Source: Candidatus Poribacteria bacterium (lineage in GTDB: Bacteria; Poribacteria; WGA-4E; WGA-3G). From it: a stretch of 41,873 bases of DNA. Where the stretch lies: contig JAGWBV010000013.1 in assembly GCA_021295715.1 (NCBI GenBank), forward strand, positions 54,918 through 96,790. Reading direction: 5' to 3'. The notes beneath the pieces were generated by a model. The model worked only from the letters and a program-made list of their open reading frames with translations. It did no database searches and was not told the DNA's origin. Below, piece by piece: positions 1 to 41,873 of the stretch (positions are counted from its first letter, which is position 1; every line of letters begins with the position of its first letter). Both the position numbers and the translations under genes were made by a program.

Positions 1-99
1 CGCCCGATTTTGTCGGGTTTCACTCCGTTCTACCTGCAGGAAATACCCAATCAAAAACACCTACAAAAAGTCAAAATAATGTTGACAAACTACTAGTCG

Positions 100-957
100 T
101 TACCACATTTCAAGCCATTGTGTAACGGGTGTCACGGGCTGCGTTTCGCTACGGATAACCCACTTGAAATCGGGGTCCTGCCAGTAAATTGTGCCCGGAT
201 GATCCCCGTCACGGAGATAACGGATGTCAATCGCCCAACGGACGATTTCGCTTGTGGTATGCGGCAGAGATCGGTGGAGCGTCAGATTGTGGAACACTAA
301 GGCATCTCCTAATTCCATTGGGCATGTCACGACACGAGAATTCTCGATAAGCTCATCCATCACCTCGAGAAACTTCCCTTCCCGTTCTTCTGTGTGATGG
401 TTTACCACACCTAACCGATGCGAACCTGCAACCACTTGCAAACAACCGTTGCTCTCATCTACTGGCACCAACGGTATCCATGCAGTCGGAATGAGCGAAG
501 TTTCACTCACAGTGCCGAAATAGCCACTGTCTTGATGCCACGGGACAACAGTCAATTGCTGACCGGGTAGTTTCGGACGGGCATTGAAGACGGGATGTCC
601 GATCACATCCGTGCCTGTGAGTTGACCGATAGCGTCCACGAGACGCGGGGCGTGGTGCAGCTCGAAAACCTCCGGTGTCGCAACTTGGTTACGCCACGAG
701 CGACCGAAGCGACTGGCGTGTTCACCAGCGACTTGCGTAAATCGCGTTTCAAACGGGAGGTCTGATCCTTCATCTTCAATAATCCCGTCCGCTTTCAATT
801 CACGAATTATGCCGTCTACCACGCCAGCAAAACTGTCCCGCACACCATTGATGGCAGATTCTGGGACAACGTCTTTTAGGAGTAAATATCCGTCGTTTTC
901 CCACTGATCCATCTGTTCAGATGATAGCGGGGTCGGCTGTTTTTGATTGATATTCAT
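100..957 (-). CDS. Phytanoyl-CoA dioxygenase (PhyH) family protein
   Basis: This is a predicted Fe(II)/2-oxoglutarate-dependent oxygenase of 285 residues. The iron-binding facial triad is visible as H141-Q-D143 (in the block PWHQD) and a distal H228 in LTLHRS; R240 is a candidate 2-oxoglutarate carboxylate ligand. The substrate cannot be read from the sequence. In this family small hydroxylations or halogenation-like chemistry on acyl or secondary-metabolite substrates are known. The start is set at the ATG at 957. A GTG at 966 adds three residues, and neither has a clear Shine-Dalgarno sequence. It stands alone, divergent from the gene at 1285. It is one of three PhyH-like genes in the window and only distantly similar to the other two. 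Confidence 0.88.
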   Translation of the reverse strand: MNINQKQPTPLSSEQMDQWENDGYLLLKDVVPESAINGVRDSFAGVVDGIIRELKADGIIEDEGSDLPFETRFTQVAGEHASRFGRSWRNQVATPEVFELHHAPRLVDAIGQLTGTDVIGHPVFNARPKLPGQQLTVVPWHQDSGYFGTVSETSLIPTAWIPLVPVDESNGCLQVVAGSHRLGVVNHHTEEREGKFLEVMDELIENSRVVTCPMELGDALVFHNLTLHRSLPHTTSEIVRWAIDIRYLRDGDHPGTIYWQDPDFKWVIRSETQPVTPVTQWLEMW

Positions 958-966
958 TTTTTTCAC

Positions 967-1284
967 GTTAATTTATCTATTCTAAAGTTCGGGCAATTTT
1001 GAGAATTAAAATGACATAGCAGAAAAAAGATCGTAGAAATCATAGCACACCTGACGAAAAAAGTCAAATAAGGGAACTATAGTAGATTAGGTTGAATGTG
1101 TGAAATCCAACACGTAACTGACAACTATGGTAAACTTCAGAATTAATTGTACACTCTGCACCGGCGAGATGAGAAACCTCGCCTACCAAGGGAGGGGAGA
1201 ATGTCTGCTTATTTTCCTGATTTACCATAAAAATTGACATTTCGTCTGGAAAATGCTACGCTACACACCAAAGGAGGACGCAGA
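967..1284. other. Intergenic region with a repeat and a possible promoter
   Basis: No gene is seen in this 318-base stretch. It holds a degenerate copy of the dispersed hairpin family near 1130-1190 (stem GGCGAG at 1163-1168 with CTCGCC at 1178-1183). The flank around 1138-1160 closely resembles that at 13030-13052. A possible promoter for the downstream gene lies at 1234-1262. Confidence 0.6.
1234..1262 (+). promoter_or_regulatory. Possible sigma-70 promoter for the dimethylformamidase-like gene
   Basis: A perfect -35 box TTGACA (1234-1239) is followed by a 17-base spacer and a weak -10 box TACGCT (1257-1262). Transcription would start near 1269, just before the ribosome-binding site AAGGAGG at 1271-1277. 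The -10 match is poor, so this is tentative. Confidence 0.35.
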
Positions 1285-2658
1285 ATGGCAACTTTAACGC
1301 AAACCGAGAACCAAATCAGACCGCTGTATATTGACGGATACACCCACCAACTGAGTTACGCCCCCGGTGAAGAAATCGCTTTCCACATCTCAACGAGTGC
1401 GGAGAACTATTCACTTGAGATCGCTCGTATCGGTGCAACACGCGAAGTCGTCTGGCGTCAAGCAGAACTCCCCGGTAAAGCACAGCCAATCCCCGCAGAT
1501 GCGTCATCGCAGGGATGTGGGTGGTCGCCCATTTTTACGCTCGAAGTGCCTGACACGTGGCAAAGTGGATATTACGAAGGCATCCTCCGTGCGACTGATG
1601 GCGGTGGCGCACAGGTCTATAGAAATCATCGCACGGCTGAAAGCACACTCTTCTTTATTGTCCGTCCTGCGAAACCCGGAGCGAATACGCCTATCCTGCT
1701 TCAACTCTCTACGAACACTTATAACGCCTACAACAACTGGGCTGGCTTTAGTCTTTACGGGTTTCACGGGGCGAGCAAGATACAGGGGAATCGCGTCTCG
1801 TTCGATCGACCCACCCGCGGGATCTTCAGTAACTGGGAAGCGGCTTTTATCGTCTGGGCGGAACAGAACGGGTATACGTTTGATTACGCTGCGAATTCCG
1901 ATCTGGAATTCCACCCTGAAATGTTGGAGCATTACAGACTTGTGTTGAGTGTCGGACACGATGAATACTGGTCTGCACCGATGCGTGATAACCTTGAGGC
2001 ATTTATTGCGAATGGCGGGAATGCCGCGTTTTTCAGTGGGAATTCTGTCTGTTGGCAGGTCCGCTCCGAGGATAACGGCAGAGCCCTCGTCTGCTGGAAG
2101 CAAACCTACAACCAAGACCCGGTTTATAAGACCGATGACCACAGTAATCTCAGCACGCTCTGGAGTCACTATCTGGTAGGTCGTCCTGAGAACGAGTTGA
2201 CCGGCGTTGGCTTTCTGCAAGGCGGTTATCACCTGAGTCACGGACAGTTTATGGACGGTCCGGGGGAATACACCGTCCATCGTCCAGAGCATTGGATATT
2301 TGAGGGGACAAATCTTTCGCGAGATGATACTTTCGGTGGCGAAAACACGATTGTCGGCTACGAATGCGATGGATGCGAGTGGAGCCTTATAGACGGTTTA
2401 CCAGTCCCGACCTATCAAGACGGCACGCCTGAAGGTTTCACGATCCTCGCGACGGCTCCTGTCCGTTGGCATCCAGACGATTGTGAGTGGTATGAACGCT
2501 GGGAAAGAGGAAGAACCGGTGCTGCGACGATGGGCATCTATACAAAAGGCGGGACTGTCTTTACTGCCGCCACAACTGACTGGTCGCACGGATTGGCGGG
2601 TGGCGATGCGATGGTTGAACGCATTACACACAATATCCTTCAACGGCTTGCAGAATAA
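1285..2658 (+). CDS. N,N-dimethylformamidase beta-subunit-like protein
   Basis: This 457-residue protein resembles the large (beta) subunit of N,N-dimethylformamidase and its uncharacterised relatives. Recognisable blocks are LSVGHDEYWS and GGNAAFFSGNSVCWQVR in the middle, with a C-terminal block TDWSHGLAGGD. Characterised dimethylformamidase hydrolyses dimethylformamide with an iron centre and needs a small alpha subunit. No alpha subunit is seen nearby, so the substrate here is unknown. The start at 1285 is chosen because AAGGAGG lies 7 bases upstream (1271-1277); a longer open frame from a TTG at 1234 would run through the ribosome-binding site. It converges with the ABC permease gene ending at 2680, with a 21-base gap. 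Confidence 0.8.
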   Translation: MATLTQTENQIRPLYIDGYTHQLSYAPGEEIAFHISTSAENYSLEIARIGATREVVWRQAELPGKAQPIPADASSQGCGWSPIFTLEVPDTWQSGYYEGILRATDGGGAQVYRNHRTAESTLFFIVRPAKPGANTPILLQLSTNTYNAYNNWAGFSLYGFHGASKIQGNRVSFDRPTRGIFSNWEAAFIVWAEQNGYTFDYAANSDLEFHPEMLEHYRLVLSVGHDEYWSAPMRDNLEAFIANGGNAAFFSGNSVCWQVRSEDNGRALVCWKQTYNQDPVYKTDDHSNLSTLWSHYLVGRPENELTGVGFLQGGYHLSHGQFMDGPGEYTVHRPEHWIFEGTNLSRDDTFGGENTIVGYECDGCEWSLIDGLPVPTYQDGTPEGFTILATAPVRWHPDDCEWYERWERGRTGAATMGIYTKGGTVFTAATTDWSHGLAGGDAMVERITHNILQRLAE

Positions 2659-2679
2659 GCACGCATGTTATTGTTGCGG

Positions 2680-4128
2680 TTATATCTCTTTGCGCTGAAA
2701 TGAGACGTGCGCCGCTGCAAATAACACTGTAAAAAAGAGCAATAACAGCATCATGTCCAGAATCGCACCCTTGAAGGCATCCTCTAAACGCACCCGGTCC
2801 TGAAATTTAGGAATGCTTTCAAAGGGAACAGGCTTATCGGACATGCCTTCTCTAACAAAGAGGACGTGTAGGCTGTCTGGATCCGATCGGTCAGCTGAGA
2901 TAAGGAAATCGTTGAATTCATCGGCATAACGCTCGGCATTTTTCAAGAAATTCAGATGTCTTTGGAACCCGGTTCCAGCGAGAGATTCAATTGCGTACTG
3001 GGCAATCGCAGTCGGTGAGATTCGATTGAATTCTCTTGCAATCTGAATTTGGTTTATTTGTGCATTTAGGTACGCTTTATTTAACTTTGTCCCTTCTCTC
3101 GCCTCCTCACTTAGAAACTCTGCCCAGAGCAATGTTGCTGGTGTCGGTGGATGGACGCGAGTTGGGGCTTCGGCATCTAACCCACGCGCTTTGTAGCGTC
3201 CTAAGAGTCCATCATGTATGAAATACGCTGGACTGGGGTCGCCGCGGACCGACGGCCGGTTCAATCCACCCATGATTGTGCCAAGCATTGATGGGACGAG
3301 GATAACCCAAATCACCCATACAAGCAACAGAATTACGAGGCTTGTTGAGGCGTTGTTAACGAGCGTGGATATGAAGATCCCTAAGGCAATAAAGACAGAG
3401 ATATATACCAAACCTACAACGAAAATACTGCCGATTCTGCTCCATTCTTGGACACTGAGTTGAAGCACTCCAGAGAGATATAGTAGTAGGACATTAACCA
3501 AGACACCACTTGTAAACACGGTACCGAGACTGATAAAACTGCTTAAGAATTTACCGGTGAGTACTGTCCGACGCGCAACAGAATTGGATAACGTCAATCG
3601 AAGCGTTCCATGCGCCACTTCACCCGAAATCGCGTCGAATGTAAAAACAAGCGCGAGGAAACTGAGGACATTGGAAATGATGAGGATCCAGTCGATTTTT
3701 AAAAACGTTGGGAAAATGTCTGTCGCCTTCATTGGTGGAAACCCACCATATTTCAATCTCCATATACCAGAGACGCTATAAGATTTTCCATCAATAACAG
3801 GATTTCTTCCCCATCCTGCGCGCTTCCCTGATGCAAGCCTTGGCAGATTATTTTCGCTACCGTGTGCACAGAAAGAGAGCGGTGAAGGTTTCTTGTGAAG
3901 TTCGCCGGGACCATCTACAACGAGTTTATAGAGATTGCCGCTATTCTGTTCCAGTTTTGCCAAGTACACTGAAACCTCACGTCCATACTCTGCTTGTTGA
4001 GTTTTAGAATCGTCAATGTGGCCCAAGGCGTTGACAATCATCAGAAAGACAGTGAGGAACATCGCGAATGCGAAGCGGAGACTGCTCATCTGTTCAAATA
4101 ATTCCCGTTTCACAATATGCCAGAGCAT
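2680..4128 (-). CDS. ABC-2 type transporter permease, second of a pair
   Basis: A 482-residue membrane protein with an N-terminal transmembrane anchor (about residues 20-36), a large extracytoplasmic region, a block of five or so hydrophobic segments in the middle, a second soluble region, and a last membrane segment before the C-terminal RKEI. The signature FDAISGEVAHGTLRLTLS matches the cytoplasmic loop of ABC-2 permeases that contacts the ATPase (compare AGEREAGTLRLML in the paralogue). It begins one base after the stop of the upstream paralogue, with AGGAGA just before its ATG, so translation is probably coupled. The exported substrate is unknown and no ATPase gene is in the window. Confidence 0.82.
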   Translation of the reverse strand: MLWHIVKRELFEQMSSLRFAFAMFLTVFLMIVNALGHIDDSKTQQAEYGREVSVYLAKLEQNSGNLYKLVVDGPGELHKKPSPLSFCAHGSENNLPRLASGKRAGWGRNPVIDGKSYSVSGIWRLKYGGFPPMKATDIFPTFLKIDWILIISNVLSFLALVFTFDAISGEVAHGTLRLTLSNSVARRTVLTGKFLSSFISLGTVFTSGVLVNVLLLYLSGVLQLSVQEWSRIGSIFVVGLVYISVFIALGIFISTLVNNASTSLVILLLVWVIWVILVPSMLGTIMGGLNRPSVRGDPSPAYFIHDGLLGRYKARGLDAEAPTRVHPPTPATLLWAEFLSEEAREGTKLNKAYLNAQINQIQIAREFNRISPTAIAQYAIESLAGTGFQRHLNFLKNAERYADEFNDFLISADRSDPDSLHVLFVREGMSDKPVPFESIPKFQDRVRLEDAFKGAILDMMLLLLFFTVLFAAAHVSFQRKEI

Positions 4129-4129
4129 C

Positions 4130-5578
4130 TTATATCTCCTGCCTGCTGAAAACAGTGAAGGCTATCATAAATAGCAACGGGTTAAGGATGAAAAGCATTA
4201 GCAAATCGGGTAAGGCACGGTTGGCATTGCCCAAAGCATTCGGTGGACGATAAGAAAACCTTGGTACATCATCCCAACTGGCATTGCCTTTGTCGCTGGC
4301 AAACCACAACCGTGAACTGAACGCCTTTTTTCCGTAAAAATAGTCTAACACCGCTTGACGGTACTGTCTGGCTTGCTTGAAGAAATCCTCCGCCCGGAAC
4401 AATCCGGTACCTGCCCAAGCCTCTGTTGTGAGTTGATACAGTCCGGTAGGTGAAAACCTCAGAGTATTCCGTGCTACGGCGTATTTTCGGAGGTAAGTCT
4501 CGGCAAACGCGTGCTTTCTCACCGACCAGATTTTTTCTCCTGTACGAATACGGAGCGGCACTAAAAACTGGTAATAGGCTTTAGCAGCAGAGATTGCCGG
4601 TTCAAACTCTGGTGCAATGTAGGAGCAGTCTCTGGAACGGTTAGTCCGGCCATGCGACCCGGTGGCCGGGACCTTTTCAAGCGGGTCGCGCTGTTGCTCT
4701 ACCTCCCGATAGAATTGTTCCCAAATTTGGTCAATTTCGCGATTCGTCTGCTCCAGTTTTTCTTCTATATCAACGAAGCGATTTACCATGAAGAGGCTTA
4801 CATTCGGGTAAATGAACGTAAAGGCTATCCACACGAAGATTGAAAGGATCAGCGATGTCGCTATATGACGTGTCACGCTTGAGATGAGTAAGCCGATCAA
4901 GTAGAAAGTTGAGACATAGACAAGGGAAGCCACAAAGATGCCGCCGATTCGGATAAAGTCATCAAACTTGTAATGCGTAACCCCAGATAGGAGTTGGAAT
5001 ACCAGGGCAAATAAGAAACTGAGAAGAAACGGCAGGAGAAGACACACCATCGCTCCCATATATTTTGAGAAAAGAATTAAACCACGACTTACTGAATTTG
5101 CGAGCATAAGACGCAAGGTGCCAGCCTCACGCTCGCCTGCTATTGCATCGTAGGCGAAAACGAGTGCGAGTAGACTCAAAAGAATCTGGAAGATGGAGAC
5201 AATATCCAGTTCTGCAAGAAGGCGTTGAAATGGGTTATCATAATCCGAGTCGCGATGGGATTTCCAGAGGTATGGCACCTCACCACGGAGAATCCGAACG
5301 GAACTTGCTGCGCGCTTTTCAAGTCCTTGGTTGAAAATACTCAACGGATTGGGAGGTTTATCCAATTCTGGTCTAAAGTACGAATAAGTTTTGGCACTGA
5401 AGTTACTCTGATGGTGTTTTATGACATCCGCGTTATAGCGAGCCAATCGCCGAGCGTAATCGTTTGTTAAGACGATGGTACTCGCCAGTACCAACAAAAG
5501 GCATGCGATAACCGCCACACAGAAGCGAAATGTCATAAGATTGGTCAAAATTTCGCGTCGAGTCAGCGTCCAAAGCAT
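4130..5578 (-). CDS. ABC-2 type transporter permease, first of a pair
   Basis: A 482-residue paralogue, the same length as the next gene. It has the same architecture: N-terminal anchor starting MLWTLTRREI, long extracytoplasmic segment, central membrane block with AGEREAGTLRLML, second soluble segment and a final membrane helix ending SRQEI. The open frame extends upstream to 5683, but the ATG at 5578 aligns with the paralogue start (MLWHIVKREL) and has AAAGGAGG upstream, at a rather long 12-base spacing. A promoter is seen at 5654-5683. The pair probably forms a heterodimeric permease whose ATPase is encoded elsewhere. Confidence 0.82.
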   Translation of the reverse strand: MLWTLTRREILTNLMTFRFCVAVIACLLLVLASTIVLTNDYARRLARYNADVIKHHQSNFSAKTYSYFRPELDKPPNPLSIFNQGLEKRAASSVRILRGEVPYLWKSHRDSDYDNPFQRLLAELDIVSIFQILLSLLALVFAYDAIAGEREAGTLRLMLANSVSRGLILFSKYMGAMVCLLLPFLLSFLFALVFQLLSGVTHYKFDDFIRIGGIFVASLVYVSTFYLIGLLISSVTRHIATSLILSIFVWIAFTFIYPNVSLFMVNRFVDIEEKLEQTNREIDQIWEQFYREVEQQRDPLEKVPATGSHGRTNRSRDCSYIAPEFEPAISAAKAYYQFLVPLRIRTGEKIWSVRKHAFAETYLRKYAVARNTLRFSPTGLYQLTTEAWAGTGLFRAEDFFKQARQYRQAVLDYFYGKKAFSSRLWFASDKGNASWDDVPRFSYRPPNALGNANRALPDLLMLFILNPLLFMIAFTVFSRQEI

Positions 5579-5653
5579 TATGAGGTGTAGCCTCCTTTGA
5601 TACAATTTCCACTTATACATCTGTTTGGATGCACTTTTCAAGCGTTTATCAGC

Positions 5654-5683
5654 ATTATAGCATACTGCTACAACTCGCCTCAA
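5654..5683 (-). promoter_or_regulatory. Promoter for the ABC permease pair
   Basis: On the minus strand, -35 TTGAGG (5678-5683), an 18-base spacer and a perfect -10 TATAAT (5654-5659) preceded by TGC (extended -10). The predicted 5' leader is about 70 bases. Confidence 0.5.
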
Positions 5684-5888
5684 TTAGGATTACTTAGCCT
5701 TTCATGCTTCAAGTCTGTTTATAGCAGGGAAACCATTTATTGCCACGTCAACACACATTGAGAACGTGCGATGAATCGCACTACTACAAACATGCACACT
5801 CGTAGTTGGGAAATATTTTTTCGCGCATTTACCTAAGCAATCTAATAAATTTTTTAATCCGAATGTCGGTAGTCTCAATTGAAATGTG

Positions 5889-5917
5889 TTGCCAATTCTA
5901 TGATGACGTGCTATTCT
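5889..5917 (+). promoter_or_regulatory. Promoter placed for a leaderless radical SAM mRNA
   Basis: TTGCCA (5889-5894), a 17-base spacer and TATTCT (5912-5917). Transcription would start about 7 bases further on, at 5924-5925, which is the A of the ATG itself. No Shine-Dalgarno sequence is present upstream of that ATG, which supports a leaderless or nearly leaderless message. Confidence 0.45.
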
Positions 5918-5924
5918 ATTTAGT

Positions 5925-7322
5925 ATGGAAACGCAAGCGCGAACCTCCTCAGTGATACAGGACCCCGGTGCAGTCCTCCTAATCTCCTGCTACGAACTCG
6001 GACACCGACCGATCGGGCTCTCTCGTCCGCTTCGTGCCCTTGAATCGGCAGGATTCGCTCCAGAGGTAATTGATATTGCTGTCGAACCACTGGATATCGA
6101 AAAGGTCGAGCGCGCACGTTTCATCGGTATCTCCGTCCCGATGCATACTGCCTTGCGATTAGGGGTTCATCTCTTGCACCGGATACGAGAAATCAATTCG
6201 GATGCCTCTATTTGCATGTACGGACTCTACGCAACGCTTAACGCCGATTATCTGCTTTCACACGGTGTCGATTTTTGCATCGCGGGTACAGATCCAACGC
6301 AACTCATCGCGCTGGTGGAATCTCTGGCGAAAGAAGAACAGTCTGAGGAGCCGGCATTCGATTTCCTTGCGGAATTACAACCGCTGGAAACATACGCGCA
6401 TTTTGAGGACGAAGATGAGATCCGAACTGTCGGTTATACCGAGACGACACACGGGTGTAAGCACCTCTGTACGCATTGCCCGATTCCGCCAGTCTACAAC
6501 GGCAAGTTTCTCGCTGTGCGACGCGACATTGTACTCGCTGAAATACAGGAACAGGTCGTGGAAGGTGCGACACACATCACCTTTGGCGACCCAGATTTTC
6601 TCAACGGTCCAACGCACGGACTCCGCATTCTCCGCGCGATGCACGAGGCTTTTCCAAGCCTCACCTTCGACTTTACAACCAAGATCGAGCACATTCTGAA
6701 AAACAGAGAACACTTTTCAGAATTCGCGCACCTTGGATGCCGGTTCGTCATCTCCGCGGTTGAAACGCTAAACGAACAGGTGCTGACGATCTTAGAGAAG
6801 CATCACACGCACCCGGATGTAGCGGAAGCGGTTGACATCGTTCACGGAGCAGGCATCGCGTTGCGTCCGACATGGGTGCCGTTCACGCCGTGGACGACCT
6901 TAGATGATTACCTCGAAATCTTTGAGTTTATTGATACACATGGTCTTGTGTATCACGTAGATCCGGTGCAGTTCGCCGTTCGATTGTTAATCCCGCCCGG
7001 TTCATACCTGCTCAAGCGTTCCGAAACGAAAGAACTTTCACTCACACTTGACGAAGCCGCCTTTAGTTATACGTGGGCACACCCCGATGCTCGAATGGAC
7101 GAACTTCATAAAACGGTTAATGCCCTCGTTGAAAGCGACGCGCGAGCCGGTGTTGACGCGCTGAAGACCTTTTATCGGATATGGACACTCGCCGCCGATA
7201 TGCAAGGGCAGTCTCCACCAACACAGAGAAAAGAAGCGCATTTACCCGCGCCACGTCTCACCGAAGCATGGTTCTGCTGAGCAGAACCTACCGATGGGCA
7301 GTTTGCCCCAATGCATGTTTAG
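5925..7322 (+). CDS. CUAEP-tail radical SAM selenoprotein, with UGA at 7278 read as selenocysteine
   Basis: A B12-binding-type radical SAM enzyme. Residues 1-135 resemble a cobalamin-binding-like domain, and the radical SAM domain carries the iron-sulfur motif C178-x3-C182-x2-C185 (GCKHLCTHCPI), followed by THITFGDPDFLNGP. A simple reading ends at the UGA at 7278-7280, after RLTEAWFC. Reading it as selenocysteine gives Cys451-Sec452-Ala-Glu-Pro and 10 more residues to a TAG at 7320-7322, 465 residues in all. The C-U/C-A-E-P tail is the defining mark of the CUAEP/CCAEP-tail radical SAM family as I recall it. A SECIS-like hairpin follows the UGA. The reaction and substrate are not known. The next gene, DUF169, is a likely partner. 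The start at 5925 has no Shine-Dalgarno sequence. Confidence 0.85.
7270..7308 (+). promoter_or_regulatory. Candidate bacterial SECIS element and UGA-centred palindrome
   Basis: Downstream of the UGA (7278-7280) a 5-base-pair hairpin, GGGCA (7296-7300) with TGCCC (7304-7308), closes a 3-base loop GTT that begins with G. The loop lies 20 bases after the UGA. This fits the bacterial SECIS consensus as I recall it (small apical loop with an early G, roughly 16-37 bases from the UGA). In addition the UGA is the loop of a perfect 8-base-pair palindrome (GGTTCTGC at 7270-7277 and GCAGAACC at 7281-7288). The two stems do not overlap. Confidence 0.6.
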
Positions 7323-7341
7323 AAATGGATGTCCCAGTTAT

Positions 7342-7388
7342 CTATTAGCCAAAATGCGTAAGTCCAACCAACGGGCGGACTGGCTATA
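7342..7388 (+). other. Hairpin between the radical SAM and DUF169 genes
   Basis: TAGCC and AGTCC on the left can pair with GGACT and GGCTA on the right, giving a two-part stem with a bulge on the left arm. No run of T follows, so it is not a typical terminator. It could be a processing or partial attenuation site within a shared transcript. Confidence 0.3.
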
Positions 7389-7446
7389 CGGCGAACGACC
7401 TTCATACTAAACACCACTCAACCGAACCGCAAGGAAAATTAAAAAT

Positions 7447-8133
7447 ATGTCAGAACAAATTCAACAATTGCTTAATTTGGAAACAGTCCCTGTTGCCGTA
7501 ACATTTCACGATGCCCAACCAGATGGCGTTTCCCGTGTGGAAAAGGTTGAAGCCTCCGGTTGCACCTATTGGCGACGCGCAGCAGAAGGCAAAACTTTCT
7601 ATACGGAAGCCTCCGACCATTACAACTGTCCGATCGGGTGCTATACACACAACGTTGAGTTACCCCCTAAGCAAATGGAGGAACTCGAAAACACGCTCGG
7701 ACTGATGGGCGAACTCGGCTACATCGCTATGGAAGAAGTCCCCGGTATCCCAAAACGGGAAACGCCTTTCAAAAGTGCGGTCTATGCCCCGCTATCAGAT
7801 GCGACTGACACGCCTGATGTCGTCATCATCTCTGGCACGCCAAGACAGATGATGCTTTTGGCGGAAGCCGCAACCGCTGCGGGTATTGGTACAGAAGATA
7901 GCATCATGGGACGCCCGACGTGTGCAGCGGTTCCTGCTGTCATACAAGGCGGACGGAGTGTAAGTAGTTTGGGGTGTATCGGCAACCGCGTCTACACTGC
8001 TCTCTCTGACGACGACTTCTATTTCGCCTTTCCCGGCAAACACATCGACGCGCTCATTGAAAAGTTGGAAACGATTGTGAACGCGAATCAAGCGTTAGAG
8101 GAATATCATCAGCAACGCCAATCAGATTTTTAA
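7447..8133 (+). CDS. DUF169 family protein
   Basis: A 228-residue soluble protein matching the DUF169 (COG2043) pattern: an N-terminal VPVAVTF-like segment, the conserved cysteine block HYNCPIGCYTHNV at about residues 58-70, and GCIGNR near residue 180. No enzymatic activity is established for this family as far as I know. It follows the CUAEP-tail radical SAM gene in the same direction by 124 bases, which suggests a shared pathway. I recall the two families occurring together but cannot confirm it here. Its ribosome-binding site (AAGGAAAATTAAAAAT then ATG) is supplied by the recurrent leader motif. Confidence 0.82.
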   Translation: MSEQIQQLLNLETVPVAVTFHDAQPDGVSRVEKVEASGCTYWRRAAEGKTFYTEASDHYNCPIGCYTHNVELPPKQMEELENTLGLMGELGYIAMEEVPGIPKRETPFKSAVYAPLSDATDTPDVVIISGTPRQMMLLAEAATAAGIGTEDSIMGRPTCAAVPAVIQGGRSVSSLGCIGNRVYTALSDDDFYFAFPGKHIDALIEKLETIVNANQALEEYHQQRQSDF

Positions 8134-8250
8134 ACTTACCTTGCGGATTTTTAAACTTACCTTGCGGAGGAACAACGTGGGTTAAGACTATTGAGTGCGT
8201 TTCTTAAACCCGCCCTCCACTACGTTACGGGCTACGGTTTCGTTGCTAAT
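8125..8250 (-). repeat. Dispersed leader element, duplicated at its end
   Basis: A copy of the roughly 100-nt element whose end reads (on the minus strand) CGCAAGGTAAGTTTAAAAA. That end is present twice in tandem as exact 21-base units (8125-8145 and 8146-8166). The stop codon of the DUF169 gene lies inside the first unit. The far end (about 8204-8250) carries the shared block CCTCCACTACGTTACGGGCT and GCTAAT. Here the element points away from any start codon. Confidence 0.6.
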
Positions 8251-8272
8251 TTAATGTGGAGATTTGAACGTT

Positions 8273-9082
8273 ATGCAAAAGGTTGCTGTTATTACGGGTG
8301 CAGCGAGCGGTATCGGGAGAGGATTGGCGGAACGGTTCGCGGCAGAGGGTATGAAAGTCGCCCTCGCCGACATTGATGAGGAATCGTTAGCCAAGCTTGA
8401 AGCGGACTTAAAGGCTAAAAGTGCGACAGTTTTCACCGTTAGAACGGATGTCTCAAACGCGACAGAGGTCGAAAATCTTGTCACACGAACGCTGGATGCT
8501 TTCGGCGCGGTGCATATCCTCTGCAACAACGCGGGTGTCGTCTGCAGCCGTCCCGTCTGGGAGCATACCCTCGCCGACTGGGAGTGGGTGTTAGGCGTTA
8601 ACCTGTGGGGCGTGATCCACGGCATCCGAGCGTTTGTCCCGCGTATGCTCGCACAAGGGGATGAATGTCATATTGTTAACACTGCTTCTATCTTGGGTTT
8701 AGTGGGAGGCAGTGGCGAAGGTATCTACAAGGTGAGCAAACACGGTGTCGTCGTGCTTTCCGAAACCCTCGCTGATGAACTGGCACAGAAAGGGTCTAAT
8801 ATTCAGGTACATGTGCTGTGTCCTGGATGGGTTCGCACGGGGATTCTGGACGCCGCCCGAAACCGTCCAGACGCATTGCGAAATCCAGCAGAGAAGAAGC
8901 AATCACAGGAAACCGTTATTGGAGGTTCACGGGACACCCGTGCCGAGATGGAGGCGGGATTGTCACCTTCGGAGGTGGCAGCGCATGTCTATAACGCTAT
9001 CCAGAACGGCACCTTCTACATCCACACACATCCTGAGCACAAGGCATGGATTCGCGAGCGTATGGAGCGTATTCTCGAATAG
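8273..9082 (+). CDS. Short-chain dehydrogenase/reductase (SDR)
   Basis: A classical SDR oxidoreductase of 269 residues. It shows the NAD(P)-binding motif TGAASGIG (residues 8-15), NNAG (85-88), and the catalytic Ser139, Tyr152 and Lys156 (Y-K-V-S-K). An acidic residue after the second beta strand (ADID, residues 32-35) suggests NAD(H) preference; that is inference. The C-terminal half has PGWVRT, as usual in the family. The ATG at 8273 is preferred, with GGAG at 8258-8261 about 11 bases upstream; a TTG at 8264 is less likely. It converges with the alcohol dehydrogenase gene (25-base gap). The substrate is unknown. Confidence 0.88.
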   Translation: MQKVAVITGAASGIGRGLAERFAAEGMKVALADIDEESLAKLEADLKAKSATVFTVRTDVSNATEVENLVTRTLDAFGAVHILCNNAGVVCSRPVWEHTLADWEWVLGVNLWGVIHGIRAFVPRMLAQGDECHIVNTASILGLVGGSGEGIYKVSKHGVVVLSETLADELAQKGSNIQVHVLCPGWVRTGILDAARNRPDALRNPAEKKQSQETVIGGSRDTRAEMEAGLSPSEVAAHVYNAIQNGTFYIHTHPEHKAWIRERMERILE

Positions 9083-9107
9083 GGCACCTTTTCTACACCC
9101 CATTTCA

Positions 9108-10190
9108 TCAAGTCAAATCAAGGACGCTTCGTGCAACTTCGCCTCTTGCCAAAGCCTCGAATGCATCGTTGATCCCTTCCAAGGGATAGGTGCGCGTGAC
9201 GAGTTCGTCGAGTTTAAGCTGTCCTGCTTTATAGAGCGAAACCAACCGCGGGAAATCCACATGCGGGCGCGCAGTTCCATACATCGAACCGATAACCATC
9301 TTCTCTGGCATTAGCATCCGTGCATCGAATTCGACAGGTGTGTTCTCCGGGGCATGTCCGACAAACACCGTCACGCCTCTACTCCGGGTACAGAGGATCG
9401 CCTGTCGGAACGTTTTACCTATCAACCCGATTGCCTCAAAAGCATAGTGGACACCGCGTCCATCGGTAATTTCCTTAATCCGTTCCACAGGATCTACCTC
9501 GGAAGCGTTAACCGTGTGCGTCGCGCCAAACTGCTTACCGAGTTCAAGTTTGTTGTCGAGCACATCAACAGCGATAATCGGTTCACCACCAGAGATCGCG
9601 GCACCTTGTATACAATTGAGTCCGACGCCTCCACATCCAAAGACGGCTACTGAACTGCCGGGTGCCACCTCTGCTGTATTGATAGCCGCGCCGACCCCTG
9701 TCATCACGCCACACCCGATGAGCGCGGCTTGCGCAAACGGCATCTCCTTATCAATAGGAACAACCGCGTCCTGTGGGACGAGCGTCTCAGTGCCGAATGT
9801 TCCTAATCCGGACATCTGGTCAATCTCTCGTCCACTCGATTTTATAGCAGGTTTACCTGACCCGTCGGCGGGAAGCGCGCACAAATTCGGATACCCTTTC
9901 TGACACATTTCGCAGTATCCACAGTTCCGTTTCCACGAAAGGATAACATGGTCGCCGACTTGAACTTGTGTCACGTCGCTTCCGATATCTTCCACGACAC
10001 CAGCACCCTCATGCCCAAGGATAACAGGTAACCTGACGAAGGGCCAATCGCCCTTAACGACGTGCCAATCGGAATGACAAACGCCACTGGCGACCAATCG
10101 CACTCGGACCTGATTCGCATTTGGTCGCGGTAAATCGAACTCTTCAATCTTTAAGTGTGTGTCCGTTTCATACAATACTGCGGCTTTCAT
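9108..10190 (-). CDS. Zinc-dependent alcohol dehydrogenase (MDR family)
   Basis: A 360-residue medium-chain dehydrogenase. Catalytic zinc ligands are visible as C38 (in CHSD), H60-E61 (GHEGAG) and C160. The structural zinc lobe has C90, C93, C96 and C104. The Rossmann motif GCGGVG is at 185-190, followed by an acidic residue in AVDV, consistent with NAD. The overall type is class III/benzyl-alcohol-dehydrogenase-like; the exact alcohol is not predictable. The start at 10190 has a strong GGAGGAG upstream, and a near-consensus promoter lies at 10269-10296. Confidence 0.9.
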   Translation of the reverse strand: MKAAVLYETDTHLKIEEFDLPRPNANQVRVRLVASGVCHSDWHVVKGDWPFVRLPVILGHEGAGVVEDIGSDVTQVQVGDHVILSWKRNCGYCEMCQKGYPNLCALPADGSGKPAIKSSGREIDQMSGLGTFGTETLVPQDAVVPIDKEMPFAQAALIGCGVMTGVGAAINTAEVAPGSSVAVFGCGGVGLNCIQGAAISGGEPIIAVDVLDNKLELGKQFGATHTVNASEVDPVERIKEITDGRGVHYAFEAIGLIGKTFRQAILCTRSRGVTVFVGHAPENTPVEFDARMLMPEKMVIGSMYGTARPHVDFPRLVSLYKAGQLKLDELVTRTYPLEGINDAFEALARGEVARSVLDLT

Positions 10191-10268
10191 GGGACTCCTC
10201 CGAACTTGGGATGGCGAGATCCAGCATTCTCTGAACCGATTAAGACTTTAGTAGTTGTCATGGTTATT

Positions 10269-10296
10269 ATTATATCACTTTTGGGAAAAGAGACAA
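10269..10296 (-). promoter_or_regulatory. Promoter for the alcohol dehydrogenase
   Basis: On the minus strand: -35 TTGTCT (10291-10296), a 16-base spacer, perfect -10 TATAAT (10269-10274) with TGA directly before it (extended -10). The expected 5' leader is about 70 bases. Confidence 0.6.
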
Positions 10297-10408
10297 GGTA
10301 GGATTTTCAGTGCCATTCAGTGATTGGTTAGCAGTTATATGATGTTCTTGGCATCATCAGAATCCTCTTTAACCGATGACTGATCACTGACAACCGATAA
10401 CTTTTAGA

Positions 10409-10437
10409 TTGACATCTGCCTCTTAAAACACTATAAT
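10409..10437 (+). promoter_or_regulatory. Perfect consensus sigma-70 promoter
   Basis: TTGACA (10409-10414), exactly 17 bases, TATAAT (10432-10437). It is one of the strongest promoter matches in the window and should start transcription near 10444, giving a leader of about 60 bases to the lipoprotein-like gene. Confidence 0.7.
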
Positions 10438-10504
10438 AAATTGAAATGGACTTCTATGGGAAGCCTGCAAGCTGCCCTTAAAAACACAATAGAGGAGGAT
10501 TGAT

Positions 10505-11023
10505 GTGTTTTGTTTTAATTTACCCCGCAAACTTATATTAAAGAGCCGAGGCATCGTGCTGGTCGGCATCTGCGTTTTCGTCACGCTTTCGTGTGGGAGC
10601 GGGGTAATTCAGAATTTTGAGGGCATCCGGCTCCAATCAGATCCACGTGTTGATAGGATTGATCTACGGATTTATCTGGTGGATAGAAACGGCATACCCC
10701 TGATATGGAATCAGAGTATTCTCAGTCCGAATGTCGGCGTGAGCACCGTTTCTGAGGCGGATTTCACCACCAATGTCAAGGTTTACTCTATGCGCAACGG
10801 GAAGCAACATAAGAAAGTCTATGACGGACGACTCATCGATCTCCGTTGGTCGCAAGAACTCAATAGATTGGATCGACTCATGACTGCGGAAATCCCGCGC
10901 GCCTTCATTGACGAAGATCCGGAACGCGACACGCATTTGGGTGTTATCACCGTTGAACTCCAAACTGAGAAACAGGGTCCCTTCTCGGACACCTTAGAGA
11001 GAACCGCCATTTATAAGTATTAA
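10505..11023 (+). CDS. Small lipoprotein-like protein of unknown function
   Basis: A 172-residue protein I do not recognise. It has an N-terminal export signal (basic RKLILKSR then hydrophobic GIVLVGICVFVTL) ending at C30 in LSCGSG. The cysteine context is close to, but not a perfect, lipobox (Thr at -3). The mature part is beta-rich with a segment about interfering ions of an immunoglobulin-like type not identifiable further. A GTG start at 10505 is chosen because GAGGAGG (10492-10498) is 6 bases upstream; the ATG at 10503 opens a 12-codon dead-end frame. The ABC permease gene 122 bases downstream lies in the same direction and may be co-transcribed. Confidence 0.65.
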   Translation: MFCFNLPRKLILKSRGIVLVGICVFVTLSCGSGVIQNFEGIRLQSDPRVDRIDLRIYLVDRNGIPLIWNQSILSPNVGVSTVSEADFTTNVKVYSMRNGKQHKKVYDGRLIDLRWSQELNRLDRLMTAEIPRAFIDEDPERDTHLGVITVELQTEKQGPFSDTLERTAIYKY

Positions 11024-11027
11024 GATG

Positions 11028-11138
11028 GTTGTCAGATATCGGTTATCAATTATCGGTCACAAGAGGGTTTTGTTAGACCAAAACCTCTCAACTGAAAACT
11101 GACCACTGAAGACTGATAACTATAAAACTGACAACGAC
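11028..11138. repeat. Inverted degenerate repeat with a perfect core hairpin
   Basis: The left arm carries units like TATCGGT and GTCAGATA, and the right arm carries ACTGATAA and ACTGACA, so the arms are rough inverted copies. At the centre is a perfect stem GGTTTTG (11066-11072) and CAAAACC (11079-11085) with a loop TTAGAC. It sits between the lipoprotein-like and permease genes. Confidence 0.55.
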
Positions 11139-11145
11139 AAAAAAT

Positions 11146-12012
11146 ATGCCTATTCACACACAAGATTACCGACATTGGGAAGGCACACTGAACCCTCGCC
11201 CTTATACACGGTGGTGGATCATTGCAAAAGCAGAGTTAAAACTGCTGGCACAACGCAAAATTGTCCGATTAATTGTTGCCGTTCCTCCCTTAATCTACAT
11301 CTTGGTTCACGCAACCCTTATTTTCATCCTTAATCAGGTGCCGGGAGTGGCGTTTCCGTTTAGCATTGACAACGAGTTTTTTCAGAAATTTCTATTCCGA
11401 AACCCCGGTACAGGTCCCCCTTCCTCATTTTTCATCGCGCTGATTGCTATTTTCGGAGGTTCTGGATTAATCGCCACCGATCTGAAGAACAACGCGCTCT
11501 CCCTTTATCTCTCCAAACCGATTTCATGGATAGACTACTTGATCGGAAAATTTGCTGTCATCGGTATCTTGCTCGGTTGCCTGACGTTGGTTCCCGGACT
11601 CCTGTTGTTTCTTGAACACGTACTGCTGACCGATACACCCTTTTTCAAAGAAAACTACTGGCTCCCGCTTTCGATCATTGCCTACTCGGTCCTTATTACG
11701 CTCTCTTCCAGCCTATTGATGTTATTGTTCTCATCGCTCACCTCAAACCCGCGCTATGCCATCATCGGTTTTTGCGCCGTGTGGTTCGGCTCACACGTTA
11801 TCTACGAAATACTCAAAGCGATTACCCGCACCAGCAAAACAGCGTTAGTCTCTATTTGGGCACAGTACGACATCCTCGGCACAGTCCTATTTGCCAGTTC
11901 ACACGACTATGCCGTGCATTGGGCGTGGGCACTCCTCGTCCAAATTGCCTTGATAGCCCTCTGCCTCTTCGGACTCCATCGTCGGATTCGCGCAGTCGAA
12001 ATCGTCAAGTAA
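11146..12012 (+). CDS. ABC-2 type transporter permease
   Basis: A 288-residue integral membrane protein. A soluble N-terminal stretch (about 40 residues) is followed by roughly six hydrophobic segments, beginning LIVAVPPLIYILVHATLIF. The motif ATDLKNNALSLYLSKPIS is the cytoplasmic coupling loop typical of ABC-2 permeases that act with a separate ATPase. No ATPase is adjacent in the window. The ATG at 11146 has no clear ribosome-binding site. It is shorter than, and not closely related to, the 482-residue permeases at 2680-5578. The gene converges with the amidohydrolase. Confidence 0.78.
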   Translation: MPIHTQDYRHWEGTLNPRPYTRWWIIAKAELKLLAQRKIVRLIVAVPPLIYILVHATLIFILNQVPGVAFPFSIDNEFFQKFLFRNPGTGPPSSFFIALIAIFGGSGLIATDLKNNALSLYLSKPISWIDYLIGKFAVIGILLGCLTLVPGLLLFLEHVLLTDTPFFKENYWLPLSIIAYSVLITLSSSLLMLLFSSLTSNPRYAIIGFCAVWFGSHVIYEILKAITRTSKTALVSIWAQYDILGTVLFASSHDYAVHWAWALLVQIALIALCLFGLHRRIRAVEIVK

Positions 12013-12047
12013 CTATTGCGTCGCGGATGGGAGATCGTTCCTACTGG

Positions 12048-12908
12048 TTAGCGTAGCCTTGCGCCATTCGCATCCCACATCTCAGATTCAGAATAGACCT
12101 GTGGAGGCATTATTGAGGTCAATGTCGGTGTCCAGTCTGCACGGAATTGTTGTACTAACCGCACGGCGTTCTGGTAGGCAATTCGTTCCTTTGTTTCATC
12201 GTCAAGCTGAGCGGATTCAATCTGCGCCTGCACCAGCCGGAAATCGTAATACGGCAGATCACTCCCGAACATAATCCTGTCGTTACCGAGATGATTGACG
12301 AGATGTACGAGGTCCCAACTCGCATCCGCCCCCTCCGGTTTCTGTGCCACATCAAACCAAACATTTTCATATTTCCCGCAGTGCGTAATCGCATCAAGAT
12401 GCCCGGCTTTGTTCATCGAAACATGCCCGATAATAAACGTTATCGACGGAAATCGTTGTGCGTAAGCGGCAATATTCTGGGTGGAGCCTGCCTGATGTAG
12501 TAGACACAACCCGTTGTGCATCGCTACGACCTCTAAGAATGTGTACAACTCACCGCCGAGCGAATGTCCAGAGAGTCCAGGATGGCACATAAATCCGACC
12601 AAATCGTCTTCCTGCATGGCTCTGTCTAATTCATCAGCACCTGCTTGTTCGTGTCGGACCTCCGCGATCCCAAGCCCCATCGGAAAGCGTTCTGGATAGA
12701 GCTTGCATGCGTTGGCAACCGTCTCGTGCTGTGCGCGCGTGTCCAAAACACCACGTGCCTGTGGACTCCCACCGGTCGGACACGGAATCGCACCGATAAC
12801 ATCTGCCGAAGCCATCCGTGCGAGACATCGTCCGACACTCTGCCCCACAGTCGGTGCACGTGATACCGTCATACCAATGTGGCAATGGACATCGAAATAG
12901 GGACGCAT
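12048..12908 (-). CDS. Amidohydrolase family (TIM-barrel) metal-dependent hydrolase
   Basis: A 286-residue amidohydrolase-2-type protein. The metal-binding H8-x-H10 (FDVHCH), H138 (LLHQAG), H162 (IIGHVS) and D217 (FGSDLPYYD) are at the expected strand ends of a TIM barrel. The family includes decarboxylases and lactone hydrolases; the substrate is not predictable. Its start codon at 12908 carries the recurrent leader (GCAAGGAATAATTAAAAA then ATG on the minus strand). Confidence 0.82.
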   Translation of the reverse strand: MRPYFDVHCHIGMTVSRAPTVGQSVGRCLARMASADVIGAIPCPTGGSPQARGVLDTRAQHETVANACKLYPERFPMGLGIAEVRHEQAGADELDRAMQEDDLVGFMCHPGLSGHSLGGELYTFLEVVAMHNGLCLLHQAGSTQNIAAYAQRFPSITFIIGHVSMNKAGHLDAITHCGKYENVWFDVAQKPEGADASWDLVHLVNHLGNDRIMFGSDLPYYDFRLVQAQIESAQLDDETKERIAYQNAVRLVQQFRADWTPTLTSIMPPQVYSESEMWDANGARLR

Positions 12909-13010
12909 TTTTTAATTATTCCTTGCGGTTCGGTGAGGCAAGTTTAGTAATTGCGTGCTTTTCCGTAGAGCCGGCCTCCATTTCACTACGGGCTTACGCG
13001 TTCTGGCTAA
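12903..13010 (-). repeat. Dispersed leader element at the amidohydrolase start
   Basis: A full-length copy of the roughly 100-nt element. The gene-proximal end (CCGAACCGCAAGGAATAATT on the minus strand) supplies the ribosome-binding site. The distal end has the shared CCTCCATTTCACTACGGGCT block and GGCTAAT at 13004-13010. Confidence 0.6.
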
Positions 13011-13020
13011 TATTCTTTTT

Positions 13021-13140
13021 ATACTAAAGTTTAGAATTAATTAGACACTCTAAAGAGGCGAGGATACAATCCTCGCCAGCGGCGGAGAGCGGTGTTCGCT
13101 GCGCAACCGTCTACATATTTTTCGACTTTACTATAGTCTC
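13021..13140. repeat. Intergenic repeat with a GGCGAGG hairpin
   Basis: A perfect 9-base-pair stem, GGCGAGGAT (13057-13065) and ATCCTCGCC (13069-13077), with loop ACA. The left flank (TTTAGAATTAATTAGACACT, 13031-13050) matches the flank of the copy near 1140-1160, so the hairpin is part of a longer dispersed repeat. Confidence 0.6.
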
Positions 13141-13159
13141 CGCGGGCATAATTCCGCTA

Positions 13160-13927
13160 TCAGAATTCCGGCACAGGCGTGTAAGTGTTAAAGCCATCGG
13201 TCCTATCTTCGCCCTGCAGCAGATAAATATGGTGCTTGCGACGCCACTCTGCACCAGGGTAGCGGACACTCGCAGGCATGTAGCGCATTGTGTAACCGCA
13301 GCGCCGTTTCTGCGAGACGTTCGGACTGGAGTTATGGATTGTCCAAGCATCGTGAAAATGGCACTCGCCTACCTCCAGTTCCAAATTAACCACTTTTGAT
13401 GTATCTAAATCTGCCTCCACAACTTCGCTTCCGAAGAGATTATTTGTGCGATCCACCTCTTCATAGCGTCGATCACGCGTTTTGTGGCTGCCAGCGATAA
13501 CACGCATACAGCCGTTTTCGACCTTCGATTCATCCACTGCCAGCCACATTGTAATAACGTCCATCGGTTCAAGAGATTTTCCCCAATAGACCCCATCTTG
13601 ATGCCACGGGACCGCCATGCCATCGTGTTCGCGCTTGCTAATAAAGTGGCTCGACCAGAGCACAATATCCGGTCCGATAAACCGTTCTATAACCTTCAAC
13701 ACCTGTGGATGTGTTAGATATTTAAACAAAAAAGGGTGCTCAAAATGCGGGACATCCATCTGTTCAGGACGCCTACCTTCCGGTAGATTCTCAATCATCT
13801 CGTCCACATAGTCTCGGAGTGTATCCAACTCCGATTCCGTGAAGATCCGTCCAAACGTGAGATACCCGTTTTCTTTGTAAAATTCGACCTGCTCATCCGA
13901 GACAGCCGTTTCCAATTGCCAGTCCAT
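13160..13927 (-). CDS. Phytanoyl-CoA dioxygenase (PhyH) family protein
   Basis: A 255-residue Fe(II)/2-oxoglutarate oxygenase. The iron triad is H109-Q-D111 (PWHQDGVYWG) and H198 (TIHNSSPN), with R208/R209 positioned for 2-oxoglutarate. The segment ENGCMRVIAGSH is typical of the family. The ATG at 13927 has a strong AAGGAGGAGG upstream. It is transcribed alone from the promoter at 13951-13979. The substrate is unknown. Confidence 0.9.
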   Translation of the reverse strand: MDWQLETAVSDEQVEFYKENGYLTFGRIFTESELDTLRDYVDEMIENLPEGRRPEQMDVPHFEHPFLFKYLTHPQVLKVIERFIGPDIVLWSSHFISKREHDGMAVPWHQDGVYWGKSLEPMDVITMWLAVDESKVENGCMRVIAGSHKTRDRRYEEVDRTNNLFGSEVVEADLDTSKVVNLELEVGECHFHDAWTIHNSSPNVSQKRRCGYTMRYMPASVRYPGAEWRRKHHIYLLQGEDRTDGFNTYTPVPEF

Positions 13928-13950
13928 GTCCTCCTCCTTTCAGTGCTTTT

Positions 13951-13979
13951 ATTATACCCGTGCCTCACAGAAAGATCAA
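13951..13979 (-). promoter_or_regulatory. Promoter for the PhyH gene at 13927
   Basis: On the minus strand: TTGATC (13974-13979), 17-base spacer, perfect TATAAT (13951-13956). The leader to the ATG is about 16 bases and contains the strong ribosome-binding site. Confidence 0.6.
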
Positions 13980-14100
13980 GTTAGAAAAAGTAGGGATTCG
14001 GTTTTTAAATTTACCTTCCGGAAGAACAATGTAAATGTAGACTCTGACACACATTGCTTAAATCCGCCTGCGTAGCCCTGGCCATAGTGATAATCTGAAC

Positions 14101-14129
14101 TTGACAATTCGCGGTGCTTGTGATAAATT
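14101..14129 (+). promoter_or_regulatory. Extended -10 promoter for glycerate kinase
   Basis: TTGACA (14101-14106), 17-base spacer, TAAATT (14124-14129) preceded by TGA. The -10 box overlaps the palindrome GATAAATTATC, a possible operator. Transcription from here leaves a leader of about 148 bases. Confidence 0.45.
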
Positions 14130-14209
14130 ATCAACTCGGTTGGGAAGTCTGCCCACTTTTAAGAGAAGATAGTCTTAATCCAATTTTTCACAATTGTAGT
14201 CCGTAATGA

Positions 14210-14260
14210 AATGAAGGACGGATAAGTGAAAGGCACGCAACAGCCCAAACATCCTTCATT
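14210..14260 (+). other. Leader hairpin upstream of glycerate kinase
   Basis: AATGAAGGA (14210-14218) and TCCTTCATT (14252-14260) form a perfect 9-base-pair stem with a 33-base loop, ending shortly before the ribosome-binding site CGCAAGG. A regulatory role is possible but unproven. Confidence 0.35.
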
Positions 14261-14283
14261 CCTCCGCAAGGTAAAATTAAAAT

Positions 14284-15459
14284 ATGAAAATTGTAGTTGC
14301 ACCCGATTCATTTAAAGGGAGTGTCAGCGCGCTCGAAGCTGCAAATGCGATGGAGCAGGGACTCCGCCGAGTGTTTCCTGACGCCGCCATTGAGAAAATA
14401 CCGATGGCGGATGGTGGTGAAGGAACAGTGCAATCGCTCGTTGATGCCACCGGCGGACACCTTCAAACACACCGTGTGCTTGCCCCCCTCGAAAACGAGG
14501 TTGAGGCACAATTCGGTATCCTCTCCGACAGGGAGACCGCTGTTATTGAGATGGCATCCGCCTCCGGTCTCACACTCGTCGAACCGCACGAACGGAACCC
14601 ACTTCGGACCACCACTTATGGGACGGGACAACTGATTCACGCCGCTCTGGAAGCGGGGTGCAGACGCTTAATCATTGGTATCGGTGGGAGTGCGACGAAC
14701 GATGGCGGTGCCGGAATGGCGGAGGCACTCGGTATCCGATTGCTGGATCCGAACGGCAAACAGATTCAGCGTGGCGGTGGGAACCTTCGACAATTAGCGT
14801 CAATAGATGTAACCGGCTTACATCCGGCTATCGCCGAAACCGAAACCGTTGTCGCCTGTGATGTTAACAACCCTTTGACGGGACCAGACGGGGCATCACA
14901 CGTCTATGGACCACAGAAGGGGGCAACCCCTGAAATGATTGAAACGTTAGATGGGTATCTCGCGCATTTTGACGATATCTTGACGCAGACCCTCGGAAAA
15001 TCCTTTAATGATATTCCCGGGTCGGGCGCTGCTGGTGGATTAGGCGCAGGCTTGATGGCATTCCTTGATGCCGAATTGCGCCTCGGTGTCGATATTATGA
15101 TTGATGCTGTTAACCTCAAAGAACGGGTAAAAGGTGCTACCGTCGTTTTCACCGGTGAGGGACAACTGGACTTTCAGACGGCGTTTGGGAAAACGCCTGT
15201 CGGCGTTGCGAAAGTCGCGAAAGCGCATGGCATTCCAGTCATAGCGATTGCTGGTGGTATCGCTGAGGGAGCTGAAGCCGTTTACGATGCCGGTATTGAT
15301 GCAATGTTGGGCATCGCACAAGAGCCAATGTCCCTTGAAAATGCCGTTACAGACGCGCAGCGGTTGATCGCTGACACAGCGGAGCAAGCTGCACGATTGG
15401 TGGTTATTGGTCAGCGTGAATTCCATAGGCGGGTTAGGACTCAGGTAAAAGAAAAATAG
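14284..15459 (+). CDS. glxK: Glycerate kinase (GarK/GlxK family)
   Basis: A 391-residue type I glycerate kinase, which phosphorylates D-glycerate (usually to 2-phosphoglycerate in this family) and feeds it to glycolysis. The family signatures MKIVVAPDSFKGS (1-13), MADGGEGT (41-48) and IGIGGSATNDGGAGM (131-145) are intact, with GSGAAGGLGAG and VFTGEGQLD later. The length is slightly above the usual 380. The start at 14284 is fixed by homology and has the recurrent leader CGCAAGGTAAAATTAAAAT. The neighbouring sulfatase and galactonate-dehydratase-like gene suggest breakdown of acidic or sulfated sugars, although each gene is transcribed separately. Confidence 0.92.
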   Translation: MKIVVAPDSFKGSVSALEAANAMEQGLRRVFPDAAIEKIPMADGGEGTVQSLVDATGGHLQTHRVLAPLENEVEAQFGILSDRETAVIEMASASGLTLVEPHERNPLRTTTYGTGQLIHAALEAGCRRLIIGIGGSATNDGGAGMAEALGIRLLDPNGKQIQRGGGNLRQLASIDVTGLHPAIAETETVVACDVNNPLTGPDGASHVYGPQKGATPEMIETLDGYLAHFDDILTQTLGKSFNDIPGSGAAGGLGAGLMAFLDAELRLGVDIMIDAVNLKERVKGATVVFTGEGQLDFQTAFGKTPVGVAKVAKAHGIPVIAIAGGIAEGAEAVYDAGIDAMLGIAQEPMSLENAVTDAQRLIADTAEQAARLVVIGQREFHRRVRTQVKEK

Positions 15460-15570
15460 GAAAGGCGGAAGGACGGAAGGAGGATAGAAGGGAGAAGGAA
15501 CGGAAGGAGGGTAGAACGGAACGGTAGAAGAACGGAGAATGAACGGAAGGATGGAAGAGCGGAAGAATGG
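15460..15570 (+). repeat. Purine-rich degenerate GGAAG tract
   Basis: About 110 bases on the plus strand are almost pure purine, built from variants of GGAAGGA and GAACGGA. The following 15571-15615 has pyrimidine-rich CTTCC units that can pair back with it. The tract lies between the 3' ends of the convergent glycerate kinase and sulfatase genes. Confidence 0.65.
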
Positions 15571-15627
15571 GGAATCCAACCTTCCAGTTTCTTTCCAATC
15601 TTCCAGTCTTCCTATCAACATTCGGTT

Positions 15628-16962
15628 TTACAACGGCAATACTGGGACATCTTTCATGAAATCATTCGTCTCAGTTTGCCACATTTTCATATCCGCAGCG
15701 AGCGATCGAATACGGTCATCATGTTCAGGCAGATCGGCAAGGTTTGTCGTCTCCCAAGGATCCTGCTCTAAATCGAAAAGTTGGATGCAATTCGTGCCAG
15801 CACCCGTCTCTTCAGAGACATAGTAACGAATCAATTTCCAACGTCCATCACTGATTGTGCGGTGAATATCTCTATACGCCGCGAAGACTGTAGCCCGCAC
15901 CCGTTCTACATGACCCTTCATCAATGGCACTAAACTGCACCCTTCAGTCGTATCTGGACAGGCAACATCGGTGAGATCGCAGACAGTGGGAAACACATCA
16001 TATAGATAGGTTAGCGCATCAACCGTTTCTCCTTCAGGGATCCCCGGTCCAGCAAATATGGAAGGCACGTGGATGCTATGGTTATAGAGATTCTGTTTCC
16101 CCAACAGCCCGTGTTGCCCGACGGCGAGTCCGTGATCAGCAGTGTAGATGATGATTGTGTTGTCAAGGTGTCCGGTTGCTTCCAATGTGCTTAGCACGCG
16201 TCCCATTTCGGCATCCATGTGCGTAATCATCCCGTAATAGTCGGCGATGTGTTGTTGAACGACTTCTGGCGTGCGGGGGAAGGGTGCCAACACTTCGTCC
16301 CGAATGCGCATTTCACCGTTGTCGAACGGATGTTCAGGGAGGAAATTTTCGGGGACAGGTATATCCTCTGGTGGATACATCGTCGCGTATTCTCCCGGTG
16401 CTGTTCTCGGGTCGTGCGGTGAAGTAAAGGAGAGATAAAGAAAAAATGGATCCGTTTCATCGTAACTTTCTATAAATTGCACAGCGGCATCTGTAAACAG
16501 TTCCGTAGAAAACTTTTCTCCTATGTACTTGGCATCATCAGGGTATTTTCCTGTTGGATCGAAATCGAAGACGGGTACTTTATATTGATCGCTCATTCCA
16601 CCAAAGAAAATCTTGGCACCGGCATCGAAACTGTCGGTAAACGTTTGGCGGTCATTGTGCCATTTGCCAGAAAAAAATGTGTGATACCCTGACTCGCGCA
16701 TTACCTGTGGCCACACTGCCAAGTCTCGGTTAATCTGGTTTCCACCGCTACGGAAAAGATTCGCACTCGTGAGGACAGCGGCTCGGCTTGGCACACAGAC
16801 GGCTCCGACAAGCGATCCCATAATGTGAGTTTGTCGGAAATTTGTTCCGCGTGCTATGAGTGAATCCATCGTTGGTGTATGGACGGTTGGGTCGCCCATG
16901 CCACGAATGGCGTCCCATCGATGGTCGTCGGCGATCATAAAAAGAACGTTGGGTCGTGACAT
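15628..16962 (-). CDS. Sulfatase (type I, formylglycine-dependent)
   Basis: A 444-residue sulfatase of the alkaline phosphatase superfamily. The N-terminal metal-binding ADDH is at 11-14. The maturation motif C56-V-P-S-R60 is intact, so Cys56 would be converted to formylglycine. SGKWH and TADHG (binding the second metal side) are present. No obvious signal peptide is seen, so a cytoplasmic location is likely, or export by an unrecognised route. It most resembles iduronate-2-sulfatase/choline-sulfatase-like members; the substrate is uncertain. The start carries the leader motif AAGGAAAATTAAAAAT. An anaerobic-type or FGE maturase would be needed and is not in the window. Confidence 0.92.
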   Translation of the reverse strand: MSRPNVLFMIADDHRWDAIRGMGDPTVHTPTMDSLIARGTNFRQTHIMGSLVGAVCVPSRAAVLTSANLFRSGGNQINRDLAVWPQVMRESGYHTFFSGKWHNDRQTFTDSFDAGAKIFFGGMSDQYKVPVFDFDPTGKYPDDAKYIGEKFSTELFTDAAVQFIESYDETDPFFLYLSFTSPHDPRTAPGEYATMYPPEDIPVPENFLPEHPFDNGEMRIRDEVLAPFPRTPEVVQQHIADYYGMITHMDAEMGRVLSTLEATGHLDNTIIIYTADHGLAVGQHGLLGKQNLYNHSIHVPSIFAGPGIPEGETVDALTYLYDVFPTVCDLTDVACPDTTEGCSLVPLMKGHVERVRATVFAAYRDIHRTISDGRWKLIRYYVSEETGAGTNCIQLFDLEQDPWETTNLADLPEHDDRIRSLAADMKMWQTETNDFMKDVPVLPL

Positions 16963-17085
16963 ATTTTTAATTTTCCTTTTTTAAATTTACCTTGCGGGAG
17001 AACGACGGGCGTTCAATCCTTGACGGACGTTCCTTAAACCCGCGCTCCACTTCGTTACGCGCTACGGTTTTTGATGCTACAAAGA
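16963..17085 (-). repeat. Dispersed leader element, tandem at its end
   Basis: A full copy lying against the sulfatase start. The ribosome-binding end occurs twice in partial form (16966-16978 and 16979-16998), as at 8125-8166. The distal block CGCTCCACTTCGTTACGCGC is at about 17042-17061. Confidence 0.6.
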
Positions 17086-17185
17086 ATGGGAAAAAAACTG
17101 TACATATCCTTATTTCAGTCGCGACTTAACCAGAAACCTGCTCGTAATGTAATGGAGAGCAGTCCAGGAGGCCATAATTAAAAAG

Positions 17186-18331
17186 ATGAAAATTGCTAAG
17201 ATTGAACAATTCTACCCACGTCGCCGGATGCGTCTCGTGAAAATAACAACGGATACCGGTATCGTCGGATGGGGAGAAACCACGCTTGAAGGTAAACCCA
17301 AGAGTACTTGGGCGGCTGTCGAAGAACTCTCCGATTATTTTATCGGCAAAGATCCGCTCCGTATTGAACACCACTGGCAACATGTCTACCGCTCTGCCTT
17401 TTTCCGAGGCGGAAATATTCTGATGTCCGCTTTGTCCGGTATTGATCAGGCGTTGTGGGACATCGCCGGTAAATATCACGGGTTACCTGCCTATCAACTC
17501 TTAGGCGGTGCGGTGCGCGATCGCATCCGCGTTTATGCCCACTGGGGCATCGGAAGTTTGACAGATGAAGGAAAAGCAGCTGCCAAAGAACGCCTTGAAT
17601 TCTTACAGCAAAAAGGTGGTTACACAGCGTTTAAAAGCGGTCCTGGCGGCAAATGGCGTGGACATGAACCCCCTGCGGTGATTGATGAATTTGTGGAGCG
17701 TGCCTACCTCATGCGTGAATGGGTGGGACCCGATGTCGAACTCGCCTTCGACTTTCACGGTAAGATGACCCCCGCCCTTGCAATCGAGATCTGTCACGAA
17801 CTTAAAGGGATGCGCCCCATGTTCGTCGAGGAACCCATCCCACAAGAGAATGTCGACGCGCTCAAACAGGTGTCCGACCATGTTCCGTTCCCAATTGCGA
17901 CTGGGGAACGTCTGCTCACACGCTGGGGCTTCCGAGAAGTATTTGAGAAACAGGCGGTCGCTTACTTACAACCCGATACCTCACACGCTGGCGGTATTAC
18001 TGAACTGAAAAAGATTGCGAACATGGCGGAGGTCTACTACATGCACATCGCCCCGCATTGCGCGATTGGACCCGTCGCTTTTTCCGCTTCTCTTCACGTT
18101 GATGCCGTTGTCCCGAACTTCCTTATTCAGGAACAGATCGATGACGGTCTCGGAGCAGGACTGTTGACTGAAGAGTGGCACGTCACAGACGGCCATATTG
18201 CGTTGCCGACAAAGCCGGGACTCGGTTTTGAGATTGATGAAAAGGAAGCGGAACGGATACTTGATACCTATCCAGAAGAACTCGGTGGCGAATTTTATTA
18301 TGATACCGATGGCAGCGTTGCAGATTGGTAG
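17186..18331 (+). CDS. Mandelate racemase/muconate lactonizing enzyme family, galactonate-dehydratase-like
   Basis: A 381-residue enolase-superfamily enzyme. Metal ligands D189, E215 and E241 and the acid/base histidines H191 and H291 are present. Their spacing (26, 26 and 100 residues) equals that recalled for E. coli D-galactonate dehydratase DgoD (D183, E209, E235, H185, H285), and the length is within one residue. It should therefore dehydrate an acid sugar to a 2-keto-3-deoxy acid. D-galactonate is the leading guess, but substrate assignment in this superfamily is unreliable. AGGAGG (17166-17171) lies a long 14 bases before the ATG. The gene converges with the PhyH gene at 18424. Confidence 0.88.
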   Translation: MKIAKIEQFYPRRRMRLVKITTDTGIVGWGETTLEGKPKSTWAAVEELSDYFIGKDPLRIEHHWQHVYRSAFFRGGNILMSALSGIDQALWDIAGKYHGLPAYQLLGGAVRDRIRVYAHWGIGSLTDEGKAAAKERLEFLQQKGGYTAFKSGPGGKWRGHEPPAVIDEFVERAYLMREWVGPDVELAFDFHGKMTPALAIEICHELKGMRPMFVEEPIPQENVDALKQVSDHVPFPIATGERLLTRWGFREVFEKQAVAYLQPDTSHAGGITELKKIANMAEVYYMHIAPHCAIGPVAFSASLHVDAVVPNFLIQEQIDDGLGAGLLTEEWHVTDGHIALPTKPGLGFEIDEKEAERILDTYPEELGGEFYYDTDGSVADW

Positions 18332-18423
18332 AGATTGGTTATCAGTTGTCAGGAGGCGAGGTTTGCCTACCTCGCCTTCAAACAAGCGTAGCACGCTCGC
18401 CATTCAATCTAACGATCTAACCT
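18332..18423. repeat. Convergent spacer with a GGCGAGG hairpin
   Basis: A perfect 8-base-pair stem, GGCGAGGT (18355-18362) and ACCTCGCC (18369-18376), with a 6-base loop. It follows TTATCAGTTGTCAGG, a unit of the degenerate ACTGATA family. Lying between two convergent genes, it could serve as a bidirectional terminator, although no strong T run follows. Confidence 0.55.
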
Positions 18424-19170
18424 TTAAACTACGGGTTTCCGGTTTGCAACGTAAGGCGGTTCAAGCATCAACTTCTGGTCCTCGTCTGACATGAGATTGC
18501 GAAGCTCATCGTCGTATCTGCCTTGCCCCCACGAGGCATGCCCGGGTGAGTATTTGAAAAGAATGGAGCGTCGTTCGTGTGTGGCAGTCCAAGGGAGGGT
18601 GCCGTGCGTCAACGCTTCTGTGAAGATGACGACATCCCCTGCCTTCTGATGCACGGGTGCCATACACGTTTTGTTGTCCTTCACGGGTCGGAACTCCGCC
18701 GGACACGGATAGTTGCTCTTATGGCTACCGGGGATACAACAGAAGCCCCCGTGTCCCGGAAGCATATCCGTTAAAGCCCATGACACAACGGTTAACCCGT
18801 TGTACATCCGATCGTTTCGGAAGACGTAATACTGCGCTGGGTCATAAGGTGTCCCGCCCCCATGAAGTGTTCCACCCGGATTCCCCTCTATCATTAAGAT
18901 ACCGTAAACATGATCAAGCCGGAATTTAGGACCGACGATCTCTGCTAAAAACGGCAGGATACGGGGATGATTCAGGAGTTTGCGGAACGCATCGTTCTCC
19001 CAGTTCAAGAATCCCCCGAATCTCTGTGAATGGACATCATCATCCACCGGACCTGGGTAATCTTGTGCATCGATAAGGGCATTGAGTTCTGCAAGATCGT
19101 CTGTTCCTAAAACGCTTTCGATGTTCACATACCCCCAAAGGTCGAACAGATATTTTTCTTCAGGGCTCAT
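18424..19170 (-). CDS. PhyH-like oxygenase with an atypical metal motif
   Basis: A 248-residue protein of the phytanoyl-CoA dioxygenase fold, recognised from GYVNIESVL near the N-terminus, HGGFCCIPGSHKSN (140-153) and the distal block LTHGTLPWTATHERRS (H189). The usual H-x-D is not seen; the aligned place reads H103-G-G-G-T-P-Y-D110, so either the carboxylate ligand comes from elsewhere or the iron site differs, as in some relatives that bind halide. The open frame runs up to 19296, but the ATG at 19170 is correct: it has the recurrent leader (GCAAGGAAAATTAAAAAA), and upstream codons merely translate the intergenic repeat and the NIPSNAP 3' end. Confidence 0.78.
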   Translation of the reverse strand: MSPEEKYLFDLWGYVNIESVLGTDDLAELNALIDAQDYPGPVDDDVHSQRFGGFLNWENDAFRKLLNHPRILPFLAEIVGPKFRLDHVYGILMIEGNPGGTLHGGGTPYDPAQYYVFRNDRMYNGLTVVSWALTDMLPGHGGFCCIPGSHKSNYPCPAEFRPVKDNKTCMAPVHQKAGDVVIFTEALTHGTLPWTATHERRSILFKYSPGHASWGQGRYDDELRNLMSDEDQKLMLEPPYVANRKPVV

Positions 19171-19204
19171 TTTTTTAATTTTCCTTGCGGTTCGGTCAGG
19201 TGCG

Positions 19205-19528
19205 TTATTGATGTGCCGAGCGCGAGGTGGGTTCCAGTCGCGTGACAACGATCTGCTCTCTGTCAATGAGTTCACCGACGCGCGATGAAATTTCATTCAC
19301 CCACCGGTCGTCTTCATAAACCGCTGCGTAAAGCTGTTCTCGTTGTGCTTCACTCTCAAAACGGCGAATCCAGACGTAGAGATCGTCCTCTTCTTCACCG
19401 ATGAAACTACCAATCACAACCATTCCTTTAGAAATCTGGAACGGAAGGACTGTTTCTTCCATGTATTTCACCCAATTCTCGCGTTGACCAGGTTTCGTTC
19501 TATACTGTCGTAGTTCAAAAAAAGCCAT
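19205..19528 (-). CDS. NIPSNAP family protein
   Basis: A 107-residue small protein matching the NIPSNAP (dimeric alpha/beta barrel) pattern: FELRQYRTKPGQRENWVKYM at the start and VWIRRFESEAQREQLYAAVY in the middle. Function in bacteria is unknown; members often sit beside catabolic genes. The ATG at 19528 has AAGGAG upstream, so the 13 residues of the longer frame are dropped. It lies 34 bases upstream of the PhyH-like gene on the same strand and is probably in the same operon. Confidence 0.8.
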   Translation of the reverse strand: MAFFELRQYRTKPGQRENWVKYMEETVLPFQISKGMVVIGSFIGEEEDDLYVWIRRFESEAQREQLYAAVYEDDRWVNEISSRVGELIDREQIVVTRLEPTSRSAHQ

Positions 19529-19544
19529 AAAAATCTCCTTTTTT

Positions 19545-19632
19545 AGTGGCTGTCGGCTTTCAGCCATCAGCCGTCAGTATATTAGCTGCCGGCTTTCGGT
19601 TTTTCTCCTGACAACTGATTGCCGATTGTTAT
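19545..19632. repeat. Degenerate AGCTGAC/ACTGATT array
   Basis: Successive imperfect units such as GCTGTCGGCTTTCAGCCATC and TGACAACTGATTGCCGATTG fill the gap between the HEAT-repeat gene and NIPSNAP. They are the same family as the arrays at 10310-10400 and 11028-11138. Confidence 0.45.
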
Positions 19633-22600
19633 TTATAATCGGTTGTAACCGTAGCCTTTACCTGTAATTTCAAAGAGTGCTGCTGCCGCTTGGAAGTGAA
19701 TCTCAGCGTCTTGGTCTTGGAGAATCAATTCAAGCAGCGTCACTGCTTTCGCATTTTTAGCTTCTCCAAGTGCCTTGATAGCATCAAGCCGGAAACCTCT
19801 CGTAATTTGCGCCTCATGGAGTGCCGTTAGTTTTTCCACTAACGCTGTTACCGCCTTGTCCGTCGCGATTTTCCCCAACGCCCGCGATGCGTCACGTCGA
19901 ATCTCGACGTGGTTTTCATCGTTGTTCATCACTTCGATAAGCGCGTCGGTCGTTGTTTCATCAGCCAACTCACCGAGTCCCTGCGTTGCGGCTCGGCGGA
20001 CATCCTTTTCGACTTCGTTTTCACCTTTCATTATCTGAATGAGTTCCGGTATGAGTTCGCTCATCCCGGCTTGTCCAACGCTCAGTGCTGTGGCTTTCCG
20101 AGTGTCCACATCTGGATCAACTAACCGCTGTTTGAGTTGCGAAGTGTCCAAAGTGACATCAGCTGTTTTGCATCTACCTAATGCAACCATTGCAGCATTT
20201 CTGACTTGGTGATTTTCCCATTCATCCTCAGCACGGGCTAACATTTTGGGGGCAACGTATGCCGGTAAGTCTAATTTTTTGGCAGCGTTGACGAAGACTT
20301 CCCAACTCCAATTCCGTTTCAGATCATCAGCGCCGATGGCTTTTCTGTTTGCGGCATCTTCAAGTGCAACGATATATTCGGTATTGTCAACAAGCCGTTC
20401 CGCTATTGCTTCTGCGGCACGCGCGCCTCCAATTTCACCAAGTGCTGTTGCGGCTTTTGTCCGAGAAGAAGCCTTAGCCAACGCGTCGGTACTCGCGTCC
20501 AAGGCGATTCGCTTGTCTTCCAAGATAGCGATTAATTTCGGAATCGCTGCTTCACTTTTAAGTTTGCCCAAAGCAACGACAGCATTCTTTGAGATATTTC
20601 CGATCCGGACATCTAACGCGCGAATCAGGACGGCTTCAGCTGCCATGTTACCGATATTGCCGAGTGCCGCCACGGCAGCATTACGGACAGCATCCGGCTC
20701 TAACGGGTCTTCCACGATCTTGCTAAGTCGTGCAATCGCTTCGGCATCCTTGAGATTTCCCAAAGCAGCAGCGGCTCGCCATCGGATCTCGGCATTTTCA
20801 TCGGAAAGTGCGGTGAGCAGCGACGCGGCCGCACGTTCATCTTTAAGCGCGCCAAGCGAGACCACCGCCGCCGCACGAACGGACTTCATCTCATCCATAT
20901 TTTCGAGAACAGCGATCAATGGTTCAACGACGCGGCGTTCTTTGAACCCACCGAGCGATTCTGCGGCACGCCTGCGAACGACATAACTCGGATGTTTCAG
21001 TTCTTCGACCATTGCATCTACGGCAACTTTTTTCGCAGACGCTCCGATCACATGAACAAGTGCCCAGCGGACCCACTCATCATCCGCAGATTTCAGAGCC
21101 TCAAGGGCGAATTCGGCTGTTGGAATGTTGTTATCTTTGATTAATGCGCCAATTACTTCGTCTTGAACAGATTGGACTTCGTATCCATCATCAAAACTCC
21201 CCAATCCCTTCTGGACGATATCAACAAGCCCCTTATCCCCAGCTTGAATCTCTCGGAGTGCTACTGCGGCTTGGAAGCGGGTTGTTTCATACTTATCGTT
21301 TTTCAGCACATCTACCAGCGGATCAACAACCTTTTGACCTTTTATTTTCCCGAGTGCGATCGCTGCTTCTTGTCGGACAGCCCCCTGTTTATCCTTTTTC
21401 AACGCAGTAACCAGTGGCGGGATGGCATTATCACCTTTGACTTCACCGAGTGCCCATGCTGCGCTTTGTCGCACGGTTGCGCGTCCATCGTCCCGAAGTG
21501 CGTTTGCCAGAGACTCTACGACAGTGTCCCCTTTGAGGATACCGAGTGCTCGAGCGACCTCACTCCGAACAAGACTTGGAATGGGTTTGAGTTCACCCCA
21601 CGTCCGATAGTTTGCGCGTGGATAATCAGGGGTCCATTGAATCTGAAAGGAGTCAACCTGTGTTCGAAGTGTGTCCAGTGTTTTGTATTCCCGTTTCATG
21701 TGCCGTTGAAAATCTGAAATTTCGTCATATTGTGTGGAAAGGACCCAGAGTAACACAGGAATCGTTTCAGGGGCTTGGATTCGGCTCAACACCTTGACAG
21801 CATTCGCGCGTAGGGTCGGACTGGTCTCGTCACTGAACATCAGAAGTAGCATGGATTGTGTTGCTTCTTGAGGCTTGAGCCGCCAGAGGGCGGTAAGCGC
21901 GGCAATGCGTAAGGTCTCACGCATATTTTTGTCCATCGCGATGAGAACCAATTTTTGAACGGCATCCTCTGTGGATACATCGATTTTTCCGAGTGCCTCT
22001 GCCGCATTTGTTGCAGTGGTATCGTCATAGGAGAGGGCGTTCGTGAGAGCAAGGACTGCCCTGTTATTCTCACCACGGGCCCGCATATTACCAAGTCCGA
22101 CCGCTGCGAATGCCTTTACCTCTTTATATGGATCACTATCCAATGCTTCAATGAGCGGAACGACTGCACGCCGGTCCCCGATTTGTCCGAGAGCGTCTGC
22201 GACCTTCACGCGGATTTCGTCTGTGCCGTTTTTAAGAGCGTCGATCATCGGTAGCACAGCAACGCCGCGCATTTCGACGAGTGCTGCCAACGCTGCATCT
22301 TGCAAATCCTCGTTTCCCAATTCGTTTATAAGCGGCTCTACGCCATCTCCTGATTTGAGCAATCCGAGTGCTTGGATCGCGGCTGATAAGGTTCCGATCC
22401 TATATTTTTTCATCCATAAACTATCAATATAAGCACTCGCGATGTACCGGTATTCTGTGGCAAAGCCGATGTCCTCATCGGGAATGAGGCTTCGCGCGCC
22501 GGTGTCCAACACCTCAAGTAGTGGGGCAACGGCGGGTTCTCCTATACGATTCAGCGCATCTATGGCGGTATCTTTGACGTAACTGTTGGGATCCGCGAGA

Positions 22601-23490
22601 AGTCGGACAAGGTCAGACACGGTTGTTTCCGCTTGGAGGCTCCCGAGGAGTTTCGCGGCGTGCATTCGGACCTGCGCGCTGTTGTTTCTGAGGGCAAGTT
22701 GGAGTCCCGGCACAATGGCTGCACTCTCAGCAGCTGAACCCATTGATTGCTCAAGCGCGACAATCGCTCTATAGGCAACTTCAGGTGCGTTTTTCGCATC
22801 CGCAAGAACTTCTTCAAAAATTGGGATGAGTTCCGGGTTTCGCATTGCCCCGAGATAACGAACGGCCTCTTTTTGTATGGCTGTATCCTTATGGTGCATC
22901 GCCTGCCGCAAAAGTTCAACAACCGCATCTCCATCTCCGAGTTTTGTCATGAGTTCCGAGACCGCTGCGAGCGCGTTCGGTTGATAGCATTTCTCTGCGG
23001 CTAAAAGCCCTATAACGACAGCAGCATCCGAATGTCCTACGAGTTCAGAGAGCAATTCTGGACGTTTTTCGACCGCTTCAGCAAGCGACACAGCGAAGAG
23101 TCCAGAGATAGCGTTCTGCGAACGGACAAGTCTCTCTTGTCGATCCAATTCATCAGAATCCGGATCCTCCTGCAACGCGATAGTAAGGATGTCTGCCGCG
23201 AGCGTTTCAAGATAAGCGTTCGATTGCGCAATGGCTTGGTGCCAACCTTCTGTCTCAGCGCGCGTTCGGTTTTGCAGGAAAGCCTTGAGATGTCGGGCCT
23301 CCTGATTTCCAGCCTCTGTCCTCTGGACCGCCGTTTGTGCAGCAGCATAATCTCCGCGAAGAATAGCGGCTCGCGCTTCAATAATGTCCCTATTCTCTTT
23401 CTCACCACACCCTATCACGAGGACAATAGCCACAATGAGTGAGCAATGGATATAGACTTTCAATATCTTACATAAAAGGTGATGCTTCAT
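19633..23490 (-). CDS. Giant HEAT/PBS-lyase-repeat lipoprotein
   Basis: A 1285-residue protein. The N-terminus has a signal peptide ending in a good lipobox, V-I-G-C28, so it should be a lipid-anchored envelope protein. Nearly all the rest is tandem 30-35-residue helical repeats of the HEAT type, with recurring A-V-x-P-L-I-x-A-L and A-A-x-A-L-G-x-I/L-x-D/G units, interrupted around residues 330-360 and 590-640 by less regular segments. Such solenoids bind proteins; no catalytic motif is seen. The start carries the leader motif, and the gene lies downstream of the GlyRS gene on the same strand, 206 bases away. Confidence 0.88.
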   Translation of the reverse strand: MKHHLLCKILKVYIHCSLIVAIVLVIGCGEKENRDIIEARAAILRGDYAAAQTAVQRTEAGNQEARHLKAFLQNRTRAETEGWHQAIAQSNAYLETLAADILTIALQEDPDSDELDRQERLVRSQNAISGLFAVSLAEAVEKRPELLSELVGHSDAAVVIGLLAAEKCYQPNALAAVSELMTKLGDGDAVVELLRQAMHHKDTAIQKEAVRYLGAMRNPELIPIFEEVLADAKNAPEVAYRAIVALEQSMGSAAESAAIVPGLQLALRNNSAQVRMHAAKLLGSLQAETTVSDLVRLLADPNSYVKDTAIDALNRIGEPAVAPLLEVLDTGARSLIPDEDIGFATEYRYIASAYIDSLWMKKYRIGTLSAAIQALGLLKSGDGVEPLINELGNEDLQDAALAALVEMRGVAVLPMIDALKNGTDEIRVKVADALGQIGDRRAVVPLIEALDSDPYKEVKAFAAVGLGNMRARGENNRAVLALTNALSYDDTTATNAAEALGKIDVSTEDAVQKLVLIAMDKNMRETLRIAALTALWRLKPQEATQSMLLLMFSDETSPTLRANAVKVLSRIQAPETIPVLLWVLSTQYDEISDFQRHMKREYKTLDTLRTQVDSFQIQWTPDYPRANYRTWGELKPIPSLVRSEVARALGILKGDTVVESLANALRDDGRATVRQSAAWALGEVKGDNAIPPLVTALKKDKQGAVRQEAAIALGKIKGQKVVDPLVDVLKNDKYETTRFQAAVALREIQAGDKGLVDIVQKGLGSFDDGYEVQSVQDEVIGALIKDNNIPTAEFALEALKSADDEWVRWALVHVIGASAKKVAVDAMVEELKHPSYVVRRRAAESLGGFKERRVVEPLIAVLENMDEMKSVRAAAVVSLGALKDERAAASLLTALSDENAEIRWRAAAALGNLKDAEAIARLSKIVEDPLEPDAVRNAAVAALGNIGNMAAEAVLIRALDVRIGNISKNAVVALGKLKSEAAIPKLIAILEDKRIALDASTDALAKASSRTKAATALGEIGGARAAEAIAERLVDNTEYIVALEDAANRKAIGADDLKRNWSWEVFVNAAKKLDLPAYVAPKMLARAEDEWENHQVRNAAMVALGRCKTADVTLDTSQLKQRLVDPDVDTRKATALSVGQAGMSELIPELIQIMKGENEVEKDVRRAATQGLGELADETTTDALIEVMNNDENHVEIRRDASRALGKIATDKAVTALVEKLTALHEAQITRGFRLDAIKALGEAKNAKAVTLLELILQDQDAEIHFQAAAALFEITGKGYGYNRL

Positions 23491-23696
23491 TTTTTAATTT
23501 TTCCTTGCGGTTCGGTCAAGCATGTTGAATGAAGAAAGATTCTCGATGTATACCTGAAGAAACATCCAAGCAAAAACCCTGCGCCGATGTTGCAGGCTTT
23601 CTAATTTTTCCTTGCGGTTCGGTCAGGTAGGTTTAGAAAAATAACGTGCCTTCCCGTATACCCGCCTGCGCCGATGTTGCAGGCTACAGGAACTTT
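23491..23696 (-). repeat. Two tandem leader elements upstream of the HEAT-repeat gene
   Basis: Two copies of the element end (CCTTGCGGTTCGGTCA at 23500-23515 and 23610-23625) occur in the same orientation, each followed by a block containing TGCGCCGATGTTGCAGGC (23583-23600 and 23667-23684). The first copy also holds a segment CTGAAGAAACATCCAAGCAA (23555-23574) that is nearly repeated at 27194-27213. Confidence 0.6.
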
Positions 23697-26600
23697 TTAA
23701 TTTCCAGCAATTACGAGTTTCGTCAGGTCCGCGACAGCGTAGATATTCCGTCCGATCTGGTTCAATAATGCCAATCGATTCGCGCGCAGTGTTGGCTCCT
23801 CCGCCATAACCAAAACATCGTCAAAAAATGTGTCTATTGCGGGTTGTAAAGCAGCGAGTTGCGTCAGCAGTTTCGCGTAATCGCGTTCCTGAATGCTTTG
23901 CTGGAAACCGAGTTCTGCTTCGGTGATACAGGCAAACAACTGCTTCTCAGCATTGTCGTGCAGGAGCGCGGCATCTACAGTTTCTGGCGCGTCCGGCGGT
24001 AAAATTCTCAGTACCCGATTGAGTGCATTATACACTTCCTCAAAATTTGGTGTCAAGCGAAATTCGGCAAGCGTGCTGGCGCGTTTGAGAATATCAATGA
24101 TGTCAACGGCACCAACCGCCAAGACAGCATCGGCGAGATCTGGCGCATATTGATGGGTCTGTAGCAAAATAACGCGTAGGCGTTCTTTGATGAAGTTAAG
24201 GACACTCGTTCGTGTATCATCGGCTAATTCAACGGTATAGAGGGAGATCACTTTATCAACAACGATATCTAAAGACAACAGCAGCCCCCGATCTCGGAGG
24301 ATTCGGATTGTGCCAAGGGCATGGCGTCTTAAGGAGTAAGGGTCTTGCGAACCTGTCGGACGTTCCTCTATACCGAAGTATCCGACAATCGTGTCAAGCT
24401 TATCGGCGATTGCAACAAGCGCACCGACTTCGGTTTCAGGTAGCGGCGTATCAGCACCGAGCGGTTGGTAATGCTCAGCAATAGCCGTTGCAATAGGTTC
24501 CGCTTCTCCACTGTTATGTGCGTAATATTTTCCGGTAATCCCCTGCAATGACGGGAATTCGATAACCATTTGCGTCGTCAAATCTGCTTTACAGAGCCAC
24601 GCTGCGCGTTCTGCATGACCGATGGTTGTTTCCGAGATTCGCAATTCTGTACCAATGAACTGAACTAACGCTTTAAGCCGATCGGCTTTATCCAAGAGTG
24701 AACCGAGCTTCGCGTGGAAGATAACCGCGCCTAAACGTTCAACCTTATCGGCGAGACTGGTTTTCTGGTCCTCGCTGTAGAAGAACTCTGCATCGTTGAG
24801 TCTGGCGTGAAGGACGCGCTCATTCCCGTGCCGAACGCCGTCAATATTGCCGTCCGTCCCGTTGGAAATCGTAATAAACTTCGCGGCGAGGACGGACTCA
24901 CTTTTCCACATCGGAAAATAGCGTTGATGCTTCTTCATCGCGGTAATCAGCACCTCAGACGGTATTTCCAAATGCGACTCACTAAAATTGCCGACGATCG
25001 GTTGCGGATTCTCCACGAGATAGTTCACCGTATCCAACAATTCTTCATCGAGTATTGGAAGGCATCCCTCAACCTCGAAAACGTCCCTCACCTGCTTCTC
25101 AATTGTGTTTCTGCGCTCCATCGGACAGACAACAACATCAACAGCTCGCAATTTTTCAATATACGTGTCTAAGTCGGCAGAAGTTAAAGTTATCGGTTCA
25201 GGATGCAAGGAACGATGCCCATAAGTTAACCGTCCTGCGTGTGCGGCACCGTAAGTGTAGTCAATAACTGCATCTCCGAGTAACGCCACGAGCCATCGAA
25301 TCGGACGCGCAAAGCGCGCGAACGCACGCGGTTCTTCGGAGTTGGTCTCCCAACGCATGGTTTTGGGAAAACGGAGTGCTTCGATCCATTCCGTTAACAG
25401 TGTTTGTAAGATCTCTTGTGTTGGGACTCCCGTTTCGAGTTTGGAGGCAGCGACATATTCGCCTCGTTCCGTTTCAACAATGCGGAGTGCTGTCAAGTCA
25501 ACACCCTGTGTTTTTGCGAAACCGATTGCGGCTTTTGTTGGTTCGCCGTTTTCATCGTAGGCGATACGTCTTGGGGGTCCCACGACCTCTGTCTCTTGGC
25601 TTTCCTGAAGCGTCTTCACGTCCTTGATACTGAGCGTGATACGGCGCGGTGTGCCGAGCGTTTGAACTTCGCCAAACGGGATTCTGTGGTTCGTAAGGGA
25701 TTCAGTGGCGATCTCACGTAGTTGTTCAAGGACAGGTGGAACATAACTCGCAGGTATCTCTTCCGTCCCGATTTCAAATAGGAGGTCAGCGGTGTCTTGT
25801 TCTTTGTCAGATTCAGTGCGGTTAGAAACCGCACCTACCGCGGTGGAGGTTGTCTCTGTGTTAAAACGTCCTATGAGGGGGTGTTCCATCTCTTCACGCT
25901 GTTTGACATACGCGCGCGCTATCCGCTGTGCAAGTCGTCGGACGCGCTCAATGTAACTCACCCGCTCTGTGACACTGATGACCCCACGTGCGTCCAACAT
26001 GTTGAAGGTATGCGAGCATTTCAAGACATGATCGGTTGCCGGTAGCACTAACCCCGCATCTAAGCACGCGTGGGTCTCTTTCTCATAGGTGCTAAATAAC
26101 TCAAAAAGCATGTCTACATCCGCACGCTCAAAGTTGTAGATCGAGTACTCCACCTCACTCTGGCGGTGGACATCACCGTAATTAAGATGTTCGTTCCAAC
26201 GGATGTCAAAAAAATTATCAACATCCTGTAAGTAGAGTGCGATGCGCTCAAGTCCGTAGGTAATCTCAGCACATATTGGATCGAGATCAATGCTCCCCAT
26301 CTGTTGGAAGTAAGTAAACTGTGTGACCTCTGCGCCGTTCCACCAGACCTCCCAGCCGAGTCCAGAGGCACCGAGCGTCGGTGATTCCCAATCGTCTTCC
26401 ACAAATCGGATGTCGTTCTTTTGGGGTGAAATGCCAAGACTATAAAGGCTCTCAAGGTAGAGCGGAAGCACATTCTCAGGCGCTGGTTTGAGTATCACCT
26501 GATATTGGTAATATGCCCCGAGACGGAAAGGATTTTCTGCGTATCTGCCGTCAGTCGGACGGCGCACAGGCTCTACATACGCCACTCGCCACGGCTCTGG

Positions 26601-26732
26601 ACCGAGACATCGCAAAAATGTTGCGGCGTTAAATGTGCCTGCGCCGACCTCTATATCGCAGGGTTGCTGGATGATGCACCCGTGATCTGCCCAAAATTTC
26701 TCTAACGCTAAAATTATTTCTTGAAGAGTCAT
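23697..26732 (-). CDS. glyQS: Glycyl-tRNA synthetase, fused alpha and beta subunits
   Basis: A 1011-residue enzyme that charges tRNA-Gly. Residues 1-287 are the alpha (catalytic) subunit, with [34 protein letters not shown] and [12 protein letters not shown] intact. Residues from about 317 are the beta subunit, starting [15 protein letters not shown]. Most bacteria of this type encode the two as separate glyQ and glyS genes; fusion is known in Chlamydiae and some others. The linker (288-316) contains an in-frame palindromic repeat. The ATG at 26732 matches the GlyQ start; a GTG at 26750 is less likely. A promoter is seen at 26782-26811. Confidence 0.95.
25816..25834. repeat. Palindromic repeat inside the GlyRS linker
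   Basis: GTGCGGTT (25816-25823), loop AGA, AACCGCAC (25827-25834): a perfect 8-base-pair palindrome within coding sequence. On the coding strand it is preceded by GGTA and encodes residues 299-306 (V-G-A-V-S-N-R-T) in the linker between the alpha and beta parts. It has the same layout as the intergenic hairpins. Confidence 0.65.
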
Positions 26733-27319
26733 ATCTGTTTTTCTTAGCACGCTCCGTTTGGATTGATTAATTCAAGTAGTTATTGTATCACAATAGATAT
26801 TTTTAATTCAACGGATTTTCAGCGCGTTAGGACATTTGGTTGTCTGAATCGGGGTTGTCACAGATGACATGGATTACGCGAATTGTTGCGTCGATGAAAC
26901 TACGGAGAAGTGAGTGTTTTCAGAGTATTCAGAGTAAAATGGGAAAAATTGGGACAGGTAAAACAGCCAAGAACCAACGCTACCCATGCTGCTATGGCGT
27001 TTCAGAGCAAAATGCTACTCTGAAAAGAATAGTTGGATTTCAGAGTTGGACGGTAGGAAATGATTACCCGAAGGAGTTCATTGACGTTATGTTTAATCTA
27101 TAATAACACAATTATATTTTGTAAATTATGAATGTTATAAATATACCGACACTATGGGCTTTTCAATTGGGGTATTATTTTCTACAAAGATGCTGAAGAA
27201 ACACCCAAGCAAATAAACCCTACGGGACTAAAGAGGAATTTTTTAAGTAATAACGAGGCTTCTGCAAAGGGGATAAGTTATGAAATTGATAGGTTACGAA
27301 ATTTATACGTACTACACTA
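26733..27319. other. Intergenic region with no convincing gene
   Basis: The longest gene-free stretch (587 bases). Near its left end is the GlyRS promoter. Around 26915-27050 are several TTCAGAGTA-type units and a perfect 8-base-pair hairpin, TTTCAGAG (27000-27007) and CTCTGAAA (27018-27025). A segment at 27194-27213 repeats one near 23555. An 87-codon open frame at 26840-27103 has no recognisable features and no ribosome-binding site. Confidence 0.6.
26782..26811 (-). promoter_or_regulatory. Promoter for glycyl-tRNA synthetase
   Basis: On the minus strand: TTGAAT (26806-26811), 18-base spacer, TACAAT (26782-26787) preceded by TGA. The leader would be about 45 bases. Confidence 0.45.
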
Positions 27320-27592
27320 TTACTCGGAACAGGATTTCCACATCGCTACTTTGAGGTTGGTAATCTCCAATTGGTATTTTAAAGGATCTGGAATCCTGCC
27401 TGTGTAGCGTATTGCCGCGCCACCTTTATATTTCGCTGATGCCTTGTTAATAACATCACGCGAGGGGCTGTGAACGGCAACTATCCCTGATATGAGTTCG
27501 GTACTCGCACTATGTTCGCAGTCAACAATAAACAGCCATTCATCAGGATATTTTTTCGCCATTTCCTCAAAGGTCATACGTTCGTTAGACAT
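27320..27592 (-). CDS. Small conserved protein, paralogue of the 29767 gene
   Basis: A 90-residue protein of unknown function. It is clearly related to the 75-residue protein at 29540-29767: both have the pattern MTFEEMAKKYPDEWLFIVDC near the N-terminus, then S-x-x-T-E-L-x-S-G and VHSPSR, and KYKG/RYKG later. The ATG at 27592 has GAGGAG upstream. Unlike its paralogue it is not followed by a protease gene, and its C-terminus is longer (LEITNLKVAMWKSCSE). It lies 89 bases downstream of a sulfatase end on the other side (same strand, upstream gene is at 27682). Confidence 0.7.
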   Translation of the reverse strand: MSNERMTFEEMAKKYPDEWLFIVDCEHSASTELISGIVAVHSPSRDVINKASAKYKGGAAIRYTGRIPDPLKYQLEITNLKVAMWKSCSE

Positions 27593-27681
27593 TGATCTCT
27601 CCTCTTTTTTAAGGGAACACCCATACCACAGTATTTGTTAAAGTCAATAAGATTATATCCGATTCCGAAGGCTATTTCAAA

Positions 27682-29082
27682 TCATTTTAAAAGCGACCAA
27701 TCGGGTTCGTCTTCTGGGTCGCCGAGGGGACCGTGGGCGTTACGCACAATACGACGTTGTAGGTCGTACCAATCCGTGTAACTCGTCGCGGGCTGGAGTT
27801 TGTCGTTCCGAGCATCCATCAGGTTTGTAAGGGTGTTCTCCATTTCGTCGGCTAACGATCTCGCTTCGGGTGTGTCAATCAGATTGTTCATCTGAAGCGG
27901 GTCCGCCGCCACGTCATACAGCATCCGTTTACCATTCAGCCAGCGTGCATAACTATGCGTTTTTGTGCGGATGCCGCGCCACTCGTTACCATCAATGAGG
28001 TAATCGTAGGTCGATCCGAAGTTCATCGTCAAAACGGCATCCTGTTCAAAGGCATTAGTTTCAGCACACCAGGAGGCGGATAAGTCGTAGCCTTCAACGG
28101 TTCGGGGAGGTTGAATGCCACATAACCCACAAAGCGATGGAAACAGATCAACGGGGGAGGTAAGTGTGTCACAGGTTCGATTTCCCTCGAAAACACCGGG
28201 CAGACGCATCATCAGTGGCACCTTGATGGATTCTTCGTAAGGCTCCCGCTTCGCCCAGAAATTAATGCCCTGTCCGCCGCCCTGCGTTCCATGGTCGGAT
28301 CCGAAGACGAGCAGTGTGTTTTCGACACGTCCCGTTCTTTCAAGATACGCCATCAGTTCGCCGAGCATATCGTCGACCGTTAGCGTCATGGCGAGATAAT
28401 GCCGATAAATTTCTAACGATTGTTCTTTGAGCGAATCGGGAACATTTTCCGGGAGTTGGAGTTCTGTAGGTAGTCGGTCATAGTATTCCTGCGGTGCAAA
28501 TTCGTAAGGTGTAGAGTGTGCTTGATGTGGAGAGATAAACAGACAGAACGGCGTATCGTCTTCCATATCATCCATGAACTGGAAGGCGTATCGGTTCAGC
28601 GCATCGGTTTCGTAGCCTTCCCATCTTTCGTTCCGCCAATCGTCAAGGTTCACCGTTCCATTGAAATAGTCGGTGTGGAAGTTGTAGCCGCGCCAGTGTT
28701 GGAATCCGAGACGATCACGTCCTTCGGGGACGTAATCACGTCCGCCGATTTCGGGGAATGAACCCGTGTGGAGATGCCATTTACCGACCCACGCCGTCCG
28801 ATAACCGTTTCTGCCGAAAACGTCACCGAGTCCGATTTCGTCGTGCCGGGTTCTGACGAAATTAATGAGATGCCCAGTTGTCTGTGGATGCCGTCCGGTG
28901 AGCATCATAGAACGGTAGGGGGTGCAGACGGGCGCGGTAGCGATTGCGTTTGAAAAAACGGTGCCTTCCTGCGCGAGTCGGTCGATGTGCGGTGTCTCGA
29001 TCTGCGTATCGCCATATACTGGCAACGAGCACGCACGGATCTGGTCAGCCAGGAGATAAACAATATTCGGTGTGTTTGTCAT
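27682..29082 (-). CDS. Sulfatase (type I, formylglycine-dependent)
   Basis: A 466-residue arylsulfatase-like protein. The N-terminal metal-binding LLADQ (D13) and the maturation site C53-T-P-Y-R57 are present; the fourth position is Tyr rather than the common Ser, a variant found in part of the family. The motifs TGRHPQTTGH, GKWHLH and GSDHGTQGG (metal and sulfate binding) follow. No signal peptide is evident. It is distinct from the sulfatase at 15628. The start at 29082 has no clear ribosome-binding site. Substrate unknown. Confidence 0.92.
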   Translation of the reverse strand: MTNTPNIVYLLADQIRACSLPVYGDTQIETPHIDRLAQEGTVFSNAIATAPVCTPYRSMMLTGRHPQTTGHLINFVRTRHDEIGLGDVFGRNGYRTAWVGKWHLHTGSFPEIGGRDYVPEGRDRLGFQHWRGYNFHTDYFNGTVNLDDWRNERWEGYETDALNRYAFQFMDDMEDDTPFCLFISPHQAHSTPYEFAPQEYYDRLPTELQLPENVPDSLKEQSLEIYRHYLAMTLTVDDMLGELMAYLERTGRVENTLLVFGSDHGTQGGGQGINFWAKREPYEESIKVPLMMRLPGVFEGNRTCDTLTSPVDLFPSLCGLCGIQPPRTVEGYDLSASWCAETNAFEQDAVLTMNFGSTYDYLIDGNEWRGIRTKTHSYARWLNGKRMLYDVAADPLQMNNLIDTPEARSLADEMENTLTNLMDARNDKLQPATSYTDWYDLQRRIVRNAHGPLGDPEDEPDWSLLK

Positions 29083-29147
29083 ATTTTTCGTCTGGTTTGC
29101 CAGTTTCCAAAATCTTCTATTGGAAGTGATGTTCCTTCTAGACCGGA

Positions 29148-29540
29148 TTAGTGTGGGCGGAGTTCAATAGTTCCTGTCGAGAATGAAATATTGAGATCAA
29201 AACGCCTCAGAAAATTCAGACATAACAGTCCTGCTATTATTGAACCCTCTGGCAAATCTTGACACACAACATCAATATTCTCAACTGTTTCTCCAATTGC
29301 TGTCAGTTTAGGTACAGTGATACGTTTTATCAAGACAACCCCGCTGGCGGTGATCATCTGTTCATTTGGGTTTGAGAGGTCATATCCCAAGTCCGTGGCT
29401 ACTTCCGGCGGAATCATGGTAATTGAGGCACCTGTATCCAGCGCTACAAGGATATCGCGAGTGGCATCGGCATTGATGCTGTTGATTCTGAGGCGAAGAA
29501 AAATTGACTTAGCTGTAGGGTTAAAAGAGATATGTCCCAT
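29148..29540 (-). CDS. Retropepsin-like (clan AA) aspartic protease
   Basis: A 130-residue protein with the single-lobed aspartic protease signature: D35-T-G-A-S39 preceded by hydrophobic residues (ILVALDTGAS), and a second block IIAGLLCLNFLRRFDL (about 101-116) equivalent to the hydrophobic-Gly loop before the last strands. It would act as a homodimer; the substrate is unknown. The start is set at 29540 because the upstream gene ends in TAATG, the stop and start sharing one A, which indicates translational coupling. A longer frame to 29582 would overlap the upstream gene by 43 bases. Confidence 0.8.
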   Translation of the reverse strand: MGHISFNPTAKSIFLRLRINSINADATRDILVALDTGASITMIPPEVATDLGYDLSNPNEQMITASGVVLIKRITVPKLTAIGETVENIDVVCQDLPEGSIIAGLLCLNFLRRFDLNISFSTGTIELRPH

Positions 29541-29767
29541 TACAGTAGGTACCCCATACCTTCCGGTAATTTGCCTGTACAATGTATCGCTGCGCTACCT
29601 TTGTAACGCGATGAGGCATCGTAAATATCAGCACGGGAAGGACTATGGACAAGGACACACCCCGATAAAAGTTCGGTATTTTCGCTGTATTCGCAATCTA
29701 CGATGAAGAGCCATTCATCAGGGTATTTCTGCTCCATCTCTTCAAGTGTGAGGCGCTCGTTTGTCAT
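29540..29767 (-). CDS. Small conserved protein coupled to the aspartic protease
   Basis: A 75-residue protein of unknown function and paralogue of the gene at 27320 (shared KYPDEWLFIVDCE, T-E-L-x-S-G, VHSPSR). It has a good ribosome-binding site (AGAAGGAG) and a near-perfect promoter upstream. Its stop codon overlaps the protease ATG, so the two are made together. A partner or substrate-like role for the protease is a reasonable guess only. Confidence 0.75.
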   Translation of the reverse strand: MTNERLTLEEMEQKYPDEWLFIVDCEYSENTELLSGCVLVHSPSRADIYDASSRYKGSAAIHCTGKLPEGMGYLL

Positions 29768-29814
29768 TTCTATTCACTCCTTCTCAAAGGGTGTCAATGA
29801 ACTGATTTATATTT

Positions 29815-29843
29815 ATTATAGCACAACACCTCTGTATTGGCAA
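29815..29843 (-). promoter_or_regulatory. Strong promoter for the small protein-protease pair
   Basis: On the minus strand: TTGCCA (29838-29843), 17-base spacer, perfect TATAAT (29815-29820) with TGC directly before it (extended -10). The leader is about 40 bases. Confidence 0.6.
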
Positions 29844-29895
29844 CGGGTTCTTTGAAGCAAATTTAGGACTATTCAACCCTCTATATCATCGCGTT

Positions 29896-30960
29896 CTAAA
29901 ATTGGAGTCCCATACTCACTCGGTGTACCTGTTGTAGGCGTCCGAAGTCAGCGTAGGCATAATCGAGGGAAAGGACTCTCCTACCAAGGTTCAAATGGAT
30001 GCCCAAACCGAGTGTAAGCCCCTCTTCATCGTCCACGCGGTTTTCTCCCAATCGAAATTTGTAACCCCCACGAATTGCCGCCATTTTTCTGTACCAGTAC
30101 TCCATGCCGATGTTCACCCGCTCACTGTTGTCGTTGGGATGGTTGGCATCGAGTGCGAGGGTGAGGAGATTGCTACCAGAATCAACAATGTCATAGGCGA
30201 GTCCGAGTCGAAAATTGGACGGTAGCGGGAACTCAATCGTCTCTAATTCTGCTTTCCTTGCCGGATTCGTCGTGTCTGGAAACGGACGGTAACTCCCTAT
30301 CCTTGGGTCCCCTGCAACTTCTGCTCCGCTTTCCAAATCAGGACCGCCGAAGCGCATCTCCGGTCCAAAGTTCGAGAAACACATTCCGATCCGTAAACTC
30401 CGCCAGCCGGTATGGTACAAAGTGCCGACATCAATGGCAACACCTTTGGCACTCTCACGGTGGATCTGCTGATGGATGTATTTCGCATTAATACCGAAAG
30501 ATAATTTAACGCCGGATTCCTGTTCGTAAAGTTGTCGTGCATACGCCAAGGAGACGGCTGTATCCCATGCGGAATACCAGAGTCCTGTGCCATCAGGCTT
30601 CGCCAGCGTGGTAATCTCCGTATCAGGGACATTGAGGAATGTGACACTCGCGCCCAAGGTACCGATATTTTTTATCGGCGTTGCGAAGGCGAGATAGTTA
30701 TAACGGACATCGGCAAGCCAGACGGTATGTGTGTCCGAGAAACTGGTTTTTTCGAGTTGACTTATCCCAGCTGGGTTCCAGTAGATACTGGTTACGTCGT
30801 TAGCGAGTGCGCCAAACGCACCCCCAAGACTGTCTACCCGTGCGCCAGGACCGATCTTCAGAAACTGGGCACCCGCCGTGCCAACATTGGTTGTGGCATG
30901 ACTGGAAACAGCCAACAGTAAAAGAGGTATGAATAATAACTTATAAATTATACGTCGCAT
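29896..30960 (-). CDS. PorV/PorQ-family (UPF0164) outer-membrane protein
   Basis: A 354-residue predicted outer-membrane beta barrel. A signal peptide (RRIIYKLLFIPLLLLAVSSHA) precedes the family signature GTAGAQFLKIGPGARVDSLG and GGAFGALANDVTSIYWNPAG (about residues 27-66). The C-terminus ends in aromatic-rich alternating strands and a terminal F, as in barrel proteins. PorV delivers type IX secretion cargo to the surface in Bacteroidota. It directly follows (12-base gap, ribosome-binding site at the end of the previous gene) a protein with a T9SS-like tail, which supports a related role here. Confidence 0.85.
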   Translation of the reverse strand: MRRIIYKLLFIPLLLLAVSSHATTNVGTAGAQFLKIGPGARVDSLGGAFGALANDVTSIYWNPAGISQLEKTSFSDTHTVWLADVRYNYLAFATPIKNIGTLGASVTFLNVPDTEITTLAKPDGTGLWYSAWDTAVSLAYARQLYEQESGVKLSFGINAKYIHQQIHRESAKGVAIDVGTLYHTGWRSLRIGMCFSNFGPEMRFGGPDLESGAEVAGDPRIGSYRPFPDTTNPARKAELETIEFPLPSNFRLGLAYDIVDSGSNLLTLALDANHPNDNSERVNIGMEYWYRKMAAIRGGYKFRLGENRVDDEEGLTLGLGIHLNLGRRVLSLDYAYADFGRLQQVHRVSMGLQF

Positions 30961-30972
30961 GTATGTCTCCCG

Positions 30973-33948
30973 TTATCGGATAATAGCGAATCTGCCGATC
31001 TTGTTACCGACGACTTCATCACTCTCGTCTCTGGCTTCAACATGATAGATATAAACGCCACTTGCGAGTGCTTGATTGTAGCGATTGAGGAGTTCAAATG
31101 ACGCTGTTCCGCCCTTATCGCCTTGTGTCCGTTCACCCGGATTAAAAAGGGCAGTGCTCTCGTGTTCAAGGGTTCGGACTAATTCACCCGCTAACGTGTA
31201 AATCCGTATCGTACACCGTGGTGGCAGGTGTGTGAAGAAAATCTTGTCCGTTCCTTCGGAAAGGACGGCTCTATTTGTAACGAAATAAGGGTTTGGGACA
31301 ACCCGAATTTTTCCAAGATCGGCTTCAATATCTTCAGCTGAAAGGGACTCCCCTTTTGTATTCAGGAGAAATTGATCTCCATCCTGTGGTGCGCTAATAC
31401 CACCCATTTCAACAGTAAAGACATCTCCAGAGGAGATTTCGCCGTTCGGATCCTTTATAAAGACGTAGCCGCCTCGGATGTAAATACGGAAGAATCCTGG
31501 GGTCTCCGCTGGATTATATGTATCACGCCAACCCGTGGCTGTCAGGATCGCGTATCCAGCGGCGCGCTGGTCATTGAACTGAATTTCTTCACTTGTATTT
31601 TCGTCTACCACCTTGACGTGTGTATCATCAACAAACGTGATCGAATACGTATGTGGACGATAGTAGGTTGCCCAAAAGATGTTCGGCCAAGTGTTCTCAC
31701 CAAAGCCGGGGGATTGGATATCTACTGACCAATCTGTTACTGTGCCTGCCGTCAGTTTAACGTCGTTAATCGGATTTTCCATGGGCGTACCGTAGGATAC
31801 ATCAACCCCTGTTATTCTCAGAACAATACCGTCAAACATCGGTGAAAGGACTTCAACGGCTTCTTGATGTTCGGGGTCATACCAATCAAAGGATTGTAGT
31901 TCAACGACAGTCTGGTCGGTTGTCATATCGACGATTTCATAAGCGGGTGGCTGATATCCGGGACCGGTGATATATGCCGCGGGACCCGTTTGCTTTGCAC
32001 CGTACCAGACGATCTTGTATTGATGCCCCGTTACCTTGTTTGGTGCGAGCACCATCGGTTCAACGGTAACGGTTCCCTGTCCCTGCTGTTCTATATCGGC
32101 AGTAGGGCCTCGGTATCCTGCAGGCTGGGCGCGCGGAACAACGTGAACCATCGTCTCGATCTGGCTACTCTCCATCGAGATGAGTCCGGTTTTCGGGTTG
32201 CCTGTATCAAACGAGGTCACCGCATACGTGTATTCAAGTCCGTTGGTTAATCCAGCGTCGGTGTAGAAATTTTTGATACCCGCATCCTCACCGAGTGCCT
32301 GCGAAGGGGTCGAGACGACTTGGAAAATGTCGCCAGCGACAGGGGTTCCTGAAGGTCCGTCGGTAATTTTCACGTAGAGTCCACCAAAATACATTAGCGC
32401 GTCGGAACGATATGCCCCGTCCGGATACGGCTCAAATGTATTTGGATCTTTGATAATAGCGTATCCACCACCACTTGCTGGAAATTCCGGATTATACGCC
32501 ATAACTTCCCACAGCGTCGTGTTAACGACTTCAAAATCTGTGCTGGAGTTGAATTTGATTATGTAGATGGCGTTTTTAAAGAAATCGGCAAAGAAAGGTT
32601 CATCCCCCTCACTTTCAATGGTAGCATCCGACTGCTTACCGACATGCGAGACCGTAAAGAAATTACCGGTAGCACTCGGCTTGTCGAACTCCATCAGCAT
32701 TGTCCAGTCTTCAACTGGGTTACCGGTGGATTCATCATAAGAGACATCGCGCCGATACACCCGATATCCTTCAAAGATCTTCTCTGGATCGGTCACATCA
32801 ACATATTCTTCGATGCGCTTACCGACACCCGAATCAACCCAGCGCCCTTCGCTTTCCCAGACGAGTGTCACCTGTTTATCGGCAGGATAAACACTTACCA
32901 ATGGAGAAGGCGGCGGTGCCGGTGCGACGTAGGCATCGTCATATAACTTCTGTGCCCAGTCCGAAGAGGCTTGTAAACCCGCAAGTCCTTCACCGATTGC
33001 TACTGCAATGATGACGTTGAAAGACTCACCGGGAGCGAGGGACTCAACAGGTCCGTAGGATTGGATAAAACGTTGATCGTCGTAGTTAGCCGGAAGTGGT
33101 TCAACACCCGGGGTGCTGATAAGCGCGTACATCTCCGCATCCGTCGTTGGGTCGGTGGCGATTGTAATCCGTTTGTGTGCAGTGAAAGGGATTTTTGCCG
33201 CTGGATCCTCAGCATTCTCCCCCATATACGCATCCAATACCCGTAAGCCGATATACCCCGGCGCGGAGGCGTTGGAGAATCCGTAAGAGAGGTAACGGTT
33301 GGGGTGATCTACAGGATTGAGAGCATCCGGTGTTTGATCCAAGGCAACGAAGTCATCTGCGGAGTAACTCGCTGTCCCCGTTTCGTTACTGGAGATGTCT
33401 ACATCGTATCGGAACGCCATAAATACATCTTCAAGCGTGTCGCTACCGACATTTGTGACGTTATACTCGAGAATAAAGAAGTCGTAGAGCGGTGCGTAAC
33501 TCCATTGAAACCCGTTAACTTCAAGTTCTAAACCCAGAATCAAATCCTTATTTGCCTCGGGGTTTGTATCGGAGCATTTGAACATGATCGCTTGGTTTGT
33601 CGGCGTTCCTTTTGTCGTTACACCGGGTTTGTTTGAGATAACCTCTGGCACATCGTCAGTGGGCCAAATTTCGCTTTGCCTGCCATCCGACTCAGCAACG
33701 CCTACCTCACCGTTTTTCTTGGCACCGATCCAGATGTCTCCTTCATAGATGTAGGAGTCGTTTGTTCCTGCGGGCCACCAGCCTGACGGGTTCGCGGTAG
33801 GGTTACTCGGAAACCCAACGACTGCGGTATTATAGATAGCAGAGGTGAGGTTGCCCACATCCAATGCTTTCCAATCCACGTCTGCACTCGCCGATACCGC
33901 GACGAGTGCAAAAATTGTAGATATACATATAAATCGTAATAATTTCAT
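30973..33948 (-). CDS. Large secreted protein with FlgD/T9SS-like C-terminal domain
   Basis: A 991-residue exported protein. Residues 1-22 form a signal peptide ending SASA. The middle is a long beta-rich region with fibronectin-III-like stretches (for example VSVYPADKQVTLVWES near 350). The last 110 residues match the FlgD-Ig-like or type IX sorting domain: VVPNPY, then IRIYTLAGELVRTL, then ASGVYIYHVEA, ending GRFAIIR. It begins with the recurrent leader and is followed by the PorV-like gene in one operon, so it is likely a surface or secreted cargo. No enzymatic domain was recognised. Confidence 0.82.
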   Translation of the reverse strand: MKLLRFICISTIFALVAVSASADVDWKALDVGNLTSAIYNTAVVGFPSNPTANPSGWWPAGTNDSYIYEGDIWIGAKKNGEVGVAESDGRQSEIWPTDDVPEVISNKPGVTTKGTPTNQAIMFKCSDTNPEANKDLILGLELEVNGFQWSYAPLYDFFILEYNVTNVGSDTLEDVFMAFRYDVDISSNETGTASYSADDFVALDQTPDALNPVDHPNRYLSYGFSNASAPGYIGLRVLDAYMGENAEDPAAKIPFTAHKRITIATDPTTDAEMYALISTPGVEPLPANYDDQRFIQSYGPVESLAPGESFNVIIAVAIGEGLAGLQASSDWAQKLYDDAYVAPAPPPSPLVSVYPADKQVTLVWESEGRWVDSGVGKRIEEYVDVTDPEKIFEGYRVYRRDVSYDESTGNPVEDWTMLMEFDKPSATGNFFTVSHVGKQSDATIESEGDEPFFADFFKNAIYIIKFNSSTDFEVVNTTLWEVMAYNPEFPASGGGYAIIKDPNTFEPYPDGAYRSDALMYFGGLYVKITDGPSGTPVAGDIFQVVSTPSQALGEDAGIKNFYTDAGLTNGLEYTYAVTSFDTGNPKTGLISMESSQIETMVHVVPRAQPAGYRGPTADIEQQGQGTVTVEPMVLAPNKVTGHQYKIVWYGAKQTGPAAYITGPGYQPPAYEIVDMTTDQTVVELQSFDWYDPEHQEAVEVLSPMFDGIVLRITGVDVSYGTPMENPINDVKLTAGTVTDWSVDIQSPGFGENTWPNIFWATYYRPHTYSITFVDDTHVKVVDENTSEEIQFNDQRAAGYAILTATGWRDTYNPAETPGFFRIYIRGGYVFIKDPNGEISSGDVFTVEMGGISAPQDGDQFLLNTKGESLSAEDIEADLGKIRVVPNPYFVTNRAVLSEGTDKIFFTHLPPRCTIRIYTLAGELVRTLEHESTALFNPGERTQGDKGGTASFELLNRYNQALASGVYIYHVEARDESDEVVGNKIGRFAIIR

Positions 33949-34055
33949 TTTTTTAATTTTCCTTGCGGATAAGTAATAGTTTCTGGTACGTGAAGGTTTT
34001 CGTGTTCGAGTCGCCCTCCACTTCGTTTCGGGCTTGGCACTTTGGGATATTTGTC
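33949..34055 (-). repeat. Dispersed leader element between the antitoxin relic and the T9SS-tail gene
   Basis: The gene-proximal end gives the ribosome-binding site of the gene at 33948 (CGCAAGGAAAATTAAAAAAA then ATG on the minus strand). The distal block CGCCCTCCACTTCGTTTCGG is at about 34011-34030. The element lies immediately after the point where the antitoxin relic loses homology. Confidence 0.6.
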
Positions 34056-34077
34056 AGAATTATCAGTTTTCAGTAGA

Positions 34078-34231
34078 ATCGGATAATGCCTATCTTCATA
34101 ATTTTCTACCAATGTAACAAGTACATCAAGCTTATCCCCTTCTGGTGAACCGTAATTTGATCCCAAAGCTATTCTATTTCCTTCAGTGCGGCCTCATAGT
34201 CTGCTTCGGTCTTAATTGGTTTAATTTCCAT
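34078..34231 (-). pseudogene. Relic of a HigA-type antitoxin N-terminus
   Basis: Starting at the ATG at 34231, the frame reads MEIKPIKTEADYEAALKEIE, the usual N-terminus of HigA-like (COG5499) antitoxins, then hits TAG at 34169-34171. In the next frame the same protein continues as LWGSNYGSPEGDKLDVLVTL and on to the block ENYEDRHYPI. Restoring it needs one extra G in a G run near 34162-34164 as well as the nonsense codon. After HYPI the helix-turn-helix half is missing and an ACTGAAAACTGATAA unit and the leader element follow. The ATG is 2 bases after the stop of the glycosyltransferase gene. No toxin gene is adjacent. Confidence 0.72.
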
Positions 34232-34233
34232 TG

Positions 34234-36045
34234 TTAGTCGGTCTCCGTAATCTCAAAAACTCGATACCATTGTATTTTTCCATTCCCGATGTCCACCTCA
34301 CTTTCAATGAACAGCGGATAATCGTAAACCGTCTCTTTGACAGAGAAAAGATAAGGAATTGCCCCTGCTTTACGTGCTATCCCGGCTTGGCTTTTGAAAT
34401 CGCGAGGTGCCTTCATGTGTTTATTGTAAATCTGATACGTTGATCGGTCAGCGTAATACATCAAATCGAAATGCGCGCCGACGCGTTCATCGTCAAGAAA
34501 GAAACAAGCGTTCTCTGGCATTTCACGCTGGAGACGTGGTCCACTTGCTTCATACAAGGGGACTTGGCTATTCCGTTCTGTAACCCTGTAAGCGGCGTGC
34601 ACATAGCGCCCAGCATAGAATAACGCAATTATCAGTGCCACCGTGCGGAGTCCAAGCCATATCCATCTTTGCACACTGCGATGGCGAACCAGCATATACA
34701 TACCCGCGAAAATCGCGAGTAATACTCCGAACGCGATCAACTGCTCAACAATCCAGAAATTCGTCTGGATAAACGGGGCAATCTCCTTGAGTCCATCGAA
34801 CTGGTCCCGACTCTTAACGCGGGTGCGTCCGCCAGAAATAATAGTAATCGCGAGCATCCCCGCCATCCAAATAGCGGTATAAATCCAGTCCCGCCGTTGC
34901 CACGCCCGACTGATGACCGCTGCGAGACACATTAGTAGTGGTGGCACAGCAATCATTGTTGCCGATGGCGTTTTCGTCTGTGCAAGCGTGTGCGGAACAA
35001 TCACACCGATACCCCACGCTAACACAAAAAGTTCCGCTAACTGCCAACGTTTGAACATGACCACGATTAGACACAACACCGCCGCAACGAGGACGGCATA
35101 GAAGACCGGATAAAACAGCGGCATATAATCAAACAGTGGTCGATCCCAACTTGTCCCCCAACTCTCGACATCAGTGTTGAGGTGATCAAGCACGCGTTTG
35201 TGTTCCCAAAGAAATTCCTTGCGATAGTAAATCAGGCAATAGATGACCCACGGTGCTACTGTCGCAATAGCGGCTAAAAGTTGTAATCCAATGTCGCTGA
35301 GACGAATACGAATCTTTGCGTCCGTTGCCTCGCTTTGCCCATCGTTATCCGATACCCGTCTCTCGTGATAGATGTGTTTGCCCCGCTTAACACACCAAAT
35401 GGCAAGCGCGATACCAAAGGTGATGAGTGCGAGATAACTTTTCGACAGATACGCAATCCCCATCGCAACGCCGGATAAGATGTAATTTTTCCGTTTTCCC
35501 GTCCGAATGGCGCGGAGCAGGAACCAACACGAAACCTGTACCCAGAGCAATAAAGCAATGTCAATATGATCCGAATAGCGATAGCCGTGAACGGACTCAA
35601 AGAGAAACGGGTTAAACGCTTGAAGAAATGCCGCAATGAGTCCTGCCCGTTTGTCAAAGAGATCCGATGCGATCCGATATGTCAACCATGTTGTCACAAC
35701 TAAACTGATTGCCGACGGCAACCGGAGTGCGAACGTATTGATGCCAAAAATAAGGTGTGAGAGCCAGATCGTCCACATCGCCACAGGGGGTTTATGTAGC
35801 CAGATGTGGTTCTCACCCCACCCTTTGTAGTCGTAAGGGAGCCACGGTTGATCGTAGAGCGTGAATTTGAGCGGATGCTTCGTCAAATTCCGGGCAACGA
35901 CGGCGTGGAACCCTTCGTCCCAATAGGTAATGCCACTGTGTCCAAGGTTCCGTAGCACCAAAACACCGGAGGCGATTAGAATACAGAATAGGACAATTTT
36001 TACGAGTGTAAATTCGCTGTTTAAGCGGATTCCTCCAAAATTCAT
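34234..36045 (-). CDS. ArnT/PMT-type integral membrane glycosyltransferase (GT39/83-like)
   Basis: A 603-residue membrane protein with about 11-13 hydrophobic segments. The first extracytoplasmic loop carries the catalytic-type acidic pair in YWDEGFHA (D43-E44), followed by KPPVAMW and ALRLPSAI, characteristic of the dolichyl/undecaprenyl-phosphate-sugar-dependent glycosyltransferases (ArnT, PMT). It would transfer a sugar from a lipid carrier to lipid A, a protein or another acceptor outside the membrane. The C-terminal 110 residues are soluble. It lies 39 bases downstream of the 2H phosphoesterase gene. Confidence 0.88.
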   Translation of the reverse strand: MNFGGIRLNSEFTLVKIVLFCILIASGVLVLRNLGHSGITYWDEGFHAVVARNLTKHPLKFTLYDQPWLPYDYKGWGENHIWLHKPPVAMWTIWLSHLIFGINTFALRLPSAISLVVTTWLTYRIASDLFDKRAGLIAAFLQAFNPFLFESVHGYRYSDHIDIALLLWVQVSCWFLLRAIRTGKRKNYILSGVAMGIAYLSKSYLALITFGIALAIWCVKRGKHIYHERRVSDNDGQSEATDAKIRIRLSDIGLQLLAAIATVAPWVIYCLIYYRKEFLWEHKRVLDHLNTDVESWGTSWDRPLFDYMPLFYPVFYAVLVAAVLCLIVVMFKRWQLAELFVLAWGIGVIVPHTLAQTKTPSATMIAVPPLLMCLAAVISRAWQRRDWIYTAIWMAGMLAITIISGGRTRVKSRDQFDGLKEIAPFIQTNFWIVEQLIAFGVLLAIFAGMYMLVRHRSVQRWIWLGLRTVALIIALFYAGRYVHAAYRVTERNSQVPLYEASGPRLQREMPENACFFLDDERVGAHFDLMYYADRSTYQIYNKHMKAPRDFKSQAGIARKAGAIPYLFSVKETVYDYPLFIESEVDIGNGKIQWYRVFEITETD

Positions 36046-36084
36046 TGCTATGTTATGAATTCGTCTGAAACGCTTCTATCCCTT

Positions 36085-36624
36085 CTACGACTTGAGATTG
36101 TACACGTGCAGTGCCTGACAACCCGTAGGTAAAACCTTCACCAATCCCATTTCTTTGACGTCCGTGGAAACTGGTAAATCAATTTGTCGACAAACGGTTA
36201 CCGCTTCAACAATCTGGTCCTCTGATAAACCGAAAGCAAGTGTGCAGTGCGGCACCCACTGTCCAACAGTGTAATATTCCCGTTGTTCCTTTGCATGTTT
36301 TTTGAAGATTTCATGAAATGCTGTGTGTACATTCAGCAACTGCGCGGTGACTGTCGCTCCTAAGTAAACAACCCCTTCCGATGTAGAAAAGATGCCTATG
36401 TTGGGAAACAACAATCGAAATGGTGTAACACCTTCCGCAAAGATTGAAAGCTCCTGTGCGAGTGAATCTGTCTCAAGATGGTCGCAAACCCCAAGCGATA
36501 CATGCGGACGGTAGCCACCTTTGGGCATAGAATCACTAATCCCTGCTTCATCAAGGGCTTTCCATGCATCGCGAATGCGTTTCTCGGTTGAGGGATCGAA
36601 ATACAGTTCAGCAACAAACGGCAT
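36085..36624 (-). CDS. 2H phosphoesterase (2'-5' RNA ligase-like)
   Basis: A 179-residue protein with the two catalytic H-x-T/S motifs of the 2H superfamily: H41-V-S43 (YRPHVSLG) and H126-C-T128 (VPHCTLAFG). Family members hydrolyse or form 2'-5' or cyclic phosphate bonds in RNA or nucleotides. The ATG at 36624 is preceded by GAGGTG at the end of hicA (11-base gap), so it is the third gene of a hicB-hicA operon. RNA-end processing linked to the toxin is an attractive but untested idea. Confidence 0.82.
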   Translation of the reverse strand: MPFVAELYFDPSTEKRIRDAWKALDEAGISDSMPKGGYRPHVSLGVCDHLETDSLAQELSIFAEGVTPFRLLFPNIGIFSTSEGVVYLGATVTAQLLNVHTAFHEIFKKHAKEQREYYTVGQWVPHCTLAFGLSEDQIVEAVTVCRQIDLPVSTDVKEMGLVKVLPTGCQALHVYNLKS

Positions 36625-36635
36625 ACTTCACCTCT

Positions 36636-36857
36636 TTAAAGTTTGTCAAACTCGTTTGGCGTTAATCCTGCTTGGCGCAAAATGCTTCGCAGCAGACCAA
36701 CCGAAATTTCGCGATGATATGGGACAATCGCTGTCTGAACCCCATCGCTGTTGTATCGGACAAATTTTATATGACTGCCCCGCTGACTCGCTATTGTGAA
36801 TCCTGCCTTCTCCAGTTTACGTTTGACTTGACGATACGAGAGTGGTCTAAGCGGCAC
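36636..36857 (-). CDS. hicA: HicA-type toxin (mRNA interferase)
   Basis: About 73 residues with the double-stranded-RNA-binding-like fold of HicA/YcfA: SYRQVKRKLEKAGF, then the catalytic His in RGSHIKF (H29), then PYHREISVGLLRSILRQAGL. HicA cleaves mRNA when freed from HicB. The start is taken as a GTG at 36857 with GAGG 9 bases upstream; the frame also opens from a TTG at 36872. Either way it overlaps the 3' end of hicB, which implies coupled translation. Confidence 0.85.
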   Translation of the reverse strand: MPLRPLSYRQVKRKLEKAGFTIASQRGSHIKFVRYNSDGVQTAIVPYHREISVGLLRSILRQAGLTPNEFDKL

Positions 36858-37056
36858 TGATTTTTGCCTCAAATCTCCGGATTACTGGTTTCAAACTCGG
36901 TTGAGGTGACTCGAAGTAAAGTTCCAATGCTTCTGTTAGATTGTCCAAAGCCGCTTCTTCACTTTCACCTTGACTTGCAATATCAACCTCTAAACATTGG
37001 GCAATAAACCAGTTATCTTCTCGCCAGATACTCGCTGTAAACGTTTGAGTTTTCAT
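36847..37056 (-). CDS. hicB: HicB-type antitoxin, short form
   Basis: A 69-residue protein with the HicB partial RNase-H-like fold: FTASIWREDNWFIAQCLEVD, then SQGESEEAALDNLTEALELYFE. It lacks the C-terminal DNA-binding domain found in longer HicB proteins (110-140 residues), so self-regulation at its promoter is less certain. The gene order hicB then hicA is the reverse of E. coli hicAB. AAAGGA lies upstream of the ATG at 37056. Confidence 0.85.
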   Translation of the reverse strand: MKTQTFTASIWREDNWFIAQCLEVDIASQGESEEAALDNLTEALELYFESPQPSLKPVIRRFEAKISAA

Positions 37057-37271
37057 TTTTCGATTTTTCCTTTCTCCCAGTTCGTGGAACTTACAACGGC
37101 ACGTGTACCTTCATACACATCGCTCGGTATTTCCGATGTATTGACTCACCAAAAGGCCTTTCCAGTCTATTCCCCACCGCGTAGGGGTAATAGATCTATA
37201 GAAAATCGTTCTTTCAAGGCACTGCAAGCCGAAGAAGGTGCCATGTCCATAAATGGTGGCAACCTGGGTTA
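37057..37271. other. Intergenic stretch with no gene seen
   Basis: This 215-base stretch separates hicB from the 3' end of the frameshifted gene. A plus-strand open frame through it continues antisense into hicB and shows no family pattern. No strong promoter for hicB was found by eye. Confidence 0.5.
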
Positions 37272-38343
37272 CTATAGGTCAGACTCTTTGATTTTATTAT
37301 AGATGTCGGTACCCATAGCGACTAATTTCTTGCGCATTTCAGGCCAATCATCTCGGTCATTTTTGCCTTTGTTAAGGACAGAAAACTTAACTCTTGTGTC
37401 TGTGGATGTGTCTGTATTTTTGCAATCGTAACCTGATTGTGAAAATAACGCCATTACCTCGTTTCCACTTTTAGAAGGGTTTTCCCCGTAGAAGTACAAT
37501 TGGATATAACACGCTCGGTTAGTCACCCTCATCCACATTTCTATATCGCAGTGGACGGTTTTACCCAACCAACCTTCGTTCATCCAACCTTTTTTATTGA
37601 TAGACTCAGGTTTTCCGGCAAACAGTTCACCAAGTTCACCCTTGCAGATCGGTGTCCAAAATTCGCTGCAATCAGTAAGATCCGTCTCAGTATCTCGTTG
37701 TCCTCCAGCACGCAAATCCCAGATGAACCTGTCAACATCACGAACGGGAAGTCCCTCGCGCTTCGAGGCTTCTTCCAAGAGACAACGCGCTTCAGGAGGT
37801 GAAACATCCCGACCTAAGAGTTCGAATAGAAATCTGATAATGTGTCTGTCAGGTTTGCGGTTTGCACGCCAAAGAGCATTCGTAGGTACTGAAAACTCGC
37901 ATAGCTAAAACCTGTGATATTCAACTTCTGATAATCTTGAGGTTTGGACCTGATCGCCCATTGCTTGAGAACTTCTTCTTCCTCTTCAACAGTCTTTGCC
38001 TCATCAACAATTGTGCAAACACGTTTTACGAGACACTGAAGGATCCTAGCACGATCTTCATGATTGTAGTTAAGTTCCTCTTTCACAAACGCATGAGGCG
38101 TTAGGTAGTTATCTATAAGCTGAGCTAATTCGGCTACCCGTTGTATCTTAGGATGTTTCCTCTCAAAAACTTTCAGGCGAGGACACACCATTTTTTTGTA
38201 ATTTCTGTTAATCTGAAGAACAGAATCGATAATCTTAATAGCAGGGGGCGATAATCAGAAACACTAGGGATATCAGATGAGTGCTCATGTAACCAAGCCG
38301 CTACAGTGACCACATCAGCCTCTGCAATATTGATTTTCTTCAT
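37272..38343 (-). pseudogene. Frameshifted gene: HhH-like N-terminal region plus DUF4268-like C-terminal domain
   Basis: One protein of about 357 residues is spread over three frames. It starts at the ATG at 38343 (MKKINIAEADVVTVAAWLHE), shifts at a G run at 38244-38248, continues as PPAIKIIDSVLQINRNYKK and on to SYASFQYLRMLFGVQTAN, shifts again near 37852-37853, and continues as PDRHIIRFLFELLGRDVSPP to the end at 37272. Each break is repaired by one added C on the coding strand. The N-terminal 230 residues look like a helix-hairpin-helix DNA-glycosylase-like fold (tentative). The end, from SEFWTP to DDWPEMRKKL, looks like DUF4268. No other stops occur. It starts 15 bases after the receptor stop, with GGAAGGGA as ribosome-binding site. 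Real decay or homopolymer error are both possible. Confidence 0.7.
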
Positions 38344-38358
38344 TAAGAATTTCCCTTC

Positions 38359-41300
38359 CTAAAAATCCAAACTTACACCCATCATAATTAAGCGCGGTGA
38401 ACTCCATGACAGCGGATGTGCATGCTTCTGGCTGTCGAGTGGGATACCGTATCGGTCATACGTCACTGCATCAAGGAGATCGTCGAGATTCTTCGTGTTG
38501 AAGATGTTCCGAATGTCCGCAAAGAAGGTGTAGGTTAACCCACCAATCCGACTCCGTTTACTGATAAGCGCGTCAACATTATAGGTCGGCGGATACCGCT
38601 TCGAGTTGATGTCGGGTTTGACGGGTGCTCTTGGATTTGGTGTGTAGGGCAAACCACTGCCATATCTGCCAATAAGATTGACAGCAGAATCAAACGGCAA
38701 TTGGATGTCCAAAAGTCCAGACAAGATATGACGTTGATCCCATGCCAGTGGATGGCTTTCCGTTACGTCAGGCTGCTGCCGGTAGTAGGTGAGGTATCCG
38801 AGATTTCGGCTGGAACCTTTTCCCTTCGCGACGGAATAGGTGTAACTGAGCATCCCAGAGACCGGACTGCCGCCTGCGCGCCACTTGCGAATCGTGAGTT
38901 CAAAACCTTGAACCCGTCCATAGATGCCGTGGATCATACCCTCGAATTCATCATTGAGGAAGTAGCTGTAATCGTTGGTAATGTCAACGTGCACACTATT
39001 GACGAGTTTGTCAATATCCTTGGTGAACCCGGTGAGGTCAATCGTCAAATCATCGGTGAATTGTCGTATGATCCCGACTTCATAGGCAATCGTTCTCTCT
39101 GGATCTAAGTCAGGATTCCCTCTTCTTCGGATTGCGCCCCGCATATCAAAACTGAGATTTTCGTAGAGATCATCACCCCGTGGAATCTGGTAGTAATGCC
39201 CGTACGTGAAGTGTAACTTTGATCGGTCGGTAACCGGGAAGGAGATGCCGAGACGTGGCGCAATCATGTGTTTGGTGGAAGCCTCAACCGGATCTTTGAT
39301 GATCGGGAGTCCAACTTTATAGGTGCTTTTATCGAGTTTGATTGTGCCATCGTCGTTCAATTCGAGTGGATCAAACGGGTCTGCGGGTGAAATACCAGAC
39401 GGATTATACAGGTCATATCGTAAACCGGCGTTGACGATCATGCCTTCATACTCCATCTTGTCTTGGAGATACATACTCAAGGATTGCGGCTGGACATCGT
39501 AGTACTCCATATAGAGATTGGAGCTTCCGTAATTCGTTGTGCTGAGATTATAGAGATCATATCCCAAGAACTCAATCCCTGTCTGAATCAGGTGATTTGA
39601 CGTAACTTGGCTGGCAAAATCCGCTCTTACGATTGAGGTCGTTGCCTCACTGGAACCCCAAGAATTACTGTCACCTGCAACGAAATAGGTTGTATCGTTA
39701 TACGCCTGTTGGGGCGGGTTCCGGATCCTGCCTTCTTCCTGATTCTGCTCAAAGGATTTATCGGGATCCCATGCGTTTTCATCAAACGCCTTTTCCAATG
39801 GATCCCACATCTTTCCGGGTTGATGCGACTCACCAGCACGATGAAATTGTCCAACTGTCAACGTATAGAAAGTACCAGAGTTGATATTATGTGAGAGTCG
39901 CACGGACGTATTCCGCGCACTTGAATTTGCCACCGGAACGGCACTGGGCCAAAAGCGGAGCGAACCCCCATAGGAATGACTTTCGCCGCGATTGAAAAGC
40001 CCACTTGCGGTGAGTTTGATGCTCGGCGTTACTTCAAACTTCAGTTTCCCTTGGAAGATATATGATGTCCCGTTGCTATTCGGGAAAAAACTGTGATTTC
40101 GTGAAAGCTGACTGGAGGCAGCGAATGTCAACCGATTCCCCCATATCGGTCCGCTAAGCGCGAATTCACCGATATGACTTGGAGATAGATCGTACTCCTT
40201 CGTGTCGTTGTACAATCCCTGATACTGTTCGAGATCGACGACGTAACCGTCTAACAAAGTAACCTGTTTCTTCTCATAGTCAATAACAGTGCCATCGGCA
40301 TCCCGATAAGGTTGGCGTGTCATAATCGGTTCACCTGTATCGGGGTTAACCTGCGGTTCACCCGTTTCCGGATCCATCACGGGCTGGAGCGGGTTTTCTG
40401 TCCTGTCTGCATACACACCGGGGAAAATCTCCGTAAAGACTACCTGTTCGTCGTCCTCGCGTTCCGCTAACTCCGCAACCGTGACATCCTGTCCACGGTA
40501 TGGCTTCTGATAATCGTAGGGTTGACCGAAGAAAATACCTCTGAAGGGTTCAATCGCAACGGGTCGAAATCGGTTATCAGGATCGAGCCACGGACCGTAT
40601 AACGGATCACCGTGGTGTGTCCCCCACTGTCCGACTCGGTAGCGGATTCTACCAGAGAATTTATTTGTTCCGACCTTCGTGATGAGATTAACGATACCGG
40701 ATTGCGCATCACCGTGTTCGGCATTGAACCCACCGGTGATGACTTCCATTTGCTCAAGGGAATTTGTGCCGATACTTAAACCCAAACTTCTGCTGATCGG
40801 ATTATTAATTGGGATACCGTCAATGAGATACCGAATCTCCATCGACCTGCCACCCCGAACATGGGTTGAACCGGTTGAGTTTAGCACGGCAACGCCAGGT
40901 AAAGTCTGTAAAATGCCATTCACGGTGTCGCGGGGCATCGCCTCAATATCATCTGATTCAATGATTCTTGTCGACTGCGTGACATCTTTCTTAATCAGCG
41001 GCTTAACAGCCGTTACCTTTATACCTTCAAGTTGCACCGCAGCACTCTTCAATGAAAAATCTAATGCCGTCGTAAGACCGGCGAGTACTTTCGTTTCCGC
41101 GACAGTCTCCGCCGCATAACCGGTAATCTCAACCTTTACATCATAACTCCCCGGTGGGATGTTGGTCATAACGTAGTAGCCAGCAGCGTTGGTTGTTGCA
41201 GTGGTACTCGTTCCGACGAGTGTTACCGTGACAGTCGCCAGCGGTTCATTCGTCGCTTCAGCAGTGATGACACCAGAAATTTTTCCAGTGATCGCAGCAG

Positions 41301-41424
41301 AGGCATTGAAGTTGATTCCTACCGCCATATATGCTGTAACGAGTAAGAGAAGTGTTACTTTAGCGAAACTTGCAAATTTTTGAAACCTGCCGCTAAAAGT
41401 TTTTAAGATACTATTTTTCTTCAT
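38359..41424 (-). CDS. TonB-dependent receptor with N-terminal carboxypeptidase-regulatory domain
   Basis: A 1021-residue outer-membrane receptor. After a signal sequence (hydrophobic VTLLLLVTAYMAVGI, then NASA), residues about 48-130 are a CarboxypepD_reg-like domain (GKISGVITAEATNEPLATVT, NIPPGSYDV). The plug domain follows at about 145-255 (DTVNGILQTLPGV, HVRGGRSMEIRYLIDG, GDAQSGIVNLIT), then a long barrel ending in SPRLIMMGVSLDF with a terminal F. It takes up large or scarce ligands using energy from TonB; the ligand is unknown and no SusD-like partner is present. A nested hairpin lies just upstream of its start. Confidence 0.92.
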   Translation of the reverse strand: MKKNSILKTFSGRFQKFASFAKVTLLLLVTAYMAVGINFNASAAITGKISGVITAEATNEPLATVTVTLVGTSTTATTNAAGYYVMTNIPPGSYDVKVEITGYAAETVAETKVLAGLTTALDFSLKSAAVQLEGIKVTAVKPLIKKDVTQSTRIIESDDIEAMPRDTVNGILQTLPGVAVLNSTGSTHVRGGRSMEIRYLIDGIPINNPISRSLGLSIGTNSLEQMEVITGGFNAEHGDAQSGIVNLITKVGTNKFSGRIRYRVGQWGTHHGDPLYGPWLDPDNRFRPVAIEPFRGIFFGQPYDYQKPYRGQDVTVAELAEREDDEQVVFTEIFPGVYADRTENPLQPVMDPETGEPQVNPDTGEPIMTRQPYRDADGTVIDYEKKQVTLLDGYVVDLEQYQGLYNDTKEYDLSPSHIGEFALSGPIWGNRLTFAASSQLSRNHSFFPNSNGTSYIFQGKLKFEVTPSIKLTASGLFNRGESHSYGGSLRFWPSAVPVANSSARNTSVRLSHNINSGTFYTLTVGQFHRAGESHQPGKMWDPLEKAFDENAWDPDKSFEQNQEEGRIRNPPQQAYNDTTYFVAGDSNSWGSSEATTSIVRADFASQVTSNHLIQTGIEFLGYDLYNLSTTNYGSSNLYMEYYDVQPQSLSMYLQDKMEYEGMIVNAGLRYDLYNPSGISPADPFDPLELNDDGTIKLDKSTYKVGLPIIKDPVEASTKHMIAPRLGISFPVTDRSKLHFTYGHYYQIPRGDDLYENLSFDMRGAIRRRGNPDLDPERTIAYEVGIIRQFTDDLTIDLTGFTKDIDKLVNSVHVDITNDYSYFLNDEFEGMIHGIYGRVQGFELTIRKWRAGGSPVSGMLSYTYSVAKGKGSSRNLGYLTYYRQQPDVTESHPLAWDQRHILSGLLDIQLPFDSAVNLIGRYGSGLPYTPNPRAPVKPDINSKRYPPTYNVDALISKRSRIGGLTYTFFADIRNIFNTKNLDDLLDAVTYDRYGIPLDSQKHAHPLSWSSPRLIMMGVSLDF

Positions 41425-41438
41425 TTTTAGCGTATTTC

Positions 41439-41479
41439 GGTGTCAAAACCCCTGAATTCATTCAGAGGATGTAGACACC
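41439..41479. other. Nested hairpin between the TonB receptor and the TnpB element
   Basis: The inner stem CCCCTGAAT (41449-41457) pairs with ATTCAGAGG (41460-41468), one pair being G-T, with a 2-base loop. The outer stem is GGTGTC (41439-41444) with GACACC (41474-41479). It is either the left-end palindrome of the insertion element or a leader structure for the receptor, whose ATG is 14 bases away. Confidence 0.55.
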
Positions 41480-41516
41480 GCCTTGGTTAATTAGACCAAA
41501 CCGTTGAAAAATAAAT

Positions 41517-41545
41517 TTGACTTTCGGTCTAAAATGTTGTATAAT
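41517..41545 (+). promoter_or_regulatory. Near-perfect sigma-70 promoter of the TnpB element
   Basis: TTGACT (41517-41522), 17-base spacer, TATAAT (41540-41545). The predicted start near 41552 places the structured region at the very 5' end of the transcript. Confidence 0.65.
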
Positions 41546-41560
41546 TAAGAGTATCACAGT

Positions 41561-41614
41561 GGCAGACAGTTCAAGCGTAACCGCAAGGTTACGTGTCTGC
41601 CTACCCACTTGAAC
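41561..41614 (+). ncRNA. Candidate structured RNA with pseudoknot in the TnpB leader
   Basis: The outer stem is GGCAGACA (41561-41568) with TGTCTGCC (41594-41601). The inner stem is CGTAACC (41576-41582) with GGTTACG (41587-41593), closed by a GCAA tetraloop. The bulged GTTCAAG (41569-41575) is exactly complementary to CTTGAAC (41608-41614), which would make a 7-base-pair pseudoknot. All three helices are perfect. It could be a noncoding RNA, a regulatory leader or a DNA structure used in transposition. Confidence 0.5.
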
Positions 41615-41643
41615 GGGGTTAAACCTGTGGTCTGTGAAAGTCC

Positions 41644-41873
41644 ATGCGAAACACGACACATAAACTTTTCAAGGATAAAACGTTACGTCATTTGCGCGAC
41701 GCGTGTAATATCTGTGGCGTTGTGCGGAATCACTTCCTTGCCCTCTGTATGCGATATTACCGAAGATATGGCAAGGGAGTGTCCTATCGCAAAATGTCTG
41801 CCCATTTGACGAAACTCAAGAAACTTGAGAAATACAAGCATTGGAATATCCCTTACGCGTGGTCATTACAAAA
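41644..41873 (+). CDS. TnpB/IS605 OrfB-type RNA-guided nuclease family protein (N-terminal part)
   Basis: The ATG at 41644 opens a frame to the window end (76 codons visible). The sequence from HKLFKDKTLRHLRDACNICG onward resembles the TnpB N-terminus; RNHFLALCMRYYRRYGKGVS and KLKKLEKYKHWNIPYAWSLQ match the typical pattern in which an N-H-x-x-A-L-x-x-R-Y-Y block is followed by a K-L-K/W-N block. The RuvC catalytic residues lie beyond the window. No strong ribosome-binding site is visible. TnpB proteins are transposon-encoded endonucleases guided by an omega RNA. Confidence 0.7.
   Translation, partial: MRNTTHKLFKDKTLRHLRDACNICGVVRNHFLALCMRYYRRYGKGVSYRKMSAHLTKLKKLEKYKHWNIPYAWSLQ

What the first reader, a model, noticed from the sequence alone, without database searches (positions are those of the whole stretch)
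5925..7322. A UGA stop that is probably selenocysteine: CUAEP-tail radical SAM selenoprotein
Seen: the radical SAM frame ends ...EAWFC-TGA, and the next codons read A-E-P-T-D and ten codons later TAG at 7320. Known (from memory of protein family naming): a radical SAM family is defined by a C-terminal C-U-A-E-P or C-C-A-E-P tail, with Cys replacing Sec in some members. Inference: UGA 7278 encodes Sec452, and any automatic annotation ends the protein 14 residues early. If right, the host has Sec machinery, and a redox-active Cys-Sec pair lies at the end of an enzyme of unknown reaction.
Basis: partly seen in the sequence, partly recalled or inferred. Interest (0 to 1): 0.9.

Follow-up and report, generated by a model that had tools for sequence, protein, structure and literature searches.

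The report
Selenocysteine-tailed CUAEP radical SAM enzyme
The "stop" codon near the end of this Poribacterial gene almost certainly encodes selenocysteine, so the gene makes a member of an already named but biochemically uncharacterised enzyme family, a sister of the enzyme that makes the arsenic antibiotic arsinothricin.

Summary
Confirmed. UGA 7278-7280 lies in frame in a radical SAM gene (5925-7322). The read-through protein scores 615 bits against NCBIfam NF040546, "CUAEP/CCAEP-tail radical SAM (seleno)protein" (cut-off 500). All 36 family members at or over the cut-off in 60 related genomes carry one in-frame TGA. Of 80 homologues from many phyla, 59 have TGA and 21 TGC/TGT at this codon, all within WFC[UC]AEP. 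A hairpin 19 nt downstream (GGGC-AGUUU-GCCC) fits the published bacterial SECIS rules. Its 4-bp core is complete in 58/59 TGA genes and 0/21 Cys genes. Outside Poribacteria, genomes with TGA forms nearly all have selA (18/20) and tRNA-Sec (18/19); Cys-form genomes rarely do (2/21, 4/21).

Caveat: this organism's own assembly has selB and a selenocysteine-type selD, but no selA, and its only tRNA-Sec is cut off in the T-loop. Nearly all congeners have both, so I favour an assembly gap; recent loss is not excluded.

Function: the family is a sister of ArsL (arsinothricin synthase); both end in a Cys-Cys or Cys-Sec pair. Conserved neighbours are DUF169, an L-amino-acid-ligase-type ATP-grasp protein and Nfu. 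An ArsL-like reaction is my best guess (about 0.35). The selenoprotein reading is not new; the reaction is open.

The parts
5925..7322 (+). CDS of CUAEP-tail radical SAM selenoprotein, 465 aa with UGA read as Sec
   Evidence: translation with TGA=U; NF040546 615 bits against cut-off 500, residues 17-461 to profile 1-467 of 468; Pfam Radical_SAM 44.5 bits at 173-312
6456..6479 (+). C178-x3-C182-x2-C185, the radical SAM [4Fe-4S] cluster motif
   Evidence: read from the translation; all three Cys invariant in 41 homologues and aligned with ArsL
7278..7280 (+). UGA read as Sec452, in the tail motif WFC-U-AEP
   Evidence: TGA in 59 and TGC/TGT in 21 of 80 homologues at this codon; TGA in 30 of 30 inspected family members of the same order
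7296..7308 (+). bSECIS-type hairpin GGGC-AGUUU-GCCC, 19 nt after the UGA
   Evidence: core complete in 58/59 TGA genes and 0/21 Cys genes, AGUU loop 59/59; paired changes on both sides; fits published bSECIS rules (PMC13188914)
7270..7288 (+). perfect 8-bp hairpin GGUUCUGC-UGA-GCAGAACC with the UGA as its loop; probably a by-product of coding F-C-x-A-E-P
   Evidence: fold; also complete in 17 of 21 Cys genes, so not specific to Sec
7447..8133 (+). DUF169 (COG2043) gene, conserved downstream partner
   Evidence: Pfam PF02596 109 bits; same-strand neighbour in 33 of 80 loci, 13 of them Planctomycetota or Nitrospirota

Best explanation
SHOWN by comparative sequence: the gene encodes a 465-residue radical SAM protein of family NF040546 whose codon 452 is UGA and is conserved as a Sec/Cys position. 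INFERRED with high confidence: UGA452 is read as selenocysteine by the bacterial SelA/SelB/SelC/SelD route, with SelB and Sec-tRNA recruited by a small hairpin 19 nt downstream, inside the coding region. INFERRED with moderate confidence: the enzyme binds one [4Fe-4S] cluster at C178/C182/C185 and cleaves SAM reductively; its N-terminal domain has a cobalamin-domain-like fold but lacks the D-x-H-x-x-G cobalamin motif. SPECULATIVE (about 0.35): as in its sister ArsL, a C-terminal soft-ligand pair (Cys-Sec here, Cys-Cys in ArsL) holds or reduces a thiophilic substrate, and a SAM-derived fragment, perhaps 3-amino-3-carboxypropyl as proposed for ArsL, is transferred to it. The product would be an unusual amino acid, which in many phyla is passed to an L-amino-acid-ligase-type ATP-grasp enzyme encoded next door.
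For: NF040546 at 615 bits, cut-off 500. One in-frame TGA in all 36 family members at or over the cut-off in 60 related genomes, tail conserved in 30/30 inspected. 59 TGA and 21 Cys codons in 80 homologues, motif invariant in 41 aligned. Hairpin core 58/59 against 0/21, Fisher p 2e-18 without correction for kinship; random synonymous codons would form it in about 20% of cases for the TGA peptides and 4% for the Cys peptides. Compensatory changes in helix 2. About four Sec/Cys switches on the tree, with the hairpin following in every independent pair. selA in 18/20 TGA genomes and 2/21 Cys genomes outside Poribacteria; tRNA-Sec in 18/19 and 4/21. Own selB 349.6 bits; own selD 359.5 bits with an in-frame TGA at VKCAG-U. 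Model pLDDT 90.4, nearest solved fold AprD4 (Z 23.6), then OxsB. Second-best family ArsL at 323 bits, third at 36. ArsL ends KRCCLKC with its CC aligned to C451-U452. ATP-grasp/LAL_C2 neighbour in 22 loci, DUF169 in 33, Nfu in 9. An ATP-grasp gene also lies near an RCCLKC-tail gene on an Alicyclobacillus plasmid.
Against: No selA over cut-off in this assembly. Its tRNA-Sec gene matches relatives up to GGTTCG and then lacks the 3' end; no second copy was found. Only 1 of the 4 Sec/Cys switches sits on well-supported branches, so the kinship-corrected test has no power. For the reaction: no arsenic genes were seen among the conserved neighbours, the ArsL score is below that family's cut-off, and Nfu and SUF-type neighbours point to an Fe-S or sulfur role instead.
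Confidence: 0.85

Rival explanations
1. The Sec trait is being lost in this one organism: selA is gone and tRNA-Sec is broken, so UGA 7278 now acts as a stop and the enzyme is made 14 residues short, although relatives still insert Sec.
For: selA absent from the assembly at protein and DNA level; tRNA-Sec truncated in the T-loop inside a 43-kb contig, not at a contig end; no other copy of its 3' end.
Against: The assembly is a 175-contig draft, 96% complete. selB, Sec-type selD, the tail codons and the hairpin are all intact with no sign of decay. A relative whose protein is 92% identical (L086, chromosome OX639992.1) has the TGA form; G010, a one-contig genome of the same genus with the same tail (L039), has an intact tRNA-Sec and selA.
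Confidence: 0.1
2. UGA is an ordinary stop and the conserved tail downstream is kept for occasional read-through or another reason, without selenium.
Against: Cys replaces the codon in 21 homologues, the complete hairpin is present only with TGA, and Sec machinery co-occurs.
Confidence: 0.02
3. The Sec reading is right, but the enzyme serves Fe-S or sulfur metabolism (for example thiolation or cluster repair) rather than an ArsL-like amino acid synthesis.
For: An Nfu-type scaffold gene directly downstream in 9 loci of several phyla; in Ignavibacteriales (L149) the gene lies a little after a sufB-type gene and a class V aminotransferase (SufS-type) gene. Fold neighbours include MiaB and RimO.
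Against: ArsL is the nearest characterised family by a wide margin (323 bits against 36 for the next); the L-amino-acid-ligase-type ATP-grasp partner suggests an amino acid product.
Confidence: 0.25

Closest known systems
NCBIfam NF040546 rSAM_CUAEP (CUAEP/CCAEP-tail radical SAM (seleno)protein)
   Same: Full-length match over the curated cut-off, including the C-U-A-E-P tail; the family name already states the Sec/Cys alternation.
   Different: Nothing essential; this is a Poribacterial member. Neighbours, bSECIS and machinery co-occurrence were worked out here; I found no paper that names the family.
ArsL, arsinothricin biosynthesis radical SAM protein (NF040542, RCCLKC tail)
   Same: Sister family: 35-37% identity, same C-x3-C-x2-C, same domain order, Cys-Cys pair at the end where this protein has Cys-Sec.
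   Different: Score below the ArsL cut-off, tail motif differs, no Sec in the two examples read; the annotated arsL seen sits among ars genes, while no ars gene is among this family's conserved neighbours.
AprD4 and other B12-fold radical SAM enzymes (6fd2, OxsB 5ul3)
   Same: Same two-domain fold (Z 22-24, about 390-400 residues aligned).
   Different: 17-18% identity; no D-x-H-x-x-G cobalamin motif here, and no Cys-Sec tail described for them as far as I know.
Radical SAM selenoproteins listed in the 2026 review (TIGR04167; TrsS, NF045646)
   Same: Radical SAM proteins with predicted Sec.
   Different: Neither family was among the matches of this protein up to E 0.001. The review's text does not name NF040546 or CUAEP.

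Membership tests
NF040546 CUAEP/CCAEP-tail radical SAM (seleno)protein | whole-protein score over the curated cut-off (500 bits) | tested here: met
   615 bits, E 8e-185
NF040546 CUAEP/CCAEP-tail radical SAM (seleno)protein | C-terminal C-[UC]-A-E-P tail | tested here: met
   FC-UGA-AEP; invariant in 41 homologues
NF040546 CUAEP/CCAEP-tail radical SAM (seleno)protein | radical SAM domain with C-x3-C-x2-C | tested here: met
   C178, C182, C185; Pfam Radical_SAM 44.5 bits
Bacterial selenoprotein gene | bSECIS: 3-9 nt loop, stem of 4 bp or more, G in the first two loop positions, 16-37 nt from UGA | tested here: met
   4-bp GGGC/GCCC stem, loop AGUUU, 19 nt spacing; rules from PMC13188914
Bacterial selenoprotein gene | bSECIS minimum free energy at or below -7.5 kcal/mol | tested here: inconclusive
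   -8.1 for the 42 nt after UGA, -7.0 for a 21-nt cut, -6.2 for the bare hairpin
Bacterial selenoprotein gene | Cys homologues at the UGA position | tested here: met
   21 of 80 homologues
Bacterial selenoprotein gene | complete selA, selB, selC and selD in the host genome | tested here: inconclusive
   selB and selD present; selA not found; tRNA-Sec truncated in a draft assembly; both present in nearly all congeners
Bacterial selenoprotein gene | Sec detected in the protein | not testable with these tools
   needs mass spectrometry or 75Se labelling
ArsL (NF040542) | score over the curated cut-off (450 bits) | tested here: not met
   323 bits
ArsL (NF040542) | RCCLKC tail | tested here: not met
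   tail is WFCUAEPTDGQFAPMHV; only the CC/CU pair aligns
ArsL (NF040542) | transfer of the 3-amino-3-carboxypropyl group to As(III) | not testable with these tools
Cobalamin-dependent radical SAM enzymes | D-x-H-x-x-G cobalamin motif in the N-terminal domain | tested here: not met
   no D-x-H in residues 1-150 of the translation; Pfam B12-binding 31.3 bits, just under its cut-off of 32.1

The most novel reading that the evidence does not exclude
The enzyme is a selenium-dependent counterpart of ArsL: its Cys-Sec tail captures a metalloid (arsenite, selenide or similar), a SAM-derived radical fragment is joined to it, and an ATP-grasp ligase makes a peptide of the product. This would be an unrecognised selenoenzyme route to metalloid amino acids spread over several phyla.
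Probability: 0.2. Interest if true: 0.85.

Novelty: new member of a known kind. Interest (0 to 1): 0.4.

Why it matters
Standard gene calling ends this protein at UGA and drops the Cys-Sec tail, which is the most conserved part of its end; the Thermomicrobium roseum copy in the plasmid collection is cut exactly there. The natural split into Sec and Cys forms, with the complete hairpin present only in the first, gives a clean test of the bSECIS rules in phyla without model organisms. The sister relation to ArsL and the linked ATP-grasp ligase give concrete substrates to try on an enzyme family of unknown reaction.

Tried and rejected
Rfam on the window at gathering scores: no match, and no tRNA in the window. 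The striking 8-bp hairpin with UGA in its loop looked like a new recoding element, but 17 of 21 Cys genes form it too, so it probably follows from the F-C-x-A-E-P codons. Free energy alone separates Sec from Cys genes poorly. Solved-structure search by sequence found only weak MiaB hits. An intact second tRNA-Sec was sought and not found. The kinship-corrected test of hairpin against Sec has too few independent pairs to reach significance. Rooting with ArsL leaves the base of the tree unresolved, so the direction of the Sec/Cys switches is open. Papers naming CUAEP or RCCLKC: none in the library.

Full report
OBSERVATION. The frame starting at ATG 5925 is open to TGA 7278-7280 (451 aa) and, read through, continues AEPTDGQFAPMHV to TAG 7320-7322. 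Read with Sec it is a 465-residue protein.

FAMILY. The read-through protein matches NCBIfam NF040546, "CUAEP/CCAEP-tail radical SAM (seleno)protein", at 615 bits against a cut-off of 500 and over nearly the whole profile. Pfam finds a Radical_SAM domain and a just-sub-threshold B12-binding fold. The window lies in a draft genome of 5.1 Mb in 175 contigs. Its closest named homologues are Candidatus Poribacteria, so the organism is very probably a Poribacterium.

IS THE UGA A SEC CODON? Four lines agree. (a) Among 60 related genomes every family member at or over the cut-off (36 hits) has exactly one in-frame TGA. All 30 inspected have it at the same codon within WFC-U-AEP. (b) In a scan of 84,980 species, 433 stretches encode relatives; of the best 80, 59 have TGA and 21 have TGC or TGT at this codon, always in WFC[UC]AEP. 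(c) A hairpin follows, GGGC-AGUUU-GCCC at 7296-7308, 19 nt after the UGA. It meets the published bSECIS rules on loop size, stem length, G in the first two loop positions and spacing (PMC13188914); the energy rule is borderline. The four core pairs are complete in 58 of 59 TGA genes and in none of 21 Cys genes, and the AGUU loop is in 59 of 59. Random synonymous codons would form the core in about 20% of cases for the TGA peptides and 4% for the Cys peptides. In 17 Poribacterial sequences the stem shows changes on both sides that keep pairing. (d) Outside Poribacteria, TGA-form genomes have selA in 18 of 20 and tRNA-Sec in 18 of 19, whereas Cys-form genomes have them in 2 of 21 and 4 of 21. 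The tree asks for about four Sec/Cys switches. In every independent pair the hairpin goes with TGA, but there are too few pairs for a kinship-corrected test.

THE HOST'S OWN SEC MACHINERY. selB is present (349.6 bits), and selD is present with its own in-frame TGA at the catalytic position, VKCAG-U. A tRNA-Sec gene lies directly downstream of selB and matches the relatives' genes through GGTTCG in the T-arm. It then lacks the 3' end, so it scores 39.5 bits against a cut-off of 47. The missing piece was not found elsewhere. No selA was found by profile or by DNA. Yet 43 of 50 relatives have selA and 54 of 60 have a tRNA-Sec over the cut-off. The assembly is 96% complete, and selB, selD, the tail and the hairpin show no decay. 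I therefore favour an assembly gap or error, and keep recent loss of the Sec trait as a rival at about 0.1.

A FALSE LEAD. The UGA sits in the 3-nt loop of a perfect 8-bp hairpin (7270-7288). It looked like a special recoding element, but 17 of 21 Cys genes form it fully, so it is probably a by-product of coding F-C-x-A-E-P.

WHAT THE ENZYME MIGHT DO. By sequence the nearest characterised family is ArsL, at 323 bits, with the next family at 36. ArsL is proposed to transfer the 3-amino-3-carboxypropyl group of SAM to As(III) (PMC8552651). Two ArsL-family sequences taken from plasmids end KRCCLKC, and the alignment puts their CC on C451-U452. The predicted fold (mean pLDDT 90.4) is closest to AprD4 and other B12-fold radical SAM enzymes, but the D-x-H-x-x-G cobalamin motif is absent. 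Conserved neighbours, nearly all on the same strand, are a DUF169 gene in 33 of 80 loci (here at 7447-8133), an ATP-grasp protein with an L-amino-acid-ligase C-terminal domain in 22 loci of other phyla, and an Nfu-type Fe-S scaffold in 9. An ATP-grasp gene also lies near an RCCLKC-tail gene on an Alicyclobacillus plasmid. My guess is an ArsL-like synthesis of an unusual amino acid in which the Cys-Sec pair binds or reduces a thiophilic substrate (about 0.35). An Fe-S or sulfur role, suggested by Nfu and by a SUF-type setting in Ignavibacteriales, is the main rival (about 0.25). No conserved arsenic gene was seen near this family.

NOVELTY. NCBIfam already names the family as a selenoprotein, so the central claim is not new. 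The 2026 review of prokaryotic selenoproteins lists other radical SAM selenoproteins but does not contain the terms NF040546 or CUAEP, and no paper in the library holds the term CUAEP. The reaction remains unknown.

Noticed in passing
G000:C54:31679-31784 (L002 1501-1606), outside the window: The genome's only tRNA-Sec gene, next to selB, matches relatives up to GGTTCG and then lacks the T-arm 3' half and acceptor 3' end; selA is also absent from the assembly. Assembly error or real loss of the Sec trait.
   Followed up: partly
G000:C29:59245-60168 (L019 1501-2424): The host's selD is itself a selenoprotein gene (VKCAG-UGA), followed by a bSECIS-like GCUC-CGGGU-GAGC hairpin about 16 nt downstream (read by eye).
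   Followed up: partly
L166:5950-7386 (Thermomicrobium roseum plasmid NC_011961.1): The annotated CUAEP/CCAEP-tail CDS stops at a TGA that is followed in frame by AEP and a strong GGACCC-GUC-GGGUCC hairpin: the annotation very probably drops the Sec tail.
   Followed up: partly
window 7447-8133: DUF169 (COG2043), of unknown function, is a conserved same-strand neighbour of this radical SAM family across Poribacteria, Planctomycetota and Nitrospirota.
   Followed up: partly
window 23697-26750 (-): Glycyl-tRNA synthetase alpha and beta subunits fused in one 1017-aa chain with a DALR anticodon domain.
   Followed up: no
window 19633-23490 (-): A 1285-aa protein built mostly of HEAT repeats (12 HEAT_2 stretches).
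   Followed up: no
window 30973-33948 (-): A 991-aa protein without any Pfam match, next to a UPF0164/PorV-like protein (29896-30960).
   Followed up: no
window 15628-16962 (-) and 27682-29082 (-): Two sulfatase genes with N-sulphoglucosamine-sulphohydrolase-type C-termini.
   Followed up: no

Follow-up and report, generated by a model that had tools for sequence, protein, structure and literature searches.

The last few hundred bases of a 41,873-nucleotide stretch from Candidatus Poribacteria (G000:C13:54918-96790, hereafter the window) raise the question of what a structured, pseudoknotted RNA does directly before a TnpB gene. For TnpB, the omega RNA, or reRNA, derives from the tnpB 3' end together with the element's right end, its guide being taken from flanking DNA (PMC8612924), and HEARO, the guide RNA of IscB, lies in the IscB 5' UTR (PMC9755519). 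The first-pass annotation of the window had suggested that this might be a 5' structured RNA of the element, which would be unusual for the TnpB type, or else a leader controlling TnpB. Its promoter, its two helices and its pseudoknot were found at exactly the positions it gave, and two features were new, namely the P4 helix and a 5'-terminal strand with two alternative partners. The features of the region are as follows:

41517-41545, + strand: promoter, consisting of TTGACT (41517-41522), a 17-base spacer and TATAAT (41540-41545); read from the sequence; almost every copy, also before genes other than tnpB, has TTGACA- and TATAAT-like boxes at the corresponding position
41550-41646, + strand: structured leader RNA (models R1/R2/R3), about 95 nt long, whose last 3 bases are the TnpB start codon
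41552-41559, + strand: 5'-terminal strand of P0 (TATCACAG), common to two partners; from alignments and pairing comparisons
41561-41601, + strand: P1 (8 bp, 41561-41568 / 41594-41601) around the 5' pseudoknot strand (41569-41575) and P2 (7 bp, 41576-41582 / 41587-41593, GCAA loop); from covariation
41603-41619, + strand: P4 hairpin (ACCC/GGGT, 41603-41606 / 41616-41619), with the 3' strand of the 7-bp pseudoknot (41608-41614) in its loop; from paired changes in other copies
41625-41631, + strand: proximal P0 partner; covarying pairing
41632-41637, + strand: distal P0 partner, ending 6 bases 5' of the start codon; covarying pairing
41644-41873, + strand: 5' end of the TnpB gene, cut after 76 codons by the contig end

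Transcription would start at about 41551-41553, as judged from the sequence. The RNA fold of 41550-41645, with the pseudoknot left out, had an energy of -35.1 kcal/mol (z -3.42), and none of 200 shuffles folded as well. In a search of its own genome, the window leader scored 102.6 bits against model R1 (E 1.1e-24).

To judge the fold across copies, we aligned 12 related leaders on sequence, without structural input. In this alignment, 97.7% of the pair cells were formed, two-sided changes occurred in 17 of 30 pairs, which none of 500 shuffles matched, and 5 of the 7 pseudoknot pairs covaried; when the alignment was shifted by 1-3 columns, the pair cells formed dropped to 27-42%. A 57-leader alignment gave 94.4% of pair cells formed and two-sided changes in 31 of 34 pairs; like the larger ones, and unlike the 12-leader one, it had been fitted with a covariance model, which biases it towards structure. 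The two-sided changes in the two alignments totaled 57 and 367. The pseudoknot appeared as GTTCAAG/CTTGAAC, TTTCCAG/CTGGAAA, TAACGAG/CTCGTTA and TGTTTAG/CTAAACA, and the P4 strands changed in concert across copies (ACCC/GGGU, UCCC/GGGA, ACCG/CGGU and GCCU/AGGU). Considering that compensatory change in related copies is this strong, a real family of structured leaders with a conserved RNA fold is well supported by the comparisons. The covarying fold lies in the 5' UTR, on the sense strand and in register with promoter and gene, as would be expected of a structured cis-acting leader RNA. Few unpaired bases are universal in the family, and its shape is better conserved than its unpaired bases. 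The diverged g3 and g8 forms are without the unpaired UAAA kept in other copies, which argues against a single fixed ligand pocket. In L023/L040 and L176, P2 carries an inserted extra hairpin (CCCCC...GGGG), and the remaining fold is undisturbed.

The 5'-terminal strand can pair with either of two tandem sequences further downstream, and each of the two pairings shows covariation. Of 163 distinct leaders, 73% contained the complement of the 5' strand as two exact 5-base copies, compared with 2% after shuffling of the 3' parts and 14% after joining the 5' and 3' parts of different leaders. The tandem was kept through a full change of sequence (TTGTCTTTC / GAAAGACA-GAAAGACAA) and also in L315, where a 5-base spacer separates the two copies, so that copying slippage alone is insufficient to explain it. 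There are also copies with just one P0 partner (L517, L523 and TnpB remnants). When each P0 state was forced in folds that ignore the pseudoknot, the two states lay within 3 kcal/mol of each other in 27 of 52 leaders, with the proximal one favored by a median of 2.2. Two exclusive pairings that share one strand, as in a riboswitch, are thus present at the level of sequence and folding energy. In the tails of L350-L383, the distal P0 copy is followed on its 3' side by AAUCCAA, a conserved sequence that is present even where there is no start codon at that place.

In an exact-pattern scan over 84,980 species, all 80 contigs among the matches listed were from Candidatus Poribacteria, a group described chiefly from marine sponges. 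With a model based on diverse members, about 880 copies were found in 59 of 84 Poribacteria genomes (the sum of per-genome counts, with up to 48 per genome), for which the calibrated E-values are rough. The leader occurs in 4 of 21 Poribacteria genera, three of them in one family and one in another. Most copies lie upstream of TnpB, and in the complete genome G023 and in G028 the matches read precede TnpB genes or apparent TnpB remnants. With its promoter and tandem P0 strands, the leader also heads a large family of small signal-peptide/membrane proteins. This family (L114-L143; 91-160 aa, MKTIL..ELTDADLNKIRLIVKEEV) has very many copies in Poribacteria, some of them with the leader. In genomes with few TnpB copies, the leader was found before seven N6/N4 DNA methylases, two of which have HNH domains, and before three GIY-YIG nucleases, a TIR protein, AbiTii and a nucleotidyltransferase. 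PADLOC added a type II restriction enzyme and the candidate defence families PDC-S09, PDC-S15 (a second gene) and PDC-S31, and gave no match on 10 ordinary window proteins used as a control. Several proteins downstream of leaders have no assignment, and among the matches the weakest (E 0.001-0.05) may be partly in error. Methylases gave 8-38 detected matches per genome and the leader stood at 1 of 30 sampled methylase loci, and therefore marks a subset of them. The first-pass view of a structured leader thus stands as far as its position before TnpB and its covarying fold are concerned, whereas control of TnpB is too narrow a role, since this RNA is also found at the head of methylase, nuclease, anti-phage and small membrane-protein genes.

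Based on these results, we propose a cis-acting leader in which two mutually exclusive 5' clamps exert two-state control over expression, a reading to which the sequence comparisons give about an even chance of being right. The RNA would start at, or within 2 bases of, the 5'-terminal helix strand, just behind the conserved promoter. By comparison, its core consists of P1-P2 and P4, with the 7-bp pseudoknot joining the P1-P2 junction to the P4 loop, and its first 8 bases can pair with either tandem copy, the coding sequence following directly or within a few tens of bases. As alternatives of similar energy that would rule each other out, the two pairings would permit two states. In the proximal state, the pseudoknotted core would be closed and the region 5' of the start codon free, and in the distal state a helix would cover the region just 5' of the start codon and hinder ribosome entry. 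A Shine-Dalgarno-like motif was present in 1 of 52 leader-TnpB genes versus 39% of long frames, a comparison set with approximate starts that includes some leader genes. With no such motif under the distal helix, classical masking of the Shine-Dalgarno sequence is excluded, and the translational step would have to be steric. In some cargo genes (L125, L351 and L419), the gene has a Shine-Dalgarno sequence of its own downstream of the leader, which indicates that the 3' border of the leader is set by the RNA and not by the start codon. We infer that the P0 pairings exclude each other in vivo and affect the ribosome, and that a signal may shift them, for which a ligand, a protein, stress, infection or ribosome traffic would be candidates.

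Translational riboswitches and ribosomal-protein leaders with pseudoknots likewise lie in the 5' UTR, where alternative helices that exclude each other use one strand in common next to the start codon. The present leader differs in that the shared strand is 5'-terminal, no Shine-Dalgarno sequence is masked and the cargo consists of mobile and defence genes. The leader travels with such cargo and is swapped between unrelated genes, and it has the look of a portable RNA-based control of mobile and defence genes. As a tentative and rather doubtful extension, one portable switch may sense a common signal, be it infection, arrival in a new cell or the state of growth, and set TnpB, methylase, restriction, abortive-infection and phage genes together. 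The leader represents an RNA family absent from catalogues and present in hundreds of copies, whose three-strand covariation has the appearance of a built-in switch. It also flags a gene set whose RNA-guided nucleases, DNA methylases and anti-phage genes have one leader in common. Control of mobile and defence genes in a largely uncultured phylum thereby becomes testable by a reporter.

The strongest rival to two-state control is protection of the 5' end. Here the triphosphate end would be locked in P0 with 0-2 free bases, the pseudoknot would block 5'-end-dependent decay of the mRNA, and the second partner would keep the lock while a ribosome occupies the other one. The inclusion of the very 5' end in P0 beside a conserved promoter and a shape conserved beyond the unpaired bases agree with such a role, and protection would benefit all of the unrelated cargo. 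However, a simple 5' stem would suffice for it and the complex core would be unexplained, and we consider protection unlikely.

Two-state control was also weighed against an action of the leader on RNA polymerase. Both put RNA of phage HK022 and EAR are folded RNAs at or near the transcript start. A leader of this kind would, on emerging, act on the polymerase and let it transcribe foreign cargo past termination sites, and the present one is pseudoknotted, stands at the transcript start of phage and mobile genes and occurs on a phage contig. A short core pattern had 87 matches, mostly by chance, when viral sequences were scanned, and only L419 passed the covariance model. L419 is contig IMGVR_UViG_3300009929_000002, which carries the leader twice (896-1000 and 2575-2669). 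These leaders precede a DNA methylase and a secreted nuclease-like protein, and the contig has portal, head and baseplate genes. Against an action on polymerase, the leader usually lies directly before a single gene and the tandem P0 partners by the start codon would be unexplained. We hold this reading to be improbable.

Several ribozyme classes have compact pseudoknotted folds near mobile genes, and the leader shares both the fold type and the location. A self-cleaving or otherwise catalytic RNA, or one that acts in trans, is nevertheless very improbable, considering that few unpaired bases are universal and that no Rfam ribozyme was matched. With the window and 15 loci as queries, no Rfam family, HEARO (RF02033) included, scored above its gathering cut-off, and a search by E-value gave DdR14 alone (E 2.2), on the opposite strand. 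No paper on this leader RNA was found in the literature that was searched. An HDV-like fold was also considered and set aside. Its strand order is similar (P1, pseudoknot strand, P2 hairpin, P1' and second pseudoknot strand), but P2 ends in a tetraloop, P4 and P0 have no equivalent in HDV and there is no Rfam match. For a group I intron or IStron, the leader is too short and gave no match. An integron attC-like site, which the varied cargo had suggested, seems unlikely, as the pseudoknot, the promoter and the absence of attC core sites count against it.

Less probable than a catalytic RNA is a 5' omega RNA, for which the position as in HEARO/IscB (PMC9755519) and the location upstream of TnpB in most copies could be cited. 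The TnpB frame of the window is cut at the end of the contig, which is 96,790 bases long, and its class was therefore taken from sister copies. The window query of 374 bases (leader and gene start) is 81% identical to the L010 copy, whose full-length TnpB (L010:1186-2400) has OrfB_IS605 and Cas12f1-like_TNB domains, as in TnpB-only IS1341-type members of IS200/IS605. Sister elements have no tnpA. A folded and covarying 3' RNA that runs into a standard right-end hairpin was seen in the single TnpB group analyzed. The omega RNA of these elements is thus a separate, standard 3' RNA, and the leader differs from it in lying 5', in lacking a guide position and in being common to other genes. It shares with HEARO its place 5' of a transposon-encoded nuclease and differs in its absence from Rfam and in its partners, which are TnpB and many others. 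RAGATH-18 is a guide RNA with IS607 TnpB upstream of it (PMC11061315); the leader likewise adjoins TnpB as a conserved RNA and differs in being 5' of TnpB and not a guide. Furthermore, the divergence of the leader is largely uncoupled from that of TnpB (TnpB pairs 24% identical had leaders up to 89% identical; Spearman 0.26), many cargo genes are not tnpB and the leader does not end at the element boundary. The suggestion that a 5' omega RNA replaces the 3' one was therefore abandoned, which cautions against taking every structured RNA 5' of TnpB for a guide.

Two-state control by the leader has also to be reconciled with copies in which the fold is incomplete. The own genome of the window has 15 DNA-similar copies, some of which match in the leader only and have a different TnpB behind it, and the leader is present at 13 of 30 TnpB places. 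P1/P2 are lacking in L012/L048 (L012:2519-2933), of which L012 is an own-genome copy, and L052 has lost P4 and a pseudoknot strand. Long intact TnpB frames follow these leaders, which indicates that the gene can be retained without the full fold.

Y1-type elements use hairpins at the element ends, and the last reading takes the leader itself as single-strand DNA folds of the left end. A left-end hairpin does lie about 80 bases upstream:

41438-41480, + strand: IS200/IS605-like left-end hairpin (outer stem CGGTGTC/GACACCG, inner hairpin CCCCTGAATTCATTCAGAGG), conserved in sister copies and outside the leader RNA

This hairpin is separate, and the leader, always on the sense strand with its promoter in register, also stands before non-transposon genes without an end hairpin, so that an account of the 5' hairpins as transposon-end DNA fails and merits almost no credence. 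Similar hairpins are found at the left and right ends of sister copies. TATCAC ends many right ends (L010, L012, L013 and L054) and begins many leaders as TATCAC or TATCAA, which may be chance. The own genome has a single Y1 transposase, at C32, beside a TnpB without the leader. This transposase (G000:C32:27265-28690) may move TnpB-only elements in trans.
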